Shown one piece after another: positions 1-64,000 of a stretch of DNA of 64,000 nt. A model generated the notes under the pieces. It was not told where the DNA came from. It was given only the letters and a program-made list of their open reading frames with translations, and did not search any database. A program made the position numbers and the translations under genes. The DNA lies in the NCBI RefSeq assembly GCF_003352065.1, contig NZ_CP025803.1:3774001-3838000 (forward strand). Direction: 5' to 3'. The DNA is from Sulfitobacter sp. SK011. Lineage in GTDB: Bacteria; Pseudomonadota; Alphaproteobacteria; Rhodobacterales; Rhodobacteraceae. How positions within the stretch are numbered: position 1 is the first letter of the stretch; each line of letters starts with the position of its first letter.

Positions 1-234
1 CACCTGCGGATTGGCCAACCGGATACGCCGGTTGCGCGCCTCGGACACATCCACCACGGCCAGTTGCTGCATCACACCGATCTGCGGCGCACCAAGACCG
101 ACACCGGGCATCGCATCCATGGTGTCGATCATATCCTCCCAGATACCGCGCACTTCATCGGTGATCTGCGGCACCTCGGCGGCCTTTGTCCTGAGCCGTT
201 TGTCAGGCCACGGGAGGCAGCGCCGCACAGTCAT
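1..234 (-). CDS. def: Peptide deformylase paralogue, C-terminus beyond the left edge
   Basis: Peptide deformylases remove the formyl group from the N-terminus of nascent proteins. Only the first 78 residues are in the window. Motif I reads GVGLGAPQ at residues 44-51, one Ala-to-Gly change from the usual GxGLAAPQ; the EGCLS and HExxH motifs lie outside. The ATG (232-234) overlaps the TGA of the next def gene as ATGA, so this is the third of three translationally coupled def genes read leftward. Whether it is catalytically active cannot be judged from this part. Confidence 0.85.
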   Translation of the reverse strand, partial: MTVRRCLPWPDKRLRTKAAEVPQITDEVRGIWEDMIDTMDAMPGVGLGAPQIGVMQQLAVVDVSEARNRRIRLANPQV

Positions 235-728
235 TGCGCATGATACTCCGCAATCAGGGCATTCCGTTCGTCGGCACCCAGATGGTCAAAGGTCACGACC
301 CCATCCAGATGATCCAATTCATGCTGCACGCAAGCCGCTGCAAACCCTTCAAAGCTCTGCACATAGCGCCCGCCATTAAGGCCCGTCCACACCATCTGCA
401 CCTGCGCAGGGCGGCTGATGTCAGCGGCGACACCCGGGATGCTCAAGCAGCCTTCGCTGTTGGTCGCCCGCTCGTCGCTCACTTCCTGCAACATCGGATT
501 GAGGCAAACAATCGGATCAGGCTTGCCCTCTTTCCACCCTGTATCCATCACAAATATGCGCTGCATTGCGCCCACCTGCGGCCCCGCCAAGCCGCGCCCC
601 GGTGCGGCATACATTGTCTCAAGCATGTCGGCGGCCAGTTTTTCGATTTCAGGGGTAATCTGAGTGATCGGCGCACAGGTTTCCGCCAGACGTGGGTCCG
701 GCCACTTCAGTATCGGCAGAACGCTCAT
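231..728 (-). CDS. def: Peptide deformylase, second copy
   Basis: A 165-residue cytoplasmic metalloenzyme for N-formyl-methionine deformylation. All three family motifs are present: GRGLAGPQ at 44-51 (Arg and Gly deviate from GxGLAAPQ), EGCLS at 92-96 with the metal-binding Cys, and QHELDH at 135-140 with the two metal His and the catalytic Glu. The length fits the family. The start ATG overlaps the stop of the upstream def copy (ATGA), and its own stop overlaps the next def copy. It is the middle gene of a def triplet; the slightly altered motif I suggests a diverged paralogue, possibly of different specificity. Confidence 0.9.
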   Translation of the reverse strand: MSVLPILKWPDPRLAETCAPITQITPEIEKLAADMLETMYAAPGRGLAGPQVGAMQRIFVMDTGWKEGKPDPIVCLNPMLQEVSDERATNSEGCLSIPGVAADISRPAQVQMVWTGLNGGRYVQSFEGFAAACVQHELDHLDGVVTFDHLGADERNALIAEYHAQ

Positions 729-1243
729 CCGCGCGCCAACTCGCGTTTGAGCTTCACCATCTTGCGGGTGATCATCTGACGCCGCAGCGGTTTGAGGTAG
801 TCGATGAACAGCTTGCCATCTAGATGGTCAATCTCATGCTGCACGCAGGTCGCCCACAACTTGGTGAATGTATCAGTTACTTCCTTGCCGTTCCGATCAA
901 TCCAACGCACATCAACCTCGGCTGGCCGTGTCACATCGGCAAACTGCTCCGGGATCGACAAACACCCTTCTTCATAGGTGTTCAGATCGTCCGATGATGC
1001 GATCACTTCGGGATTGAACATGATCATGGGGCGCGGGGCCTCGCCCTCTTCCTTTACACAATCAAGCACGATCAGGCGGGTTAAAACGCCAACCTGAGGG
1101 GCCGCCAAGCCAACGCCGGGTGCCTCATACATCGTGGTCAGCATATCATCGCCCAAAAGGCGCAATTCATCCGTCAGGTCCGTGACAGGTGCGCAGGCTT
1201 TCTTGAGCCGGGGGTCGGGGTGCAAGAGAATGGTACGTTTCAT
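725..1243 (-). CDS. def: Peptide deformylase, canonical copy
   Basis: A 172-residue peptide deformylase with textbook motifs: GVGLAAPQ (43-50), EGCLS (92-96) and QHEIDH (135-140). It is the first gene of the leftward def operon and the most canonical of the three copies, so it is the best candidate for the housekeeping enzyme. In related bacteria such genes commonly sit with fmt, which would lie beyond the left edge here (not seen). Start ATG at 1241-1243; the intergenic gap to the divergent aminotransferase is about 100 bp and should hold both promoters. Confidence 0.95.
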   Translation of the reverse strand: MKRTILLHPDPRLKKACAPVTDLTDELRLLGDDMLTTMYEAPGVGLAAPQVGVLTRLIVLDCVKEEGEAPRPMIMFNPEVIASSDDLNTYEEGCLSIPEQFADVTRPAEVDVRWIDRNGKEVTDTFTKLWATCVQHEIDHLDGKLFIDYLKPLRRQMITRKMVKLKRELARG

Positions 1244-1340
1244 GAGCGTGATTTATGCAATGCCTGCACAGACTGCAACCGGGGGCTTGCAGTGCCCGCG
1301 TTTCTGGGTAGCTTGGCGCGCAACGTCACAGGAGGCCTTA

Positions 1341-2516
1341 ATGAGTTTTGACCAGATCATTGATCGGCGCGGTACCGATTCGAGCAAATGGGACCTGATG
1401 GAATCCTTTTCGGGCGTATCCCCCCGGGACGGCATCCCGATGTGGGTCGCAGATATGGATTTTGCCGCCCCCGATTTTCTGCAGGATGCCGTGCACGGCC
1501 TTCTTGAAAAAGCGAATTACGGCTATTTCAGCGGCATGGAAACGTATCAGGACGCCGTCAAATGGTGGATGCATCATCGCCACAACTGGTCAGTGGAAGC
1601 GGATTGGATGTTTGTCACATACGGTCTGGGCAACGGCATCGCCATGACGTTGCACGCGTTCAGCGCGCCGGGCGACGGGGTTGTGACCTTTACACCCGTC
1701 TATCACGAATTCGCCGCCAAGATCGCCAAGACAGGCCGCGTGAACACGCAACTGCCGCTGACCGTTCAGGCGGATGGTACCTATGCTATGGATTTCGACG
1801 CCTATGATGCGCTGTTGACCGGGAATGAAAAAATCGTCCTGATCAGTTCCCCGCACAATCCTGCCGGGCGGGTCTGGTCACAAGACGAACTTACGGCGCT
1901 AGCGGACTTTTGCACACGTCACGATCTGCTGCTGGTGTCAGACGAGATTCACCATGACCTCATCCTGCCGGGGCACACATTTTTGCCGACCCATGTGGCG
2001 GTGCCACAGATTACCGACCGGCTGATCACCATGACCTCCGGCTCCAAGACCTTTAACATTGCGGGTGCCCGTACCGGCTGCGTGATGATCCCCGATCCTG
2101 ACCTGCGCGCCCGTTTTGGCGCGTTCTACCGCAGCCTTGATATCAGCCCAAACCTGTTGGGCATTACCCTGACCCGTGCCGCCTATTCCCCGGCAGGGGC
2201 GCTCTGGGTTGATGGGCTGGTGGCCTATCTTGATCGCAATGCGACCCTGTTCAATGACCGGATAAACGCCATCCCCGGCGTGCGCGCAATGCCGATGCAA
2301 TCGACCTATCTTGCATGGGTGGATTTTGCGGACACCGGCATGACGTCAGATGAGATTCTAGACCGCATTCATCGCGACGCGCGGATTGCCCCAACACCGG
2401 GCAGCGGCCTTGGCAAGGGCGGCGAAAGCTTCATGCGTTTCAACATCGCCACTCCGCGCGCCCGGCTCGAAGAAGCCTGCGACCGGTTGGCCGACGCGTT
2501 CAAAGACCTGCAGTAA
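1341..2516 (+). CDS. MalY/PatB-type aminotransferase (putative C-S lyase)
   Basis: A 391-residue fold-type I PLP enzyme. The PLP lysine is in SGSKTFNIAG at about residue 235, and the sequence ISSPHNPAGRVW is the Asn-Pro cofactor-binding region typical of the family. The N-terminal MWVADMDF region is characteristic of the MalY/PatB subgroup, which includes cystathionine beta-lyases that release thiol, pyruvate and ammonia. An open frame extends upstream to 1134, but the ATG at 1341 is preceded by GGAGG (1331-1335) and gives the usual family length. It is divergent from the def operon. The exact substrate cannot be told from sequence. Confidence 0.88.
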   Translation: MSFDQIIDRRGTDSSKWDLMESFSGVSPRDGIPMWVADMDFAAPDFLQDAVHGLLEKANYGYFSGMETYQDAVKWWMHHRHNWSVEADWMFVTYGLGNGIAMTLHAFSAPGDGVVTFTPVYHEFAAKIAKTGRVNTQLPLTVQADGTYAMDFDAYDALLTGNEKIVLISSPHNPAGRVWSQDELTALADFCTRHDLLLVSDEIHHDLILPGHTFLPTHVAVPQITDRLITMTSGSKTFNIAGARTGCVMIPDPDLRARFGAFYRSLDISPNLLGITLTRAAYSPAGALWVDGLVAYLDRNATLFNDRINAIPGVRAMPMQSTYLAWVDFADTGMTSDEILDRIHRDARIAPTPGSGLGKGGESFMRFNIATPRARLEEACDRLADAFKDLQ

Positions 2517-2559
2517 CCGACTTTTGGCGAGGCGAAGTCAGCCCCGCCTCAGATCGTCT

Positions 2560-2913
2560 TTACCGGCCATCCGTGATCAGGCCGACAGGCGCGTTCGCCA
2601 GCTTCTCAAAATCCAATGCCGCTGATTGAGCGACGGCAGTGGCGCGTTTGAATTCATACTGCATTTCGCCTGCCTCCTCTTCGCCTGCAACAATGAGACA
2701 CTGGAACAAATGGTTCGCCCCATCGTAAAGATCGACGAGCCCGCGCAGGTGCGGCGCATCCTCTGCCGCAACGGCAAATCCCGTTTTCCACATCCGCAGA
2801 ACCGGGTGCATCTGTCCGTCCACATTGATCCGCAATCGCGATGCTTTGCGCAGCCCGGCCAGACGTGCCGCATCCAATCCTGCCTGAATTTCTTTTGAAA
2901 AAACCGTTTCCAT
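2560..2913 (-). CDS. Hypothetical protein, possibly PilZ-like barrel
   Basis: A 117-residue soluble protein without signal peptide or membrane segment. The first 30 residues are Lys/Arg-rich and probably helical; the middle (about 30-95) alternates short hydrophobic strands (VLRMWKTGFAV, LVDLYDGANHLFQCLIV, MQYEFKRAT) in a pattern that resembles a PilZ-like beta barrel. The c-di-GMP motifs of true PilZ domains (RxxxR and D/NxSxxG) are not seen, so nucleotide binding is not claimed. It converges on the PatB-like gene and has its own start ATG at 2911-2913. I recognise the type from other Rhodobacterales only as a conserved hypothetical. Confidence 0.6.
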   Translation of the reverse strand: METVFSKEIQAGLDAARLAGLRKASRLRINVDGQMHPVLRMWKTGFAVAAEDAPHLRGLVDLYDGANHLFQCLIVAGEEEAGEMQYEFKRATAVAQSAALDFEKLANAPVGLITDGR

Positions 2914-3082
2914 CGTTACCCCCTAAATAGGTCTAAGCTGCCCTAATCAGCCCTAAATTCAAGTTAATTTTTTATTACAAGCTATGAGTGTGCATTCACG
3001 AACGCCTGCTGCGCGGCGTGAATCTTGGACGTCAGCCGATGAATACTCTACATATGGCGGGATAATTGAGGAGATAGACAAG

Positions 3083-4057
3083 ATGGGGCTGTTGGTTGAC
3101 GGCGTTTGGCAGGATCAGTGGTACGATACCAAATCTTCAGACGGGAAATTTGAACGTGCACAGGCACAGTTTCGCAACTGGGTCACAGTGGACGGCAGCG
3201 CCGGTTCCTCAGGAAAAAGTGGCTTCAAAGCAGAATCAGGGCGATATCACCTCTATGTCAGCCATGCCTGCCCCTGGGCGCATCGCACGCTGATTTTCCG
3301 CCAGATCAAGGATCTGACATCGCACATCGACGTCTCTGTCGTGCATCCCGACATGCTGGGCGAAGGCTGGACATTCAAGACGGATGACAAAGGGGCCACC
3401 GGGGATCGCTTGTTCGATCTGCCGTATGCACGCGACATCTATACCAAGGCTGATCCAGAATTTTCTGGCCGCGTGACCGTGCCCGTGCTGTGGGACACCG
3501 ACCAGAATACCATCGTCTCCAACGAAAGCTCTGAAATCATTCGCATGTTCAATTCCGCGTTTGACAGCATCACAGGCAATACAGAGGACTATTGGCCTGG
3601 CAGCCTGCGGTCCAAAATCGCCCCGGTGAATGACCGCATCTATGACACGCTGAACAATGGTGTGTACAAATGCGGCTTCGCAACCTCGCAAAGCGCATAC
3701 GACGCTGCGGTTCATCCCTTGTTTGAAACTCTGGATTGGCTCGAAGGCATCCTGTCAGAGAACAGATACCTGATTGGTGACAGGCTGACCGAGGCGGATT
3801 GGCGTTTATTCACCACACTTGTGCGGTTTGATCCGGTCTATCATCTGCATTTCAAATGCAACCGGGCCCGTATCATAGATTACCCCAACTTATGGGCCTA
3901 CACCCGCGAGCTCTATCAATGGCCCGGCGTGGCGCAGACCGTCAATTTTGACCATATTGTCCGGCATTACCACTACAGCCACGAGACCATTAACCCAAAC
4001 CGGATCATCCCGATCAATCCGGCCTTGGATTTTGACGCACCACACGGGCGCGGATGA
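3083..4057 (+). CDS. Glutathionyl-hydroquinone reductase (Xi-class GST)
   Basis: A 324-residue protein of the ECM4/YqjG family, which reduces glutathionyl-hydroquinones to hydroquinones using glutathione. The catalytic Cys lies in SHACPWAHR at about residue 62, the class signature; an N-terminal thioredoxin-like half is followed by the all-helical GST half, and the length is usual for the class. The frame is open from 2984, but the ATG at 3083 follows GAGGAG (3067-3072) and matches family N-termini. It stands alone between reverse-strand genes. The link to the aromatic catabolic clusters farther right (quinone detoxification) is only a suggestion. Confidence 0.88.
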   Translation: MGLLVDGVWQDQWYDTKSSDGKFERAQAQFRNWVTVDGSAGSSGKSGFKAESGRYHLYVSHACPWAHRTLIFRQIKDLTSHIDVSVVHPDMLGEGWTFKTDDKGATGDRLFDLPYARDIYTKADPEFSGRVTVPVLWDTDQNTIVSNESSEIIRMFNSAFDSITGNTEDYWPGSLRSKIAPVNDRIYDTLNNGVYKCGFATSQSAYDAAVHPLFETLDWLEGILSENRYLIGDRLTEADWRLFTTLVRFDPVYHLHFKCNRARIIDYPNLWAYTRELYQWPGVAQTVNFDHIVRHYHYSHETINPNRIIPINPALDFDAPHGRG

Positions 4058-4066
4058 AAACCGCTC

Positions 4067-4489
4067 TCAGCTGTCTTCTGATCCGTAATGCGCAACCATA
4101 GCCGCCAAATCATCTGGCGGCGTCGCCAGGGGCAGGAACGCCCTTGCATTCGCCGAGTGCGCAAAGATTGATCCATCTGAGAAGAACGTCGTGTTGGTCA
4201 CAAAAATGACCCGCGCATCAGGCTGCCGATAATTCGCATAGTCGGCGACAGCAAGCGCCGATCCATCCTCAAGCACCAAATCCAGAATGATAATATCTGT
4301 GTCCTTTTCCGCGAGAAAAGCAATCGCGCCGTCCTGGGTTTCGGTTTTCGACACCCACATACCCTGACGTTCCAGATGCCGCTGCCATAGCCCAGCCAAC
4401 TCTGGCTGGCTCTCAACAATCAGAACACGCAGTTGGGTTTCCAAGGACACCGTTTTCCCAATCTTTAAACAAAGGCAACTGATAAACAC
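4067..4489 (-). CDS. Degenerate receiver-domain protein
   Basis: About 125-140 residues with the receiver fold of response regulators and no output domain. LRVLIVESQPELAG is strand 1, and ILDLVLEDGSAL carries the Asp that would be phosphorylated. The usual acidic pair near strand 1 is reduced to a single Glu (VES), and the conserved Lys before Pro at the end of strand 5 is replaced (FLPLATP). It may therefore not be phosphorylated normally. There is no ATG: GTG at 4487-4489 or GTG at 4448-4450 are possible starts. No kinase gene is nearby. Confidence 0.7.
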   Translation of the reverse strand: MFISCLCLKIGKTVSLETQLRVLIVESQPELAGLWQRHLERQGMWVSKTETQDGAIAFLAEKDTDIIILDLVLEDGSALAVADYANYRQPDARVIFVTNTTFFSDGSIFAHSANARAFLPLATPPDDLAAMVAHYGSEDS

Positions 4490-4500
4490 GATAGTTCAAA

Positions 4501-4545
4501 AACTTAACAAACAGTAAAGTTTCCACTAAGGAACTTAACAAACAG
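4501..4545. repeat. Direct repeat AACTTAACAAACAG x2
   Basis: The 14-mer AACTTAACAAACAG occurs at 4501-4514 and again at 4532-4545, spaced exactly 31 bp (about three helical turns). It sits between the receiver gene (reverse) and cobC (forward), where both promoters must lie. Same-face spacing suggests a dimeric regulator binding site, but the regulator is unknown. Confidence 0.6.
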
Positions 4546-4636
4546 GAAGGCCCTTGAACAAGCGGCATTTTTCCGCTCTTTGCAATCCGTCATTCTGGCT
4601 CAATTTGGCCTATGTCCCGACGAAAGGTAGTGCACG

Positions 4637-5584
4637 TTGGACAATCTCAAACGCGACCATGGTGGCGGTGTGGATGCTGCCGCAGCCGCATTTGGTGGGG
4701 CGCGTGAAGATTGGCTGGACCTGTCCACTGGCATTAATCCGGTCCCCTACCCACGCCCAACCATCGCAGACGATGCATGGGTTTCCTTGCCCGATCAGGC
4801 CGCACGCGATGCGATCGAAACGGCCGCGCGCGAATTTTGGAATGTGCCGGAAACGGCGGCGGTTCTTGCGGTTCCTGGTGCGTCTTCGGCCATCGCCCAG
4901 ATCCCGCGATTGGCGCAGGCGGGCGACGTCCACATCCCCGGCCCGACCTATAACGAACACGCCGCCAGTTTCGCCGCCACCGGATGGCGCGTGACCCAAT
5001 CGCCTGACACCGCCTCAGCATCGATTCATGTTCACCCCAACAACCCCGATGGCCGTGAATGGCGTGCCAAAGATATACGCGGCGCACTGCGAATTATCGA
5101 CGAAAGCTTTTGTGATGTGATCCCCGATGCGACACTGATTTCCGAGGCCACGCAGCCCGGCACGCTGATCCTGAAAAGTTTCGGCAAGTTCTGGGGGCTG
5201 GCTGGCCTACGGCTCGGTTTTGTCATCGGCGATCCGGTGCTTGTTGAACGCTTGGGTGCAATGCTCGGACCATGGGCCGTTGCCGGGCCTGCGTTGACCA
5301 TTGGCACGGCGGCCCTGCGCAACAGCGATTGGGCCGCTGCCACACGTACGCGTCTGCAACAAGATGCGGATCGCCTGGATCAATTGGTTTTGAAAAAGGA
5401 CGCAAGACTGGTTGGCGGGACCTCGCTTTTCCGGCTCTACGAGGTCGCGGATGCCGCCCAATGGCAACACACACTTGCCCACCATCACATCTGGTCGCGG
5501 ATATTTCCCTATAACCCAAAATGGCTGCGGCTGGGCCTGCCCGTTCCTACCGGATGGGATCGGTTGGAAGCAGCACTGGCATGA
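4637..5584 (+). CDS. cobC: Threonine-phosphate decarboxylase (CobC)
   Basis: A 315-residue PLP-dependent enzyme of the aminotransferase fold that makes (R)-1-aminopropan-2-ol phosphate, the linker of the cobalamin nucleotide loop. The N-terminus [20 protein letters not shown] and [13 protein letters not shown] are typical of CobC; the PLP Lys is in [17 protein letters not shown] and the Asn-Pro motif in HVHPNNPDG. The only suitable start is TTG at 4637, with GAAAGG at 4622-4627 as ribosome-binding site. It overlaps cobD by 4 nt. No cobalamin riboswitch was recognised upstream. Confidence 0.9.
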
Positions 5585-6495
5585 ACACCGCATTGGTCCT
5601 GAGCCTTGCGCTGTTGCTTGATGCGATGTTGGGGGAACCCCAGTGGCTGTGGAACCGCCTGCCGCACCCGGCGGTGCTCATGGGTCGGTTGATTAACCAG
5701 TGTGATGAACGTTTCAATTCAGGACACTCGCGAAAGTTTAAAGGTTTGCTGGTGCTCTTGGCCATCATCGCCGGGGCTGGTTTTCTTGGTCAAATCCTCA
5801 GCCTTTTTGGATCCTTGGTCGAGGTTGTTGTCGTTGCCATCCTGCTGGCGCAACGGTCCCTCGTCGATCATGTGCGCGCCGTCGCTGACGGCTTGCGCCT
5901 GTCACTGACCGAAGGACGTCGTGCCGTTGCGATGATCGTCAGCCGCGACACCAACGCGATGCAGGAACCGGCCGTCGCGCGTTCCGCAATTGAAAGCGCC
6001 GCCGAAAACCTGAGTGACGGCGTGATTGCACCTGCCTTCTGGTTCCTGATTGGCGGCTTGCCCGGATTGCTGATCTACAAGATCGTGAACACCGCCGACA
6101 GCATGATCGGCTATTTGACGCCGCGCCACGCGGACTTCGGCTGGGCATCGGCCCGCATGGACGATCTGCTTAACCTGATCCCCGCCCGCCTGGCCGCTGC
6201 CTTGATTGCGCTGCCCGGCGGGGTCTTACAACGATGGCGCGGCATTCAGACCGATGCCGCCAAACACCGATCCCCCAACGCCGGCTGGCCAGAGGCCGCG
6301 ATGGCGCGTGCCATAGATGTAGCCTTGGCCGGGCCACGCAGCTATGATGGTCGGATGCAGCAATTTGCGTGGGTGAATGGTACGGGGGCGCGTATCATCG
6401 GACCTGCCGCAATCGACGCTGCCATCACCCGTCTGTGGCAGGCATGGGCGGTGATGCTGGGCATAAGCCTGACCCTCGGCCTGTTGTTAATCTAA
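5581..6495 (+). CDS. cobD: Adenosylcobinamide-phosphate synthase (CobD/CbiB)
   Basis: A 304-residue membrane protein that attaches aminopropanol (phosphate) to adenosylcobyric acid. Several hydrophobic segments are visible ([29 protein letters not shown]-terminal [15 protein letters not shown]), and the [21 protein letters not shown]-terminus and [17 protein letters not shown] motif are family signatures. The ATG sits within the ATGA overlap with cobC, so the two are translationally coupled and work in consecutive steps. bluB, for the lower ligand, is at 25 kb. Confidence 0.92.
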
Positions 6496-6504
6496 AGGAC
6501 CATC

Positions 6505-7677
6505 ATGCGCCCCATTTTCTTTGCCGCTGCCCTTCTCGCAACACCCCTCACAGCCTTTGCCGACACACCCTGTGGCGGACCATTCACCACCTTTATCGAA
6601 GGTCTCAAGACCGAGGCCGCGGCGTCGGGGATTGCCCCAGGCACCGCCGATGCATTCTTGGCCAATGTCGGCTTGGATCCCTCCGTTTTGCGCGCCGATC
6701 AAAAGCAAGGCGTGTTTCAAATACCGTTCGTCGATTTTTCGCGGCGGTTGATCTCAAACGACCGGATCAACCGCGGTCGGTCAAACGGTCAAAAATATGA
6801 TGCGGTCTTTGACAGGATTGAGGCCAACTATGGCGTTGACCGGGGCGTATTGCTCGCCTTCTGGGCGTTCGAAACCGATTACGGGACCTTTCAGGGGGAT
6901 TTCAACACGGCAAACGCGCTGGTGACACTTGCCTACGATTGCCGCCGCCCGGAACTCTTCCGTCCCCAGATTTTTGCCGCGATGGAACTTTTTGCGCGTG
7001 GCGATTTTAACCCGAACACCACCACCGGTGCATGGGCTGGCGAAATTGGCATGGTCCAGATGCTGCCATACGATATCCTGGAAAATGGTGTCGATGGAGA
7101 TGGCGACGGCGTGGTGTCGCTCAAAACTTCCCCTGCGGATGCCCTCACATCGGGTGGCAAAATGTTGCAAAGCCTTGGTTGGCGGGCGGGCGAACCGTGG
7201 CTGGCAGAAGTCGTGCTGCCGCGTGATTTCGACTGGTCACAGACAGGATTGGAAACAGCCAAACCCATCTCGGAATGGTCGGCCCTCGGCGTTGAACCCC
7301 GCAATGGCCCGCTGGTTGAAGGCTTGCAGGCATCCGTGCTGATCCCGCAAGGTCGCAATGGCCCGGCCTTTATCGCCTACCCCAATTTCCGCGTTTATTT
7401 TGAATGGAACCAAAGCTTTACTTACGTCATGACCGCCGCCTATTTCGCCACGCGTTTGCAAGGGGCCAAGGTCTTAGATGCGGGCAATCCGGATACGGGA
7501 CTGGACAGCAACCAGATGAAAGCATTGCAGAACCGGTTGCAGGGCTTGGGGTATGACGTCGGTGACATTGACGGCATCCTTGGCTCTGGCACCCGTGCCG
7601 CCGTGCGCGCCGAACAGAGTCGGTTGGGCATGCCGGTGGATGGCTGGCCTACACCCGAACTCCTGTCAAAGCTCTGA
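6505..7677 (+). CDS. MltB-type lytic murein transglycosylase with peptidoglycan-binding domain
   Basis: A 390-residue exported enzyme that cleaves peptidoglycan glycan strands with formation of 1,6-anhydro ends. Residues 1-19 form a signal peptide ending at AFA. The catalytic Glu is probably in LLAFWAFETDYGTFQG (about residue 120), with the SLT-type GEIGMVQMLPYDIL region following. The last 60 residues form a PG_binding_1 domain (MKALQNRLQGLGYDVGDIDG). It starts 10 nt after cobD and is followed by the rhodanese gene at 15 nt, so a short operon is possible, though the functions differ. Confidence 0.9.
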   Translation: MRPIFFAAALLATPLTAFADTPCGGPFTTFIEGLKTEAAASGIAPGTADAFLANVGLDPSVLRADQKQGVFQIPFVDFSRRLISNDRINRGRSNGQKYDAVFDRIEANYGVDRGVLLAFWAFETDYGTFQGDFNTANALVTLAYDCRRPELFRPQIFAAMELFARGDFNPNTTTGAWAGEIGMVQMLPYDILENGVDGDGDGVVSLKTSPADALTSGGKMLQSLGWRAGEPWLAEVVLPRDFDWSQTGLETAKPISEWSALGVEPRNGPLVEGLQASVLIPQGRNGPAFIAYPNFRVYFEWNQSFTYVMTAAYFATRLQGAKVLDAGNPDTGLDSNQMKALQNRLQGLGYDVGDIDGILGSGTRAAVRAEQSRLGMPVDGWPTPELLSKL

Positions 7678-7692
7678 GACGAGGAAATTAAG

Positions 7693-8088
7693 ATGGCCCT
7701 TAAAATATCAGCCGCCCAGATGGTTGCAGATGCCCGCGCCCGGATTGAAGAGATTGAAACCAGCGATGGCATTGCGATGGTCAATGATCCAAATGTCCGG
7801 ATCGTTGACCTGCGCGACCCCCGCGAACGGGCGCGCAGCGGCTTTATCCCCGGCAGTTTTCATTGCCCGCGTGGCATGCTAGAATTTTGGGTTGATCCCG
7901 ACAGCCCCTATTTCAAAGACGTTTTTGCCGAAGACAAGAAGTTCGTCTTTCATTGCGCATCTGGCTGGCGGTCCGCCATTTCCGTGGCCACATTGCAAGA
8001 CATGGGCTTTGACGCAGCGCACCTCAAGGACGGATTCAGTGGTTGGGAAAAAGCGGGCGGGCCGGTTGAAAAGGACGCGCCCAAATAG
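7693..8088 (+). CDS. Rhodanese-like domain protein
   Basis: A 131-residue single-domain rhodanese, cytoplasmic (no signal peptide). The active-site Cys is in FHCASGWRSA, a six-residue loop of the sulfurtransferase type, and the N-terminal NVRIVDLRDPRERARSGFIPG is the CH2A-like motif. Such proteins transfer sulfane sulfur, but the acceptor is not predictable. It is 15 nt downstream of the lytic transglycosylase and convergent with the next small gene. Confidence 0.88.
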   Translation: MALKISAAQMVADARARIEEIETSDGIAMVNDPNVRIVDLRDPRERARSGFIPGSFHCPRGMLEFWVDPDSPYFKDVFAEDKKFVFHCASGWRSAISVATLQDMGFDAAHLKDGFSGWEKAGGPVEKDAPK

Positions 8089-8100
8089 CGGCTCCTACAA

Positions 8101-8451
8101 TCATCTGGGCCGCACCGGAAATCGTCCACCATCCTGCGTCAACAGCACCAAACGCCCATGGCTGCGCACGAACCGATCACATCGCGTGCGCCCGTTTACA
8201 AAGGTGACACAGACCTTGCCGTCTGGCTGCACCTCAAAATGTCCAAAAGCTGTCGCACCGCTCTGGTATGAATAGCTATAGGCACCACCCACAGAATACC
8301 GCGACTTTCCGCCCTCATAAAACGACAGACTATGACCATACGTGAGGTTGAGAACCTCGTCATGCGTCAGCGCCGTGTCGTCCTCAAGCACATCAAACCC
8401 ATCGGCAAAAACGCACGTCGGAAGCAGGGCAAGGGCCAGAACAAATCTCAT
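8101..8451 (-). CDS. Secreted hypothetical protein
   Basis: A 116-residue protein with a clear signal peptide (MRFVLALALLPTCVFA) and a mature part of about 100 residues. The mature part is rich in Tyr, Ser and Gly (SVGGAYSYSYQSG) and has two Cys flanking VTFVNGRTR that could form a disulfide in the periplasm. It ends in a basic tail. I do not recognise a named family. It is convergent with the rhodanese gene and 42 nt downstream of smc on the same strand, so it may be co-transcribed with smc. Confidence 0.65.
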   Translation of the reverse strand: MRFVLALALLPTCVFADGFDVLEDDTALTHDEVLNLTYGHSLSFYEGGKSRYSVGGAYSYSYQSGATAFGHFEVQPDGKVCVTFVNGRTRCDRFVRSHGRLVLLTQDGGRFPVRPR

Positions 8452-8493
8452 GGCAAAAGGCTACTGCCGGACACCCACAATAGCCACTGACGT

Positions 8494-11400
8494 TCACGCG
8501 ACCAACGTTTCAGCGGCCTTCAGATCGACAGAGACCAATTGGCTCACACCCTGTTCGGCCATTGTCACCCCAAACAGTCGATCCATCCGTGCCATCGTGA
8601 CAGCGTGGTGGGTGATGATCAAAAACCGCGTGTCTGTCTGGCGGCACATTTCGTCCAACAGGTCGCAGAACCGCGTCACGTTGGCATCATCCAGCGGCGC
8701 ATCAACCTCGTCGAGCACACAAATCGGCGCAGGGTTTGCAAGGAAAACGGCAAAGATCAGCGCCATCGCCGTCAGCGTCTGCTCTCCCCCGCTCAACAGG
8801 CTCAGCGTGCTCAGCTTTTTGCCGGGTGGCTGGCACATGATTTCCAATCCCGCTTCGAGCGGATCATCAGATTCGACCATCACCAGGTTGGCCTCACCGC
8901 CACCAAACAGATGTTTGAACAGCAATGAAAAGTTGGAATTGACCTGTTCGAATGCAGTGAGCAACCGTTCGCGTCCCTCGCGGTTCAGACTGGCAATGCC
9001 ACTGCGCAATGTTTTGATCGCTTCTTCAAGATCCGCCTTTTCAGCCGCCAGGTTGTCATGCTCTTCTTGCACTTCTTTTGCATCTTCCTCAGCCCGCAGG
9101 TTCACGGCCCCCAATGCATCACGCTGACGCTTGAGTCGATTTACATCGGTTTCCAACGCATCCGCGCCGGGCATCTGATCGGGGTTTACATCAAGTGCTG
9201 TCAGCAATTGATTGGGCGTCACCTGCTGATCCTCGGCGATCCGTTCCGCCGCAGCCGCCGCTGTCTCTTTCGCGGCCTCGGCCCGGGCTTCTGAACGTGC
9301 GCGGCCCTCACGGGCCTCTGACGCCTGCCGCTCCGCATCGCGCTCGGCGGTTGTCGCCTCACGTTGCGTGCTTTCACCAACAGAAAGTCTATCCGCCGCC
9401 TCTGCGCGCCGGGCTTCTGCCGCTGAAATTGCATCACTCAGCTCATCGCGCTTTGCGGCGATCTCGGCTGGGGCGGCGCTTGCCTCTTTCAGGTCTGCCT
9501 CTGAGGTCGTCTTGCGCTCCACCAATTCCGCAGTGCGCTTTTCGGCTGTCTCCAGTCGATGCCGCCAGCCGCTGATTTCCTTGGTGACTTCCTGCGCCCG
9601 TTTCGTACGCGCCTCGCCTTCGCGGCGCAATTCGTCATGGCCGGACCGCCGTGACATCATCGTGATGCGCGCGGCCTCGACGGCCATGCGAATGTCATCA
9701 ACGCTGGCGCGCGCCTCCGTCAGATCGCCCAAATCCGCCAACGCCCGCTCCGCCTCAAGCACACGTCCGCGCGCCGACATCGCTTCGTCCTCGTGGCGTT
9801 TGACGGCCAGACCAAGGCTTTCCAAACGGCCCTCGGCCAGATTGCGATCTGCTTCGGACCGGCTCAGCGCGCGACCTGCATCGGCAACCATCCGATCCGC
9901 ATCGCGCCGCGCCTCACGTGCGCGTTTGTCCGCATCGGATTGTTCAGCCAAAGTGCGCGTGAGGGTCTCATGCGCTGACCGCGCGCCCTCCGCCCTCTGG
10001 CTGGCCTGCTCAAGCGCTTGCTTCAGGACCTCAAGCCGGTTCAACTGTTGCAGCCTCAAGGCAGCAGCGGATGGCGCATCCTCAGCCCACGCGCGATAGC
10101 CATCCCAGCGCCACAGATCACCTTCCGGCGACACCAACCGCTGGCCCGGCAACAATGCATGTTGCAAGCGCGGACCGTCGTCAGGATCAACAAGCCCTAT
10201 TTGGCCCATGCGGCGGACCAGTACATCCGGCACCGACACATGCTGCGTCAGCGGCGTGACCCCGGCAGGCAGCGGTTGCGGTGCATCATAGCCCGGCAAG
10301 ACCGCCCAGCCCGACGGCCCGTCCGGCTCAACCTGCGGCGCGCGCAGATCATCGGCCAATGCCGCGCCAAGCGCCTTTTCGAACCCATGTTCAACCTGTA
10401 ACCGGTCAAGGATTTGCCCGCCCTCAGCAGTGTCCCGTTCCACCAGCTTGGCCAACGCGCCTGCCTCCGCACGCAGGGCGTTCATCTCGCCCTCCGCCTC
10501 AGACCGTTCGGCGCGCGCATCGGCTTCTCTGGCTTGGGTCTCGGCGCGGGCGGCTTCGGCATTCAATAGGGCAGTATCGGCGGCTTCTGCGGCGGCAACG
10601 GCAGCGGCTTCGGCACTTTGGGCTGCCGCAAAATCCACACCTGCCTTCTCAAGCGCGGCACCACTTTGCGCCACGGCGTCTTGTGCCTTCTGCGCCTCAG
10701 CCTCTGACTTTTCCTGCGTCTTTCGGCTGTCTTCAAGCAACCGTTCAGCCGATCCATGCCGGGCAGCCAGCCGTGCCATATCTTCGGTCAGCTGTGACAG
10801 ATCACCTTCGCGCACCTGCAAGACCGCCGCCGCCTCACGCGCTGCCTCTGCGGCGCTCTCCAATGCTGCGTCATGCCCCTCGCCCGCCTTGGCCAGTTCG
10901 CGGGCCTCCCATTCCAGCCGCTCGATGGTTTCGCCCGCGTCCTTGTTCAGCCCGCCTTCACGTTCGATATCCCGCGCCAACTGCGCAATGCGCCCGGCCA
11001 ATGTTTCGATCGTCGCCTGTGCGCGCGCCTCCTGATCGGTCAGCGTATCGCGCTGCACCGCCAACCGCTGCAACACTGCGGCTGCAATGGCCTCTTCCTC
11101 GCGCAGCGCGGGCAAAGCATCCTCAGCAACCTGTCGCGCCTTCGCGGCCTGCTGGACCACGCCTTGCGCCTGCGCTGCCGCAGTCACCCGGGCGCGCAGC
11201 TCTTCATCCGCCTTTGCGCGGGCATCATCCGCTTCGCGCCAGCGCCGATAAAGCAGCATCCCTTCGGTCTTGCGCAAATCATCCCCGATCTCGCGATAGC
11301 GCGCCGCTTGTCGCGCCTGCCGGGCCAATTGCGCCAACTGGGTTGCCAGTTGTTCAATCACATCATCAACGCGGGCAAGGTTCGCTTCGGCACCGTTCAG

Positions 11401-11949
11401 TTTCAGCTCTGCCTCATGGCGCCGCTGATAAAGACCGGAAATCCCGGCAGCTTCTTCCAGAATACGGCGGCGGCTCTTGGGCTTGGCATTGATCAGCTCT
11501 GCAATCTGCCCCTGCCGCACCAATGCAGGGCTGTGCGCCCCGGTTGAGGCATCGGCAAACAGCATCTGCACATCGCGCGCACGCACGTCTTTGCCCGCCG
11601 CTTTGTAAGCACTGCCCACATCTCGGGTGATCCGGCGCACGATCTCAAGATTATCGGTGTCGTTGAAGCCTGCTGGGGCCAACCGCTCACTGTTATCAAT
11701 GTGCAGAGCGACTTCTGCAAAGTTGCGCGCGGGCCGGGTGGCAGCCCCGGCAAAAATCACGTCTTCCATGCCGCCGCCCCGAACAGCTGTGGGGCGGTTT
11801 TCACCCATCACCCAACGCAGCGCTTCCAACAGGTTCGATTTACCACAGCCGTTTGGCCCCACAACGCCGGTCAAACCATCTGAGATGATCAGGTCGGTGG
11901 GGTCCACAAAGCTTTTGAAGCCTGTCAGTCTAAGTTTGGAAAAGCGCAA
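8494..11949 (-). CDS. smc: Chromosome segregation ATPase SMC
   Basis: A 1151-residue condensin subunit. Walker A is GPNGCGKSN at 31-39; about 170-500 and 640-980 are Ala/Glu/Arg-rich coiled coils; the hinge is around 510-630; the ABC signature LLSGGEQ and Walker B VLDEVDAPLDD are near residues 1055-1100. Length and order are typical of alphaproteobacterial SMC. The start is TTG (11947-11949), giving the family N-terminus RFSKLRLTGFKSFVDPTDL; no ATG is suitably placed. A perfect DnaA box lies about 100 bp upstream. Confidence 0.95.
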   Translation of the reverse strand: MRFSKLRLTGFKSFVDPTDLIISDGLTGVVGPNGCGKSNLLEALRWVMGENRPTAVRGGGMEDVIFAGAATRPARNFAEVALHIDNSERLAPAGFNDTDNLEIVRRITRDVGSAYKAAGKDVRARDVQMLFADASTGAHSPALVRQGQIAELINAKPKSRRRILEEAAGISGLYQRRHEAELKLNGAEANLARVDDVIEQLATQLAQLARQARQAARYREIGDDLRKTEGMLLYRRWREADDARAKADEELRARVTAAAQAQGVVQQAAKARQVAEDALPALREEEAIAAAVLQRLAVQRDTLTDQEARAQATIETLAGRIAQLARDIEREGGLNKDAGETIERLEWEARELAKAGEGHDAALESAAEAAREAAAVLQVREGDLSQLTEDMARLAARHGSAERLLEDSRKTQEKSEAEAQKAQDAVAQSGAALEKAGVDFAAAQSAEAAAVAAAEAADTALLNAEAARAETQAREADARAERSEAEGEMNALRAEAGALAKLVERDTAEGGQILDRLQVEHGFEKALGAALADDLRAPQVEPDGPSGWAVLPGYDAPQPLPAGVTPLTQHVSVPDVLVRRMGQIGLVDPDDGPRLQHALLPGQRLVSPEGDLWRWDGYRAWAEDAPSAAALRLQQLNRLEVLKQALEQASQRAEGARSAHETLTRTLAEQSDADKRAREARRDADRMVADAGRALSRSEADRNLAEGRLESLGLAVKRHEDEAMSARGRVLEAERALADLGDLTEARASVDDIRMAVEAARITMMSRRSGHDELRREGEARTKRAQEVTKEISGWRHRLETAEKRTAELVERKTTSEADLKEASAAPAEIAAKRDELSDAISAAEARRAEAADRLSVGESTQREATTAERDAERQASEAREGRARSEARAEAAKETAAAAAERIAEDQQVTPNQLLTALDVNPDQMPGADALETDVNRLKRQRDALGAVNLRAEEDAKEVQEEHDNLAAEKADLEEAIKTLRSGIASLNREGRERLLTAFEQVNSNFSLLFKHLFGGGEANLVMVESDDPLEAGLEIMCQPPGKKLSTLSLLSGGEQTLTAMALIFAVFLANPAPICVLDEVDAPLDDANVTRFCDLLDEMCRQTDTRFLIITHHAVTMARMDRLFGVTMAEQGVSQLVSVDLKAAETLVA

Positions 11950-12050
11950 GTACTGCCGTGCTCCGATGATTCCATAGCTCGGAGGAAAATGAAGGTTCAG
12001 CGCCCCCTAAGTCAACACCATCACACCATACACAGGGGGTATATCGGCGA

Positions 12051-12059
12051 TTATCCACA
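12051..12059. promoter_or_regulatory. Perfect DnaA box upstream of smc
   Basis: TTATCCACA, the consensus DnaA-binding 9-mer, lies between the lipoprotein gene end (12073) and the smc start (11949). Only one full-consensus copy was noticed here, so it is more likely a regulatory or titration site than an origin. Confidence 0.55.
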
Positions 12060-12072
12060 AGATATTGCGATT

Positions 12073-12480
12073 TTAGGCGGGATAGCAGTCCAAATCGACA
12101 CTGACCTGACCAACGCCCCGCAATTCGGTCCCGCGCACTGGGATGCAATCAAGCGCCGCCGGCGCGATCCGGTCACGTGGCGCGCCCTTACCACAGTCCA
12201 ACAGCCCTGTCGCCAATGCCTGATCGCCGCGCACCTCTTTGACTTTGCACCCGCTGACTTTGGCCATGGCGATGCCCGCTTGGTCCCGGATCGGTCCGAA
12301 CCGAGGGGCATATTGCATGTTGACGCGCATCGCTTCGGCCAGATCATCGCGCACGCGCACATCAAAAACCGACCCCTCAACAGTCACTCGGGTGGCCGGC
12401 AGGCCGCGAAAATGCGGGCCTGCGGTGTTGCAGGCAGCAAGACCAAAGCAGAGACATATGAGATAGGCATGACGCGACAT
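12073..12480 (-). CDS. Small lipoprotein, function unknown
   Basis: A 135-residue protein with an N-terminal signal and lipobox GLAAC (Cys at about 17), so it is probably lipid-anchored on the periplasmic side. The mature part contains four further Cys, with GCKVKEVRGDQALATGLLDC and a C-terminal LDC pair, suggesting disulfide bonds. No named family is recognised. It is the gene upstream of smc on the same strand and its start region faces the FadR-type regulator gene. Confidence 0.7.
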   Translation of the reverse strand: MSRHAYLICLCFGLAACNTAGPHFRGLPATRVTVEGSVFDVRVRDDLAEAMRVNMQYAPRFGPIRDQAGIAMAKVSGCKVKEVRGDQALATGLLDCGKGAPRDRIAPAALDCIPVRGTELRGVGQVSVDLDCYPA

Positions 12481-12564
12481 CCCGTATTGTCAGACGCGAA
12501 TGGTTAACAATTTGTTACCCCTCATGCCGCCCGGCCCATAAAAGCAATTGCTGCCTCGGCCCTC

Positions 12565-12583
12565 TGGTCATATAATTTGACCA
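12565..12583. promoter_or_regulatory. FadR/PdhR-type palindromic operator
   Basis: TGGTCA-N7-TGACCA is a perfect inverted repeat ending 15 nt before the ATG of the GntR-family gene. The TGGT...ACCA arms are typical of operators of FadR/PdhR/LldR-type regulators, and the TATAAT in the spacer looks like a -10 element, so autorepression is likely. Confidence 0.75.
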
Positions 12584-12598
12584 ATTCGAGGATTTGCC

Positions 12599-13366
12599 AT
12601 GCCCTTTCGCCCAGTGACCCAAGAAAAACTGTCTCATGCCGTGATCGGCCAGATCGAGCAACTGATCTTGCGCGGCATCTTACGACCGGGTGAACGGCTG
12701 CCTGCAGAACGTGAATTGGCCGAACGGTTTGGCGTTTCCCGGCCTTCCCTGCGCGATGCAATATCACAGCTTCAGACGACAGGCCTGCTCAGCACCAAAC
12801 CGGGGGCCGGTATCTATGTCGCTGACGTTCTGGGCAGTGCATTTTCGCCTGCACTGATTGATCTGTTCTCGCGTCATGACGAGGCGGTATTCGACTACCT
12901 GTCCTTTCGCCGTGACATGGAAGGACTGGCCGCGATGCGCGCGGCACAGTTTGGATCCGACACCGATCTTGCCGTCGTTCAAACCGTGTTCGACAAGATG
13001 GAAAAGGCCCATACAAAGCGGGATGCCAATGAGGAAGCGCAACTGGACGCGCAATTCCATATGGCAATTATTGAGGCCAGCCATAACGTCGTGATGCTGC
13101 ATATGATGCGCTCAATGTATGAGCTGCTGCGCGGCGGGGTGTTTTATAACCGCCAGGTGATGTTCAAACAAAAAATCAGCCGTTCCGCGCTTTTGGATCA
13201 ACACCGCGCCATCAACAACGCCTTGCAAAGCCGCGATCCCGCCGCTGCGCGGGCTGCGGTCGAAGCGCATCTGACTTACGTCGCCGCCTCGCTGACCGAT
13301 CAGCAAAAAGCCGACCGCAACGACCAGATCGCCCGCCAGCGTCTGGAGCATGAAAGCAACACCTGA
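12599..13366 (+). CDS. GntR-family (FCD-type) transcriptional regulator
   Basis: A 255-residue regulator. Residues 8-75 are a GntR winged helix (LRPGERLPAERELAERFGVSRPSLRDAISQLQTTGLL); residues 95-235 form an all-helical FCD ligand domain (FDYLSFRRDMEGLAA, FHMAIIEASHN, HRAINNALQSRD with the metal/ligand His). The type resembles PdhR/LldR, sensors of small carboxylates. GAGG precedes the ATG. No metabolic operon adjoins it: the next gene is the convergent atp operon behind a shared terminator, so its targets are elsewhere apart from its own operator. Confidence 0.9.
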   Translation: MPFRPVTQEKLSHAVIGQIEQLILRGILRPGERLPAERELAERFGVSRPSLRDAISQLQTTGLLSTKPGAGIYVADVLGSAFSPALIDLFSRHDEAVFDYLSFRRDMEGLAAMRAAQFGSDTDLAVVQTVFDKMEKAHTKRDANEEAQLDAQFHMAIIEASHNVVMLHMMRSMYELLRGGVFYNRQVMFKQKISRSALLDQHRAINNALQSRDPAAARAAVEAHLTYVAASLTDQQKADRNDQIARQRLEHESNT

Positions 13367-13423
13367 CCCCGACCAGTCGCCAGGGTAATGGACCGCACAG
13401 ATCTTCGCCCTCCCAGACAACAA

Positions 13424-13450
13424 AAAACCCCGGCCAATGACCGGGGTTTT
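13424..13450. terminator. Bidirectional rho-independent terminator
   Basis: AAAACCCCGG and CCGGGGTTTT form a perfect 10-bp stem around CCAATGA, with A-rich and T-rich ends on either side. It lies between the convergent GntR gene and atpF and can stop transcription from both. Confidence 0.9.
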
Positions 13451-13476
13451 CAGAATTATCGTACTGACATCAAAGC

Positions 13477-14049
13477 CTAGTGCAGTTTCGCATCTACCTG
13501 CTCAATCGCCTCATCAATCAGCTTGTTGCCATCTGCGGCAGACATCTGTTTCGCGATCACGTCTCGTGCCGCAGCAACCGCAATCGTAACGGCTGTATCG
13601 CGTACTTCTTTCACCGCGGCAGCCTGAGCTGATACAATCTGTTCCTCTGCAGCGGCCATCCGGCGCTCCAGTGATTTGGCCAGATCTGCACGTGCCTGTT
13701 CAGCAGCGGCATTGGCTTCTTCCTTCGCGGCAGAAACGATGCGGTCCGCCTGATCCTGCACTTCTTTCTGCTTGCGCTCATAGGACGCCAGCAATGTTTG
13801 CGCTTCTTCACGCAGGGTGCGGGCTTCTTCCAACTCGGACTTGATGCCATCGGCACGTTTGTCCAGCATCCCACCCAAAAGTCCCGGCACCTTGAAGTAT
13901 ATCAGCACGGCGATGAACAAAAGGAACGCCAGCAAAACCACAAAGTCAGTATTCTTAAGCGAGAAGAACACGTCGCCCGCAGCAAATGCAGGAGAGGCCA
14001 TCAGTGCGGCCAACGCGGTTGAAACGGATAAACGTAAGTTCTTAACCAT
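13477..14049 (-). CDS. atpF: F0F1 ATP synthase subunit b
   Basis: A 190-residue subunit of the peripheral stalk linking F0 to F1. A signal-like N-terminus (residues 1-23, ending AFAAG) precedes the single membrane anchor (FVVLLAFLLFIAVLIYFKVP, about 36-55) and a long Ala/Glu/Lys-rich helix that dimerises with b'. The additional N-terminal hydrophobic stretch is typical of alphaproteobacterial b. It is the last gene of the leftward F0 operon, 3 nt after b', and ends against a bidirectional terminator. Confidence 0.93.
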   Translation of the reverse strand: MVKNLRLSVSTALAALMASPAFAAGDVFFSLKNTDFVVLLAFLLFIAVLIYFKVPGLLGGMLDKRADGIKSELEEARTLREEAQTLLASYERKQKEVQDQADRIVSAAKEEANAAAEQARADLAKSLERRMAAAEEQIVSAQAAAVKEVRDTAVTIAVAAARDVIAKQMSAADGNKLIDEAIEQVDAKLH

Positions 14050-14052
14050 TGG

Positions 14053-14613
14053 TTATCCTTTCATCCGTGAGGTCACAGCAGCGTTGATGGTTTTGGCATC
14101 AGCCTTGCCACCCATCGCTGCAACGATTTCTTTGGCCGTATCCTTGGCCACGACTTTAACGTTCTCCAACGCGCTTGCGCGAATTTCAGAGATCGCTTTT
14201 TCCGATTCAGCGGCTTTCGCTGCAATCTCGGCGTCGGCACGGGAAATCGCATCATCCAGATCCGCCTGCATATCCGCTTTGGCTTGCCCAACGATGCTGT
14301 GCGCCTCAGCGCGGGCATCCAGCAAAGCCTTGTCATATGCAGCTTCGGCTTCAACGGCTTTGGCCTTGAGGTCTTCGGCGGCGGCGATGTCATTGGTGAT
14401 CGTACCCTGACGTTCTGCCAGAACCGCACCAATACGCGGCAACGCCACGCGGGACAGAATAAAATATGTCGCGATCAGCGCCAGAACCAGCCAGAATATC
14501 TGATTTCCCCAAGTCGAGAAATCGAGCTGTGGCATGCCCGGTGTGCTGGCGTGTTCAGCCATGTCAACGCCAACGGCGTCGGCCAAACCATCGCTATGTG
14601 TTTCAGTTGCCAT
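14053..14613 (-). CDS. atpX: F0F1 ATP synthase subunit b'
   Basis: A 186-residue second b-type stalk subunit, as found in photosynthetic bacteria and their Rhodobacterales relatives. A roughly 35-residue acidic lead precedes the membrane helix ([21 protein letters not shown]) and the long coiled coil rich in Ala and Glu. It lies between atpE and atpF; the 3-nt gap to atpF implies coupled translation in roughly equal amounts, as needed for the b-b' heterodimer. Confidence 0.92.
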
Positions 14614-14702
14614 TTTGGCTTCTCCTTGGAAACTTGGCCGTTACGTGCCGGGCAGATACGTGCGTCGCATCTGCCCGCCTGTAAGGATATCAGTTCCGAG
14701 GA

Positions 14703-14927
14703 TTAAACAGCGAACATCAACAGCAGAGCAACGAGGAACGCGAAGATCCCCAAAGCTTCTGCAAAGGCGATGCCGATGAAAAGTGTTGCTGTCTGACCGG
14801 CGGCTGCCGATGGGTTGCGCAATGCGCCGGACAAGAAGTTGCCAGCAACGTTACCAACACCGATGGCTGCTGCCCCGGAACCGATTGCTGCCAAGCCTGC
14901 GCCGATGTGTGCGAGTTCGCCTTCCAT
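14703..14927 (-). CDS. atpE: F0F1 ATP synthase subunit c
   Basis: The 74-residue proteolipid of the c ring. Two membrane helices are joined by the polar loop around RNPSA; the first contains the [11 protein letters not shown] glycine motif and the second the proton-binding Glu in [10 protein letters not shown]. The length and motifs are canonical. It is flanked by about 70-nt and 90-nt gaps, longer than elsewhere in the operon, in line with the higher synthesis of c than of the other F0 subunits. Confidence 0.96.
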
Positions 14928-14996
14928 GTGAATTCTCCTATTAGGTTGGAAGTTGAGTATTAGGACGGGTTAATTTCGCCCGAATGAGTAAAGTCG

Positions 14997-15755
14997 TTAG
15001 TGACCCGGATGCAGAGCGTCTTTGAGATACACGCATGTGAGGATGGTGAAAACGTAGGCCTGAATAAAGGCCACCAGAACCTCCAGCCCGTACATCGCCG
15101 TGATGGCAATGACTGACGCCGGAGAAATGATTGTGATTGCGGCAAAGCCTGCGAAAACCTTGATCACCGCGTGACCCGCCATGACGTTGCCCGCCAAACG
15201 AATGGAATGGCTGACGGGGCGCACGAAATAGCTGATCAATTCAATGATCGCGAGCACGGGACGCAGGGCCAGAGGTGCCGATGACACCCAGAACAAGCCC
15301 AGAAACGCGGTGCCGTTCTTTACAAAGCCCAAAACGGTAACGGTCAAGAAAACCGCCATCGCCAGAACAACAGTCACAGCGAAATGCGACGTTGGCGTAA
15401 AGGCGGTCGGGATCAGACCAAGAAAGTTGGCGCAGACGATAAACATAAAGAGCGTCATGATATACGGGAAATACTTGATCCCATCCTTGCCGCAGATGTC
15501 CTCGACCATTTTATAAACAAAGCCATAAGCCAATTCAGCGACCGACTGTATCCGCGTTGGGATGATTGAACGCTTTGACGTGCCCAGAACCAGCAGGGCA
15601 AAAGTCGCCAGAACCGCCAGAGCCATCCACAATGTGGAGTTGGTGATCGAGTACCAGGTTACAGCTCCATCGCCCAAGATGTTCTCAACCTTGAACTGAT
15701 CCATCGGGTGAAAGACCAAACCGCCTGTCTCTTCGCCGCTTGCCTCTGTTGCCAT
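14997..15755 (-). CDS. atpB: F0F1 ATP synthase subunit a
   Basis: A 252-residue integral membrane protein carrying the proton half-channels. Five to six hydrophobic helices can be read; the essential Arg lies in [14 protein letters not shown], and the final helix [23 protein letters not shown] is the family C-terminus. One nt separates it from atpI upstream, so these two are coupled. Confidence 0.96.
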
Positions 15756-15756
15756 T

Positions 15757-16086
15757 TCAGGCTCCTTCGTTCTTTTCAGCCTGTTCGGCCAACTGCTTTT
15801 CCTGGATTTCCTTGGCAGAGCGGAGCATCGTTTTCACCCCAGCCGCAAGGCCCAGCATTACAAACAGCACCATGAAGATGGGCAATGTGCCGAACAGCAA
15901 ATCAAGCCCATATCCGATGCCAAAACCGATCCCAAGACCGGCCACCAATTCAATCACCATCCGCCATGCCAAATTGGCCTGAGAATAATGCTCATCCACG
16001 CGGGGTTTTGGCGCGTTGCGCTTTCTTGCGGCGTCAAGTTTGGCCTCAAGCTGCTGCAGTTGCTGCTGTTGGTCCGGGTCTGGCAC
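15757..16086 (-). CDS. atpI: ATP synthase assembly protein AtpI
   Basis: A 109-residue protein with a Gln/Lys/Arg-rich N-terminus and two membrane helices ([23 protein letters not shown] and [19 protein letters not shown]). AtpI helps c-ring assembly and ion (Mg) supply in other bacteria. The start is GTG at 16084-16086, preceded on its strand by GGGGGA as ribosome-binding site. It heads the F0 operon; the promoter should be in the roughly 200 bp to 16291, where I see no other gene. Confidence 0.9.
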
Positions 16087-16290
16087 GCCGCATCCCCCAT
16101 TGGATAACTTGTCATGTAGCTACTGGCGGGATAGCTCGGAGTCAACCGCTGCCATGTTCACTGCGCGCTGCAATTAACATTTTGTTTTTGAACAACTTTT
16201 CACAACAAAGGTGCGCGCCAAATCACCCATCCAATCTGGCAATGTGTCATCCTGAGGCTTTTTCGTTATTCAACCAATTGGTTGATGTTT

Positions 16291-17184
16291 TCAAACTGCT
16301 GGTTCACTCCGGAAGGAACGGGTCTCATCAAGGAGCCACGCACGGAACTGCTTTACCGCTGAGCGACGCACGCCACGGCTGCCGTAAACCAGATAAAAGG
16401 CACCATCCCTGATCCCGATATCAAAACACCGCACCAAGCGCCCCAGCCCGACATCAAACGAAACACATTCTGACGACCCCAAGTACACCCCAAGCCCATT
16501 CAGTCCGGCCTCGTATGCGAGCGGCGGCTTCATACGCCACTCATGATCCAAAAGCGCATCCGTTTGAACACCGGCAGCAGCGAACCATGGCTTCCAGATG
16601 TTGTTGGTCCGATCTCGGAGCAGCGGCAGTTTCAACAAATCCTCCGGCTTGCGAATGCCATCTTCCATCAGATCAGGGGATGCATGGGGATAGATCGGGG
16701 CGGCGCTTAACAGATCGGACGGCCCGTCCAATTTACCCGTATGCGCAAACCGGACAGCAATATCCGCCTCGTATCTTTCAACATCCGCAAGAGCAGGCGA
16801 TGCCTCCAGCCGCACCTCGACTTCTGGATAGGCCTTTTGAAACCCGGCCAATCGCGGAATGATAAATCGCTCAGCAAAAAGCGGCTCGCTGTTCACCGTA
16901 ACCTGCCCTGTTGGCACATCGGCAAGGTCGTCCGTCGCATCTGCGATCATATCCAACGCAGGCAGCACCCTTTCCAGATAGCTGCGCCCCACCATCGTCA
17001 ACTCGACCCCACGCGGCAAATCACGAAACAATTTCACGCCCAGGCGGGCCTCTAACCCGCGCACATGCCGGCTGATCGCGGAATGACTGACCAACAACTC
17101 CTCCGCCGCACGGCTAAAGCTTTCGTGGCGCGCCGCGGCATCAAACGCACGCAAGGCATTCAGAGGCGGAAGATTTCGTGACAT
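16291..17184 (-). CDS. LysR-family regulator, GcvA-like
   Basis: A 297-residue regulator: winged helix at 7-65 (LNALRAFDAAARHESFSRAAEELLVSHSAISRHVRGLEARLGV) followed by a type 2 periplasmic-binding-like effector domain to about 290. The N-terminus PPLNALRAFDAAARH and the effector part resemble the GcvA subgroup. It is divergent from a DUF1127 gene, with a 105-bp gap that contains T-rich and palindromic stretches suitable for LysR binding. The effector is unknown. Confidence 0.9.
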   Translation of the reverse strand: MSRNLPPLNALRAFDAAARHESFSRAAEELLVSHSAISRHVRGLEARLGVKLFRDLPRGVELTMVGRSYLERVLPALDMIADATDDLADVPTGQVTVNSEPLFAERFIIPRLAGFQKAYPEVEVRLEASPALADVERYEADIAVRFAHTGKLDGPSDLLSAAPIYPHASPDLMEDGIRKPEDLLKLPLLRDRTNNIWKPWFAAAGVQTDALLDHEWRMKPPLAYEAGLNGLGVYLGSSECVSFDVGLGRLVRCFDIGIRDGAFYLVYGSRGVRRSAVKQFRAWLLDETRSFRSEPAV

Positions 17185-17289
17185 TCATATACGTGCGTTT
17201 TTTGCACACATAATGTCAAGTATTGGCGTTTGATTCAAAGGGATTCCTCACCGTATCAATGCATATCACTCACAGATAGGTGGAAAATC

Positions 17290-17532
17290 ATGTCCTATAT
17301 GCATTTAAACGCGCTGCGGCGCGCAGGGTTCACTCGTGCGAAAATTCAGCGTATTGCGAAATGGCTCAGCCTAAAGTTATTGGCCAAATTAACCAAGCTG
17401 GGGTCAGATCCGCGTCAAAGCTACCCCAAACTCTCAGATCATTTGGCGCGGGACATTGGGCTGGACCCTGCAGACCGGGAATGGGGCAGCATCGAACTGC
17501 CGTCGCAGACAACACATCATCCACGCGGATGA
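17290..17532 (+). CDS. DUF1127-type small basic protein
   Basis: An 80-residue basic protein. The central KIQRIAKWLSLKLLAKLTKLG helix and the motif KLSDHLARDIGLDPAD match the DUF1127 (YjiS-like) pattern 'LsdhlLrDIGl'. Small DUF1127 proteins of alphaproteobacteria are linked to RNA and phosphate/stress responses. ATG at 17290. It lies divergent to the GcvA-like LysR gene, which may control it, and 39 nt upstream of the ArsR gene. Confidence 0.65.
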   Translation: MSYMHLNALRRAGFTRAKIQRIAKWLSLKLLAKLTKLGSDPRQSYPKLSDHLARDIGLDPADREWGSIELPSQTTHHPRG

Positions 17533-17571
17533 AACGCTTTCCTGAAGCTGCGACCCTAGGTATGACAGGGC

Positions 17572-17913
17572 ATGACACGTGACATTGATCAGGTATTTGC
17601 CGCCCTCTCCGACCCGACCCGCCGCACCATTCTGGCGATGCTGCTTGAGGATGATATGGCTGTCACAGATGTGGCAGAGCCATTTGACATGTCTCTGGCC
17701 GCGATCTCTAAACATTTGGGGGTTTTGTCGGCTGCTGGGCTTATCTCTCAGGAAAAGCGCGGGCGGGTCAAATGGTGCAAGCTGGAACCCGATGCGATGC
17801 GCAAAGCTTCGGTCTGGATGCAGGGGTTTGGACAGTTCGAACCGGTCAATCTGGATGACTTCGAAAGGTTTCTCGCGCGCGAACTCGCGGAAGTGGTGTC
17901 AGACGAGGCATAA
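17572..17913 (+). CDS. ArsR-family regulator
   Basis: A 113-residue winged-helix protein (DQVFAALSDPTRRTILAMLLEDDMAVTDVAEPFDMSLAAISKHLGVLSAAGLI). There is no Cys pair of the metal-sensing type (a single Cys in VKWCKLEPDA), so it is closer to the ArsR subgroup that controls SRPBCC/START-domain genes. No such partner lies downstream: the next item is the oppositely oriented 22-residue peptide gene. Confidence 0.88.
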   Translation: MTRDIDQVFAALSDPTRRTILAMLLEDDMAVTDVAEPFDMSLAAISKHLGVLSAAGLISQEKRGRVKWCKLEPDAMRKASVWMQGFGQFEPVNLDDFERFLARELAEVVSDEA

Positions 17914-17953
17914 AACCGAGGTATAAAATTTCAGGCCCCGTCTGATGGTTCGC

Positions 17954-18022
17954 TTATAAAACGAACTGAACGATCGCCAAAACAATGACCACAAGACCGA
18001 CAAGATAAATAATACCACGCAT
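17954..18022 (-). CDS. 22-residue hydrophobic membrane peptide
   Basis: A complete tiny gene: ATG (18020-18022), 22 codons, TAA (17954-17956). The product begins MRGIIYLVGLVVIVLAIV and is a single membrane helix after an N-terminal Arg, ending FVL. The Shine-Dalgarno AAGGAA lies 6 nt before the ATG. A GGAAC-N17-TGTT promoter-like pair lies 33-58 nt upstream. I recall similar short MRGIIYLVGL peptides in Rhodobacteraceae, but no function. Confidence 0.7.
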   Translation of the reverse strand: MRGIIYLVGLVVIVLAIVQFVL

Positions 18023-18054
18023 GGAAAGTTCCTTTTAGTTTGCTTCTGGACCCT

Positions 18055-18080
18055 AACACATCAGGCAGCGGTTCGGTTCC
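18055..18080 (-). promoter_or_regulatory. Possible ECF-sigma type promoter
   Basis: On the reverse strand GGAAC (18076-18080) is separated by 17 nt from TGTT (18055-18058). This is one base off the GGAAC-N16/17-CGTT promoter of EcfG-type stress sigma factors. It is about 33 nt upstream of the 22-residue peptide gene. Whether this organism has such a sigma factor is not visible here. Confidence 0.35.
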
Positions 18081-18089
18081 AAAAAAGGT

Positions 18090-18983
18090 TCAAACGGTCT
18101 TGGCCGCATCATCGCGCAGCAGCAAAAGCAGCGCCAGTACGGTAAAAGCCACCCCGATCAGCACAATTGAACCGGGCGCGCCCTTGCCCAGCATGATCTC
18201 CCAGACGATGACCCAGCTTGGCGTCAGATAGGTATAGGCCATCACCTTGGCGGACGGCAGGCGCAGGGTGGCAAACTGCAACAGAATGATGGTCAATGCG
18301 GTTGCAAAAAAGGTCACATAAACAAGCGCAATCCAGACCATGTTTGGCAATTTGGCCCACTCAACAGCGACAAGGTCAGACCAGCCATATATCAACAGCA
18401 GCACTGATCCGGCAAGCAAAGTGCCAAAAGTAAACATCACCGCACTTTCGCCCCGGTTCAGGCGACGCACCATGGGTGTATAAATGGCATGGCTGACGCA
18501 ACCAATGAAATAGATCGCTTCGCCCCGGCCCACGTCAAACGCGAGAAAGGCGGCCAGATCCGCTTTGAAGATGACCCAAAGCGCCCCGCAGCCCCCAATG
18601 CTCAGGGCAAGTGCCATGCGCGGTGTCAGAACCTGCCGCAACAGCACCCAAGCAAAGCCCGCCGCCATCAGGGGAACCAGTGTAAAGACAGCCGCCGCAC
18701 TGACGGGTTGCGCGGTTTTCAGCCCCTCAAACATCAGCACAAAGTAAACCGCAAAAAGCCCGCCCAGAATCGCGTACCGCCAGGGTGCTGTGAACCCTTG
18801 TCGGCTCACCGCGCCCCGTGACAAGGCAAATCCGCCAACCAGTACCGTCGCGATACAGAACCGAAGCGTGTTGAAAGCTGTGGGGCTGATATCATTGGCG
18901 ACCAGCGCGCCCAGTGAAAACGACCCTGCAACCAGCGCCGAAAAAGCGAGCATGGCCAGATGCCCCAAGGTGCCAGGGTTCAT
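18090..18983 (-). CDS. EamA/DMT-family transporter
   Basis: A 297-residue inner-membrane protein with about ten hydrophobic helices in two EamA repeats (first around LAMLAFSALVAGSFSLGALVAN, second starting near GRGEAIYFIGCVSHAIYTPMV). Drug/metabolite exporters of this type extrude amino acids or other small metabolites. The ATG (18981-18983) overlaps the stop of the LysR gene (ATGA). An open frame continues upstream to 19088, but that part is LysR coding sequence. Coupling to LysR suggests the regulator controls its export substrate. Confidence 0.85.
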   Translation of the reverse strand: MNPGTLGHLAMLAFSALVAGSFSLGALVANDISPTAFNTLRFCIATVLVGGFALSRGAVSRQGFTAPWRYAILGGLFAVYFVLMFEGLKTAQPVSAAAVFTLVPLMAAGFAWVLLRQVLTPRMALALSIGGCGALWVIFKADLAAFLAFDVGRGEAIYFIGCVSHAIYTPMVRRLNRGESAVMFTFGTLLAGSVLLLIYGWSDLVAVEWAKLPNMVWIALVYVTFFATALTIILLQFATLRLPSAKVMAYTYLTPSWVIVWEIMLGKGAPGSIVLIGVAFTVLALLLLLRDDAAKTV

Positions 18984-19858
18984 TGCGGCCCCTGTTGCAT
19001 CTGTTCCTTGATGAACCGCAGCAAAGCCTGCACTTTTGTTGTGCGGTGCAGATCGACATGGGTCACAAGCCAGATCGGTGCAGCCCATTCTGGCCGCGGT
19101 GGATATATCTCTACCAGACCGGGATCACCCTCTGCCTGTTCTTTGACCAGAAATCCAATGCCGGCCCCGGCGCGCACCGCAACTTCGGCCGCGCGGGTAT
19201 CAGAAGTGCGGTATGATATTGACGATTCCGGCACATTTTCGCGCAGCCATTTGTAATAAGGTGCGCGGTTGTCCAGATCATCTGCCCCGACGAAACGGTG
19301 GTTAGCATAGTCCTTTGGTCCTTCCGGCATGCCGTATTCAGCCACATAGCTGCCACTGGCATAGGCACCTATTTGCAAATCCAGCATCGGCTGCACAACG
19401 TTGTCAGGTTGGTCAGGTGCCAACCCCGCCCGGATGGCGACATGGGCTTCACCATATTCCAGCCGAAACAGCCTGGAGCTGGTAAGATACCGGACAACCA
19501 CATCCTTGTGCTGTTTCTGAAAAGCCGCAAGCATCGGTGCAATCTGCGGCGCGAGAGATGTCAAAGACGTCACAACCAGATCGCCAGACACCTCAGACCC
19601 CCGCCCTTTGATCCGGCCAACCATTTGATTGAACTGGTCATCGGTTGCCTTGGCCACGCGCAAAAGATCCTCGCCAGCCTCGGTGGCAGTGTAACCACGT
19701 GGGTGGCGCTGAAAAAGCTTTACGCCAAGCCGCCCCTCCAGCGCATCAATATGGCGAATGACCGTCGCGTGATGAACACCCAGAACCTCGGCCGCACCGC
19801 TCACCGTGCCCACACGGGCAACTTGGTACGCAGTCTTTATCTCATCCCAATCGTCCAT
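18980..19858 (-). CDS. LysR-family regulator
   Basis: A 292-residue regulator: winged helix in the first 65 residues (DDWDEIKTAYQVARVGTVSGAAEVLGVHHATVIRHIDALEGRLGV) and an effector-binding domain after it. The first helix departs from the common LysR form, as in the subgroup that begins MDDWDEI. The ATG at 19856-19858 with GAGG 8 nt upstream is preferred over upstream Met codons. It is divergent from azoR, a frequent arrangement for redox-responsive LysR/azoreductase pairs, and coupled to the DMT transporter gene. Confidence 0.87.
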   Translation of the reverse strand: MDDWDEIKTAYQVARVGTVSGAAEVLGVHHATVIRHIDALEGRLGVKLFQRHPRGYTATEAGEDLLRVAKATDDQFNQMVGRIKGRGSEVSGDLVVTSLTSLAPQIAPMLAAFQKQHKDVVVRYLTSSRLFRLEYGEAHVAIRAGLAPDQPDNVVQPMLDLQIGAYASGSYVAEYGMPEGPKDYANHRFVGADDLDNRAPYYKWLRENVPESSISYRTSDTRAAEVAVRAGAGIGFLVKEQAEGDPGLVEIYPPRPEWAAPIWLVTHVDLHRTTKVQALLRFIKEQMQQGPQ

Positions 19859-19968
19859 CTGAACCTCATGTGCGCTGGCGAACATAATCTGCGCCATATT
19901 GCCCGTTGAGTTCGCATATACAATAGTCAATTGAAAGGCAGACCCACCTCCTTCTGAAAGGACCTCAC

Positions 19969-20553
19969 ATGACCATTCTACGTATTGATTCATCCGCCAA
20001 TATCGAAACCTCCGTCACCCGCGAACTGACAGACCGCATCATCTCAATTTTGGGGGCAACCGAGGTCACCATCCGCGACCTTGCCAAAAATGCATTGCCG
20101 CAGATCGATCACGCCTGGACCGTCGCCCGCGCCGTGCCCGCAGAGGACCGCACCGATGAACAGGCGAACGCCCTTGCACTATCCGATGCACTGATTGCAG
20201 AAATCATGGCCGCAGATACGATCGTGATCGGCGCACCCGTGTACAATTTCGGCGTGCCAGCGGCCCTCAAGGCCTGGATTGACCTGATTGCCCGTGCGGG
20301 CGTGACGTTTCGTTACACTGAAACCGGGCCGGTCGGCTTGGTTGATGGCAAGCGCGTGATCATCGCACTGGCTTCTGGTGGCACACCGATGGGCTCTGAC
20401 ATGGATTTTGCCAGCGGCTATCTGCGGCAGGTGCTGGGCTTTATGGGAATGACTGACGTGACCTTTGTCGCCGCGGACACCCTAGCCAAAGACCCAAGCG
20501 GCACAATTCTGCGCGCCCATGCGCAGATCGACACACTGGCCGTTGCCGCATAA
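19969..20553 (+). CDS. azoR: FMN-dependent NADH:quinone/azo reductase
   Basis: A 194-residue flavodoxin-like oxidoreductase that reduces quinones and azo dyes by two electrons. The first strand ILRIDSSANIETSVTREL forms the FMN phosphate loop, and GAPVYNFGVPAALKAWIDLIARAGVTFRYTE (about 85-115) is the AzoR active-site region. Length fits the family. The divergent LysR gene, 110 bp away, is its likely regulator. Confidence 0.9.
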   Translation: MTILRIDSSANIETSVTRELTDRIISILGATEVTIRDLAKNALPQIDHAWTVARAVPAEDRTDEQANALALSDALIAEIMAADTIVIGAPVYNFGVPAALKAWIDLIARAGVTFRYTETGPVGLVDGKRVIIALASGGTPMGSDMDFASGYLRQVLGFMGMTDVTFVAADTLAKDPSGTILRAHAQIDTLAVAA

Positions 20554-20627
20554 AGGTCAGGGCGCGGCACACCTTCAGGGTCGCGCCCCCTTTGACAGAA
20601 TTAGCCGTTGCGGCTAAGGCAAATGCC

Positions 20628-21125
20628 ATGAAAGTGACCCGCAATACCCCAGATCAATTGATCATTGCCGATACACCCTGGCTGATCAGCATCGCATTGA
20701 CCTGTTTCATTTTAATCTTCGTCGCTGCCGGCCTTTTGGCAGCAAGTGAAGAACCGTGGTTTGGGTTTCCCTTTGCCACCATTGGTGCCGGGATCGGAGC
20801 GGTCGCCTTCTGGGCGTTTGTCCGGCGGGTGCAGGTTATCATAGATCGCCCAGCCAATACGCTCACGATCCGAAGGCAGTCCATTCTGGGCTATCAAAGC
20901 GTCACACACGCCCTAAGCGATCTGTCACGCGCGGTGGTGGAAACCTCCGTCAGCAACAATCGCTCATCCGGGTCTCGCACACCCATGAGCCGGGCAACAC
21001 TGATCTTTGACACCGGCATGAGCGCAGGCGCGCACCCCATCACCGAAGTCTACACGTCCGGTCAGGGTGCCAGCCGCGCCGCACGCGCCATCAACACCTG
21101 GCTCGGACCCCAGCACAACAGTTGA
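20628..21125 (+). CDS. Hypothetical inner-membrane protein
   Basis: A 165-residue protein with two membrane helices near the N-terminus (LISIALTCFILIFVAAGLLAA and FGFPFATIGAGIGAVAFWAFV) followed by about 100 cytoplasmic residues predicted as beta strands (VQVIIDRPANTLTIRRQS, ATLIFDTGM). It resembles the PH-like or YcxB-type membrane proteins, without firm assignment. ATG at 20628 is chosen over a TTG 36 nt earlier; AAGG lies upstream. It follows azoR by about 75 nt on the same strand. Confidence 0.6.
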   Translation: MKVTRNTPDQLIIADTPWLISIALTCFILIFVAAGLLAASEEPWFGFPFATIGAGIGAVAFWAFVRRVQVIIDRPANTLTIRRQSILGYQSVTHALSDLSRAVVETSVSNNRSSGSRTPMSRATLIFDTGMSAGAHPITEVYTSGQGASRAARAINTWLGPQHNS

Positions 21126-21161
21126 CTCTGCTCCGGTCACAGCCTAAACGCCGCTCAACTC

Positions 21162-21251
21162 CCGGAAGCATTGCCTTCCGGTCCCCGCCTTTTGTGGGGA
21201 TCGCCCTCCGTCAGCGCGTTGCGCCCACGGGGGCAAAACCATTTGGTTTTG
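21162..21251 (+). other. Run of hairpins in the ffh leader
   Basis: The 222-bp gap before ffh contains consecutive inverted repeats: CCGGAAG/CTTCCGG (21162-21181), TCCCC/GGGGA (21182-21200), a GCCC.../...GGGC arm with an inner GCGC-GTT-GCGC around 21203-21234, and CAAAACC/GGTTTTG (21234-21251). No coding frame or SRP RNA core was recognised. Termination of the upstream gene or a structured 5' leader of ffh are both possible. Confidence 0.45.
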
Positions 21252-21347
21252 TTCCCGTTCAAAACGTTTCGGGGGCAATTGTGCATTTACCGCAGGGTTC
21301 CTAAGTTCAGGATACCCCGCAACCGAACCGAGAAAGGGCTTTGCCCC

Positions 21348-22844
21348 ATGTTTGAGAACCTGTCTGAACGCCTGTCGGGCGTCTTTGATCGCCTCACCAA
21401 ACAGGGTGCGTTGTCTGAGGACGACGTCAAAACCGCCCTGCGTGAAGTCCGCGTCGCCCTGCTGGAGGCGGATGTGTCGCTGCCCGTGGCCCGCGATTTT
21501 GTCAAAGCGGTTCAGGACAAGGCCACTGGCCAGGCGGTCACAAAATCCATCACCCCCGGCCAACAGGTCGTCAAGATTGTCCATGACGCCCTGATCGACA
21601 CGCTGAAAGGCGAAGGCGAACCCGGTGCGCTGAAAATCGACAGCCCGCCGGCACCGATCCTGATGGTCGGTCTGCAGGGTGGCGGTAAGACAACCACAAC
21701 TGCGAAATTGGCAAAGCGCCTGAAAGAGCGCGACGGCAAACGCGTGTTGATGGCATCGCTTGACGTGAACCGCCCGGCCGCGATGGAACAACTGGCCATC
21801 CTCGGCGTGCAAATCGGCGTTGACACCCTGCCCATTGTCAAAGGCGAAGACCCCGTCGCCATCGCCAAACGCGCCAAGACCCAAGCAGCCATGGGCGGCT
21901 ATGACGTCTATATGCTCGACACGGCGGGCCGCCTCAGCATCGACGAAGAGCTGATGAGCCAGGTCGAAGCAGTGCGTAACGTGGCCAACCCTCGCGAAAC
22001 CCTGCTGGTTGTTGATGGCCTGACAGGCCAGGATGCGGTGCATACAGCGCAAAACTTTGACGACCGTATCGGCATCACCGGCGTTGTCCTGACCCGGATG
22101 GATGGGGACGGGCGCGGCGGTGCGGCACTGTCCATGCGCGCGGTGACCGGCAAGCCGATCAAATTCGTCGGCCTTGGCGAAAAGATGGACGCGCTCGAAA
22201 CGTTCGAACCAGAACGCATCGCGGGCCGCATCCTTGGCATGGGCGATATCGTCGCACTGGTCGAAAAGGCGCAGGAAACCATCGAGGCCGAGCAGGCCGA
22301 AAAGATGATGCGGCGCATGGCCAAAGGTCAGTTCAATATGAACGACCTCAAGATGCAGCTGGAACAGATGATCAAAATGGGCGGTATGCAAGGCATGATG
22401 GGCATGATGCCCGGCATGGGCAAAATGGCCAAAAAGGTCGAGGATGCAGGCCTTGATGACAAAATCCTCACACGCCAGATCGCCCTGATCCAATCCATGA
22501 CAAAGAAAGAGCGCGCCAATCCTGCACTCTTGCAGGCCAGCCGTAAAAAACGGATCGCCAAAGGTGCGGGCCTGGAAGTCAGCGAATTGAACAAGCTGAT
22601 GAAAATGCACCGCCAGATGTCCGACATGATGAAGAAGATGGGTAAAATGGGCAAAGGCGGCATGCTCAAGCAAGCCATGAAGGGCATGTTTGGCAAAGGC
22701 GGCATGGACCCCAGCCAGATGGACCCCAAAGCATTGGAAGCAGCGGCCAAACAGATGGGCGGCAAACTGCCCGGTGGTCTGGGCGGTATGGGCGGCGGCA
22801 TGGGCCTGCCTTCCGGGCTGAGCGGATTTGCGAAAAAGAAATGA
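21348..22844 (+). CDS. ffh: Signal recognition particle protein Ffh
   Basis: A 498-residue SRP54 GTPase that targets membrane proteins co-translationally with 4.5S RNA and FtsY. N domain 1-90 (MFENLSERLSGVFDRLTKQG), G domain with P-loop GLQGGGKTTTTAKLAK (about 107), DTAGR and TRMDGDGRGG, and a Met-rich M domain from about 310 (MGGMQGMMGMMPGMGKM, and a Gly/Met-rich tail). The open frame extends upstream, but ATG 21348 gives the family N-terminus. It overlaps the NIPSNAP gene by 4 nt and heads the rpsP-rimM-trmD cluster. Confidence 0.97.
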   Translation: MFENLSERLSGVFDRLTKQGALSEDDVKTALREVRVALLEADVSLPVARDFVKAVQDKATGQAVTKSITPGQQVVKIVHDALIDTLKGEGEPGALKIDSPPAPILMVGLQGGGKTTTTAKLAKRLKERDGKRVLMASLDVNRPAAMEQLAILGVQIGVDTLPIVKGEDPVAIAKRAKTQAAMGGYDVYMLDTAGRLSIDEELMSQVEAVRNVANPRETLLVVDGLTGQDAVHTAQNFDDRIGITGVVLTRMDGDGRGGAALSMRAVTGKPIKFVGLGEKMDALETFEPERIAGRILGMGDIVALVEKAQETIEAEQAEKMMRRMAKGQFNMNDLKMQLEQMIKMGGMQGMMGMMPGMGKMAKKVEDAGLDDKILTRQIALIQSMTKKERANPALLQASRKKRIAKGAGLEVSELNKLMKMHRQMSDMMKKMGKMGKGGMLKQAMKGMFGKGGMDPSQMDPKALEAAAKQMGGKLPGGLGGMGGGMGLPSGLSGFAKKK

Positions 22845-23173
22845 TCACCTGCACCGTCAGATATGAAATCGACCCCGACAAATTGGCGGAGTTTGAGGTC
22901 TATGCGAAAGCGTGGCTGCATCTTGTGCCAAAGCTCGGTGGGACCCATCACGGCTATCACATGCCGCATGAGGGGCCGAACGACATCGCCTATTGCCATT
23001 TCTCGTTCCCATCACTCGCCGATTACGAAGCTTACCGCGCAAAGATGTGGGAAGACCCGGAATGCCTGCGCGCCTATGAGCACGCCAAGCGCACAAAATG
23101 CATCCGCCGCTATGATCGTTCTTTCACCAAACCGCTGTTTGACGGCGCAACCGTTGATGCATTGGGTCTTTGA
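22841..23173 (+). CDS. NIPSNAP-family protein
   Basis: A 110-residue dimeric alpha/beta-barrel type protein. The opening TCTVRYEIDPDKLAEFEVYAKAW, the GGTHHGYHMPHEGPND loop and CHFSFPSLADYEAYRAKM are typical of the NIPSNAP family. Function in bacteria is not established. The ATGA overlap with ffh and direct abutment with the following GNAT gene show that it is co-transcribed with ffh. Confidence 0.8.
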   Translation: MITCTVRYEIDPDKLAEFEVYAKAWLHLVPKLGGTHHGYHMPHEGPNDIAYCHFSFPSLADYEAYRAKMWEDPECLRAYEHAKRTKCIRRYDRSFTKPLFDGATVDALGL

Positions 23174-23695
23174 ATGACGCCAGCGCCAATCATAGAAACC
23201 AAGCGCCTGATTTTGCGCGGACCGGAAGCGGCGGACTTTGAACCGATCGCCGCATTCTATGCCGATCCAGAGCGCTCAATGGGCTTTGGTGGCGTGCTGC
23301 CGCGTGATCAGGCTTGGCGCTGGTTTGCCAGCATGATTGGCCATTGGCATCTGCGTGGGTACGGCTTTTGGACCATCACCGACAAATCCGACTGCACCGC
23401 CCTTGGGATCTGCGGCCTCTGGAATCCCGAAGGCTGGCCCGAAGCGGAACTGGGGTGGATCGCTTTCCCGCAGGCGGAAGGCAAAGGCATCGCGTTTGAA
23501 GCGGCAACCGCAGTGCGGCACCACGCCTATACCGTCATGGGTTTCACCACGATGACAAGCAACATCGTACCGGGCAATACGCGCTCCATCGCCTTGGCGG
23601 AACGTCTGGGTGCGGTTCACGAAACGACCTATGACAACATAAACATGGGTACCGAACACTTGTTTCGCCATCCTGCGCCGGCGGACCTCGCATGA
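23174..23695 (+). CDS. GNAT acetyltransferase (RimJ/RimL type)
   Basis: A 173-residue acetyl-CoA-dependent N-acetyltransferase. ETKRLILRGPEAADFEPIAAF is the family start; the acetyl-CoA loop falls in AEGKGIAFEAATAV (Gln/Arg-x-x-Gly-x-Gly variant) and TSNIVPGNTRSIALAERLGA is the C-terminal motif. The start follows the NIPSNAP stop directly. It is followed by a second, related GNAT with a 4-nt overlap; the pair probably arose by tandem duplication and then diverged. Confidence 0.88.
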   Translation: MTPAPIIETKRLILRGPEAADFEPIAAFYADPERSMGFGGVLPRDQAWRWFASMIGHWHLRGYGFWTITDKSDCTALGICGLWNPEGWPEAELGWIAFPQAEGKGIAFEAATAVRHHAYTVMGFTTMTSNIVPGNTRSIALAERLGAVHETTYDNINMGTEHLFRHPAPADLA

Positions 23696-24255
23696 CTGCC
23701 ATGGCCTTGACCCTCCCAACGCTGGAGACAGATCGTTTGATCCTGCGCACGCCGAGACTGCAAGACGCGGAATACTATGTTGCGTACAAGATGTCCGCGC
23801 GCGCCAAATTCACTGGCGGTCCGATTGATCGAAATGCAGCACAAGCAGGCTTTTTCAAGATTGCGGGTCAATGGGTAATCCGGGGCTATGGCCTCTTCAT
23901 GGCCACGACCCGGGACGATCCAGAAACCCTCATCGGCGGCTTTGGGGTGTTTCACCCGCTGAAATGGCGCGAACCTGAGTTTGGCTGGACGCTCTATGAT
24001 GTTGCTGCAGAGGGCAAAGGATACGTCACAGAAGCCATGCGCGCGATCATTCCATGGGCGTGGCCTGTGATGGGTGTGGATACCGCGCAATCGCATATTG
24101 ATGAGGGAAATCACGCATCCGTCGCCGTGGCACGTGCGTTGGGCGCAACATTGGACGCAGAAACCACCCGGATCGAAAACGCCGACGGTGGCGAATTTGC
24201 CGATCACGACACACCCGTAAACATCTGGCGTCACCAAAAGGGAGCGCTCAAATGA
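23692..24255 (+). CDS. GNAT acetyltransferase (RimJ/RimL type), second copy
   Basis: A 187-residue N-acetyltransferase with the same layout as its neighbour: TLETDRLILRTPRLQDAEYYV, GWTLYDVAAEGKGYVTEAMRAI with the AEGKGY acetyl-CoA loop, and QSHIDEGNHASVAVARALGA. Substrate unknown (protein N-termini or small amines are typical for the group). ATGA overlaps on both sides bind it into the ffh transcript. Confidence 0.88.
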   Translation: MTAMALTLPTLETDRLILRTPRLQDAEYYVAYKMSARAKFTGGPIDRNAAQAGFFKIAGQWVIRGYGLFMATTRDDPETLIGGFGVFHPLKWREPEFGWTLYDVAAEGKGYVTEAMRAIIPWAWPVMGVDTAQSHIDEGNHASVAVARALGATLDAETTRIENADGGEFADHDTPVNIWRHQKGALK

Positions 24256-24548
24256 CCGACACAACCACCCGCGCTGCGCAGATCCTCAAAGATCACCGCG
24301 CGTCCATCGACCGTCTCGACGCAATCCTTGTCTATACATTAGGCGAGCGGTTCAAACACACACAGGCTGTGGGGAAACTCAAAGCCGAACACGACCTTCC
24401 CCCGTCCGATCCGTCCCGCGAAGGGACCCAGATCGCACGGCTCGAAGATTTGGCGAAAGAGGCTGACCTCGATCCCGAATTCGCCAAGAAGTTCCTGAAC
24501 TTCATCATCGCTGAAGTCATTCAGCACCACAAATCACACCAAACGTAA
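24252..24548 (+). CDS. Chorismate mutase (AroQ type)
   Basis: A 98-residue all-helical protein: helix 1 ILKDHRASIDRLDAILVYTLGERFKHTQAVGKLKAEHDLP contains the Arg and Lys that hold chorismate in AroQ enzymes, followed by the REGTQIARLEDLAKEADLDPEFAKKFLNFIIAEVIQHHK helices. It would convert chorismate to prephenate for Phe/Tyr synthesis. Short stand-alone length is usual for the class. Located 4 nt inside the preceding GNAT gene and 21 nt before rpsP. Confidence 0.88.
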   Translation: MTDTTTRAAQILKDHRASIDRLDAILVYTLGERFKHTQAVGKLKAEHDLPPSDPSREGTQIARLEDLAKEADLDPEFAKKFLNFIIAEVIQHHKSHQT

Positions 24549-24569
24549 AAACCTAAAGGACTACACACC

Positions 24570-24986
24570 ATGGCTATGAAAATTCGTCTCGCCCGCGGCG
24601 GCTCCAAGAAACGCCCCTTTTACCGCATCGTCGCTGCAGACAGCCGCATGCCACGCGATGGCCGCTTTATTGAAAAGCTGGGCACCTATAACCCGCTGCT
24701 GCCAAAAGACAGCGAAGAGCGCGTGAAAATGGACATCGAAAAGATCCAGGAATGGATTGCAAAAGGCGCGCAGCCCACAGACCGCGTTGCCCGCATGCTC
24801 GAAGCCGCCGGCGTTCGTGAAAAAACAGAACGTAACAACCCCAACAAAGGCACACCGGGCAAGAAAGCCCAGGACCGTGTTGAAGAGAAAGCCGCCAAAG
24901 CAACCGCCGCTGCCGAAGCTGCCGCCGCCCCTGCCGAGGAAGCGCCAGCAGAAGAGGCAGCCGCCGACGAAGCAGCCGCAGAATAA
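24570..24986 (+). CDS. rpsP: 30S ribosomal protein S16
   Basis: A 138-residue S16. The first 80 residues are the canonical domain ([43 protein letters not shown]). The last roughly 45 residues are an Ala/Glu/Lys-rich low-complexity tail ([19 protein letters not shown]), an extension common in Rhodobacterales. It belongs to the rpsP-rimM-trmD-rplS ribosomal cluster. Confidence 0.96.
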
Positions 24987-25004
24987 TCTGAGGCAAAGTC
25001 CGGC

Positions 25005-25634
25005 ATGGAAACATTCTCAGAAGACTTCCGTGCCGGGCTGCACGACCTGATGCGCTGGCGGCGCGACGTCCGCCACTTTCTAACCGATCCCGTGGACGAG
25101 GCATTGATCAGCGAATGCCTCGACACCTTTCATCTGGCCCCTTCCGTGGGCCTGTCAGAACCATGGCGCATCATCCGCGTCGCCTCTGACACCGCGCGTC
25201 AGGCCGCACTTGAGAATTTCAAAGCAGCCAATGCCGAAGCCCTTGCAGGATATTCCGGCGAACAGGCGGCCCTTTACGCCTCGCTCAAGCTGTCTGGGAT
25301 GCAGAACGCGCCCGAACAGATGGCAATCTACTGTGATGAGAGCACTGAAAAAGGGCACGGTCTTGGCGCTGGCACCATGCCGGAAATGCGCCGCTATTCA
25401 GTGGTTGGCGCGATCACGCTGATGTGGTTGACCGCCCGAACGCACGGCCTTGGGCTGGGGTGGGTCTCTGTTCTTGACCCCGTCCGTCTTAACCGTGATC
25501 TTGAGGTGCCGGAGGGGTGGTCTTTGGTCGCTTATCTTTGTCTGGGGTGGCCCCGCGAGAACACCCTGACGCCCGAACTCGAAACCAAAAACTGGGAGGC
25601 CCGCGCCCCCCATCTGCATGTGGAAAACCGCTGA
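25005..25634 (+). CDS. bluB: 5,6-dimethylbenzimidazole synthase BluB
   Basis: A 209-residue nitroreductase-fold enzyme that destroys FMNH2 with oxygen to give dimethylbenzimidazole, the lower ligand of cobalamin. MRWRRDVRHFLTDPVDEAL and LAPSVGLSEPWRIIRV are BluB signatures, as are the GAGTMPEMRRYSVVGAI and LGLGWVSVLDP segments. It complements cobC-cobD at 4.6-6.5 kb. It sits inside the ribosomal cluster, 18 nt after rpsP, and overlaps the next small gene by 1 nt. Confidence 0.92.
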   Translation: METFSEDFRAGLHDLMRWRRDVRHFLTDPVDEALISECLDTFHLAPSVGLSEPWRIIRVASDTARQAALENFKAANAEALAGYSGEQAALYASLKLSGMQNAPEQMAIYCDESTEKGHGLGAGTMPEMRRYSVVGAITLMWLTARTHGLGLGWVSVLDPVRLNRDLEVPEGWSLVAYLCLGWPRENTLTPELETKNWEARAPHLHVENR

Positions 25635-25783
25635 TGTACCGTTTGATCAAACTTGTCGTTGTTCTGGCCATCGGGTTTGGCATTGGCATGTGGTACGAAC
25701 GCTTCCTCATGCGCTCGGAATGTGCCGCCGGTGCGGGTGAATGGACGGGCACGATCTGCGTGGACTCGGAGTTGCTGCAATGA
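25634..25783 (+). CDS. 49-residue membrane protein
   Basis: A small protein with one N-terminal membrane helix ([18 protein letters not shown]) and a short C-terminal tail with two Cys ([18 protein letters not shown]), which could form a disulfide if the tail is periplasmic. The ATG overlaps the bluB TGA by 1 nt and its TGA overlaps the rimM ATG by 4 nt, so it is a genuine coupled gene. No family name is known to me. Confidence 0.75.
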
Positions 25784-26301
25784 CTGAAATGATCTGTGTA
25801 GGTGCCATCGCAGGCTCTTACGGTGTGCGCGGCGAGCTGCGCGTCAAAAGTTATTGTGCGGTCCCGGAAGATATTGAAACCTACACGCCGCTCTGGTCAG
25901 AGGACCGCAGCCGCCAGTTTGCCCTCGCCATCCTGCACCCCATCAAAAACGGCTTTGCTGCACGGATCACCGATGTCTCAACCAAGGAAGAGGCCGACGC
26001 CCTGCGCGGCACTGCCCTTTATGCGGACCGCGACCAACTGCCGTCGCTGCCCGATGATGAATTTTATCACGCCGATCTGATTGGCCTTTCGGTCTATGAC
26101 ACCGGCGGCGTATTGCTTGGCACGGTCAAGACGGTACAGAACCACGGCGCTGACGACCTGTTGGAACTGCAACTTGCCGGCACCTCTGCCACCACGTTTC
26201 TGCCCTTTACAAAGGCCGCTGTGCCAACGGTTGACCTCGCCTTGGGCCGCATCGTGGCCGACCCGCCGCATGGCGTCTTGCCGGAAACGGAAACCAAGTA
26301 A
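25780..26301 (+). CDS. rimM: Ribosome maturation factor RimM
   Basis: A 173-residue 16S rRNA processing factor that helps maturation of the 30S head. [21 protein letters not shown] is the N-terminal RimM signature, and [31 protein letters not shown] marks the PRC-barrel second domain. The ATG at 25780 is inside the overlap with the preceding small gene; a longer frame upstream is not needed. Confidence 0.95.
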
Positions 26302-27086
26302 TGCCGCGCCGGATCATCCTGCATGCAGGGTTCCACAAAACCGGAACCTCCAGCATTCAGGCCACATTGCGCGAAAACCGGGTCGCCCTGAAAAAACACG
26401 CGGCACTGCGCCTGCGCTGGCACATGCAAGACCTCATCAGCGCCACACGCGGTTATTCCACATGGCGTGATCCGCTGACCCTGATCAAAGCGCAGGACCG
26501 CTTCGAAACCGTGATGAACGAATTGCCCGGCATGCCCCGCCGAACGCTGATCATCTCTGCCGAAGAGCTTTCGGGCCACCTGCCCGGCCGCGGCGATCTG
26601 GATGATTATTCTGCCGCACCTGTGCTGCTTTATGCATTCTGGGAGATTATGACCAAGCGCTATCCGGAAGCCGAAATCTTGCTCTACCTTTCCACCCGTG
26701 CCCCTGACGCATGGCTCAAATCTGCCCATTGGGAGCACGTCAAAGCATCCAATATGACAATGGATGCGGATGCCTTTTGCGACCGGTATCATGCGGCAGC
26801 GAACCTTGAGGGGATGGTTGCCGACATCGCCAGCCGCGTGCCCTGCCCCGTTCATCACAAAGCGCTTGAGGATTGTCGCGATTTGCCGCTTGGCCCCGCC
26901 GACCCATTGCTTGATCTGTGTGAGCTGCCACTCAGCCTGCGCGCCGAACTGGTGGCCCCTCCACCCGCGAACATGCGGTTGGGCGACGATGTTCTGGACG
27001 CGATGATCGAGGCCAACAAAAACCACAAGACACCAGATGCCCGCAAAGCTGCCAAGGCCGCAATCCTTGCTGAGGCGCGTCAATGA
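26301..27086 (+). CDS. Sulfotransferase-like protein
   Basis: A 261-residue protein with the P-loop-like PAPS phosphate motif HAGFHKTGTSSIQ at about residues 8-20, the key mark of sulfotransferase-fold proteins; no full 3'-phosphate motif is obvious. A Pro/Arg-rich middle leads to a helical C-terminus (NKNHKTPDARKAAKAAIL). A sugar or polysaccharide substrate is only a guess. It starts on the last base of the rimM stop and overlaps trmD by 4 nt, placing an unrelated function between two RNA-modification genes. Confidence 0.7.
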   Translation: MPRRIILHAGFHKTGTSSIQATLRENRVALKKHAALRLRWHMQDLISATRGYSTWRDPLTLIKAQDRFETVMNELPGMPRRTLIISAEELSGHLPGRGDLDDYSAAPVLLYAFWEIMTKRYPEAEILLYLSTRAPDAWLKSAHWEHVKASNMTMDADAFCDRYHAAANLEGMVADIASRVPCPVHHKALEDCRDLPLGPADPLLDLCELPLSLRAELVAPPPANMRLGDDVLDAMIEANKNHKTPDARKAAKAAILAEARQ

Positions 27087-27874
27087 AAACACCCCGCTCC
27101 CATGGCCGCCAATCGGTCCGCGCCAATTTGCAGCCCCGTGAACTGATGCAGGACACGCCCGACTATGCCGACATCTGGCAGGCCCGCGTTGTCACGCTCT
27201 TTCCCGACCTCTTTCCCGGCGTGCTGGGGGCCAGCCTGACGGGCAAAGCCTTGCAGGACGGCAAGTGGCAATTGCACACCCACGACTTGCGCCCTTACGG
27301 GATCGGCAAACACCGCAATGTCGATGACACACCTGCCGGCGGCGGGGCGGGCATGGTCCTGCGTGCCGATGTGGTTGGTCCCGCACTGGCCGACGCGCAA
27401 AGCCACGCCCATGGCCGCTGGCCAATCCTGTATATGTCCCCGCGCGGCCAACGCTTTGACCAGGCGATGGCGCGCGATCTGTCCACCTGCGCGGGCGTGA
27501 CCATGCTCTGTGGCCGGTTTGAAGGCGTGGATGAACGGGTGATTGAACACTTCGGTATCACCGAAGTCAGCCTTGGCGATTTTGTCATGACAGGCGGCGA
27601 ACTGGCGGCCCAGGCGATGATCGACGCGACCGTGCGCCTGCTGCCCGGTGTGCTGGGCAATGCCAGCAGCACCGTTGAGGAAAGCCATTCAAACAATCTG
27701 CTCGAACACCCCCAATACACCCGCCCCGCGATCTGGGAAGGGCGCGAGATCCCCCCCGTCCTGATGTCCGGGAACCACGGCGAAATCGCCAAATGGCGAC
27801 AACAACAAGCCGAAATCCTAACTAAAACCCGCCGCCCCGACATGTGGTCACGCCGGGGCGACAAGGAAAACTAG
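27083..27874 (+). CDS. trmD: tRNA (guanine-37-N1)-methyltransferase TrmD
   Basis: A 263-residue SPOUT methyltransferase acting on G37 next to the anticodon. About 30 extra N-terminal residues precede the usual start of the domain (ARVVTLFPDLFPGVLGASLTG). GGGAGMVLRADVV, the knot region LYMSPRGQRFDQ, LCGRFEGVDERVIE and GDFVMTGGE are all present. The ATGA overlap with the sulfotransferase-like gene supports the upstream ATG, so the extension may be real. rplS, normally next, is displaced by two reverse-strand genes. Confidence 0.95.
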   Translation: MKTPRSHGRQSVRANLQPRELMQDTPDYADIWQARVVTLFPDLFPGVLGASLTGKALQDGKWQLHTHDLRPYGIGKHRNVDDTPAGGGAGMVLRADVVGPALADAQSHAHGRWPILYMSPRGQRFDQAMARDLSTCAGVTMLCGRFEGVDERVIEHFGITEVSLGDFVMTGGELAAQAMIDATVRLLPGVLGNASSTVEESHSNNLLEHPQYTRPAIWEGREIPPVLMSGNHGEIAKWRQQQAEILTKTRRPDMWSRRGDKEN

Positions 27875-27904
27875 GCACTGCGGTAAGTCTGTTTTGCCAA
27901 GACT

Positions 27905-28153
27905 CTACCCGGTAGTTTGCGCCGTCAAATAGGCATAAATCTCATCTTTGAGCGCCAGTCGCCGCTTGCGCATGTTACTCATGTGATCGTCACTGGTGGG
28001 TTCCACATCGGTTTCAGCCCGGTGAATTGCACGATTCAATGTATGATAGGTGTCGGCCAAGTTCTCAAAATGACGATCGCTCTGACGCAACTGCGCCATC
28101 TGAGTGGTCATTTCAGGAAATTCTTCGGCAAGCTCGTGTGGGGTATGGGACAT
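27905..28153 (-). CDS. DUF465/YdcH-family small protein
   Basis: An 82-residue helical protein: HELAEEFPEMTTQMAQLRQSDRHFENLADTYHTLNRAIHRAE, then RKRRLALKDEIYAYL, the layout of the DUF465 (YdcH) family of small coiled-coil proteins of unknown role. ATG at 28151-28153 is preferred; the frame stays open upstream into ppk2. It follows ppk2 by 25 nt on the reverse strand, in the gap between trmD and rplS. Confidence 0.8.
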   Translation of the reverse strand: MSHTPHELAEEFPEMTTQMAQLRQSDRHFENLADTYHTLNRAIHRAETDVEPTSDDHMSNMRKRRLALKDEIYAYLTAQTTG

Positions 28154-28178
28154 ATGTCGTTCCTTTTTTGAATTGGGG

Positions 28179-29069
28179 TCACTTATTGTTGCGTTCAGGA
28201 TGCAAAGACGCTGCCAGCACATGATCGGAGTCATGAACGATCGCTTCGGCTTGATGATAGATTTTGGGGTCCGGCGCTTTGGCGACCTCAGGGTCCTTGT
28301 CCGGATAATCAAGCTGAGCCAAAAAATGCCGCATGCACGTGAGGCGCGCGCGTTTCTTGTCGTTTGATCGGATCACCGTCCAAGGCGCATCCGCTGTGTC
28401 CGTGTAGAAAAACATCGCTTCTTTCGCCTCGGTATAATCATCCCACTTATCAAGGCTGGCACGATCAATCGGCGACAGCTTCCACCGCTTGAGCGGATCA
28501 GTTTCGCGCGAAGCAAAGCGTCTCTTTTGCTCTTCTTGGGTGACGGAAAACCAATATTTGAACAGCTTGATACCGCTGCGCACCAACATGCGTTCAAATT
28601 CCGGCGTTTGCCGCATGAATTCCAGGTATTCGGTGGGCGCGCAAAAGTTCATGACCCGTTCAACACCCGCACGATTATACCACGATCGGTCATATAGAAC
28701 GATCTCGCCCGCGGTTGGCAGATGTTTAATGTAGCGCTGGAAAAACCACTGGCCCCGTTCTTCGTCCGTGGGTTTGTTCAAGGCAACCACGCGCGCCGCA
28801 CGCGGATTGAGGTGTTCGGTGAACCGTTTGATCGTGCCCCCTTTGCCCGCAGCATCCCGCCCCTCGAACAAAAGCACGAATTTCTGATCGGTCTCCTGAA
28901 CCCAATGCTGAACTTTCAGCAACTCGACCTGCAACGCAGACTTTTCGGTTTCATACGTCCGGCGTGCCATCTTGGTTCTATAGGGGTATTCACCGCTTTC
29001 AAAACCAAGGATCGTGTTGGTTCTGGCCATCTTTAACGCTGTTGTCTTAGTGGTACTGGCTGTTGGCAC
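28179..29069 (-). CDS. ppk2: Polyphosphate kinase 2
   Basis: A 296-residue class I PPK2 that makes nucleoside triphosphates from polyphosphate or the reverse. Walker A is GRDAAGKGG (about 70), Walker B is EIVLYDRSWYNRAGVERVM, with a lid region rich in Lys/Arg (QEEQKRRFASRETDPLKRWK). The first 25 residues are variable. The start is GTG (29067-29069) with AAGGAGAT 3 nt upstream; ATG at 29030 is an alternative. A TTGAC-N4-ATCAA site lies 69 bp upstream. Confidence 0.92.
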   Translation of the reverse strand: MPTASTTKTTALKMARTNTILGFESGEYPYRTKMARRTYETEKSALQVELLKVQHWVQETDQKFVLLFEGRDAAGKGGTIKRFTEHLNPRAARVVALNKPTDEERGQWFFQRYIKHLPTAGEIVLYDRSWYNRAGVERVMNFCAPTEYLEFMRQTPEFERMLVRSGIKLFKYWFSVTQEEQKRRFASRETDPLKRWKLSPIDRASLDKWDDYTEAKEAMFFYTDTADAPWTVIRSNDKKRARLTCMRHFLAQLDYPDKDPEVAKAPDPKIYHQAEAIVHDSDHVLAASLHPERNNK

Positions 29070-29137
29070 GTTATCTCCTTTTCTTCACACTTTCTCGGAT
29101 TTCGCGATAAGGATAATCTGTCGCAAGCCAACTTGCC

Positions 29138-29151
29138 TTGACGTGGATCAA
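29138..29151. promoter_or_regulatory. FNR/FnrL-like binding site
   Basis: TTGACGTGGATCAA is one base from the TTGAT-N4-ATCAA consensus of FNR-family regulators, which includes FnrL of Rhodobacterales. It is in the 344-bp gap between ppk2 (reverse) and rplS (forward), closer to ppk2 (69 bp from its start). The rest of the gap is AT-rich promoter-like sequence and the rplS leader, with no further gene seen. Confidence 0.5.
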
Positions 29152-29412
29152 CCATGTCCAGCAAAGTCAGCCAGCGGTACCTTGCGCCCACAATCACCCC
29201 CCTTGATCCATCCCCACAGACCGCCTATACGACGCCAGTCTGGAATCGCTTTTGCGGCCCCGGACCTTTCTGCTGTTTGCAGATCGCAAAACAAGGAATG
29301 ACGATGCTACCTCCGGTGGGCCACTAAGGTGCAGTCCCGAAACACAGACCGAAGCTCTTGGATCGCGCAATAACTTCGTGGAACACCACGAGCATCATAG
29401 GAGACGCGTCAG

Positions 29413-29799
29413 ATGAACCTGATCGCAGAGATTGAGGCGGAACAAATCGCCGAACTGGGCAAAAACATCCCAGATTTTCGTGCGGGCGATACCGTCCGTG
29501 TCGGTTTTAAAGTAACCGAAGGCACCCGCACCCGTGTGCAGAACTACGAAGGTGTCTGCATCGCCCGTAACAACGGCCATGGCATTGCCGGGTCGTTCAC
29601 CGTCCGCAAAATCAGCTTTGGTGAAGGCGTGGAACGTGTATTCCCGCTGCATTCAACAAACATCGACGAAATCACCGTGGTCCGCCGTGGTCGTGTGCGT
29701 CGCGCGAAACTGTATTACCTGCGTTCGCGCCGTGGTAAATCAGCACGTATCGTTGAGAATGCGCACTACAAGAAACCCAAGTCTGACGCGAAAGGATAA
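29413..29799 (+). CDS. rplS: 50S ribosomal protein L19
   Basis: A 128-residue L19 ([76 protein letters not shown]), with a basic C-terminus. AGGAG precedes the ATG. Usually follows trmD; here it is about 1.5 kb away and has its own leader. It is 5 nt from rpmE, with which it is co-transcribed up to a terminator. Confidence 0.97.
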
Positions 29800-29804
29800 G
29801 AGCG

Positions 29805-30026
29805 ATGAAAGCCGATACACATCCCGAATATCACACAATCAACGTCAAAATGACCGACGGCACAATTGTGGAAATGAAATCGACATGGGGAAAAGAGGGC
29901 GACCAGCTGTCGCTTGACATCGACCCATCCGTGCACCCCGCGTGGACCGGCGGCTCCAGCCGTCTGATGGACACCGGCGGCCGCGTGTCGAAGTTCAAAA
30001 ACAAATATGCAGGCCTTGGTTTCTGA
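29805..30026 (+). CDS. rpmE: 50S ribosomal protein L31
   Basis: A 73-residue L31 ([56 protein letters not shown]). It contains no Cys, so it is the zinc-free form that does not depend on zinc supply. Follows rplS by 5 nt. Confidence 0.94.
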
Positions 30027-30048
30027 TACCATCTGCCTTTGCAATAAT

Positions 30049-30080
30049 AATGGCGCGGCCTTAGGCTGCGCCATTTTTCT
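30049..30080 (+). terminator. Rho-independent terminator after rpmE
   Basis: AATGGCGCGGCC and GGCTGCGCCATT form a 12-bp stem (one G-T pair) around TTA, followed by a T-rich run. It closes the rplS-rpmE transcript 22 nt after the rpmE stop. Confidence 0.88.
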
Positions 30081-30252
30081 TTGCTAATTCCGAGGTGCCG
30101 GGACAGCGCAAATTCGCTCAACTTTTGCCAAACAAACCACAGTCACACGAATTATCACAGCCACACACTCTGCTGCATCTTCCCAAATGCAGTTACACCA
30201 CATATAGTGTCGCACAACAATCACCTGCACAAACCGCAGGGAACAGAGGGAC

Positions 30253-31068
30253 ATGGGCATGGCGCATATTATCGTCGTCGGAAACGAAAAAGGTGGGGCG
30301 GGCAAATCCACAGTGTCCATGCATTTGGCCACAGCCCTCGCGCGGATGGGCCACAAGGTCAGCGGCCTTGATCTGGACCTGCGCCAGCGCACCTTCGGCC
30401 GCTATGTCGAAAACCGTCTCGCATTCGTAAAACAAGCCAACCTTGATCTGGTCAGTCCGGCCCTGTGCGAACTGCCCGAGGTTGAGCCAAGCAGTTTGCG
30501 CCCCGGCGAAAACATGTACGATCACCGGCTCAGTGTGGCGGTAACATCGCTTGAACCTTACAACGACTTTATCCTGATCGACTGTCCCGGTTCACACACC
30601 CGGCTCAGCCAGGTCGCGCATTCGCTGGCCGACACGCTGATCACACCGCTCAACGACAGCTTTATCGACTTTGATCTGCTGGCCCATACCGATGCCTCAG
30701 GCGACAAGATCACTGGGCCGTCTGTTTACTCTGAAATGGTGTGGAACGCACGGCAGCTGCGCGCCCAGGCCGGGCTTTCGCCCATTGACTGGGTTGTCGT
30801 GCGCAACCGCATGGGTGCCCAGCGCATGGTGAACAAGGAAAAGATGGAGCGCGCGATCCAGAACCTCAGCAGACGCATCGGTTTCCGCGTCGCACCGGGC
30901 TTTAACGAACGCGTCATCTTCCGCGAGCTGTTCCCCCGAGGCCTGACCCTGCTGGACCTCAAGGACATTGGCGTCAAACAGCTCAACATCTCAAATGTCG
31001 CCGCCCGTCAGGAACTGCGCGATATGATAAAGGCCCTGAATTTGCCGGGTGTGACCGCTGATTTCTGA
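30253..31068 (+). CDS. mipZ: MipZ-type division-site ATPase
   Basis: A 271-residue ParA/MinD-family ATPase that forms gradients from the poles and keeps FtsZ at mid-cell in alphaproteobacteria. The deviant Walker A is EKGGAGKST (about 11-19), followed by LDLDLRQRTFGRYVENR, a MipZ signature, and DFILIDCPGSHTRLSQVAH (Walker B). ATG 30253 or 30259 both fit. It stands alone, 230 bp after the ribosomal genes. Confidence 0.92.
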   Translation: MGMAHIIVVGNEKGGAGKSTVSMHLATALARMGHKVSGLDLDLRQRTFGRYVENRLAFVKQANLDLVSPALCELPEVEPSSLRPGENMYDHRLSVAVTSLEPYNDFILIDCPGSHTRLSQVAHSLADTLITPLNDSFIDFDLLAHTDASGDKITGPSVYSEMVWNARQLRAQAGLSPIDWVVVRNRMGAQRMVNKEKMERAIQNLSRRIGFRVAPGFNERVIFRELFPRGLTLLDLKDIGVKQLNISNVAARQELRDMIKALNLPGVTADF

Positions 31069-31229
31069 GCGTCCCTGAAGCACGGCTTTGCAAGGCAAAA
31101 GGGGCTTTCGCACCTTTCGTGCCAGCGGCTTCATTTCCCTGAACTTTATTCTCATGACCTCCTTGTTGCATAGGGGTTCAACGCCGATATGCAGCTAGAG
31201 CGTGGCGCATTGCCCGTTGGAGGTCTTTC

Positions 31230-32147
31230 TTGGACTACCTGTATATCATGATCGGCCTCGTCGGTTTGTTTTTTGGCGGTGAAGCGCTCGTTCGAGGCAG
31301 CGTCAGCATTGCGCGACGGATGTCGATTTCGCCGCTGATCATCGGGTTGACTGTCGTTGGTTTCGGAACCTCAACACCCGAACTTCTGGTGTCAGTACAG
31401 GCCGCTCTGAAAGGCATTCCTGACATCGCAGTTGGCAACATTATTGGATCAAACATCGCGAATATTTTGCTGATTGTGGGCGTGACGTCCGTGGTGTGGC
31501 CGATCAAGGTTGCTGTCGCCACGTTGCGGCGCGACACGGCATTCATGATCGTATCGGCATTACTATTGGTGCCGCTATTCGCGTTGGGCGAAATCGGTCG
31601 AACAAGTGGTCTGCTGCTGGTGGGCGGGCTGGTATTCTATTTGGTTTGGACGTTCCTGAAGTCGCGACAAGACACAATTGTTGATGAAAACCCAGCGGGA
31701 CAATCGTCAATTACTATATCATTGCTCTGGGTCGCATTCGGCCTGTCGGCGTTGTTGTTTGGAGCGCAGTTTCTGGTCGACGGTGCCGCATCCGTCGCAC
31801 GTGGTTTTGGCGTGTCCGAGGCATTTATCGGGCTCACGATCGTCGCGGTCGGGACGTCACTCCCAGAGCTTGCTACGTCGCTTATCGCGGCATTTCGCCG
31901 CGAGTCAGATATCGCAATTGGAAATGTCATCGGGTCCAACATTTTTAACGTGCTGGGTATTCTGGGTGCCACTGCCCTTATCACACCAATTCCGGTTGCA
32001 GCACGGTTCCTAACTTTCGATCTGCCTGTCATGATTGCTGTTTCGTTAGGACTGGTTGGTCTGTTGCTGACCCGTCCGCAGATCGGTCGCTCAGTGGGTG
32101 CACTGATGCTGTTCGGCTACGCCGTTTACGTGGTCGCCGCCCAATAA
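31230..32147 (+). CDS. Calcium/sodium antiporter, CaCA family
   Basis: A 305-residue inner-membrane exchanger of the YrbG type, about ten helices in two inverted repeats. The alpha motifs are clear: GTSTPELLVSVQAALKG with GNIIGSNIANI in repeat 1 and GTSLPELATSLIAAFRR with GNVIGSNIFNV in repeat 2; each has the ion-binding Glu. The start is TTG at 31230-31232 with GGAGGT upstream at 31219. It is a single-gene unit. Confidence 0.92.
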   Translation: MDYLYIMIGLVGLFFGGEALVRGSVSIARRMSISPLIIGLTVVGFGTSTPELLVSVQAALKGIPDIAVGNIIGSNIANILLIVGVTSVVWPIKVAVATLRRDTAFMIVSALLLVPLFALGEIGRTSGLLLVGGLVFYLVWTFLKSRQDTIVDENPAGQSSITISLLWVAFGLSALLFGAQFLVDGAASVARGFGVSEAFIGLTIVAVGTSLPELATSLIAAFRRESDIAIGNVIGSNIFNVLGILGATALITPIPVAARFLTFDLPVMIAVSLGLVGLLLTRPQIGRSVGALMLFGYAVYVVAAQ

Positions 32148-32188
32148 AGGAAACGTGTTTCTTGTGCGTGGGATTTCGGGGCTTAAAT

Positions 32189-33064
32189 CTACCCTTGGGT
32201 GGTCAAAACTCTCTGCCGCCGCAACACCACCAGGTTCGACACTGTCAGTGCCCCCATCACAATCCCGCCCCCGATCAAGGCATAGCCGCCCGGGTTTTCC
32301 CCAATCACCAGCCATGCCAGCAAAGGGGCCAGTACCGATTCCAACAGCACCAGCAATCCAACCTCTGCCGACGTGATGTATCTTGGCCCCAGCGCCAGCA
32401 GCACCGAAGAGATCAGGATGAACCCGCCATGCCCCAGAACAAAAGTCACCTGTGATACCGGCACCGACAACGGCGCTGCAAAAGGCCAGACCACCAGCGC
32501 CGCAATCAGATATCCCATTGCGACACCCGGTACCATCGACGTGCCGCGCACATGCCGCGCCGCCGTCAAAGCGGCGGCAAACATCGCCGACAACGCAAAT
32601 GCCAACAGGTCCCCAGACAGGCTCGCGCCCGCCGTTTCACCCGACCCATAGGCGATCACCGCCAACCCCGGGACCACGGCGGCGATGGTAAGCAAAGTGC
32701 GTTGACTGAACGGTTCGGCCAGAAAAATGCGGCTGAACACAGCGGCAAAGACCGGCAGTGACGCAATGATGAAGACCACATTGGCCACTGAAGTCAGGCT
32801 GACCGCCAACACAAACAAGACACCGCTGCTGCCGACGCCCAACATATAGATCAGGCCAAACCGTCCCGTCGCCAGCATATCCCTGAAAGGTGCGGTTCCA
32901 GACGTGGCCAACAGATAAAGTGCCGTCCCCCCACCCGCCAAAAGCAGCCGCCAAAACGCGATGGTCCATGCGTCCGCATCAATCAAACGCACAAACAGCG
33001 AATCCGGCACCACAAAAAGGACACCGAAAAATGTGATCAAAAGGCCTTTGGTCTGGTCCGTCAT
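32189..33064 (-). CDS. EamA/DMT-family transporter
   Basis: A 291-residue membrane protein with ten predicted helices in two EamA repeats (TKGLLITFFGVLFVVPDSLFVRLIDADAWTIAFWR starts repeat 1; a second repeat begins near GVAMGYLIAALVVWPFA). The substrate of such exporters is not predictable. It is convergent with the antiporter gene and 27 nt downstream of the MarR gene on the same strand. Confidence 0.87.
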   Translation of the reverse strand: MTDQTKGLLITFFGVLFVVPDSLFVRLIDADAWTIAFWRLLLAGGGTALYLLATSGTAPFRDMLATGRFGLIYMLGVGSSGVLFVLAVSLTSVANVVFIIASLPVFAAVFSRIFLAEPFSQRTLLTIAAVVPGLAVIAYGSGETAGASLSGDLLAFALSAMFAAALTAARHVRGTSMVPGVAMGYLIAALVVWPFAAPLSVPVSQVTFVLGHGGFILISSVLLALGPRYITSAEVGLLVLLESVLAPLLAWLVIGENPGGYALIGGGIVMGALTVSNLVVLRRQRVLTTQG

Positions 33065-33091
33065 GAAAACATCGGTGACCGTTCTGCGCGT

Positions 33092-33541
33092 TCAAGTAAA
33101 GCGGACAGTTTCCATTTCAGCCAATTTGACCAGCGCCCGGCGCAAGACCTTGCTCTCTTCCGCCGTCAGCGACGTCATCAATGCGGCCTCATACTTTTCC
33201 GCAATCCCGCGCAGTTCAACGTACGCCGCCTGCCCCGATGCCGTCAGGGTCAGATGCTCCACCCGCCGGTCGTTTTCGTCCCGTTCGCGGCTGACGAAAC
33301 GGCGCGATACCAATCCATGAACCGCGCGGCTGATCTTGGTCTTGTGGGTTTTGGCACGCGCACCAATTTCACTGGCCGTCATGCTTCCATAAAGCCCCAG
33401 ATGAAACAACACCCGCCATTCGGTGCGCAACATCCCATAACGATCCTTATACACCTGCTGAAACGCAATCGAACTGGTCTCGGCTGCCTGAGTAAGCAGA
33501 TAAGGCAGGAAATGCTCCAGTTCGAATTCAATGTTTTTCAT
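33092..33541 (-). CDS. MarR-family regulator of the homogentisate cluster
   Basis: A 149-residue winged-helix protein: [65 protein letters not shown] is the MarR DNA-binding core. It is divergent from hmgA; homogentisate-responsive MarR-type HmgR-like repressors are commonly found next to hmgA. An inverted repeat in the 68-bp gap (33557-33574) is a likely operator. Regulation of hmgA is inferred from position. Confidence 0.82.
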
Positions 33542-33556
33542 CGCAGCACCGCTTGT

Positions 33557-33574
33557 TAGTTACAAAAACAACTA
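33557..33574. promoter_or_regulatory. Inverted repeat between MarR gene and hmgA
   Basis: TAGTT-N8-AACTA, embedded in TTAGTTACAAAAACAACTAT, lies 16 bp from the MarR gene start and 36 bp from hmgA. Its size and place suit a MarR dimer site. Confidence 0.5.
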
Positions 33575-33609
33575 TTACGGATGGGGCAGATTCTGCAAGG
33601 GGGCACCTC

Positions 33610-34971
33610 ATGAACCACCAGACCACACCGAATGACCTGACCCATGCGGCAACGCCAATGGGCATACATCCCGGATATATGCCAGGTTTCGGCAATGATT
33701 TCGAAACCGAAGCCCTTCCCGGTGCATTGCCGCAAGGCATGAACTCACCACAAAAATGCAATTACGGCCTTTACGGCGAACAATTGAGCGGCACCGCCTT
33801 CACCGCCCCCAGCCATCAGAACGAACGCACCTGGTGCTACCGCATCCGCCCTTCGGTGAAACATTCGCACCGCTATGAAAAGGTCAATCTGCCCTATTGG
33901 AAATCAGCGCCCCACATCCCACAGGATGTGATATCGCTGGGCCAATACCGCTGGGATCCGGTACCCCATTCCGACACGCCCCTGACATGGCTAACCGGCA
34001 TGCGTACGATGACCACAGCCGGTGACGTGAACACTCAGGTCGGCATGGCCAGCCACATCTATCTGGTCACCGACAGCATGGTGGACAGCTATTTCTACTC
34101 CGCTGATTCCGAATTGCTGGTGGTCCCTCAAGAAGGCCGCCTACGCTTCTGCACCGAACTGGGCGTCATCGACCTTGAACCCAAGGAAATCGCAATTATC
34201 CCCCGTGGCCTGCTCTACCGCGTCGAAGTCATCAGCGGGCCGGCACGCGGATTTGTCTGCGAAAACTACGGTCAGAAGTTTGAGCTGCCGGGCCGCGGCC
34301 CCATCGGAGCCAACTGCATGGCAAACCGCCGCGATTTCAAAACGCCGGTGGCGGCGTTTGAAGACCGCGAGGTCCCCTCCACCGTCACCATCAAATGGTG
34401 CGGCCAGTTCCACGAAACCAAGATCGGCCACTCGCCATTGGATGTGGTCGCTTGGCACGGCAATTACTGCCCGGTCAAATACGACCTGCGCACCTATTGC
34501 CCGGTCGGCTCGATCCTGTTTGACCACCCCGACCCGTCGATCTTTACCGTCCTGACCGCCGCCTCTGGCGTCCCCGGCACCGCCAACATCGACTTTGTTC
34601 TGTTCCGCGAACGCTGGATGGTGGCCGAAGATACTTTCCGCCCGCCATGGTACCACAAGAATGTCATGTCAGAGATGATGGGCAATATTTATGGCCAATA
34701 CGATGCCAAGCCCAAGGGTTTCGTTCCCGGCGGCCTGTCCCTGCACAACATGATGCTGCCCCATGGACCTGACAAGAATGCGTTTGACGGTGCGTCAAAC
34801 GCGGACCTCAAGGCCGAAAAGCTCGACAATACCATGTCCTTCATGTTCGAAACCCGGTTTCCGCAACACCTGACCGAATTCGCCGCCAAAGAGGCCCCAT
34901 TACAGGATGATTACATCGACTGCTGGGAAGACATCGAAAAGAAATTCGACGGTACGCCGGGCAAGAAATGA
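33610..34971 (+). CDS. hmgA: Homogentisate 1,2-dioxygenase
   Basis: A 453-residue non-heme iron dioxygenase that opens homogentisate to maleylacetoacetate. [21 protein letters not shown] is the family N-terminus; [22 protein letters not shown] and [22 protein letters not shown] belong to the cupin core; [14 protein letters not shown] and the downstream [13 protein letters not shown] segment carry the His/Glu iron ligands. ATG 33610 gives the usual length. The stop overlaps a small gene by ATGA; fahA follows. Confidence 0.96.
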
Positions 34972-35171
34972 GTACGAATGTCCTGGCAGTCCTAATCGGT
35001 TTTGGCTTGTTTGGGCTTATTGCGATCGCGACCCAACTTTGGGGCCGCGACCTCGATACGTCCAACCCTGATAAGTTGAAGAATAAATTCGAGGACGCCA
35101 GCACCATCATCGACCCCCCCCTTGCTGGGGGCGGTGACGCGGGTGGCGGCGACGCGGGTGGTGGCGATTAG
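34968..35171 (+). CDS. 67-residue membrane protein with Gly-Asp repeats
   Basis: One N-terminal helix ([21 protein letters not shown]) is followed by about 25 polar residues and a C-terminal repeat [14 protein letters not shown], coded by a repeated DNA unit that could expand or contract. The ATG lies within the hmgA stop (ATGA), which supports expression. Function unknown; the position between hmgA and fahA may be incidental. Confidence 0.65.
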
Positions 35172-35214
35172 TTTTCTTGCAGACTGGGGTGCAGCGGGCC
35201 TGCAGCTTTTGTAA

Positions 35215-35233
35215 GGTAGGCGTATCGCCTGCC
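35215..35233. repeat. REP-like palindrome before fahA
   Basis: GGTAGGCG-TAT-CGCCTGCC forms an 8-bp stem with one G-T pair, followed by CCTCAC. Related palindromes occur at 46248-46303 near boxB, which suggests an interspersed repeat family. Confidence 0.45.
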
Positions 35234-35251
35234 CCTCACATAGGAACACAC

Positions 35252-36505
35252 ATGACACTGATCACTTCCTGGGTAGAAAGCGCTAATTCAGCGTCTTCTG
35301 ATTTCCCCCTCAACAACCTGCCGTACGGCGTGTTTTCGACAAACTCTCTCGAACCCCGCTGCGGGGTCGCCATCGGCGATATGATCCTCGACATGGCTGC
35401 GATGGAGGAAGAAGACCTGATCCTGCTGCACTTCGAACCGGTGTTCGACGTGCCCTATTGGAACGATGTGATGGACCTCGGTCCAGACACATGGGCCACC
35501 CTGCGCGACCGCCTGACCGACCTCTTAAGCTCGGACAGCCCCGATCAGGCGCGCGTCGCCCCACACCTGATCCCGATGGCAGACGCCCGCCTGCACATGC
35601 CTCTGGTCGTCAGCGAATACACCGATTTCTACGCAGGACGCCACCACGCCACCAACGTCGGCACGATGTTCCGGGGGGCTGAAAACGCACTTCCGCCAAA
35701 CTGGCTGCACATTCCCATCGGCTATAACGGCCGTGCCAGCACAGTTGTGGTCTCCGGCACCGACATCACCCGCCCCAATGGTCAGACCAAAGCGCCAGAT
35801 GCTGAAAACCCCAGCTTTGGCCCCTGCAAACGCCTCGATATTGAACTCGAAATGGGCGCGATTGTTGGCACATCCACGGACATGGGCCAACCCATCAGCG
35901 TGGCGCAGGCGGACGAGATGATCTTTGGCTATGTCCTGCTCAACGACTGGTCGGCACGTGACATTCAGGCCTGGGAATATCAGCCGCTCGGCCCCTTTCA
36001 GGCCAAGGCTTTTGCCACCTCGATCAGCCCCTGGATCGTCACCCGCGCGGCCCTCGAACCCTTCCGCACTTCAACGCCCGAGCGTGAAAAAGACCTGCTG
36101 CCTTATCTCCAGGAACCCGGTCCGATGCTCTATGACATCGACCTCAGCGTCATCATCGAACCGGACGGCGGCGCACAAGAAGTCATCGCACGCACCAACT
36201 ACAACGAGATGTACTATTCCGCCGCCCAGCAACTGACCCACCACGCCTCCTCTGGCTGCGCCATGAATGCAGGCGACCTTTTGGGCTCCGGCACCATTTC
36301 AGGCCCTGAGAAGTCACAGCGCGGCAGCCTGCTGGAACTCAGCTGGGGCGGCAAGGAACCGATCACCCTGTCCGATGGCTCTACCCGCAGCTTCATCGAA
36401 GACGGCGACACAATGATCCTGACCGGTCACGCATCGGGCGAAGGGTACCGGATCGGCTTTGGTGCCTGCGCCGGGAAAATCCTACCGGCCATTAAGTACC
36501 CGTAG
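35252..36505 (+). CDS. fahA: Fumarylacetoacetase
   Basis: A 417-residue hydrolase that splits fumarylacetoacetate to fumarate and acetoacetate, the last homogentisate step. N-terminal SH3-like part (about 1-115), then VVSEYTDFYAGRHHATNVGTMFRG with the metal/catalytic residues, GCKRLDIELEMGAIVG-type core (here PCKRLDIELEMGAIVG) and LLNDWSARDIQAWEYQPLGPF. ATG at 35252 is chosen. The isomerase MaiA, needed between HmgA and FahA, is not in this window. Confidence 0.95.
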   Translation: MTLITSWVESANSASSDFPLNNLPYGVFSTNSLEPRCGVAIGDMILDMAAMEEEDLILLHFEPVFDVPYWNDVMDLGPDTWATLRDRLTDLLSSDSPDQARVAPHLIPMADARLHMPLVVSEYTDFYAGRHHATNVGTMFRGAENALPPNWLHIPIGYNGRASTVVVSGTDITRPNGQTKAPDAENPSFGPCKRLDIELEMGAIVGTSTDMGQPISVAQADEMIFGYVLLNDWSARDIQAWEYQPLGPFQAKAFATSISPWIVTRAALEPFRTSTPEREKDLLPYLQEPGPMLYDIDLSVIIEPDGGAQEVIARTNYNEMYYSAAQQLTHHASSGCAMNAGDLLGSGTISGPEKSQRGSLLELSWGGKEPITLSDGSTRSFIEDGDTMILTGHASGEGYRIGFGACAGKILPAIKYP

Positions 36506-36572
36506 ATTTCATTGTTCTTCAAATACACACATCCTGCGGTCTGACCGCAAACCGACCTCGAAAGGAAATACG

Positions 36573-37523
36573 ATGGCCAAAGCCTTTGCATCCCAGGGCG
36601 ACATGACGGAAAAAACCATCACCTTTGACGAGATTGGCCGCGACCTCTGGGCATTCACCGCCGAAGGCGACCCCAATTCGGGTGTGATCATCGGCGATGA
36701 CAGCGTGATGATCGTCGAAGCACAGGCAACCCCGCGTCTGGCGAACAAGGTCATCGACAAAGTCCGTTCCATCACCGACAAACCAATCAGCCATGTGGTG
36801 CTGACCCATTATCACGCCGTGCGGGTCTTGGGGGCGTCTGCCTACGGTGCCGATCAGATCATCATGGGCGACACCGCCCGTGCCATGGTGGTAGAACGGG
36901 GGCAGGAAGACTGGGACAGCGAATTCCAGCGCTTCCCGCGTCTTTTCGAAGGGCACGAATCCATCCCCGGCCTGACCTACCCGACCACCACATTCTCTGA
37001 CAGCATGACAATCTATCTCGGCAACCGCCGTGTCGACCTGATGCACCTTGGACGCGCCCATACAGCGGGCGACATTGTCATCCATGTACCGGACGAAAAC
37101 GTGATGTTCACCGGCGACATCGTCGAGGATCACTCCGCTTGTTACTGCGGTGACGGACATTTCATCGACTGGGGCAATACCCTCGACAACATCGCGAGCT
37201 TTGATGTCGATGCCATCGCCCCCGGCCGCGGGGGGGCGCTCATCGGCAAAGATGCCGTTGCCCGTGCCATCGACAGCACCCGCGATTTTGTCAGCAGCAC
37301 CTACGCCCCCGCCGTCCGCGTCGCGGCCCGAGGCGGCACATTGAAAGAAGCATGGGACGCCGTGCGCGCCGCCTGTGACCCAAAATTTGCGGACTACGCG
37401 ATCTACGAACACTGCCTGCCCTTCAACGTCGCCCGCGCCTACGACGAAGCCCGCGGCATCGACACGCCGCGCATCTGGACCGCGCAGCGCGATCTGGACA
37501 TGTGGGCGGCATTGCAGGGGTGA
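36573..37523 (+). CDS. MBL-fold protein with altered metal site
   Basis: A 316-residue metallo-beta-lactamase-fold protein. The signature HxHxDH appears as HYHAVR, so the Asp and His of the second metal site are replaced by Val and Arg, while the later LGRAHTAGDIVIHVP and FTGDIVEDHSACY segments keep the other ligands. It may bind one metal or act differently from hydrolases such as quinone- or thioester-cleaving enzymes. AAAGGAA precedes the ATG. Location between fahA and a monooxygenase links it to aromatic acid breakdown, role unknown. Confidence 0.78.
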   Translation: MAKAFASQGDMTEKTITFDEIGRDLWAFTAEGDPNSGVIIGDDSVMIVEAQATPRLANKVIDKVRSITDKPISHVVLTHYHAVRVLGASAYGADQIIMGDTARAMVVERGQEDWDSEFQRFPRLFEGHESIPGLTYPTTTFSDSMTIYLGNRRVDLMHLGRAHTAGDIVIHVPDENVMFTGDIVEDHSACYCGDGHFIDWGNTLDNIASFDVDAIAPGRGGALIGKDAVARAIDSTRDFVSSTYAPAVRVAARGGTLKEAWDAVRAACDPKFADYAIYEHCLPFNVARAYDEARGIDTPRIWTAQRDLDMWAALQG

Positions 37524-37608
37524 AAGGAGATTGGCGATTGGCCCGTTGGACGCCAACCGCCACTCCCGCGATACCGACGTAATGCCGACACGAAAATCGG
37601 AGTACACC

Positions 37609-39210
37609 ATGGCCTACGACTATTCCCCCTTTCCCTACACCGCTCCCCCCGGTCTGAGCGCCCCGGAACCCCGCCATCCGGTGGCCATCGTCGGCGCTGG
37701 CCCGATTGGCCTCGCGATGGCCGTCGACCTTGCGCTGCGGGGGGTCAAGTCGGTGGTATTGGACGATAACAACGTGGTGTCGGTAGGTTCCCGCGCGATC
37801 TGCTGGGCAAAACGCACCTTGGAAATCTTTGATCGCCTGGGTGTCGGTGACCGGATGCTGGAAAAAGGCGTCACATGGAAAGTGGGCCGAAACTTCTTTG
37901 GCAAGGACGAAGTTTACAACTTCGATCTGCTGCCCGAACCGGGCCATAAATATCCCGCCTTTATCAACCTGCAACAATATTATGTCGAACAGTATCTCAT
38001 TGAAAGGGCTCAGGAATTTCCAGACCTAATCGATCTGCGGTTCCTGAACGAGGTTATCGGCCACACCGATCACGACACCCACGTGAGCCTGAAGATAGAA
38101 ACACCCGATGGCCCCTATTCGCTGGACGCCGATTGGTACATCGCCTGCGACGGCGCAGGCTCGCCCACCCGCAACCGCATGAACCTGCCGTTTGAAGGCC
38201 AGACGTTTGAGGAACATTTTCTGATCGTCGACGTCGAGATGGAACAGTCTCCCTTCGGCGATCACGACACTCCCGAACGCTGGTTCTGGTTTGCACCGCC
38301 CTTCCACCCTGGCCAGTCAGCACTGCTGCATAAACAGCCCGACAACATCTATCGTATCGACTTGCAGCTTGGCCCAGACACCGACCCAAAGACCGAAGCG
38401 ACCGAGGAAAAGGTGACCCCCCGCCTCAAGGCGATGCTGGGCGACAAACCCTTCCGCCTTGACTGGATGAGCGTCTATAAATTCCGCTGCGCCAGGCTGG
38501 ATCGCTTTGTGCACAATCGCGTCCTCTTTGTCGGGGACAGCGCCCATGTGGTCAGCCCCTTTGGCGCACGCGGTGGCAACGGTGGCATTCAGGATTTGGA
38601 CAATCTGGGCTGGAAACTGGCCGCTGTATTGCACGGTGACGCACCTGCCACCCTGATCGAAACCTACAACGAAGAACGCACCCACGGCTCTGCTGAAAAC
38701 ATCCTGCATTCATCGCGCGCCACCAATTTCATGACCCCGAAATCCCCGATCGAGGCGCTGTTTCGGGATCAGGTGTTGAACCTTGCCACCACCCATCCCT
38801 TTGCGCGCAGGTTGATCAATTCCGGCCGTTTGTCTCAGCCCTGCTCGTTGGCGGGCATGTCATTGCAGACCCCCGGAACTGCGCCGGTCCAGCCCGGCGA
38901 GGCGCTGATTGATGCACCCATCAAAGGTCCGAACGGCGACACCTGGTTGATTGCCGAGGCGCAAGGTCAATTTACACTGCTTGGGTTTGGCGAAGTCACA
39001 CTTCCGACCATTCCGGGGAACGCTTGTATCGGGATCAACAGCCGTGCCGCATACCCGTGTTTTGAAGACGTCGAAGGCCATGCAACCCGACGTTACGGAC
39101 GCAACCACATCTATCTGATACGCCCGGATGGCCACATTTGCGCAGTATTTGACCGGCCCGATGCCGCGGCTGTCACCGCCGCATACACCCAAGCCAGAGG
39201 AATTCAATAA
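37609..39210 (+). CDS. FAD-dependent aromatic hydroxylase (MhaA-like?)
   Basis: A 533-residue class A flavoprotein monooxygenase. GxGxxG in VAIVGAGPIGLAMAVDLAL (about 27), the DG motif ACDGAGSPTR, and the GD motif VGDSAHVVSPFGARGGNGGIQD are all present; a C-terminal thioredoxin-like part (from about 420) is typical of MhpA-type enzymes. In a homogentisate cluster the natural proposal is 6-hydroxylation of 3-hydroxyphenylacetate, as by MhaA of Pseudomonas; this is inference. It overlaps the DUF2783 gene by 1 nt. Confidence 0.85.
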   Translation: MAYDYSPFPYTAPPGLSAPEPRHPVAIVGAGPIGLAMAVDLALRGVKSVVLDDNNVVSVGSRAICWAKRTLEIFDRLGVGDRMLEKGVTWKVGRNFFGKDEVYNFDLLPEPGHKYPAFINLQQYYVEQYLIERAQEFPDLIDLRFLNEVIGHTDHDTHVSLKIETPDGPYSLDADWYIACDGAGSPTRNRMNLPFEGQTFEEHFLIVDVEMEQSPFGDHDTPERWFWFAPPFHPGQSALLHKQPDNIYRIDLQLGPDTDPKTEATEEKVTPRLKAMLGDKPFRLDWMSVYKFRCARLDRFVHNRVLFVGDSAHVVSPFGARGGNGGIQDLDNLGWKLAAVLHGDAPATLIETYNEERTHGSAENILHSSRATNFMTPKSPIEALFRDQVLNLATTHPFARRLINSGRLSQPCSLAGMSLQTPGTAPVQPGEALIDAPIKGPNGDTWLIAEAQGQFTLLGFGEVTLPTIPGNACIGINSRAAYPCFEDVEGHATRRYGRNHIYLIRPDGHICAVFDRPDAAAVTAAYTQARGIQ

Positions 39211-39398
39211 TGGCCCTTGATGATAAACTTGGCGACAATGGCGATGCCTTTTACAACTGCCTGATGGCGGCGCATGATGGCCTCAGCGAGGCGCAGAGCC
39301 ACGCCTTGAACGCCCGCCTCGTCCTGATCCTCGCCAACGAAATTGCTGATTTGAACGTCCTGCAAGACCTGATCGGTGAGGCGGCCCAAAACGCATAG
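39210..39398 (+). CDS. DUF2783 small protein
   Basis: A 62-residue acidic helical protein (DKLGDNGDAFYNCLMAAHDGLSEAQSHALNARLVLILANEIAD). It matches the DUF2783 type, found directly after FAD-hydroxylase genes. It could be the coupling partner of the hydroxylase, like MhaB of Pseudomonas, which is also small; this is by analogy in size and position. ATG overlaps the monooxygenase TAA by 1 nt. Confidence 0.75.
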   Translation: MALDDKLGDNGDAFYNCLMAAHDGLSEAQSHALNARLVLILANEIADLNVLQDLIGEAAQNA

Positions 39399-39931
39399 GC
39401 CAAACGACGGGTGTTTAAAGACAGCCAGGTTGCTGGACGCATAGAGATTCGCGTCGGCCCAAAAATCGCGATCATTTCTGTTTTTGCCCCACCCGCAGGA
39501 AATTAATCTTTTGTATTTGAAATTCTGCTTCGCCTGCTGATGGACCAGCTAAACATGGCCGTTTCACGGGTGCGTCTCGAAACTAGTTGACCCCTAATTC
39601 CGGGCGACTATCCTCAGAGCGACATTCAACCGCGCTCAGATGGCGCTGCCAGCCCATCCAAGGTCCGTTCCAACAGCAGCGGCGGGAACGATCACTGACC
39701 TTGTCGCGTTTGTATATATCAACCGCTGTGCAGGCTTTCCATCGCTGGACCCGGCAAAGCGGTATTCAACTCTGTGCGATGGGCTTGACGCATGCAACAC
39801 AGTGTCTGAGTATCGCGCAGCACCCACAAGGGACGCTGATAAAAGCAGATCAACTGCATCACCTGACGCCACATGACGGCGATTTCCATGACAGCAAAAA
39901 AACGCTGCCAACGACAACAGAGAGGAAGACC
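39399..39931. other. 533-bp gap, no gene seen
   Basis: Between the DUF2783 gene and the binding-protein gene. Frames through this region lack ribosome-binding sites and coding character. It probably contains the promoter of the binding-protein gene and a long leader; no clear palindrome or RNA motif was found. Confidence 0.5.
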
Positions 39932-41599
39932 ATGAGTTTTTTGACACGGACCGGCAAGCCGCTTCCGCAGGCCATTTTGGATTCTGCTGAGAGCGCGAAA
40001 AAAGATCCGGTGAACCGTCGCGAGTTTCTGGCATTGGCCAGTGCCTTTGGTGCGACCGCCGCAACTGCATATTCCATGATCGGAATGGCCAGACCAGCCA
40101 TGGCTGCCGGCCACCAGGAAGGCGGCACCGTCCGCATGCAGCAAGAAGTACGCGCTCTCAAGGATCCACGCACCTATGACTGGTCGCAGATCGCAAACTT
40201 CTCACGCGGCTGGCTGGAATATCTGGCGATTTGGGAGAACGATGGTACGTTCTCACCCGCGCTGCTGGAAAGCTGGGAAATCAACGACGACGCCACTGAA
40301 TACACGTTGAACGTTCGCAAGGGCGTCAAGTGGAACAATGGCACCGATTTCACTGCTGCTGATGTTGCCCGCAACATCGAAGGCTGGTGTGACAAGTCCC
40401 TCGAAGGCAATTCCATGGCGGGCCGTTTCGCCACATTGATAGACGAAGCAACCGGCAAAGCCATTGAAGGATCGATTTCCGTTGTGGACGATCACACCGT
40501 CAAGCTGATGTTGCCACGTCCAGACATCACATTGATCCCCGGCATGGCAGACTACCCAGCGGCAATCGTGCCCGAAGGCTTCAACGCAGACACAATGCTC
40601 GACAATCCTATCGGCACCGGCCCTTACTTGCCCGAGTCGCTTGAGGTTGGCGTGAAAGCTGTGATGGTGAAGAACGCCGATCACACATGGTGGGGCACCG
40701 AAGTCTATGGCGGCCCATACATCGACCGTCTGGAGTACATCGACTACGGGACAGACCCATCTGCATGGATCGCCGCCGCCGAAGCCGAAGAAGTGGACGC
40801 TTTCTATTCCATGGAAGGTGAATACATCGACATCATGAGCACGCTGGACGGCTGGAACGAAAACACCATCGCCACTGCTGCGACGATTGTTATCCGTCCA
40901 AACCAGGAGGCCGAAGTCGACGGCGTCAAACCGTACGCTGACAAGCGGGTGCGTCAGGCAATTGCCATGGCTGTCGACAACTCTGTTCTGCTTGAATTGG
41001 GCTACGCCGGCCGCGGCTTGGTTGCCGACAACCACCACGTTGGGCCAATGCACCCTGAGTTTGCTGAAATTCCAGCCCGCACAGTCGATCCAGCAGCAGC
41101 CAAGGCGCTGATGGACGAAGCAGGCATGGGCGATTACGAGCACGAGTTGTTCTCGATCGACGATGCATGGCGCAAAGATACAACTGACGCTGTTGCAGCC
41201 CAGTTGCGTGATGCAGGCATCAAGGTAAAGCGGACAATCTTGCCCGGCTCCACGTTCTGGAACGATTGGGTCAAGTACCCGTTCTCGTCCACCAACTGGA
41301 ACGCGCGTCCTCTGGGCGTTCAGATCTGGGCACTTGCCTATAAAACCGGTGAAGCATGGAACGAAGCGGCGTACTCCAGCCCTGAATTCGATGCCAATCT
41401 GGAAAAGGCACTTGCAACAGCTGACGTCGATGCCCGCCGCGAACTGATGGCTATCGGTCAGAAAATGATGCAGGACGATGGTGTTATAATCCAGCCATAC
41501 TGGCGTTCACTGTACAACCACACCAAAGTTGGTCTGGTTGGTGCAGAGCACCACATCGGCTTTGAATACCATCCTGCACGGATGGCCTGGACCGCCTGA
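39932..41599 (+). CDS. Peptide/nickel-type ABC substrate-binding protein, Tat-exported
   Basis: A 555-residue extracytoplasmic solute receptor of the SBP_bac_5 family. The N-terminus has a Tat signal (NRREFLALASAFGATAATA) about residue 27, cleaved near AMAA. YTLNVRKGVKWNNGTDFTAADVARNIEGW and MADYPAAIVPEGF are family marks. Substrates range from oligopeptides to aromatic-linked compounds. No permease or ATPase genes follow: a terminator closes the unit 20 nt downstream. AGAGGAAG precedes the ATG. Confidence 0.9.
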   Translation: MSFLTRTGKPLPQAILDSAESAKKDPVNRREFLALASAFGATAATAYSMIGMARPAMAAGHQEGGTVRMQQEVRALKDPRTYDWSQIANFSRGWLEYLAIWENDGTFSPALLESWEINDDATEYTLNVRKGVKWNNGTDFTAADVARNIEGWCDKSLEGNSMAGRFATLIDEATGKAIEGSISVVDDHTVKLMLPRPDITLIPGMADYPAAIVPEGFNADTMLDNPIGTGPYLPESLEVGVKAVMVKNADHTWWGTEVYGGPYIDRLEYIDYGTDPSAWIAAAEAEEVDAFYSMEGEYIDIMSTLDGWNENTIATAATIVIRPNQEAEVDGVKPYADKRVRQAIAMAVDNSVLLELGYAGRGLVADNHHVGPMHPEFAEIPARTVDPAAAKALMDEAGMGDYEHELFSIDDAWRKDTTDAVAAQLRDAGIKVKRTILPGSTFWNDWVKYPFSSTNWNARPLGVQIWALAYKTGEAWNEAAYSSPEFDANLEKALATADVDARRELMAIGQKMMQDDGVIIQPYWRSLYNHTKVGLVGAEHHIGFEYHPARMAWTA

Positions 41600-41620
41600 T
41601 ACGGGGAAATACTTGAGAAG

Positions 41621-41648
41621 GGGCTGCGCCAGTCGCGGCCCTTTTTTT
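41621..41648 (+). terminator. Rho-independent terminator after the binding-protein gene
   Basis: GGGCTGCG-CCAGT-CGCGGCCC forms an 8-bp stem with one G-T pair, followed by seven T. It insulates the binding-protein gene from the convergent box cluster. Confidence 0.88.
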
Positions 41649-41664
41649 ATGCAATATCATGTGG

Positions 41665-42138
41665 TTAGACCTGCCAGCCTTGGGGAGGATTGACGGCTTT
41701 TGCCAAAAGCGACGGATCGGCATTATTCTCGGCCAATGCACTGCGCAACGCCGCGTTCATCGTCGAAACCAACGCCGCATCACTGATCTCAACCCGATTT
41801 ACCTTGGCAAACCACGCCTCTTCACGGATCAAATCTTCGATCAGCGGATCAATGACAGCGCCCCCGCCACCGGGATACCGATAATATCCGACACCGCCGA
41901 TCTTGCCCATCCGCCCTTCCGCAACCATACGCCGCAGTATGGGGCCATTGGGTTCCGGACGGCGCGCCAACACGCGATCAAGTCCCAATAGATCCTGTGC
42001 TTCGCAAGGACCCATCGAATATCCCCATGCGGTCAGCGCCTCGTCCAACTCCCATGGGTTTGTGTGGTGCAAAAGCAGATGTTCCGCAGCCCGCCAAAAG
42101 GCATCCTGCAGCGCCGCGACCGCATCCGCCTCAGTCAT
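41665..42138 (-). CDS. 3-hydroxyacyl-CoA dehydrogenase C-terminal-domain protein
   Basis: A 157-residue stand-alone version of the all-helical 3HCDH C-terminal domain: HHTNPWELDEALTAWGYSMGPCEAQDLLGLDRVL, then KIGGVGYYRY and a Pro-rich loop. The NAD-binding N-terminal half is absent, so it cannot act alone as dehydrogenase. It may help a partner enzyme in the lower benzoyl-CoA route or have a structural role. It overlaps boxR by 4 nt and is the last gene of the leftward box operon. Confidence 0.75.
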   Translation of the reverse strand: MTEADAVAALQDAFWRAAEHLLLHHTNPWELDEALTAWGYSMGPCEAQDLLGLDRVLARRPEPNGPILRRMVAEGRMGKIGGVGYYRYPGGGGAVIDPLIEDLIREEAWFAKVNRVEISDAALVSTMNAALRSALAENNADPSLLAKAVNPPQGWQV

Positions 42139-43019
42139 ACAGGATCAAGGAACCGCCGCTTGGCGATGAGTGTCAGCAGATCATTGAGCGATGACCGCAC
42201 CGCCCGGTTCGATGTGTTCACCTGTGCCTCGGCTTTGTTGTAAAGCGGCGTGCGCAGTTTGAGCAATTCATTCAACTGGGTCATTGCCGCCGGATTGCCT
42301 TGCATCGGTCGCACATCCCCCTGAGCGCGCACCCGCTGCATATGCTCTGGCGGGCTGGTCTTGACCCACACCGTATGAAACCGCTCCAACAGGCGCGCAT
42401 AGGTCGCAGGCTCCGCCACAATGCCCCCTGCAACGGCCAAAATCACCCGGTCATGCCGGGCGCTGACCCGTTCCAACGCCTCGGCCTCCATCTCGCGGTA
42501 TCCGTCTTGACCATAAAGCGCCATCACCTCAGCCAGCGGCATGTCGGTTTCCGCCTCGATGTCTTTGTTCAACTCCACAAACGGAATGTTCAGCGCTTCA
42601 CCCGCCAGCTTGCCAAGGGTTGATTTGCCAGCCCCGCGCAGACCGACCAGACATATCCGTCCTGCCCGCATCACATCCGGGTTCTGTGGGGCCAACAGAC
42701 TGCGAACCTTTTGTTGTACGTCCAAAGGGGCCTGGCGAAAAAGCGCGACAACCCGCTGCGCGTCGTGGTCCAGCGGCACGTCCTCAGCCAGCAGCGCACC
42801 CACCTTAAGATCAAGCGCCGCCGCGACCCGTTGCAAAAGCAAAATCGAAATATTGCCTTCCCCCGCTTCCAACTGCGCGAGATAGCGGGGTGAGACACCG
42901 GACAGTTCTGACAGCACACGCCGGGGCATGCCACGCGCCTTGCGCGCCTCTGCAACACGCATCGCAAGCTGTGCGATCAAGTCGGCGCCGGGGTCATAGG
43001 ATGGATCTGTAACAGGCAT
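42135..43019 (-). CDS. boxR: BoxR-type regulator (HTH plus shikimate-kinase-like domain)
   Basis: A 294-residue repressor of the BzdR/BoxR family. Residues 15-75 are an XRE-type helix-turn-helix (RKARGMPRRVLSELSGVSPRYLAQLEAGEGNISILLLQRVAAAL); after a linker, ICLVGLRGAGKSTLGKLAGEAL starts a shikimate-kinase-like domain that binds benzoyl-CoA in relatives. ATG at 43017-43019. TGCA-containing sites upstream and ahead of boxC are likely operators. Confidence 0.92.
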   Translation of the reverse strand: MPVTDPSYDPGADLIAQLAMRVAEARKARGMPRRVLSELSGVSPRYLAQLEAGEGNISILLLQRVAAALDLKVGALLAEDVPLDHDAQRVVALFRQAPLDVQQKVRSLLAPQNPDVMRAGRICLVGLRGAGKSTLGKLAGEALNIPFVELNKDIEAETDMPLAEVMALYGQDGYREMEAEALERVSARHDRVILAVAGGIVAEPATYARLLERFHTVWVKTSPPEHMQRVRAQGDVRPMQGNPAAMTQLNELLKLRTPLYNKAEAQVNTSNRAVRSSLNDLLTLIAKRRFLDPV

Positions 43020-43042
43020 GGCGTCCAATTCAGGAACAATAC

Positions 43043-43101
43043 TGCAAGTCTAACGTGCAAAATGCGCCCGACAACCGCAATTTGCGCAAAAGTTGCACTA
43101 T
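43043..43101. promoter_or_regulatory. Candidate BoxR operator region upstream of boxR
   Basis: Contains TGCA at 43043 and 43056, the palindrome TTTGCGCAAA (43081-43090) and TTGCACTAT (43093-43101). The last 9-mer recurs exactly upstream of boxC (48070-48078). BzdR/BoxR operators are, as far as I recall, built from TGCA repeats. Confidence 0.5.
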
Positions 43102-43523
43102 TCCGCACGAACCAAGGGTTCGATCACACGGCGCAGCGCGTCAGGCGCGGATTGGCTTTTGAATTGATCTGCAATGGTAAATACGCATGTAAAACTGCCC
43201 TCGAAACACAGTACACCATCCTGACGCGCCTTCATCCCAAAGGTGATGGATTTATTGCCAAGCCGCGTTGGATACGTCTCGCACATCAATATGTGTCGCG
43301 GCGTGACAGGGCTGAGGAAATCCATATTCAGGTTCACAAACGGCGTTCCGATGTTGCGGTCAAGCTCAAGCTGGAACCAACCATCACCGTCAAAATGCGC
43401 CTCCCACCAGGCATTGATCGCTTCCAAAGCGAAGGCAGGCAAGCGCCCCGTATAAACAATGCGCGCAGGATCACAGTCACCCCATGTCACATTGATCTGG
43501 TGCACGAATGGTTCTTTGCTCAT
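43098..43523 (-). CDS. Acyl-CoA thioesterase, 4-hydroxybenzoyl-CoA thioesterase type
   Basis: A 141-residue hotdog-fold thioesterase. The WGDCDPARIVYTGRLPAFALEAINAWWE segment holds the catalytic Asp and Tyr of the 4HBT family (DCDxxxxVY). In box clusters it is thought to release CoA from dead-end or overflow benzoyl-CoA intermediates. The ATG (43521-43523) abuts the boxA stop directly, so it is co-translated with boxA. Confidence 0.88.
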   Translation of the reverse strand: MSKEPFVHQINVTWGDCDPARIVYTGRLPAFALEAINAWWEAHFDGDGWFQLELDRNIGTPFVNLNMDFLSPVTPRHILMCETYPTRLGNKSITFGMKARQDGVLCFEGSFTCVFTIADQFKSQSAPDALRRVIEPLVRAE

Positions 43524-44693
43524 TTAATACGTTTCCACATGATACCGGCCCTCTTCGCGCATCGTGTCGCGCAGGGCGGTCCACTGAATGCCCATGCTTT
43601 GCGCGATTGAGGTCATGGCACGTTCCACCCCGTCTTCCATCCCGCGCAGGCCGCAGATGTAAATATAAGTGCGCGGATCACCTAACAATTCGGCAACAGA
43701 CTCCTGCTCCGTCACGATCCGATCCTGCACATATTCCTTATCCTGATCGGGCAGACGGCTGAACACCAGATGCTGTTTCAGCACACTTTCAGGAACCTTC
43801 TTGAGGGGTCCAAAATAGGGCAGGCTTTTGGGCGTGCGGGCACCAAAGAACATGGTCATGCCACCCGTTGCCCCACTGCGCTGGCGCTGCATGGTAAAGG
43901 CACGCATCGGGGCCGACCCGGTGCCCGTACAGATCAACAGCAGATGCGCATCAGATTGGCTGGGCATCAGAAACGTCGCGCCGAACGGCCCCGTCACATC
44001 CACAGTGGAACCCTGTTCCAGATCACAAAGATAGTTCGACGCCAGCCCTTTGCCCTCACGCTTTACCGTCAGGGAAATATTGTGATAGCCGGGCCGCTCG
44101 CCATCACGCGGGCTGGATACGGAATAAAGCCGCGGCAGATGCGCGTTGCCATCCCCATCAACACCCGGTGGAATGATCCCGACCGACTGGCCCTCAAGCA
44201 CCGGAAACGGCAATCCGCCCGGGTCAAGGATGATATGGCGAACATCATGATCAGGATCATCGGTCAGGGCATAATTGCCCTGAACGGTCATCTTGGCAGG
44301 CCTGCTCAGATTGTACATGTTGACCGTTGGTTTGCCCGCATTTGCAGGAGCGCGCGCCTTGCCACCTGCGCCCTTATGCGCTTCGGCCAAGAGTTCTTCG
44401 ATGGGGTCGGCCGCCTGATCTGTGGTGACCGTTTCAATGTCCTCTTGTTCCGGCAACTCCTCCATCTCGTATTGCTGTTCGAGCGTATAAGGCGTCTCAA
44501 CCACCCGCCATTCGTCGATTGACCCGGTGGGGCATACCGGAATGCAATCCATACAAAAGTTACAGATATCCGCGTTGACCACGACGTTGTTATCGTCATG
44601 CTCAATCGCCTGAATGGGACAGGTGTTCTCGCAGGTGTAGCACCGAATACAGATTTCCGGGTCGATCAGATGTTGTTTGACGGGTTTGTTCAT
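43524..44693 (-). CDS. boxA: Benzoyl-CoA 2,3-epoxidase reductase subunit BoxA
   Basis: A 389-residue iron-sulfur flavoprotein that passes electrons from NADPH to BoxB. Residues 1-60 carry two [4Fe-4S] motifs (CIRCYTCENTCP and CNFCMDCIPVCP); after an acidic linker, residues 120-389 are a ferredoxin-NADP reductase module (GDGNAHLPRLYSVSSPRDGE for FAD, LLLICTGTGSAPMRAF for NADPH, YICGLRGMEDGVE). ATG at 44691 gives the usual start; an extension upstream is not supported. Confidence 0.95.
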   Translation of the reverse strand: MNKPVKQHLIDPEICIRCYTCENTCPIQAIEHDDNNVVVNADICNFCMDCIPVCPTGSIDEWRVVETPYTLEQQYEMEELPEQEDIETVTTDQAADPIEELLAEAHKGAGGKARAPANAGKPTVNMYNLSRPAKMTVQGNYALTDDPDHDVRHIILDPGGLPFPVLEGQSVGIIPPGVDGDGNAHLPRLYSVSSPRDGERPGYHNISLTVKREGKGLASNYLCDLEQGSTVDVTGPFGATFLMPSQSDAHLLLICTGTGSAPMRAFTMQRQRSGATGGMTMFFGARTPKSLPYFGPLKKVPESVLKQHLVFSRLPDQDKEYVQDRIVTEQESVAELLGDPRTYIYICGLRGMEDGVERAMTSIAQSMGIQWTALRDTMREEGRYHVETY

Positions 44694-44713
44694 CACAGGC
44701 CCTTCGTGTGCGC

Positions 44714-44769
44714 AGGTGGGATCAAACCCCACCTTTCAGAATTTCGGTCAGGTGGGGTTTGGCCCCACC
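44714..44769. other. Alternating complementary arms between boxB and boxA
   Basis: Four arms follow one another: AGGTGGG (44714-44720), CCCCACCT (44727-44734), AGGTGGGG (44750-44757) and CCCCACC (44763-44769). Each can pair with its neighbour, and arms 2 and 3 extend to a perfect 12-bp stem (44723-44734/44750-44761). They fill most of the 83-nt intercistronic gap and may be REP-like or a mutually exclusive RNA structure. Confidence 0.65.
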
Positions 44770-44776
44770 GCGCGGT

Positions 44777-46228
44777 TCAAGCCATGTGCAGTTTCACATA
44801 CTCAAAATCGCCGGGTTTGTTATCAATCCCTACCTTGGGTGCCGCAATCCATGACGCGTATTGGCCAGCCTCAAAGCAAGGCACCATCAGCGATTGGATA
44901 AAGTCACCATCGGCCTTGGTTGGCAACCACTCGTTCCGGCGTTTTTGCCAGTCCTCAGCAGAGATCACGTTGCCGTCCGGATCGACAGCCACGGTGCTGA
45001 ACACGCCGATCTGGCGGTGAAACCCTTCGTGGGGCAGTTTCAGTTCATATTCGATACCCGCCTTGGCGATCTGCTTGTTCCAACGCCCCACACCGCCCGC
45101 CGCATCACGCACATAGTCGTCGCGAAGACGCATATTGACCGCAGTAAGCGCTGGGACATCCTCGGTCAAAATTGTCCCGTCGACAATCGAGGTCACCGCG
45201 TACGTGTCATTTTGCAGCTTGTGATCATCGTCAATGCGATGCTCCATATACCGGCCTTTGATGCCAGCATTAAACGCGTTGGCGGCATTGGTGCTGACCT
45301 CTTGGCCAAACAGGTCAAGCGAAAGCGTATAATGCAGGTTCAACTTTTTCTGGATCGTGGGCAGGTCGATCACCCCCAAATCGCGGATTTTGCCAATATC
45401 GTAAGGGTCGGTAATTCCCGCCTTGTTCATCGCTTCAACCGTGGCCTGAATGGTCCGGCCCACACCGGTTTCGCCTACAAACATGTGGTGTGCTTCTTCG
45501 GTCAACATAAAGCGGCAGGTGCGCGACAGCGGGTCAAAGCCGGACTGCGCAAGGCTTTCCAACTGCATCTTGCCATCGCGGTCCGTGAAATAGGTGAACA
45601 TGAAAAAGCTCAACCAATCCGGCGTTTCCTCATTGAAAGCACCCAACATGCGCGGCGCTTCTTCAGAGCCGGACGACCGCACCAACAGATCATTCGCCTC
45701 TTCGCGGCCATCACGGCCAAAGTATTTCTGCAGCAGATAAACCATCGCCCAAAGGTGCCGGCCTTCTTCGACGTTCACCTGAAACAGGTTGCGCAGATCA
45801 TAAAGCGACGGCGCGGTCAGCCCCAGAAAACGCTGCTGCTCAACCGACCCCGGTTCGGTATCCCCTTGAATGACAATCAGACGCTTGAGCATGTTGCGGT
45901 ATTCGCCCGGCACTTCTTGCCAGGCGGTCTCGCCGACATGTTCGCCCATGGGTATCTTGCGGTCCTCCACAGCCGGGGCCAGCAAAACGCCCCAACGGTA
46001 TTCGGGCATCTTGACGTAATCAAACTTGGCCCAGCCTTTTGGGTCCACACTCACAGCGGTGCGCAGATAAACCATGCTTTCCTGAAAGTTCTGCGGGATC
46101 AGATCGTTCCACCAGTTAATGTAACCGGGGTGCCACTTTTCCAGCGCTTTCAGCACTTTCTTGTCTTCACTCAGCCCCACATTGTTCGGGATTTGCGTGT
46201 CGTAGCTTACGTTGATCAGGTCCAGCAT
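44777..46228 (-). CDS. boxB: Benzoyl-CoA 2,3-epoxidase oxygenase subunit BoxB
   Basis: A 483-residue class I diiron oxygenase that epoxidises benzoyl-CoA at C2-C3. Metal motifs: Glu/His in NVEEGRHLWAMVYLLQKYF and EEAHHMFVGETGVGRT. The N-terminus LDLINVSYDTQIPNNVGLSEDK is typical. ATG at 46226-46228 is preceded by AGGAGAG on its strand; the TTG 15 nt upstream is not needed. Lies between boxC and boxA. Confidence 0.96.
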   Translation of the reverse strand: MLDLINVSYDTQIPNNVGLSEDKKVLKALEKWHPGYINWWNDLIPQNFQESMVYLRTAVSVDPKGWAKFDYVKMPEYRWGVLLAPAVEDRKIPMGEHVGETAWQEVPGEYRNMLKRLIVIQGDTEPGSVEQQRFLGLTAPSLYDLRNLFQVNVEEGRHLWAMVYLLQKYFGRDGREEANDLLVRSSGSEEAPRMLGAFNEETPDWLSFFMFTYFTDRDGKMQLESLAQSGFDPLSRTCRFMLTEEAHHMFVGETGVGRTIQATVEAMNKAGITDPYDIGKIRDLGVIDLPTIQKKLNLHYTLSLDLFGQEVSTNAANAFNAGIKGRYMEHRIDDDHKLQNDTYAVTSIVDGTILTEDVPALTAVNMRLRDDYVRDAAGGVGRWNKQIAKAGIEYELKLPHEGFHRQIGVFSTVAVDPDGNVISAEDWQKRRNEWLPTKADGDFIQSLMVPCFEAGQYASWIAAPKVGIDNKPGDFEYVKLHMA

Positions 46229-46247
46229 TTCATCTCTCCTCAAGCAC

Positions 46248-46303
46248 GGGCGGGCAATGCACCCCCCTCACTATTTCCCTCGCAAGGCAGGCGCATCGCC
46301 CCC
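46248..46303. repeat. Two REP-like palindromes between boxC and boxB
   Basis: GGGCGGGCAATGCACCCCCC (46248-46267) and GGCAGGCGCATCGCCCCC (46286-46303), each followed by CTCAC, share the plan of the palindrome at 35215. They sit in the 87-nt boxC-boxB gap and could stabilise or punctuate the mRNA. Confidence 0.45.
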
Positions 46304-46315
46304 TCACCTTTCAAT

Positions 46316-47974
46316 TCACACACGTTCCATGTTGTATTTACCGCGCACACCGGTGCCATAACGCTGCAATGCGCCTTCATCACCAACCGCATTGGGGCGT
46401 TGAAAAATCCAGTTCTGCCACGCGGTCAATCGGCCGAAAATCCGGGTTTCCATCGTTTCTGGCCCGGCAAAGCGCAGGTTCGCTTCCATCCCCGTCATTG
46501 CATCAGGGCTAAAGCTGGCGCGCTCCTCCATAAACAGACGCACCTCATCTTCCCAGTCAATGTCATCGAAGGCATAGGTGACAAGGCCAAGCGCTTCTGC
46601 ATCCTCCGCTTCCAACGCCTCGCCAATACTGCTTTTGAGCTTTTCAACCTGTTCAGGCGTTCCCAAAAAGCGTGTTTCCAACCGGGTCAGATCATTGCCC
46701 ATGGGATAGCTGCCAAAGTTGCCATCGCTCAGCGTTACGGCGGCTAGTGGGCGGTTATCCCCATCAAATTCGTCCAGCATCATATAGCTGCGGTCAGCGG
46801 CCCACAGCAACTCTGCCAAAGGTCCCGCAAAACACGACCCATGCTCCACAATCGCGACAAGGCTGCGCGATGTCATATCGACCCGCTTCATGACCCGCTT
46901 CCAATACTGGACCAACTCATTGGCCAACCAATGATCCGCATTATTCAGCAACAAAGCCTCATGCGCGATCACAAGTTCCGGGTCGCCCTGTGTCTGAAAT
47001 TCGATCAGGCCCAGTTCTTTTTCGTTGTTGCGCAAATGCAGGATCGCATCGTCCAGTTCCCGCGCGGCCCGCAACAGCCACGCGTCGGCACCCTGAGCCA
47101 TGAACATATCCATATCGTCAGGCGCGTCCTCGCCCGGCCCTTTGATCATCACTGTGGCACGCCGGGCATCAGGGTGCAGCGTGACTTCGACAGATGAATA
47201 GATCACGCCATCCTTCGTGAAATTCCGCTGAAGCGGGCTCAGTTCTATGCCCGCGCTGACATCCGTCTTGTCCGATGCCGCCGCCATCTCCTTGGCCCGC
47301 GCAACAACCGTTTCGTCAAATTTCGAGTTGGGGATGACCTCATCCACCAGCCGCCAGTCGACCGCACGCTTGCCTTTCACACCTTCTTCGATGGAACAAA
47401 ACACATCCGCCAGATCCCGCCGCACCTTGCGCTTGTCGGTCACGCGGGTCAGCCCACCTGTGCCCGGCAAAACCGCCAGCAAGGGCACTTCAGGCAGGGC
47501 CACGGATGACGTGCTGTCATCTGTCAGCATCAGGTGATTGCACGCCAGCGCCAGTTCATAACCACCGCCCGCGCAGGCCCCTTTGATTGCGCAAATATAA
47601 TTCTGACCGGAATCGGCCAAAGCTGCCTCATAGGTGTTGCGGGTTTCATTGGTAAATTTGCAAAAATTGACCTTATGCGCATGAGCAGCGCCGCCCAGCA
47701 TGCGGATATTGGCCCCCGCGCAAAACACCTTGTCCTTGGCTGATTGCATCACCACCACCTTCACCTCGGGGTGTTCAAACCTCATCCGCTGCACCACATC
47801 GGCCAGTTCGATATCGACGCCAAGGTCATAGCTGTTCAGCTTCAGGTCATAGCCATCAAACAGACCCCCCTTTTCGTCCACATCCATGAAAAGATTGGCA
47901 ACCGGGCCGTCATACGTCACTTTCCAATGCCGATACTTGGATGGGTCGGTCTGAAAGTCGATGATCTTGGTCAT
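46316..47974 (-). CDS. boxC: Benzoyl-CoA-dihydrodiol lyase BoxC
   Basis: A 552-residue crotonase-superfamily lyase that opens the benzoyl-CoA epoxide/dihydrodiol ring with loss of formate. Two crotonase-like halves: VFCAGANIRMLGGAAHAHKVNFCKFTNETRNTYE and GACAGGGYELALACNHL in the first, HGSCFAGPLAELLWAADRSYMM in the second. ATG at 47972-47974 matches the family N-terminus TKIIDFQTDPSKYRHWKV. The product is oxidised by an aldehyde dehydrogenase not found in this window. Confidence 0.95.
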   Translation of the reverse strand: MTKIIDFQTDPSKYRHWKVTYDGPVANLFMDVDEKGGLFDGYDLKLNSYDLGVDIELADVVQRMRFEHPEVKVVVMQSAKDKVFCAGANIRMLGGAAHAHKVNFCKFTNETRNTYEAALADSGQNYICAIKGACAGGGYELALACNHLMLTDDSTSSVALPEVPLLAVLPGTGGLTRVTDKRKVRRDLADVFCSIEEGVKGKRAVDWRLVDEVIPNSKFDETVVARAKEMAAASDKTDVSAGIELSPLQRNFTKDGVIYSSVEVTLHPDARRATVMIKGPGEDAPDDMDMFMAQGADAWLLRAARELDDAILHLRNNEKELGLIEFQTQGDPELVIAHEALLLNNADHWLANELVQYWKRVMKRVDMTSRSLVAIVEHGSCFAGPLAELLWAADRSYMMLDEFDGDNRPLAAVTLSDGNFGSYPMGNDLTRLETRFLGTPEQVEKLKSSIGEALEAEDAEALGLVTYAFDDIDWEDEVRLFMEERASFSPDAMTGMEANLRFAGPETMETRIFGRLTAWQNWIFQRPNAVGDEGALQRYGTGVRGKYNMERV

Positions 47975-48068
47975 GGCACGTCCTTTGGCGGGTGAGGCTG
48001 GGTGTGATGTATTATAATTCATTTAATCCGGGCGAACAGGTGGGCAATCTTAGATATTTCACCCAATA

Positions 48069-48086
48069 TTTGCACTATATCGCAAA
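48069..48086. promoter_or_regulatory. Candidate BoxR operator upstream of boxC
   Basis: TTTGCA-CTATAT-CGCAAA is an inverted repeat about 95 bp before boxC, containing TTGCACTAT shared with the boxR upstream region. It marks a likely BoxR-controlled promoter for boxC-boxB-boxA within the larger cluster. Confidence 0.5.
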
Positions 48087-48088
48087 CT

Positions 48089-48544
48089 TTACCGCTCAAT
48101 GCGAATTTCAGTCTCTCTGACCCATGCCTGCGCGTCCCCCACAGTCAGCCCCAGAATCGCACGGTCATTCGGGCAGCGGGCCAGATGCGCCTGCACCATA
48201 TTGCACAAACGCCATGCTGCTTGTGGGCGGTCCATCCGCAGCTTTAGCCGCGCATTCGCCAGTTGAATCAATGCCTGCACCATATCGCGTTCCGCCGTGC
48301 CGTCTTGCGTCTGCATCCAAACGGCCTCAAGCACCTCATGGCATTCCCAGAAATATCCGGCGTTCAGATACGCAAGGCCTGTTGTCCAGGCTGTCGTATG
48401 GTGCAATTGCGCGGCCGGAATGTTGGGCGTCACAGTCTGTTTGATCTGATCAAACCAATCTTCGGGATGGCGCGCATTCACGCCGGGGACATAGGCGTGC
48501 GTTGGCACGGCGATCCCATGCGGCAGATCAGCCAACGCGCACAT
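48089..48544 (-). CDS. DUF309 protein
   Basis: A 151-residue helical protein of the DUF309 type: YLNAGYFWECHEVLEAVWMQTQDGTAERDMVQALIQLANARLKL carries the HEVLE metal-like motif and the conserved 'GYFWEcHEvLE'. Its function is unknown but it recurs in box clusters. ATG at 48542-48544 lies within the end of the hydrolase gene (17-nt overlap), so it is coupled. Confidence 0.82.
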   Translation of the reverse strand: MCALADLPHGIAVPTHAYVPGVNARHPEDWFDQIKQTVTPNIPAAQLHHTTAWTTGLAYLNAGYFWECHEVLEAVWMQTQDGTAERDMVQALIQLANARLKLRMDRPQAAWRLCNMVQAHLARCPNDRAILGLTVGDAQAWVRETEIRIER

Positions 48545-49352
48545 CTGCCTGCTCAATTCGTCTCAGGCGGGCGCAAAACTCAGCGATCGCAGCGTCTGTT
48601 TCGGCTGGATATTCAAGGTGCGGGGCATGCCCACAGTTGTCCAGAACAAGCGCCTCGAACGGGGAATAGATCCGCGTGTCGATCTCATCAATCTGGGCCA
48701 ATGTGCCATAAGGGTCATCGCGACCCTGAACGGCCAGCACCGGGATGCGCCAATGGTCAATGACATCGGCCACATTCCAGTCGGCAAAGTCCGGGTCGGT
48801 CCACGCATCGTGCCAGCCCCAGAAAGCCACATCAGGGTTCGCGTGATATGGTGCCAATCGCGTCTTGAGGTCCCCGGTCTGATAGGATCTTCCGGCGGCC
48901 GCAATTGTGGCCAATCCGGTCGGTTCGGTAAAGAAATGGGGCGCGATCAGGATCAACCCCCGCACCCGCATGTCCGATACCGACCCCGCATAAATCGCAG
49001 CGATGGTGCCCCCATCGGAATGCCCGATCAGGATCGTCTGCTGCACACCCAGCCCATCCAGAACGTCCCCCAGAACCTCTGTCGCCTCGTGGGTCTGATA
49101 GTCAAGCGGGCGCGGTAAATCGGTAGTCTCAGATGCACCATACCCGCCCCGCGAATACGCCAGAACCCCAAGACCCGTTGCAGCAACCAAACGTTTCGGT
49201 AAGTCGCGCCAAAGGGCCACAGAACCCAATCCCTCGTGCAACAGCACCAGCGTCATCGCTTTGTCAGGTGGCGGCCCCCAGCAGGCATATTCGAGCGTTT
49301 TTCCACCCGCGATAAGCCGTGCGTCCGGCTCATTTGTCCAGGCGGCTGTCAT
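48528..49352 (-). CDS. Alpha/beta hydrolase of the box cluster
   Basis: A 274-residue serine hydrolase. LVLLHEGLGSVALWRDLPKRL (oxyanion loop HEGLG), nucleophile elbow GHSDGG with Ser at about 111, acid Asp in GRDDPYG and His in NCGHAPHLEYP. It could hydrolyse CoA thioesters, lactones or esters of the pathway. The ATG overlaps bclA by 4 nt. Confidence 0.88.
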   Translation of the reverse strand: MTAAWTNEPDARLIAGGKTLEYACWGPPPDKAMTLVLLHEGLGSVALWRDLPKRLVAATGLGVLAYSRGGYGASETTDLPRPLDYQTHEATEVLGDVLDGLGVQQTILIGHSDGGTIAAIYAGSVSDMRVRGLILIAPHFFTEPTGLATIAAAGRSYQTGDLKTRLAPYHANPDVAFWGWHDAWTDPDFADWNVADVIDHWRIPVLAVQGRDDPYGTLAQIDEIDTRIYSPFEALVLDNCGHAPHLEYPAETDAAIAEFCARLRRIEQADVRVG

Positions 49353-50890
49353 GTCCCGTCGCCCCTGAGCTTGAACCGTTGAATTTTACCTGTTGCCGTT
49401 TTGGGCAGGTCTTCGACCACTTCAATCCAGCGGGGATATTTCCATTTGCCGACCTGGGTTTGGACATGGGTCTTCAACTCGGCCAGCAATGCGTCATTTG
49501 CCTCACCCGATTGCAGCACCACAAAAGCTTTGGGTTTGTCCAACCCGTTTTCATCCTGAGCGGCGACAACTGCGGCTTCCAAGACCTGCGGATGGCTGAT
49601 CAACGCACCTTCGACTTCAAAAGGGGACACCCAGATGCCCGAGGCCTTGAACATGTCGTCTGTCCGCCCGCAATAGATATAGCGCCCGTCTGCGCGGCGT
49701 TCGTATTTGTCACCAGTCCGCGTCCAGACGCCCTCAAACGTGCCCCGGCTTTTGTCGCGCTGGTTCCAATAGCCTGTGGCGGCTGAATGGCCGTTGACCA
49801 GCAACTCACCCAATTCACCCACGCTCACCTCTGCGCCTGCCTCATCCACCAGCCGCAACTCATACCCCGGCACCGCAATGCCGGACGTGCCATAAACGAT
49901 GTTCCCCGGCGCGTTGCTTAGGAAAATATGCAGCATCTCAGTTGACCCGACGCCGTCCATGATGCCCACACCCATGTGCGCTTCCCACCGTTTGCCAATG
50001 TCTTCGGGCAAGGCTTCACCTGCGGAAATGCACGTCCGAAGTGGTACATCCGGGGCACCCGTTTTGTCCATCTGTGCCACCATGGCGGCATAAAGCGTCG
50101 GCACGCCGCAAAAGATCGTCGGCTGATGTGCCGTAATCGTATCGATCATGCCCTGCGGCGTCGGTCTGCCTGTGAACAGGACAGAGGTTGCACCGACAGA
50201 CAGGGGGAATGTCATTTCATTGCCCAGACCGTAGGCGAAAAAGAACTTGGCGGCGGACAAGACAAGGTCATCTTCGGCAATCTGCAAGACCTGTGCGCCA
50301 TAGGTATCAGCGGTGGCCCTGAGCGCGGAATGAACATGCGCCACACCTTTTGGTTGCCCGGTTGACCCAGACGAATAGAGCCAGAATGCCACCTCATCCG
50401 CACTGACCGGCAGCGTGGCTTGTGGCGCAGCACCTTTCAGAAAGTCCTCATACTCTGTGCCACCCGGCGCGGCATCGCCAATCACAACGACATGCCGCAG
50501 ATAAGGATTATCTGTCAGAGCGGGTGCAATCACCTCCCAGAGCGGGGCGGAAACAAATAGAATGGCGGCCCGGCAATCGCGGAGGATTACGTCATAAACC
50601 GGTGTGGCCAGCAAAGTGTTTAGCGGCACAGGAACCACCCCGGCCTTTATCGCGCCCCAGAACACCTGCGGAAATTCTATCTGATCAAGCACCAGCATCG
50701 CTGCGCGTTCCTCTGGTCGAATCCCGGCCTGGGTCAATGCGCCTGCAACCTTAGCGGCCCCTTGTGCCATTTCGCCATAGCTCAGCGACCGGCCTGTCTC
50801 AGCCTCCAGATACGCGCTTTTGTCGGCGCGCCCTTCGTCCAGATGACGGTCGACAAAATACGTTACCGCGTTGGCATTGACTGACAGCAT
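49349..50890 (-). CDS. bclA: Benzoate-CoA ligase
   Basis: A 513-residue ANL-family enzyme that activates benzoate to benzoyl-CoA, the entry step of the box route. AMP-binding loop LYSSGSTGQPKGVAHVH, FFAYGLGNEMTFPLSVGAT for the aryl pocket, RTGDKYERRADGRYIYCGRTDDMFKASGIWVSPFEVE hinge and catalytic Lys region LPKTATGKIQRFKLR at the C-terminus. ATG at 50888-50890 follows AAGGGGGA; an upstream open frame runs into foreign RHS DNA. It heads the leftward box operon. Confidence 0.93.
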   Translation of the reverse strand: MLSVNANAVTYFVDRHLDEGRADKSAYLEAETGRSLSYGEMAQGAAKVAGALTQAGIRPEERAAMLVLDQIEFPQVFWGAIKAGVVPVPLNTLLATPVYDVILRDCRAAILFVSAPLWEVIAPALTDNPYLRHVVVIGDAAPGGTEYEDFLKGAAPQATLPVSADEVAFWLYSSGSTGQPKGVAHVHSALRATADTYGAQVLQIAEDDLVLSAAKFFFAYGLGNEMTFPLSVGATSVLFTGRPTPQGMIDTITAHQPTIFCGVPTLYAAMVAQMDKTGAPDVPLRTCISAGEALPEDIGKRWEAHMGVGIMDGVGSTEMLHIFLSNAPGNIVYGTSGIAVPGYELRLVDEAGAEVSVGELGELLVNGHSAATGYWNQRDKSRGTFEGVWTRTGDKYERRADGRYIYCGRTDDMFKASGIWVSPFEVEGALISHPQVLEAAVVAAQDENGLDKPKAFVVLQSGEANDALLAELKTHVQTQVGKWKYPRWIEVVEDLPKTATGKIQRFKLRGDGT

Positions 50891-50966
50891 ATGGTCCCCC
50901 TTGAATAGGCATTCTGCATTATGCCGCGCAATTCGCAAATCATCTTTAGAGCGACGGCACTTTAAT

Positions 50967-51604
50967 CCAGAACTGGATGCGCGAGTACGATCCAGCGACC
51001 GGGCGGTATATTCAGGCGGACCCGTTGGGGCTGGTGGATGGGGCGAGTGTGTATGGATATGCAAGGCAGAACCCGGGTGTCTACTCCGACTTTACCGGAC
51101 AATGCCCATACTGCGTTGCTGTGGTCGGAGGGGCAGTGGCTGGTGTTGTTACGGGTTACACTATTGATCAAATTTGGGGCGATGGGTGTTACACTTGGGA
51201 CGAGGCCGCTACCGACGCTCTCCTAGGTGCTGCGTTCGGTAGCGTTGGAAAGGCAATTGGGTCAGTAGTAAAGGGTGGCGCGGGTGCTGTGGCTCCTGTC
51301 GTTTCTCGCGGGCCCGGCACTGCAATCCGCGAGGCCGCAGACGCGGCACGAGCAGCTGGGGCAAATAGCAGGGATGTTGGAAAAGCCGCGCATAACGCGT
51401 TAACAGACTGGATAAGAAAACATAAACTTGGCTGGAGAGCTGATCAGACCGTTCCTGGAAGTGGAAGTAGGGTCCGACCTGACGCAAGGTCTCCCAGAGG
51501 CAACAATATTGATCTTAAACCAAATACGCCGAGCGGCCGGAAGAGCAAAGCAGGAACTATATAAGAAATAGGGTTTAGGTAATACTAGGATAATTTACTA
51601 CTGA
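50967..51604 (+). pseudogene. RHS tip with PD-(D/E)xK-type nuclease toxin, broken
   Basis: Frame from ATG 50977 to TAA 51564. It opens with the end of an RHS core (QNWMREYDPATGRYIQAD, PLGLVDGASVYGYARQNPG), then a Gly/Ala-rich hydrophobic stretch (about 48-105) and a C-terminal region with RPDARSPRGNNIDLKPNTP, a plausible PD-DxK nuclease centre. The frame then diverts to SGRKSKAGTI and stops. One base over, the sequence reads GRAKQELYKK, TAG, GLGNTRIIYY and a TGA that overlaps the immunity ATG. Thus it looks disrupted by a frameshift and a nonsense codon. No start signal precedes it. Confidence 0.75.
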
Positions 51605-52251
51605 TGTCACTGTCTCCGCAAATTAGAAAGCACATATATCCCGTCCTTAAACGTCAGGGCTTTGAGAAGCATGGTGGCTTGTGGTGCCTGGAAAAAGACG
51701 AGGACTGGCTGATTGTCGTTGAAACGAGGTCGAGTAAGTTTGGCGATGAGGGGTTGTACTATTTTGAAGTTGATATTGGTTTCTTCTCTCGCGCAGTCGA
51801 TGATCTGATGGGATGGAGTAGGCAGGCCGGTTTCACTGAGGCCAACCCGATACCTGTGCCGAATGGGATACTTGGAGCTCATTTTGAATCCAGTCTATTT
51901 GATTTTGATGACAATGGCGTCTGGGTCGGTGTGCCTGACAACCTATTCCTACCTAAAGGTGCAGCTAGCGAGGCGGCATTTCTTGAGTTCGCTTTAAAGC
52001 TTGAGCGTGTTATTCCGAAAGCGTTCGAACGTTATGCAAGCTATGAAAGCCTGATTGAGTGTAAACGAAAAAGGATTGGGCGGTCATCCCAATCCAAACA
52101 AGCCAGCATGTATGCTGCAGCCGCCTGCATCAAACTGGAACGCTACGATGAGGCGCGCGAATTCCTCGAAGACGCCGTCCGACCCGGTTCCACACAATTT
52201 ATGAAAGATGTTGGCGCGCGGCTAAACAAGATAATTGACGCAGCCAGTTAG
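51604..52251 (+). CDS. DUF4304-like putative immunity protein
   Basis: A 215-residue cytoplasmic protein: IRKHIYPVLKRQGFEKHGGLWCLEKDEDWLIVVETRSSK follows the DUF4304 pattern, a family repeatedly found beside polymorphic toxins; a helical C-terminus (KQASMYAAAACIKLERYDEAREFLEDA) looks TPR-like. Its ATG overlaps the ancestral toxin stop (TGATG), the expected toxin-immunity coupling. It is intact although the toxin is broken. Composition is more AT-rich than the host genes. Confidence 0.72.
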   Translation: MSLSPQIRKHIYPVLKRQGFEKHGGLWCLEKDEDWLIVVETRSSKFGDEGLYYFEVDIGFFSRAVDDLMGWSRQAGFTEANPIPVPNGILGAHFESSLFDFDDNGVWVGVPDNLFLPKGAASEAAFLEFALKLERVIPKAFERYASYESLIECKRKRIGRSSQSKQASMYAAAACIKLERYDEAREFLEDAVRPGSTQFMKDVGARLNKIIDAAS

Positions 52252-52293
52252 TTGCAACACCACACGTTTTAGATGGTGATCCTCTCCAAGTAG

Positions 52294-53178
52294 TGCGCCA
52301 ATGGCAACCAGATTGCCGAATATCTGTTTGATCCGGCCACCAGCACCTCCACCCTGCTGCGCGAATATATCTGGATGGATGGTGTCGCTGTCGCGGTGAT
52401 CGAGGGCGGGCAGATGTATTTTATCCGCACCGACCACATCGGGCGGCCCGTCTTTGCCACCGACAGCACCGGCGCGAAGGTGTGGGAGGCGATGTATCTG
52501 CCCTTCGGCGGTGTGCAAGTATCGACAGGTCCAAACATCGAGCTGCGCTTTCCGGGTCAGTGGTTCCAGTCTGAGAGCGGTTTGCACCAGAACTGGATGC
52601 GCGAGTACGATCCGACCACCGGGAGGTATATTCAGGCCGATCCGCTGGGACTGGTGGAAGGGGCGTCTGTGTATGGGTACGTGTTGCAGAACCCGGGGCG
52701 GTAAGTTGATCCGAGGGGAGAACAGAGTGTTTCCTTCAATGGCACAACACTGAGTACTTTTGACGGCAGTGGCCGTCCAGTCGCAAGTTATCCTGCTGTT
52801 TCCGGAAAATCCCAGTCGTGCCAATGCTCTGATGACATGAACATAGAGGATTATGGACCAACACCCGAGGGTATGTATACGGTTGATCCGAGTGCGATCA
52901 ATCGGTGGAGTTTTCTCAAGGGCTTGCCTAAAATCGGCGGCTGGGGATCACGAATCGCGTGGGGAAATCAAAGAACGCATCTTGTGCCATTTCGGCATAA
53001 CGCAGAAGGTCGCACTCAAATGTACATACATGGTGGCCGCTATCCCGGTTCTAAGGGCTGTATTGACTTGACTAATAGTAACGATGCATTCCACGAGTGG
53101 TTGGAGCGGCAAACCCGTCCGGTTCCGGTTATTGTCGACTATGGCGACAATAATTCATTTGGGCTGGGCCGATTTTGA
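52294..53178 (+). pseudogene. RHS core plus Tlde1/DUF2778-type toxin, interrupted by one TAA
   Basis: One frame of 295 codons with a single in-frame stop (52702-52704). Before it: RHS core (NGNQIAEYLFDPATST, TDHIGRPVFATDSTGAKVW, LRFPGQWFQSESGLHQNWM, DPLGLVEGASVYGYVLQNPG). After it: VDPRGEQ, then FNGTTLSTFDGSGRPVASYP, YGPTPEGMYTV, and YIHGGRYPGSKGCIDLT with the His and Cys expected of Tlde1/DUF2778 enzymes, which attack tetrapeptide stems of peptidoglycan. The stop replaces the Tyr of the usual NPGRY-DP motif. An internal ATG (52837) would lose the first part of the toxin domain. Confidence 0.8.
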
Positions 53179-53606
53179 TGGGACGCTACCGGAACTCGCG
53201 ATTCTGGATTTTTCTCGCATGCGTTTTTGCAGCTAGTGAAGGTAATGGGGCAGGAAGCGGCTACCCCGAATTCAATCACCGTCTCGAGAGAAGTTTTTAT
53301 TCTAGAGGACTCGAGAGAGCCGCTGGGGATTACATACTGACTGTTCTGCGGCACGGAATTTTTGGAAAAACTTATCAACTAAATATAGGCGCTAGCTACT
53401 ATGATGAAGTTACGGAACTAAGAGAAAAGTCGCTAGGCACTATCCCACTCACATGTTCCAAATCTTCGGCAACTAATATCGATGAATATAGGGTAAGGAG
53501 TTTTCCAGAGAGAAACCAAATAATACTCTTCATTCAATTTCCTGAACACACCTCGGAGCAGTTTTTGGTATCTTGTATTGGGATGTTAGAGACAAAGCAG
53601 CCTTAA
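53178..53606 (+). CDS. Secreted putative immunity protein for the Tlde1-type toxin
   Basis: A 142-residue protein with a signal peptide (GRYRNSRFWIFLACVFAASEG), so it would be in the periplasm, where a peptidoglycan-acting toxin would need to be neutralised. The mature part is polar, with two Cys (LTCSKSS and VSCIGM). I recognise no family name. The ATG overlaps the toxin TGA by 1 nt (TGATG). Notable AT-rich composition. The reading frame is intact. Confidence 0.7.
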   Translation: MGRYRNSRFWIFLACVFAASEGNGAGSGYPEFNHRLERSFYSRGLERAAGDYILTVLRHGIFGKTYQLNIGASYYDEVTELREKSLGTIPLTCSKSSATNIDEYRVRSFPERNQIILFIQFPEHTSEQFLVSCIGMLETKQP

Positions 53607-53670
53607 TAGGACCAAAGACCTGATTACCGTGGCGCAAGTGGTGTAGACCAACAACGCCTGCGATCCGTAG

Positions 53671-54063
53671 GTCAACTGCAGCCTGACGCAGACGGGGTAT
53701 CGCATCCATGTGATCCACGACAAGGATGGCAACCGGTTGGCGGAGTACCAGATCGACAACACGACTGGTGCCTCGACCTTGCTGCAGGAATACATTTGGC
53801 ATGACGGTGTGCCTGTGGCGGTGGTCGATGGCCAGACCAACGATGTCTACCTCGTGCGCACTCATCACATTGGGCGGCCCGTATTTGCGACCGATTCCTC
53901 CGGCGTGAAGGTTTGGGAGGCGACATATCTGCCCTTCAGCGGCGTGCATGTCTCGACCGGCGGACCGATAGAACTGCGCTTCCCCCCTCTCACACATGCA
54001 AGCATGTGCTGCCGGGCAGCGGGACCAGTGGTTCCAGTCAGAGAGCGGCTTGCACCAGAACTG
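53671..54063 (+). pseudogene. Third RHS core fragment, no tip
   Basis: Frame opens after TAG at 53668 and reads TQTGYRIHVIHDKDGNRL, EYQIDNTTGASTLLQEYIWH, THHIGRPVFATDSSGVKVW, LPFSGVHVSTGGPIELRFP. At 53982 the match to the other cores is broken by about 40 nt containing two palindromes; the core then resumes in another frame as GQRDQWFQSESGLHQN and ends at 54063. It overlaps the last codons of the acyl-CoA ligase gene on the other strand. No start codon context or toxin remains. Confidence 0.8.
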
Positions 54064-55867
54064 AGATGCGCGCGGGCGTCGTCGGATCGTAAAGCATTTC
54101 AATCAGATCTGCCCGGCGTTCCAACAGCTTCGCAAAGTTAATATTGCCTTTCGCTGTCGCTTCGCCGTCAGCCATTGACGGGGGATCAGCCAAGATCAAG
54201 GCGCAAGTTATCCGCGTTGCACTGCCCGTCGCTTTTGCTGCAAGGGTGGTCAGGCGCTCTGCAAGCTCTGCGTTCAATGCGTCACAGTGCATCACGCCAG
54301 CCGTTTCTGCCGCGTCCCAGCCCTGCGCTGCGATTGCGGCCCGGTTTGGCACAATCAACGCGCCCAGCGCCGCGCGTCCCTGCCCGGTGATCACTACATC
54401 CTGCGCAAAGGGGGCAAGCACCGCCAACAACGCCAGCCGCAGATTGGCGGCCTGCACCCAGGTGCCTGTCGCCAGTTTAAAATCCTCATCAAGCCGCCCG
54501 TCAAAATGCAGGCCCTTGTTGACGTCATCAGCATCAACAAAGCGCATTGCGTCACCCGTCCTAAAAAAACCTTCATCATCAAAAGCTTTTTGCGTCCTGG
54601 CCGCGTCGTGCAAATATCCGGGCGTGACGTTGGCTCCCTTCACGCGCACTTCGCAGCGTCCTTGCGCGTCCGGCACCAGTTTGAGCGTCACACCGGGCAT
54701 CGGCACGCCCACAATCCCGGCCCCTTTTGCATCGGCGTGGTTGATCAGCGCCGCAGGTGCGGTTTCGGTCAGGCCCCATGACGTGGTGATCAACGGCAAC
54801 TGCCCGCAGGTGTCCAGTGCCAGCCGTTCAAGCGCCGCCCAGGTGTCCTGAGGCAATGATGCGCCAGCATAAAAAATCATATCAAGATCGGCAAAGTATG
54901 TGTCGCGCAATGCCTTATCACGCTCCAATGCTGTGACCAGCTGCGCAAAACCGACAGGCACATTAAAGCTGATCGTGGCCGATTTTTGGCCAAGATTTTC
55001 AAGCGTCAGGTCGAACAAGCCCGGCGCAGGTTTTCCAGCGTCGATATAAAGGCTGCCGCCGTTGGCCAGCATCAGGTTGAAATTATGCGATCCACCAAAG
55101 ACATGGTTCCACGGCAACCAATCCACAATGCAGGGCGGGCGTGTTTGAACAAAGGGCAGACAGGCGGCGATCTGGGCCTGATTGGCCGTCATCATCCCCA
55201 TCGTCGTCAACACCCCCTTGGGGTCCGAGGTTGAACCGGACGTCAGCAGGATTTTGGCCAGCGTATCGGAAGTGATCGCCTGAAATGCCGAAGCAATATC
55301 GGCGCTGATGGGGCGCAGAAACTGCGCAAAATCCGTTGCACCATTGTCGCCCGGTGCCGAACTCAGCACTTCAACCCCGTCGAAGACATTCAACGCCAAT
55401 GCGCCCGCGTATTGTGCGGCATCCTCGGCAAACACCATCCCCGGTCGGACCAGTCTCGCGGCATATTCCAACCGTGGGTGCGCCGCAGGGATCAAGCTGT
55501 ATTGTTCGGCCACCGGCACGGTGGAAATGCCCACATACTGCGCTGCAAGGGTCAGCAACCCGTGATCGATGCCATTTCCCGACAAGATCATGATGGGCCG
55601 ATCAGGCCCCAAATCGCGCGAGATAAGATGCCCCGCAATCGCTTGGACCTGCGCAAGCGCCTCAGCGTATCGGACCTCGCGCCAGCCTTTGCCAGACCGT
55701 TCTGCAAGAAACACCCGGTCCGGGGCGGTGGTTGCCCAATAGTGTAACCAGTCGCCACTGCACCGCGCAACCGGCCCCATTGCATAGGCAGACCGCAGCA
55801 GGATCGTGCCATCAGCCCGGTCTTCGCGCAGCACGTTATGTGGTTTCAGGTTGAGATGTGCTGTCAT
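54038..55867 (-). CDS. Feruloyl-CoA-synthetase-like acyl-CoA ligase
   Basis: A 609-residue ANL-family ligase. The AMP loop is LLTSGSTSDPKGVLTTMG, followed by VDWLPWNHVFGGSHNFNLML and SWGLTETAPAALI; the hinge GRLDEDFKLATGTWVQAANLR and the C-terminal AKGNINFAKLLERRADLIEMLY are typical of FerA-type enzymes that activate hydroxycinnamates. The final residues VQAAL are antisense to RHS sequence, so the natural C-terminus has been altered by the array. It ends the operon coming from the TRAP genes. Confidence 0.85.
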   Translation of the reverse strand: MTAHLNLKPHNVLREDRADGTILLRSAYAMGPVARCSGDWLHYWATTAPDRVFLAERSGKGWREVRYAEALAQVQAIAGHLISRDLGPDRPIMILSGNGIDHGLLTLAAQYVGISTVPVAEQYSLIPAAHPRLEYAARLVRPGMVFAEDAAQYAGALALNVFDGVEVLSSAPGDNGATDFAQFLRPISADIASAFQAITSDTLAKILLTSGSTSDPKGVLTTMGMMTANQAQIAACLPFVQTRPPCIVDWLPWNHVFGGSHNFNLMLANGGSLYIDAGKPAPGLFDLTLENLGQKSATISFNVPVGFAQLVTALERDKALRDTYFADLDMIFYAGASLPQDTWAALERLALDTCGQLPLITTSWGLTETAPAALINHADAKGAGIVGVPMPGVTLKLVPDAQGRCEVRVKGANVTPGYLHDAARTQKAFDDEGFFRTGDAMRFVDADDVNKGLHFDGRLDEDFKLATGTWVQAANLRLALLAVLAPFAQDVVITGQGRAALGALIVPNRAAIAAQGWDAAETAGVMHCDALNAELAERLTTLAAKATGSATRITCALILADPPSMADGEATAKGNINFAKLLERRADLIEMLYDPTTPARISVLVQAAL

Positions 55868-55885
55868 ATCAAACCTCTCATCGTG

Positions 55886-56653
55886 TTACCTGAAGGTGGG
55901 TGGCCGCTTTTCCAGAAACGCCGCCAGACCTTCCAGTGCATCCGGGCTGGTCTGCGCCAGAGCGGCACAAAGGCTCTCGGTGAAAAACCCGTCGGCGCGG
56001 GACATGTCTTCAATGCGGCCAATCGCCTGGATCATCATGTAATTGGCCAAAGGCGCATTGCCTGCAATCTGTGCTGCAATCTTGCGTGCCATCGGCAGCG
56101 CTTCGCCTGCACCAACCGCGTAATGAGCCAGCCCCAAGGCAACCGCATCTTCGGTGCCATGCTTGCGACCGGTCAACATCATCTCGATCATCCGGTCCGC
56201 GCCAAGGATGCGCCCCACCCGCACCGTGGCACCCCCGCCCACAAATATCCCACGCCGCCCCTCGGGCAACTGAAAGATGCAGTCAGGTTCGGCAATGCGC
56301 ACATGGGTCGCTGTGGCCAGTTCAAGCCCACCACCGATCACCGCGCCGAACAGAGCCGAAACCACAGGCAGTCCAGACAATTGAATGCGGTCCATGACCG
56401 CCTGCCAACCCCGCGAATGATGCAGCGTCCCTTCCGCATCGCGGGCCTGATGCTCGCTCAGGTCCAGCCCGGCGCAGTAATGCCCACCGGACCCCACCAG
56501 TATAGCAACGCGAACGTCCTTTGGCGGATTGGCAAAAAATGAATCAATCTCAGCCAGCAACTGATCGTTCATCGCGTTGCGTTTGTCAGGCCGGTTCATG
56601 GTCAGCGTGGCAACCGCACCATCAATGTCAATTTTCAATGCGCCGTTAGACAT
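55886..56653 (-). CDS. Enoyl-CoA hydratase/isomerase (crotonase family)
   Basis: A 255-residue crotonase. MNRPDKRNAMNDQLLAEI is the N-terminal motif, GGHYCAGLDLSEH the first oxyanion hole and VVSALFGAVIGGGLELATATHVRIAE the second. The ACS neighbour suggests hydration or chain cleavage of a hydroxycinnamoyl-CoA, or a beta-oxidation step. ATG at 56651-56653; upstream frame is spurious (overlaps dctM). Confidence 0.9.
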   Translation of the reverse strand: MSNGALKIDIDGAVATLTMNRPDKRNAMNDQLLAEIDSFFANPPKDVRVAILVGSGGHYCAGLDLSEHQARDAEGTLHHSRGWQAVMDRIQLSGLPVVSALFGAVIGGGLELATATHVRIAEPDCIFQLPEGRRGIFVGGGATVRVGRILGADRMIEMMLTGRKHGTEDAVALGLAHYAVGAGEALPMARKIAAQIAGNAPLANYMMIQAIGRIEDMSRADGFFTESLCAALAQTSPDALEGLAAFLEKRPPTFR

Positions 56654-56657
56654 GCTG

Positions 56658-57977
56658 CTACTCCGGCAACAGGAACAAGGTGATTGCAGGGAACAGAACA
56701 AGGATGATGACCCGCACGATGTCAGACCCGACAAACCACATTACCGCCTTGTAGGTTTCCGTCATGGGTGTTTGGCGGTCCATGGAATTGATGATGAACA
56801 GGTTCATCCCAACCGGCGGCGTGATCAACCCCACCTCGACCACGATCAGCACCAGTATACCAAACCAGATCGCCAGATGTTCGGGCGTCATGCCAAAATC
56901 CATCGCCGATATGACCGGGAAAAAGATCGGCACAGTCAGCAGGATCATCGACAGGCTGTCCATCAGACAGCCGAATATCAGATAAAAGATCAGGATCATC
57001 GACATGACCAACAACGGGCTGAACCCTTGCGTTACAACCCAATCGGCCATGAACTGCGGCACGCCAGACAGCGCCAGAAACCCGTTATAGAACGCCGCCC
57101 CCAACACAATGAAAAAGATCATCGCAGTGGTGCGCGCCGTGCCAAGCAGGCTGTCGCGCAAGATACTCCAGTTAAGGCTGCCTGACACCAGCGCCACCAA
57201 CCCCGTGCCGGCGGCACCAATCGCTGATCCTTCGGTTGGGGTAAACCAACCCAGATAGATACCACCCACCACTATAAAGAAAATCACCAAGACGGGCCAG
57301 GTATTGGCCAGCGCCTTGAACCGTTCGCCCATGGGGACAGCAGGCCGCGTCCCCGCCGACTTTGGATTCAAGCGCACATAGATCGAGATGGTGATGATGT
57401 ATCCGATGGCCGCCAGGATGCCCGGAATGAAAGCAGCCAGAAACAGCTTGGCAATATTCTGTTCCGTCAGGATCGCATAGATCACCAGGATCACCGAAGG
57501 CGGGATCAGAATACCCAGCGTGCCGCCAGCCGCCAATGTGGCAGTCGAGAAACCACCGGAATACCCATATCGCTTCAGCTCGGGCAGCGCGACCTTGGAC
57601 ATGGTCGCGGCGGTGGCCAGTGACGACCCACAGATCGCACCAAAACCCGCGCAGGCCCCAACAGCCGCCATCGCGACACCACCCCGCCTGTGGCCAAGAA
57701 AGCTTTCTGCGGCCTTGAACAGGGCCTGTGACATGCCTGACAGCGTTGCAAATTGCCCCATCAACAAAAACATAGGAATGATGCTGAGCGAATAGCTGGA
57801 AAAGGTCGTGTAAGTCTCTGACTTCATCTTCGCCAACAGCGGGGTCGGATTGCCACCCATCGCCATAAACCAGCCACCAAAACCACACAGCAGCATCGCC
57901 AGCCCGATCGGCGCACGCAAAAACACCATGATCAGCAGAATGGGGAACGACCAGAAGCCCAGTTCAAGATTGCTCAT
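56658..57977 (-). CDS. dctM: TRAP transporter large permease DctM
   Basis: A 439-residue membrane subunit with about 12 helices. The DctM family is shown by FPILLIMVFLRAPIGLAMLLCG, GFGAICGSSLATAATMSKVALPELKRYGYSGGFSTATLAAGGTLGILIPPS and PPVGMNLFIIN. It uses the sodium gradient with dctQ and dctP to import a carboxylate. Four nt separate it from the hydratase gene, so uptake and activation genes are one operon. Confidence 0.95.
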   Translation of the reverse strand: MSNLELGFWSFPILLIMVFLRAPIGLAMLLCGFGGWFMAMGGNPTPLLAKMKSETYTTFSSYSLSIIPMFLLMGQFATLSGMSQALFKAAESFLGHRRGGVAMAAVGACAGFGAICGSSLATAATMSKVALPELKRYGYSGGFSTATLAAGGTLGILIPPSVILVIYAILTEQNIAKLFLAAFIPGILAAIGYIITISIYVRLNPKSAGTRPAVPMGERFKALANTWPVLVIFFIVVGGIYLGWFTPTEGSAIGAAGTGLVALVSGSLNWSILRDSLLGTARTTAMIFFIVLGAAFYNGFLALSGVPQFMADWVVTQGFSPLLVMSMILIFYLIFGCLMDSLSMILLTVPIFFPVISAMDFGMTPEHLAIWFGILVLIVVEVGLITPPVGMNLFIINSMDRQTPMTETYKAVMWFVGSDIVRVIILVLFPAITLFLLPE

Positions 57978-57978
57978 C

Positions 57979-58560
57979 TCAATGGCCCCCATGCTCGGAC
58001 GGCAGGATACTGCGGCCCATCACGGCCTCCCCCAGACGCATCGCGGCGCAATAGACCGCCGTGACACAGGCCACGAGGCCCGCGGCAAAACTAAAGGCGT
58101 AGGCCCACCAGACCGGGAACTGCAAAAAGAACGTTGTCTGACCATTTCGGATATAGCGTTCCATCCCGCCAAACAATTGATTGACGATCAGCAATATCAC
58201 CGCGGCCAGAACGATTTCCCAAAACGCGGCGATCCAGCGATTTGCACGGGGCGGCAGGAAAGAGGTGAAGATGTCGACAGTCGCATGCGCCCCATAAAGC
58301 TGACAGATCGGCAGGAACGAGAAGATCGCAAAGGCAACACCGGCCTCCAGCAATTCGTAGTTGCCGTTGATTTCCCCCACGCCCAGATCCAGCAGCCACT
58401 GCGCCAACCCGGTCAGATTCTGCTGAAAGAAGTCGCCATGCATGAGCTTGTTAAGCGACCGGCCAATGATGGAAAAGGTCGTCATTATGATCAAAACGAT
58501 CAGCACAAGCCCCCCGGCCAAAGCGGTGACGCGGGCAAGGGTCTGGATCAACCTGTGCAT
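57979..58560 (-). CDS. dctQ: TRAP transporter small permease DctQ
   Basis: A 193-residue four-helix membrane protein (LIQTLARVTALAGGLVLIVLIIMTTFSIIGRSLN at the start; LLEAGVAFAIFSFLPICQLYGAHATVDIFTSFLP in the middle) typical of DctQ. It links binding protein and large permease. Its stop is 1 nt from the dctM start; it follows dctP after a hairpin. Confidence 0.93.
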   Translation of the reverse strand: MHRLIQTLARVTALAGGLVLIVLIIMTTFSIIGRSLNKLMHGDFFQQNLTGLAQWLLDLGVGEINGNYELLEAGVAFAIFSFLPICQLYGAHATVDIFTSFLPPRANRWIAAFWEIVLAAVILLIVNQLFGGMERYIRNGQTTFFLQFPVWWAYAFSFAAGLVACVTAVYCAAMRLGEAVMGRSILPSEHGGH

Positions 58561-58583
58561 GTGAAGTCTCGCATAATAGTGAT

Positions 58584-58616
58584 AAAAAATCTGCGGCAGG
58601 AGGCCCTGCCGCAGAT
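58584..58616 (-). terminator. Intercistronic hairpin with T run (attenuator) between dctP and dctQ
   Basis: ATCTGCGGCAGG and CCTGCCGCAGAT (58589-58600/58605-58616) form a perfect 12-bp stem, followed on the reverse strand by TTTTTTAT. A partial terminator here would make more binding protein than permease. Confidence 0.82.
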
Positions 58617-58638
58617 CATAGTCATGTCGTTGAACCGG

Positions 58639-59679
58639 TTACTTGTCGTAAGCGTCCATCAGCATCCGCGCCTCGTCGATCAGCGCCTGACCGTCGATGC
58701 CTTTGGTCTGCATATCCGCAATCCATTCGTCATAGATCGGCTGTGCCGCGTCTTTCCAGACCTGCGTTTCCTCAGCATTCAGGGTCACGATGTTGTTGCC
58801 ACGGTCCGCTGCCAACTTGCGCGCAGGACCATCAGAATCTTCCTGCGTGCCACCGGCAAAGATCGAAAATTCCAGACCTGAATTGTCATCGATGACCTTT
58901 TGCAGATCCGCAGGCATGCTGTCGTATTTGTCTTTGTTCATCGCCAGAACAAAGGTCAGTACGTAAAGCGCGTTACCGGTGAATTCGGTGTGGTTGCTGA
59001 CCAGTTCCGGCACTTTCAACGCGGCGGTCACTTCCCATGGAATGGTGGTGCCGTCGATCACACCTTTTGACAGACCCTCAGGGATCGCCGGAACCGGCAT
59101 GCCGATGGGTGTCGCACCGGTGATTTCCAGCAAACGGTTTGCAAGCCGCGATCCACCACGGATTTTCAGCCCCTGCATGTCGGCAGGTGTGCGTACTTCT
59201 TTGTTGGTGTGGATCAGGCCCGGACCGTGCACCCATGTTCCCAGGATGTGCACATCCTTGAACTCGGTGTCTTTCATGTGTTTTTCGAACATCTGCCAGT
59301 AGGCAGAAGATGCCGCGCGGGCATTTGTCATCATGAATGGCAGCTCAAACACCTCGGTGCTTGGATATCGGCCGGGCGTATAGCCCACAACGGTCCACAC
59401 GATGTCTGCAACACCATCAATCGCCTGATCCATCAGTTCGGGTGGGGTGCCGCCCAATTGCATGGAAGGATAACGCTCAACCTTGATGCGCCCTTCACTG
59501 TCTGCCTCAACCTTGTCAGCCCAGACATCCAGCACCAACTTGGGCACGTTGGCTTGTGGTGGCAGAAATTGGTGCAGGCGCAGTGTCACGTCCTGTGCCA
59601 GTGCCGGCGCTGCACCTAGGCCCATTGCAAGTGCGGCCGCACCCGCCAGACCCAAAAACGCTTTGCGTGTCATTTTCAT
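58639..59679 (-). CDS. dctP: TRAP transporter substrate-binding protein DctP
   Basis: A 346-residue periplasmic receptor with signal peptide (MKMTRKAFLGLAGAAALAMGLGAAPALA). The DctP family is evident from VTLRLHQFLPPQANVPKLVLDVWADKVEADSEGRIKVERYPSMQLGG and GLKIRGGSRLANRLLEITGATPIGMPVPAIPEGLSKGVIDGTTIPWE, with the carboxylate-binding Arg in the latter. An aromatic or hydroxycinnamic acid substrate is suggested by the ligase in the same operon. It is the first gene of the leftward unit. Confidence 0.93.
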   Translation of the reverse strand: MKMTRKAFLGLAGAAALAMGLGAAPALAQDVTLRLHQFLPPQANVPKLVLDVWADKVEADSEGRIKVERYPSMQLGGTPPELMDQAIDGVADIVWTVVGYTPGRYPSTEVFELPFMMTNARAASSAYWQMFEKHMKDTEFKDVHILGTWVHGPGLIHTNKEVRTPADMQGLKIRGGSRLANRLLEITGATPIGMPVPAIPEGLSKGVIDGTTIPWEVTAALKVPELVSNHTEFTGNALYVLTFVLAMNKDKYDSMPADLQKVIDDNSGLEFSIFAGGTQEDSDGPARKLAADRGNNIVTLNAEETQVWKDAAQPIYDEWIADMQTKGIDGQALIDEARMLMDAYDK

Positions 59680-59946
59680 TGTATTCTCCCTTTATTCGGC
59701 ATGCGACAGTCGCTGAGGCACTTTCCGACGTTTCGTCTTTTTTTCCTGACGCTAAGCGACTGACTGTTTTTTGTCACCACTCATTTTGAACATAGCCATT
59801 ATGAACCGCGGCGACGCCATACTCACGTCTGAGAGCCGCATCAAGCGCAGTTGTGTTTGTAACTATCAAGGCCAAACCGGCCTTCAATGTCGCAATTTTC
59901 AGGCCTTAAGCATCTGAAATTGCCATGGCGCAATCGGGTGAAAATG

Positions 59947-60023
<77 letters not shown>

Positions 60024-60134
60024 ATCGGCGCGTGGACTATGCCAGTGCCGGGGTGCCGTCAAGGGCCAAATCCCAACCCGACACAATGATCATCGCCGCG
60101 CCAGCAATTATTCTGAGTGTTCCCCAACGCGCTG

Positions 60135-60935
60135 TTAGTGCGCTGGCGCTGTCACAGCATCCAGCAGGCTGCGCCCCCCGTCGATCACGATGATCTCTCC
60201 GGTCATAAAACCTGAACTTTCAGCGGCCATAAACTGCACCGCATGGCACAGCTCATTCGGGGCGGCAATCCTGCCCAACGGCGTGTGTTTGCGGATGTCA
60301 TCACGCCACTCCCGGTTGTCCGCCACAGATTCTCTCAATGACGTGCTCATCACCGATCCAAACGAAATGGCGTTCACCCTGATCCTGTGAGGTGCCAAAG
60401 ACAGGGCCATAGACCGGGTCATTTGCTGAACCGCTGCCGACGCAATGGAATAGCCCATCAATTCAGGCTGGATCTGACGCGCGGCGATGGAACTTAGGTT
60501 GATGATGGAGCCAATTTGCCCTTCAGGCTGATCCGCTGTCCGCTTCATCATCCGTTTGGCCACCATTTGTGACAGCTGCAAGGCTGTCATCAAATTCTGC
60601 TCTAGCAAAGTCGCAACCGAAGTGTCTTCCACATCCAAGGCGTCTGTCACCAACAGCAGTCGGGAGGCGTTGACCAGAATATCAACCTCTTCAAAGGCAT
60701 CAATCGTTGCGGACAGCAGGTTCGCAAGCGTCAGCCTTTGGCGCAGATCACCTGAAAAGGTCCGTATGTTGCCATCCTCGGGTTCATCCCCCAAGGCTTC
60801 CATCAGCTTCTTTTCGTCGGAATCGGCGCACATCACATTTGCGCCTTGGTCCGCCAGATGCCGTGCAATCGCAAGGCCAATGCCCGTTGCGGCACCCGTT
60901 ACAATTGCCGTCTTGCCAGTGATCGAAAAAGACAT
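60135..60935 (-). CDS. SDR-family protein with incomplete catalytic triad
   Basis: A 266-residue Rossmann-fold protein. The NAD(P) motif TGAATGIG (14-21) is intact, the first Ser is in INLSSIAARQ, and the Tyr is in GYSIASAAVQ, but the Lys of YxxxK is Ser and the NNAG motif reads VNASR. It may therefore not be an active oxidoreductase, or use another residue. It is 21 nt after the methyltransferase gene's upstream end on the same strand. Confidence 0.82.
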   Translation of the reverse strand: MSFSITGKTAIVTGAATGIGLAIARHLADQGANVMCADSDEKKLMEALGDEPEDGNIRTFSGDLRQRLTLANLLSATIDAFEEVDILVNASRLLLVTDALDVEDTSVATLLEQNLMTALQLSQMVAKRMMKRTADQPEGQIGSIINLSSIAARQIQPELMGYSIASAAVQQMTRSMALSLAPHRIRVNAISFGSVMSTSLRESVADNREWRDDIRKHTPLGRIAAPNELCHAVQFMAAESSGFMTGEIIVIDGGRSLLDAVTAPAH

Positions 60936-60956
60936 CCTTGATCCTTTCGGGAGATG

Positions 60957-61949
60957 CTACCGCCGCGCCCGCGTAGGCCGGGCAGCATGAAAGAGCTTAA
61001 AGCGCGCGTCGCCGCCCAACTCTTCTACAAACGAAAACCGTTTATTCAACTCGGCTTCATAAGGTAAATGACGGTTTGCCACCATCCATAGATCACCATG
61101 ACCTGACAATATCCGCGCCGCAGTGGCCACAAAGGCCTGTCCAATCCGTGGTTCCGCCGCCCTGCCGGTGTGAAACGGCGGGTTCATCACAACCGCATCC
61201 ATTCGGTGCGGCGGTTGCCATGTTACCGCGTCATCCCAGTAAAACCGCGCACGCTGATCGGTCACGTTGCGGCGTGCGCATTCCAGCGCCATATCACCAG
61301 CCTCAACCAGATGCAGCGTCTGAACCTTTGGTCGCGACAGGATATGTGCCGACAAATATCCCCAGCCCGCCCCAAGATCAGCAACCTCGCCCGACAACTT
61401 TTCCGGCAGCGCCTCGACCAGCAGGGCAGAGGCCAGATCAACACCATCCGCAGAGAACACGCCCGGTGCCGTCCAAAATCCACCTTCTGTCTGCGACGGG
61501 CCTGCGACCCAATCCGCGAAAAAATCGGCTGCAGGGGCGGTGATCCAGAACATCTTGCCATGCGCCTTGGATACCGGACCTTTTACCGTCACGCGCGCCC
61601 GCATTTCACGCAGGATCGAATCTGCGCCATCGGTTTTCTGACCGTCAATCACAACCACGCCATCACTGACCGCACATGCCTCAGCAATCAACGCCCGCGC
61701 TTCGACCTTGGAGCGCGGCAGGCAGACAATTGCGGCGGCGTATCGGTCTTTGGTGCTGTGGGCGACATCATATCCACGCGCGGCCCAGGCATCAAAATAT
61801 GGCTTGAAATCATGAATGATCAGGCATCGATCGGCGGGCAGCCCCTCCAGATCTGCATCGACGGGCGGCTGAAAAACCGCGATCCGCCCTTCCTCCGGCA
61901 GGTCAAGCCCGCCCCCGTTCAGCGCCAGCTGCATGCGCGCATCAATCAC
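60957..61949 (-). CDS. RsmC-like class I methyltransferase
   Basis: A 330-residue protein of the RsmC/RlmG type (16S rRNA G1207 or 23S G1835 methyltransferases). N-terminal half is the degenerate duplicate; the C-terminal half has SAM motif I VADLGAGWGYLSAHIL (about 185) and the catalytic NPPF in AVVMNPPFHTGRAAEPRIG. ATG/GTG at 61947-61949. It precedes the SDR gene and follows clpS on the same strand. Confidence 0.85.
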   Translation of the reverse strand: MIDARMQLALNGGGLDLPEEGRIAVFQPPVDADLEGLPADRCLIIHDFKPYFDAWAARGYDVAHSTKDRYAAAIVCLPRSKVEARALIAEACAVSDGVVVIDGQKTDGADSILREMRARVTVKGPVSKAHGKMFWITAPAADFFADWVAGPSQTEGGFWTAPGVFSADGVDLASALLVEALPEKLSGEVADLGAGWGYLSAHILSRPKVQTLHLVEAGDMALECARRNVTDQRARFYWDDAVTWQPPHRMDAVVMNPPFHTGRAAEPRIGQAFVATAARILSGHGDLWMVANRHLPYEAELNKRFSFVEELGGDARFKLFHAARPTRARR

Positions 61950-61952
61950 GCG

Positions 61953-62294
61953 CTATTCTTCTTTTTCCATGGTGCATTGCAGCGGATGCTGATGACGCCG
62001 GGCAAAATCCATCACCTGCGCCACCTTGGTTTCTGCGATCTCGTGGCTGAACACACCAACCACGGCCAGACCCTTTTTGTGGACCGTCAGCATAATTTCA
62101 AACGCCTGCGCGTGGTTAAGACCAAAAAACCGCTCCAACACATGCACGACAAATTCCATCGGCGTGAAATCGTCATTCAGCAGCATCACCTTATACAGCG
62201 GAGGCCGCTTGGTCTTGGGCTTTGTCTTGGTCAAAAGATCGGTCTGATCTTCGTCGCGGGGACCTTGTGCCATCATGTAGTCGTCAAGGCGCAT
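61953..62294 (-). CDS. clpS: Clp protease adaptor ClpS
   Basis: A 113-residue adaptor that hands N-degron proteins to ClpAP. The core [25 protein letters not shown] (about 33-57) contains the Asn-Asp pair that holds the N-terminal residue, and [20 protein letters not shown] the second site. The N-terminal 30 residues are Lys/Thr-rich and flexible. Its clpA partner is not in the window. Confidence 0.95.
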
Positions 62295-62385
62295 TGCTGC
62301 TCCTGATCTGGAAATGGGTTATATGTGAGTCGCTTGGACGTCTATATAACCTGCTTACGGATTTAGAAAAGAGGCAGTACAAAAG

Positions 62386-63105
62386 ATGACGCGGCCCCTG
62401 ACCACCATTGGTTTCGATGCAGACGACACATTGTGGCACAATGAGCGGTTCTTTGCACTGACGCAGGACCACTTTGCCGAGTTGCTTTCCGATCATACCG
62501 ACAAGGACCATCTGATGGAACGCCTGCTTGCGTCAGAGCGGCGCAATCTGCCCCATTATGGATTTGGAATCAAAGGCTTCACACTTTCCATGATTGAAAC
62601 AGCCATTGAGGTCACGGAGGGCCGCGTGCCTGCCAAGGTGATTGCGGAGGTGCTGGCAGCGGGTCGTGAAATGTTGTCCCATCCCATTGAATTGCTGCCC
62701 CATGTCCACACAACCCTCGATGCGCTCAAAGAGGATTACCAATTGGTCCTGATCACCAAGGGCGACTTGATGGATCAGGAACGCAAAGTGGCCCAGTCGG
62801 ACCTGCGCGATGTATTTGATGCCATTGAAATCGTCTCACAGAAGACCGCTGTGGAATATTCAGAGATATTCGCGCGGCATGGTCATGGGGCGCAGCGCGG
62901 GCTGATGGTGGGCAATTCGATGGCGTCTGACGTGCTCCCGATGATTGCCGCAGGCGGATGGGGCGTGTTTGTGCCACATGGTCTGACCTGGGAGATCGAA
63001 CATAGTGAGGCACCCGACAATCATGCGAGATTTGCAGAGATTGAAAATCTGGGCGCGTTAACGGGTCTGATTGGCGCGATTCAGGATGGTCAGCACTGCA
63101 ATTGA
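62386..63105 (+). CDS. HAD-family hydrolase
   Basis: A 239-residue haloacid-dehalogenase-type phosphatase. Motif I is FDADDTLWHNE (nucleophile Asp at about 11), motif II the LVLITKGDL stretch, and motif III/IV near VAQSDLRDVF and MVGNSMASDVLPMIAAGG. Substrate unknown. It is divergent from clpS, 91 bp away, and closed by a possible hairpin. Confidence 0.88.
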   Translation: MTRPLTTIGFDADDTLWHNERFFALTQDHFAELLSDHTDKDHLMERLLASERRNLPHYGFGIKGFTLSMIETAIEVTEGRVPAKVIAEVLAAGREMLSHPIELLPHVHTTLDALKEDYQLVLITKGDLMDQERKVAQSDLRDVFDAIEIVSQKTAVEYSEIFARHGHGAQRGLMVGNSMASDVLPMIAAGGWGVFVPHGLTWEIEHSEAPDNHARFAEIENLGALTGLIGAIQDGQHCN

Positions 63106-63128
63106 ATTGGGGCGCTGACCGCCCCAAT
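63106..63128 (+). terminator. Possible terminator hairpin after the HAD gene
   Basis: ATTGGGGCG-CTGAC-CGCCCCAAT is a perfect 9-bp stem starting at the HAD stop. No T run follows, so rho-independent termination is uncertain; the remaining 200 bp to the next gene hold an AT-rich promoter-like stretch. Confidence 0.5.
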
Positions 63129-63332
63129 GCTGCCATATTCCTGCCACATTGGCCCCCTTAGTACATGCGCTGGCGATACCCCCAACATCTGGATGTCGCA
63201 CTTTAATTTTTTTACCTAATTGCCTTGATTCAAAGGGTTTATCGAAAAAGCGACATATGTTAGCCTGACACCAATCAAAAATGTGGCCAGTCGAAAAAAT
63301 CGGCGGTCTGAGGCAGTAAAAGGCAGATTATA

Positions 63333-64000
63333 ATGAAGGTGCGGCGCATTCAGCCGGCCCGTTTTGGGCTATTTTTCATTGCGGCATTTTGGCTTTTGGT
63401 AGTGGTCCCGCTGAGCGCGATGGCAGCGCCCTATGCTGCTTATGTCATCGACGCCCGGACGGGTAAGGTGATCCATTCGCGCAATGCCGACACCCGGTTG
63501 CACCCCGCCTCGCTGACCAAAATGATGACCCTCTATATCGCGTTTGAGGCGATTGAGCGGGGCCAGATTTCCCTTGATACCAAGGTCACCATTTCCAAGA
63601 ATGCCGCATCAGAACCGCCCAGCAAGCTGGGTCTGCGCCCAGGTCAAAAGATCGCGCTGCGCTATCTCATCCGCGCTGCCGCGGTGAAATCCGCCAACGA
63701 TGCGGCCACCGCCATTGGCGAAGCGATCGAAGGGTCAGAGGCCAAGTTTGCCCGCCGGATGAACCGGACGGCCAAGGCGCTCGGAATGACACGCACCACA
63801 TTCAAGAACGCCCATGGCCTGACCGAGGCCGGACACCTTTCTACCGCCCATGACATGACCATCATGGGTCGGCATCTGCTTTATGATTACCCTGAGTATT
63901 ACAACCTGTTCTCGCGCATCACGGCGGACGCCGGCATGCGCAAGGTGTCGCACACAAATCGCCGCTTTCTTGCGTCCTACAAGGGTGCCGATGGCATCAA
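63333..64000 (+). CDS. D-alanyl-D-alanine carboxypeptidase, cut by the right edge
   Basis: The first 222 residues of a penicillin-binding-protein-type (DacA/DacF-like) carboxypeptidase that trims peptidoglycan stem peptides. An N-terminal membrane/signal segment (LFFIAAFWLLVVVPLSAMA) ends about residue 31; PYAAYVIDARTGKVIHSRNAD starts the domain; the nucleophile is SLTK at 60-63 and SAN (120-122) is the second motif. The KTG motif lies outside. The frame is open to the end of the window. Confidence 0.9.
   Translation, partial: MKVRRIQPARFGLFFIAAFWLLVVVPLSAMAAPYAAYVIDARTGKVIHSRNADTRLHPASLTKMMTLYIAFEAIERGQISLDTKVTISKNAASEPPSKLGLRPGQKIALRYLIRAAAVKSANDAATAIGEAIEGSEAKFARRMNRTAKALGMTRTTFKNAHGLTEAGHLSTAHDMTIMGRHLLYDYPEYYNLFSRITADAGMRKVSHTNRRFLASYKGADGI

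What the first reader, a model, noticed from the sequence alone, without database searches (positions are those of the whole stretch)
50967..54063. Orphan RHS tip array bounded by one 9-bp core sequence, inserted between a ligase gene and bclA
Both ends of the foreign segment are CCAGAACTG, at the identical point of the RHS core (the codons for QNW in GLHQNWMREYDP). The left end starts there and runs into cassette 1; the right end is a core that stops there. Closing the ends would restore a continuous core, so the segment looks like a circle opened at this site. The flanking acs 3' end also shares GATGCGCG beyond the 9-mer, so homology-driven insertion is possible. Removing the array gives an acs that ends with SVLD and TAA, followed 71 nt later by bclA. 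This would be a way for RHS tips to move as circular, permuted units without a transposase.
Basis: partly seen in the sequence, partly recalled or inferred. Interest (0 to 1): 0.85.

Follow-up and report, generated by a model that had tools for sequence, protein, structure and literature searches.

The report
RHS toxin-tip array inserted inside-out
A stranded pair of bacterial toxin-and-immunity cassettes sits between two aromatic-acid genes as if a DNA circle had been cut open in the middle of its repeated core sequence and pasted in at a short chance match, a likely fossil of a proposed way in which such cassettes move.

Summary
CCAGAACTG occurs three times in 64 kb (0.37 expected): at both ends of a 3.1-kb RHS segment and in its middle core. 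The left end is a core starting, and the right end a core stopping, at the same point. In 17 of 17 same-genus acs orthologs examined, bclA follows 57-92 nt downstream without an insert. Joining the window flanks over one 9-mer gives an acs ending RISVLD-stop, 71 nt before bclA, as in relatives. So the segment was inserted precisely, opened inside its own core, at 9 bp of native acs sequence (17 of 18 columns with one gap). The genome shows no other RHS core and no VipB. Best reading: a two-cassette circle integrated by one crossover at short homology; a linear donor or template switching would leave the same product. Jackson et al. 2009 already proposed circles entering rhs cores; the ectopic site and readable opening point are the new part. 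Generality is not supported: of 12 lone arrays surveyed, this one and L047 (Yoonia) have matching ends (chance 0.07), and start and end points are uncorrelated. The two opening points differ, so a fixed site is unlikely.

The parts
49349..50890 (-). bclA, benzoate-CoA ligase family; left neighbour, intact
   Evidence: TIGR02262 728 bits against cut-off 375; PF00501/PF13193
50891..50966 (-). acs-bclA intergenic remnant with the ancestral acs stop (TAA at 50962-50964) and the bclA upstream region
   Evidence: sequence, alignment with relatives
50967..50975 (+). Left copy of the 9-mer CCAGAACTG (crossover point)
50967..51118 (+). Right half of RHS core 1 (HMM 453-604 of 610; long HMM from 2397), open in frame into tip 1
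51090..51564 (+). Tip 1: C-terminal toxin region by position; no toxin family in Pfam or NCBIfam; intactness not tested; its start is my estimate
51604..52251 (+). Putative immunity gene 1 (215 aa, open ORF); weak DUF4304 and TPR-like matches below cut-off; no match in the 393 other family genomes searched
52273..52739 (+). Core 2, internal and continuous across the 9-mer; reading frame stopped at 52702-52704 just before tip 2
52587..52595 (+). Internal 9-mer CCAGAACTG in core 2
52705..53178 (+). Tip 2: YkuD / Tlde1-like L,D-transpeptidase domain (ORF from 52837); 59% aa match in Pseudaestuariivita rosea
   Evidence: PF03734 2.8e-5, over cut-off; PF10908 7.2e-5, under cut-off
53175..53606 (+). 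Putative immunity gene 2 (143 aa, open ORF); 25% aa match at the same place in P. rosea
53619..54063 (+). Left half of RHS core 3, ending at the 9-mer
53985..54025 (+). Stretch holding a 37-bp insertion with a short hairpin inside core 3
54055..54063 (+). Right copy of the 9-mer CCAGAACTG; one of the two outer copies corresponds to native acs codons
54038..55867 (-). acs, acyl-CoA synthetase; native part 54064-55867; its last codons now run into core 3
   Evidence: PF00501; best NCBIfam NF009232, 640 bits against cut-off 777

Best explanation
The 3.1-kb segment is a foreign orphan RHS array of two tip-immunity cassettes. It entered the chromosome once, at the 3' end of acs, as a unit already opened inside its repeated core. 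The most economical route: recombination between two cores in a donor rhs locus released a circle (core-tip1-imm1-core-tip2-imm2). In the recipient, which shows no other rhs core, the circle integrated by one reciprocal crossover at CCAGAACTG, where acs by chance matches the core in 17 of 18 columns. A single crossover of a circle leaves the crossover sequence at both ends, deletes nothing and needs no transposase. Shown: the anatomy, the empty site in relatives, precision with no loss, one 9-mer copy corresponding to native acs codons, no other RHS core and no VipB found in the genome. Inferred: the circle, its origin, how it entered, and the use of the weak homology. The array is probably not deliverable here; the two immunity ORFs are open and could still act, untested.
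For: Ends at one core point. Empty site in 17 of 17 same-genus acs orthologs (at least 63% aa identity), bclA 57-92 nt on; the joined flanks show at the junction only gaps shared with relatives and give SVLD-stop plus 71 nt, against xxxH-stop plus 73-75 nt in 9 of the 17. Site homology: Smith-Waterman score 15 against a maximum of 11 in 696 random 40-nt tiles. Foreign: GC 0.526 against 0.591 (acs) and 0.578 (bclA); RHS core in 4 of 62 genus genomes including this one; no other core in the genome; no VipB. Tip2-imm2-half-core occurs in the same order at the end of an array behind a full-length rhs in Pseudaestuariivita rosea. Precedent for the model: PMC2935791, abstract and passages.
Against: No free circle was seen: of 1175 plasmid records with a match only one reaches 60% identity, a 220-kb plasmid; 12 phage records match, all below 60%, some of them short and unannotated and not examined; no viral contig was confirmed. 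A blastn scan of the 64-kb empty-site model finds 9 other alignments with core 2 that score at least as high as the site (4 higher, 5 equal), so homology alone does not single it out. Cores 2 and 3 are only 74-78% identical and cores 1 and 2 about 85%, so recent homologous excision between them is unlikely. Of 11 other lone arrays surveyed only one (L047) has coinciding ends. No donor with the same two cassettes in this order was found among the fetched loci.
Confidence: 0.6

Rival explanations
1. A linear donor fragment (transformation or a gene transfer agent) carrying at least three cores recombined at both ends, each time at the same 9-mer of a core and the same chromosomal 9-mer.
For: Same final junctions. 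The segment is 3.1 kb, within the size of a gene-transfer-agent packet (recalled). A mechanism akin to homology-facilitated illegitimate recombination was proposed for effector arrays (PMC5361080, passages).
Against: Needs two short-homology events at one 9-mer instead of one.
Confidence: 0.2
2. Replicative template switching: a fork left the chromosome at the 9-mer, copied about 3.1 kb of donor array and returned at the same 9-mer.
For: Short homology at the switch point, no loss, no duplication beyond the 9-mer.
Against: Needs two switches and donor DNA in the cell; nothing here separates it from the circle model.
Confidence: 0.1
3. A site-specific recombinase uses CCAGAACTG in the core as an attachment site.
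For: An internal orphan core of L060 (Jannaschia pohangensis) also starts at HMM 2397.
Against: L047 opens at about 2082. Of 76 orphan-core starts copied by hand, 2 lie in 2388-2406. No recombinase among the array ORFs scanned.
Confidence: 0.04
4. Remains of a full rhs locus once resident here, with its 5' part and its 3' end lost separately.
For: Many arrays end in tip-less half-cores and orphan cores start at many points.
Against: 0 of 17 relatives have any insert here, and the flanks join without loss at one 9-mer. Two independent deletions would have to meet at the same core base and restore acs.
Confidence: 0.03

Closest known systems
Dissociated rhs tips and C-terminal displacement by circular intermediates (Jackson et al. 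2009, PMC2935791; abstract and passages seen)
   Same: Tip-plus-core fragments in strings, variable core lengths, a proposed episomal circle and a single crossover.
   Different: There the circle is proposed to enter an rhs core by very high identity. Here the insert is in a non-rhs gene at 9 bp (17 of 18 columns), is opened inside its core, and no full-length rhs was found in the genome.
Orphan rhs-CT/rhsI modules (Koskiniemi et al. 2014, PMC3967940; abstract and passages seen)
   Same: Core fragment, toxin tip and immunity gene; orphans usually lack translation initiation signals.
   Different: Those lie behind a main rhs gene and there is evidence that they fuse to it; this array has no main gene to join.
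T6SS effector-immunity displacement, putatively by homology-facilitated illegitimate recombination (Kirchberger et al. 2017, PMC5361080; passages seen)
   Same: Limited homology is proposed to assist integration of effector-immunity modules.
   Different: There a conserved stretch anchors one side within an effector cluster; here both junctions share one 9-mer in an unrelated gene.

Membership tests
Orphan RHS tip-immunity array | RHS-associated core | tested here: met
   TIGR03696 77.9 and 48.2 bits, cut-off 32.5; PF03527 29.3 bits, cut-off 27.9
Orphan RHS tip-immunity array | C-terminal toxin domain after the core | tested here: inconclusive
   Tip 2 YkuD/Tlde1-like; tip 1 matches no toxin family
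Orphan RHS tip-immunity array | Cognate immunity gene directly after the tip | tested here: inconclusive
   Open ORFs in the expected places; weak or no family match; tip2-imm2 order kept in P. rosea
Orphan RHS tip-immunity array | Lies downstream of a full-length rhs gene | tested here: not met
   No other core found in the genome
Jackson circle integration | Ends of the insert close to one continuous core | tested here: met
Jackson circle integration | Target is an rhs core of the same clade with high identity | tested here: not met
   Target is acs with 17 of 18 columns
Jackson circle integration | Free circular form exists | not testable with these tools
   No reads held; no close small episome
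Transposon or integron cassette | Transposase or integrase gene, terminal inverted repeats or attC | tested here: not met
   None among the array ORFs scanned; no inverted repeat of 14 nt or more pairs the two ends; attC not searched

The most novel reading that the evidence does not exclude
RHS tip-immunity cassettes exist as free circles that can lodge anywhere a core finds 9-17 bp of match, so immunity genes and tips spread outside rhs loci without any recombinase of their own. The window (and possibly L047) are opened-circle fossils that record the exact crossover.
Probability: 0.35. Interest if true: 0.7.

Novelty: new variant of a known kind. Interest (0 to 1): 0.45.

Why it matters
The 2009 model of RHS diversification rests on small circles; none of the passages that I read reports seeing one. 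An insert outside any rhs locus, opened inside its core at a readable base, is the kind of trace that model would leave when a circle misses its normal target. It gives a concrete signature (one k-mer of the core at both ends, an empty site in relatives) that can be searched for in large genome sets.

Tried and rejected
Fixed attachment site at CCAGAACTG: unlikely, because L047 opens elsewhere and orphan-core starts are spread. Target-site duplication by a transposase: rejected, because the 9-mer belongs to the core itself (it is inside core 2) and to native acs codons.

General law of permuted arrays: a survey of 12 lone arrays whose right end is a tip-less half-core (window, L047, L065, L070, L076, L080, L082, L083, L095, L182, L185, L186) gave right end minus left start of 8, 0, 321, 73, 409, 136, 232, 105, 99, -70, -76, -110; 9 of 12 are zero or positive, as random pairing gives (0.50); Spearman 0.03; two or more within 9 nt in 7% of random pairings. 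I chose the 12 and typed the values by hand. L066 and L187 were dropped because an end lies near a contig end. L186 has only about 1.1 kb of contig on its upstream side and the right end of L182 lies 305 nt from a contig end, so these two are weak. The second hit of L182 was found only by the HMM. For L076 the left start differs by 138; I used. Arrays that end in a tip, and single cores, were not in the survey.

Donor search by immunity gene 1: 1 of 394 family genomes, the window's own. Core in plasmids: 1175 records, one at 60-80% identity, the rest below 60%, 60 rows listed. Phages: 12 records, all below 60%, including short unannotated ones, not examined. Viral contigs: 2 pattern matches, 0 confirmed. 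Solved structures for tip 2 and immunity 1: none. The hairpin stretch in core 3 folds no better than shuffles (z 0.22; 105 of 200 fold at least as well). Paper searches: listings only. PMC4927057: passages only; its circular intermediates concern a genomic island. No structure prediction was run.

Full report
What is there. The window lies in a single-contig 4.19-Mb genome. The family is very likely Rhodobacteraceae: contigs of its family fetched have the same lengths as named records of that group (1,042,199 bases, Candidatus Rhodobacter lobularis; 62,704 bases, Gemmobacter tilapiae). On the + strand, between bclA (49349-50890, -) and acs (native part 54064-55867, -), lies a 3.1-kb RHS segment: half-core 1, tip 1, immunity 1, core 2, tip 2, immunity 2, half-core 3. 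Both outer ends are at CCAGAACTG; the third copy is inside core 2. On a DNA model of 62 cores from Rhodobacterales records the left end begins, and the right end stops, at the same place (long model: start 2397, 9-mer 2397-2405).

The empty site. Of 62 same-genus genomes, 18 including this one carry acs at E below 1e-250. All 17 relatives were examined and 17 of 17 have bclA 57-92 nt after the acs stop. Five more distant acs-like genes (56-60% identity) have no bclA in the fetched downstream stretch of about 1.5 kb. Nine of the 17 end in xxxH-stop with bclA 73-75 nt on. Joining the window flanks over a single 9-mer gives RISVLD-stop and a 71-nt gap, and the joined sequence has at the junction only gaps that relatives share. 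One copy of the 9-mer therefore corresponds to native acs codons and nothing was lost; acs exchanged its last codon for five others.

The homology at the site. Beyond the 9-mer, acs matches the core for GATGCGCG after a one-base gap: 17 of 18 columns. By Smith-Waterman this site scores 15 against core 2, while 696 random 40-nt tiles of the window reach at most 11. Against this, a blastn-short scan of the whole 64-kb empty-site model finds four alignments with a higher score and five others with an equal score. Sites of this quality are therefore not rare genome-wide; the weight of the evidence is that the junction itself sits on one.

Why an insertion of a permuted unit. In this family a full-length rhs (about 1260-1600 aa before the HQNW motif) is often followed by orphan cores with tips. 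The orphan cores start at many different points, and arrays often end in a tip-less half-core. Each end of the window array is thus ordinary alone. Their coincidence at one base, at a site where the chromosome carries the same 9-mer, is not. A circle opened by one crossover explains both ends, the lack of loss and the lack of a recombinase with one event. A linear donor with repeated cores, or template switching, needs two events but leaves the same sequence, so the circle is inferred and not shown.

Foreign and stranded. No other RHS core and no VipB (the control rang in 1 of 14 genomes, E. coli) were found in this genome. RHS cores occur in 4 of 62 genomes of the genus including this one, and this core type in 19 of 394 genomes of the family including this one. 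Core 2 has a stop just before tip 2, and half-core 3 carries a 37-bp frame-disrupting insertion. Both immunity ORFs are open. Tip 2 resembles YkuD/Tlde1 L,D-transpeptidase effectors. Its only match among the fetched loci, in Pseudaestuariivita rosea, has the same order tip-immunity-half-core at the end of an array behind a full-length rhs.

Is it general? I compared the outer ends of 12 lone arrays. Only the window and L047 (Yoonia sp. F2084L) have ends that meet. L047 opens near position 2082, about 300 nt from the window's point; its left flank is a transposase fragment that does not visibly resume on the right, so its empty site is unproven. Random pairing gives two or more such cases in 7% and the points are uncorrelated. 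So generality is not supported, and a fixed attachment site is unlikely. Two of the 12 (L182, L186) lie close to contig ends and are weak.

What is known. Jackson et al. 2009 (PMC2935791; abstract and passages read) proposed that tips move as small circles produced by recombination between cores and integrated by one crossover into an rhs core, and left open how such circles arise. Koskiniemi et al. 2014 (PMC3967940; abstract and passages) gave evidence for fusion of an orphan tip with a main rhs gene. Kirchberger et al. 2017 (PMC5361080; passages) proposed a mechanism akin to homology-facilitated illegitimate recombination for effector arrays. The heads of the listings that I saw (25 of 330 papers, 25 of 126, 4 of 4, 12 of 527, 10 of 95,707, 2 of 2) name no rhs array inserted outside an rhs locus and opened inside its core. 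These searches cover only open-licence papers and were seen mostly as titles and abstract starts.

Verdict. A well-supported single insertion of a permuted RHS array at short homology; a probable fossil of the proposed circle at an ectopic site; not shown to be a common process.

Noticed in passing
L047 7892-9271: Yoonia sp. F2084L lone one-cassette array whose two outer core ends meet within about 2 nt (by eye) near long-HMM position 2082; left flank is an IS3-type (rve_3) transposase fragment, right flank an iron alcohol dehydrogenase.
   Followed up: partly
L060 9536: An internal orphan core of Jannaschia pohangensis also begins at CCAGAACTG (HMM 2397).
   Followed up: partly
tip-less half-cores in L041-L095, L182-L192 and the window: By hand tally, 10 of 26 half-cores that I took as tip-less end within 2405-2452 (QNWMRDYDPTTGRY region), one of them (L089) at a contig end; no strong shared downstream sequence. 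L050 (copy of L041) and cores ending at 2465-2519 in L043, L061, L068, L078, L081 and L085 were left out. No significance test made.
   Followed up: partly
52606-52619 and 54078-54091: A 14-nt, 93% inverted match between the core (YDPTT) and the acs end (also YDPTT), next to the insertion point; probably chance.
   Followed up: no
53985-54025: 37-bp insertion with a short perfect hairpin in half-core 3; the only other match in the genome has 3 mismatches over 21 nt.
   Followed up: yes
50891-50966 and acs-bclA gaps of L008-L021, L145-L147: Conserved TGCA / TGCACAAT-like boxes before bclA in relatives, partly kept on the bclA side of the insertion; perhaps a BoxR/BzdR-type operator (recalled, not tested).
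   Followed up: no
NC_023146.1 43551-43877: A Leisingera methylohalidivorans 220-kb plasmid carries the same RHS core at 78% aa identity, so this core family is plasmid-borne in at least one relative.
   Followed up: no
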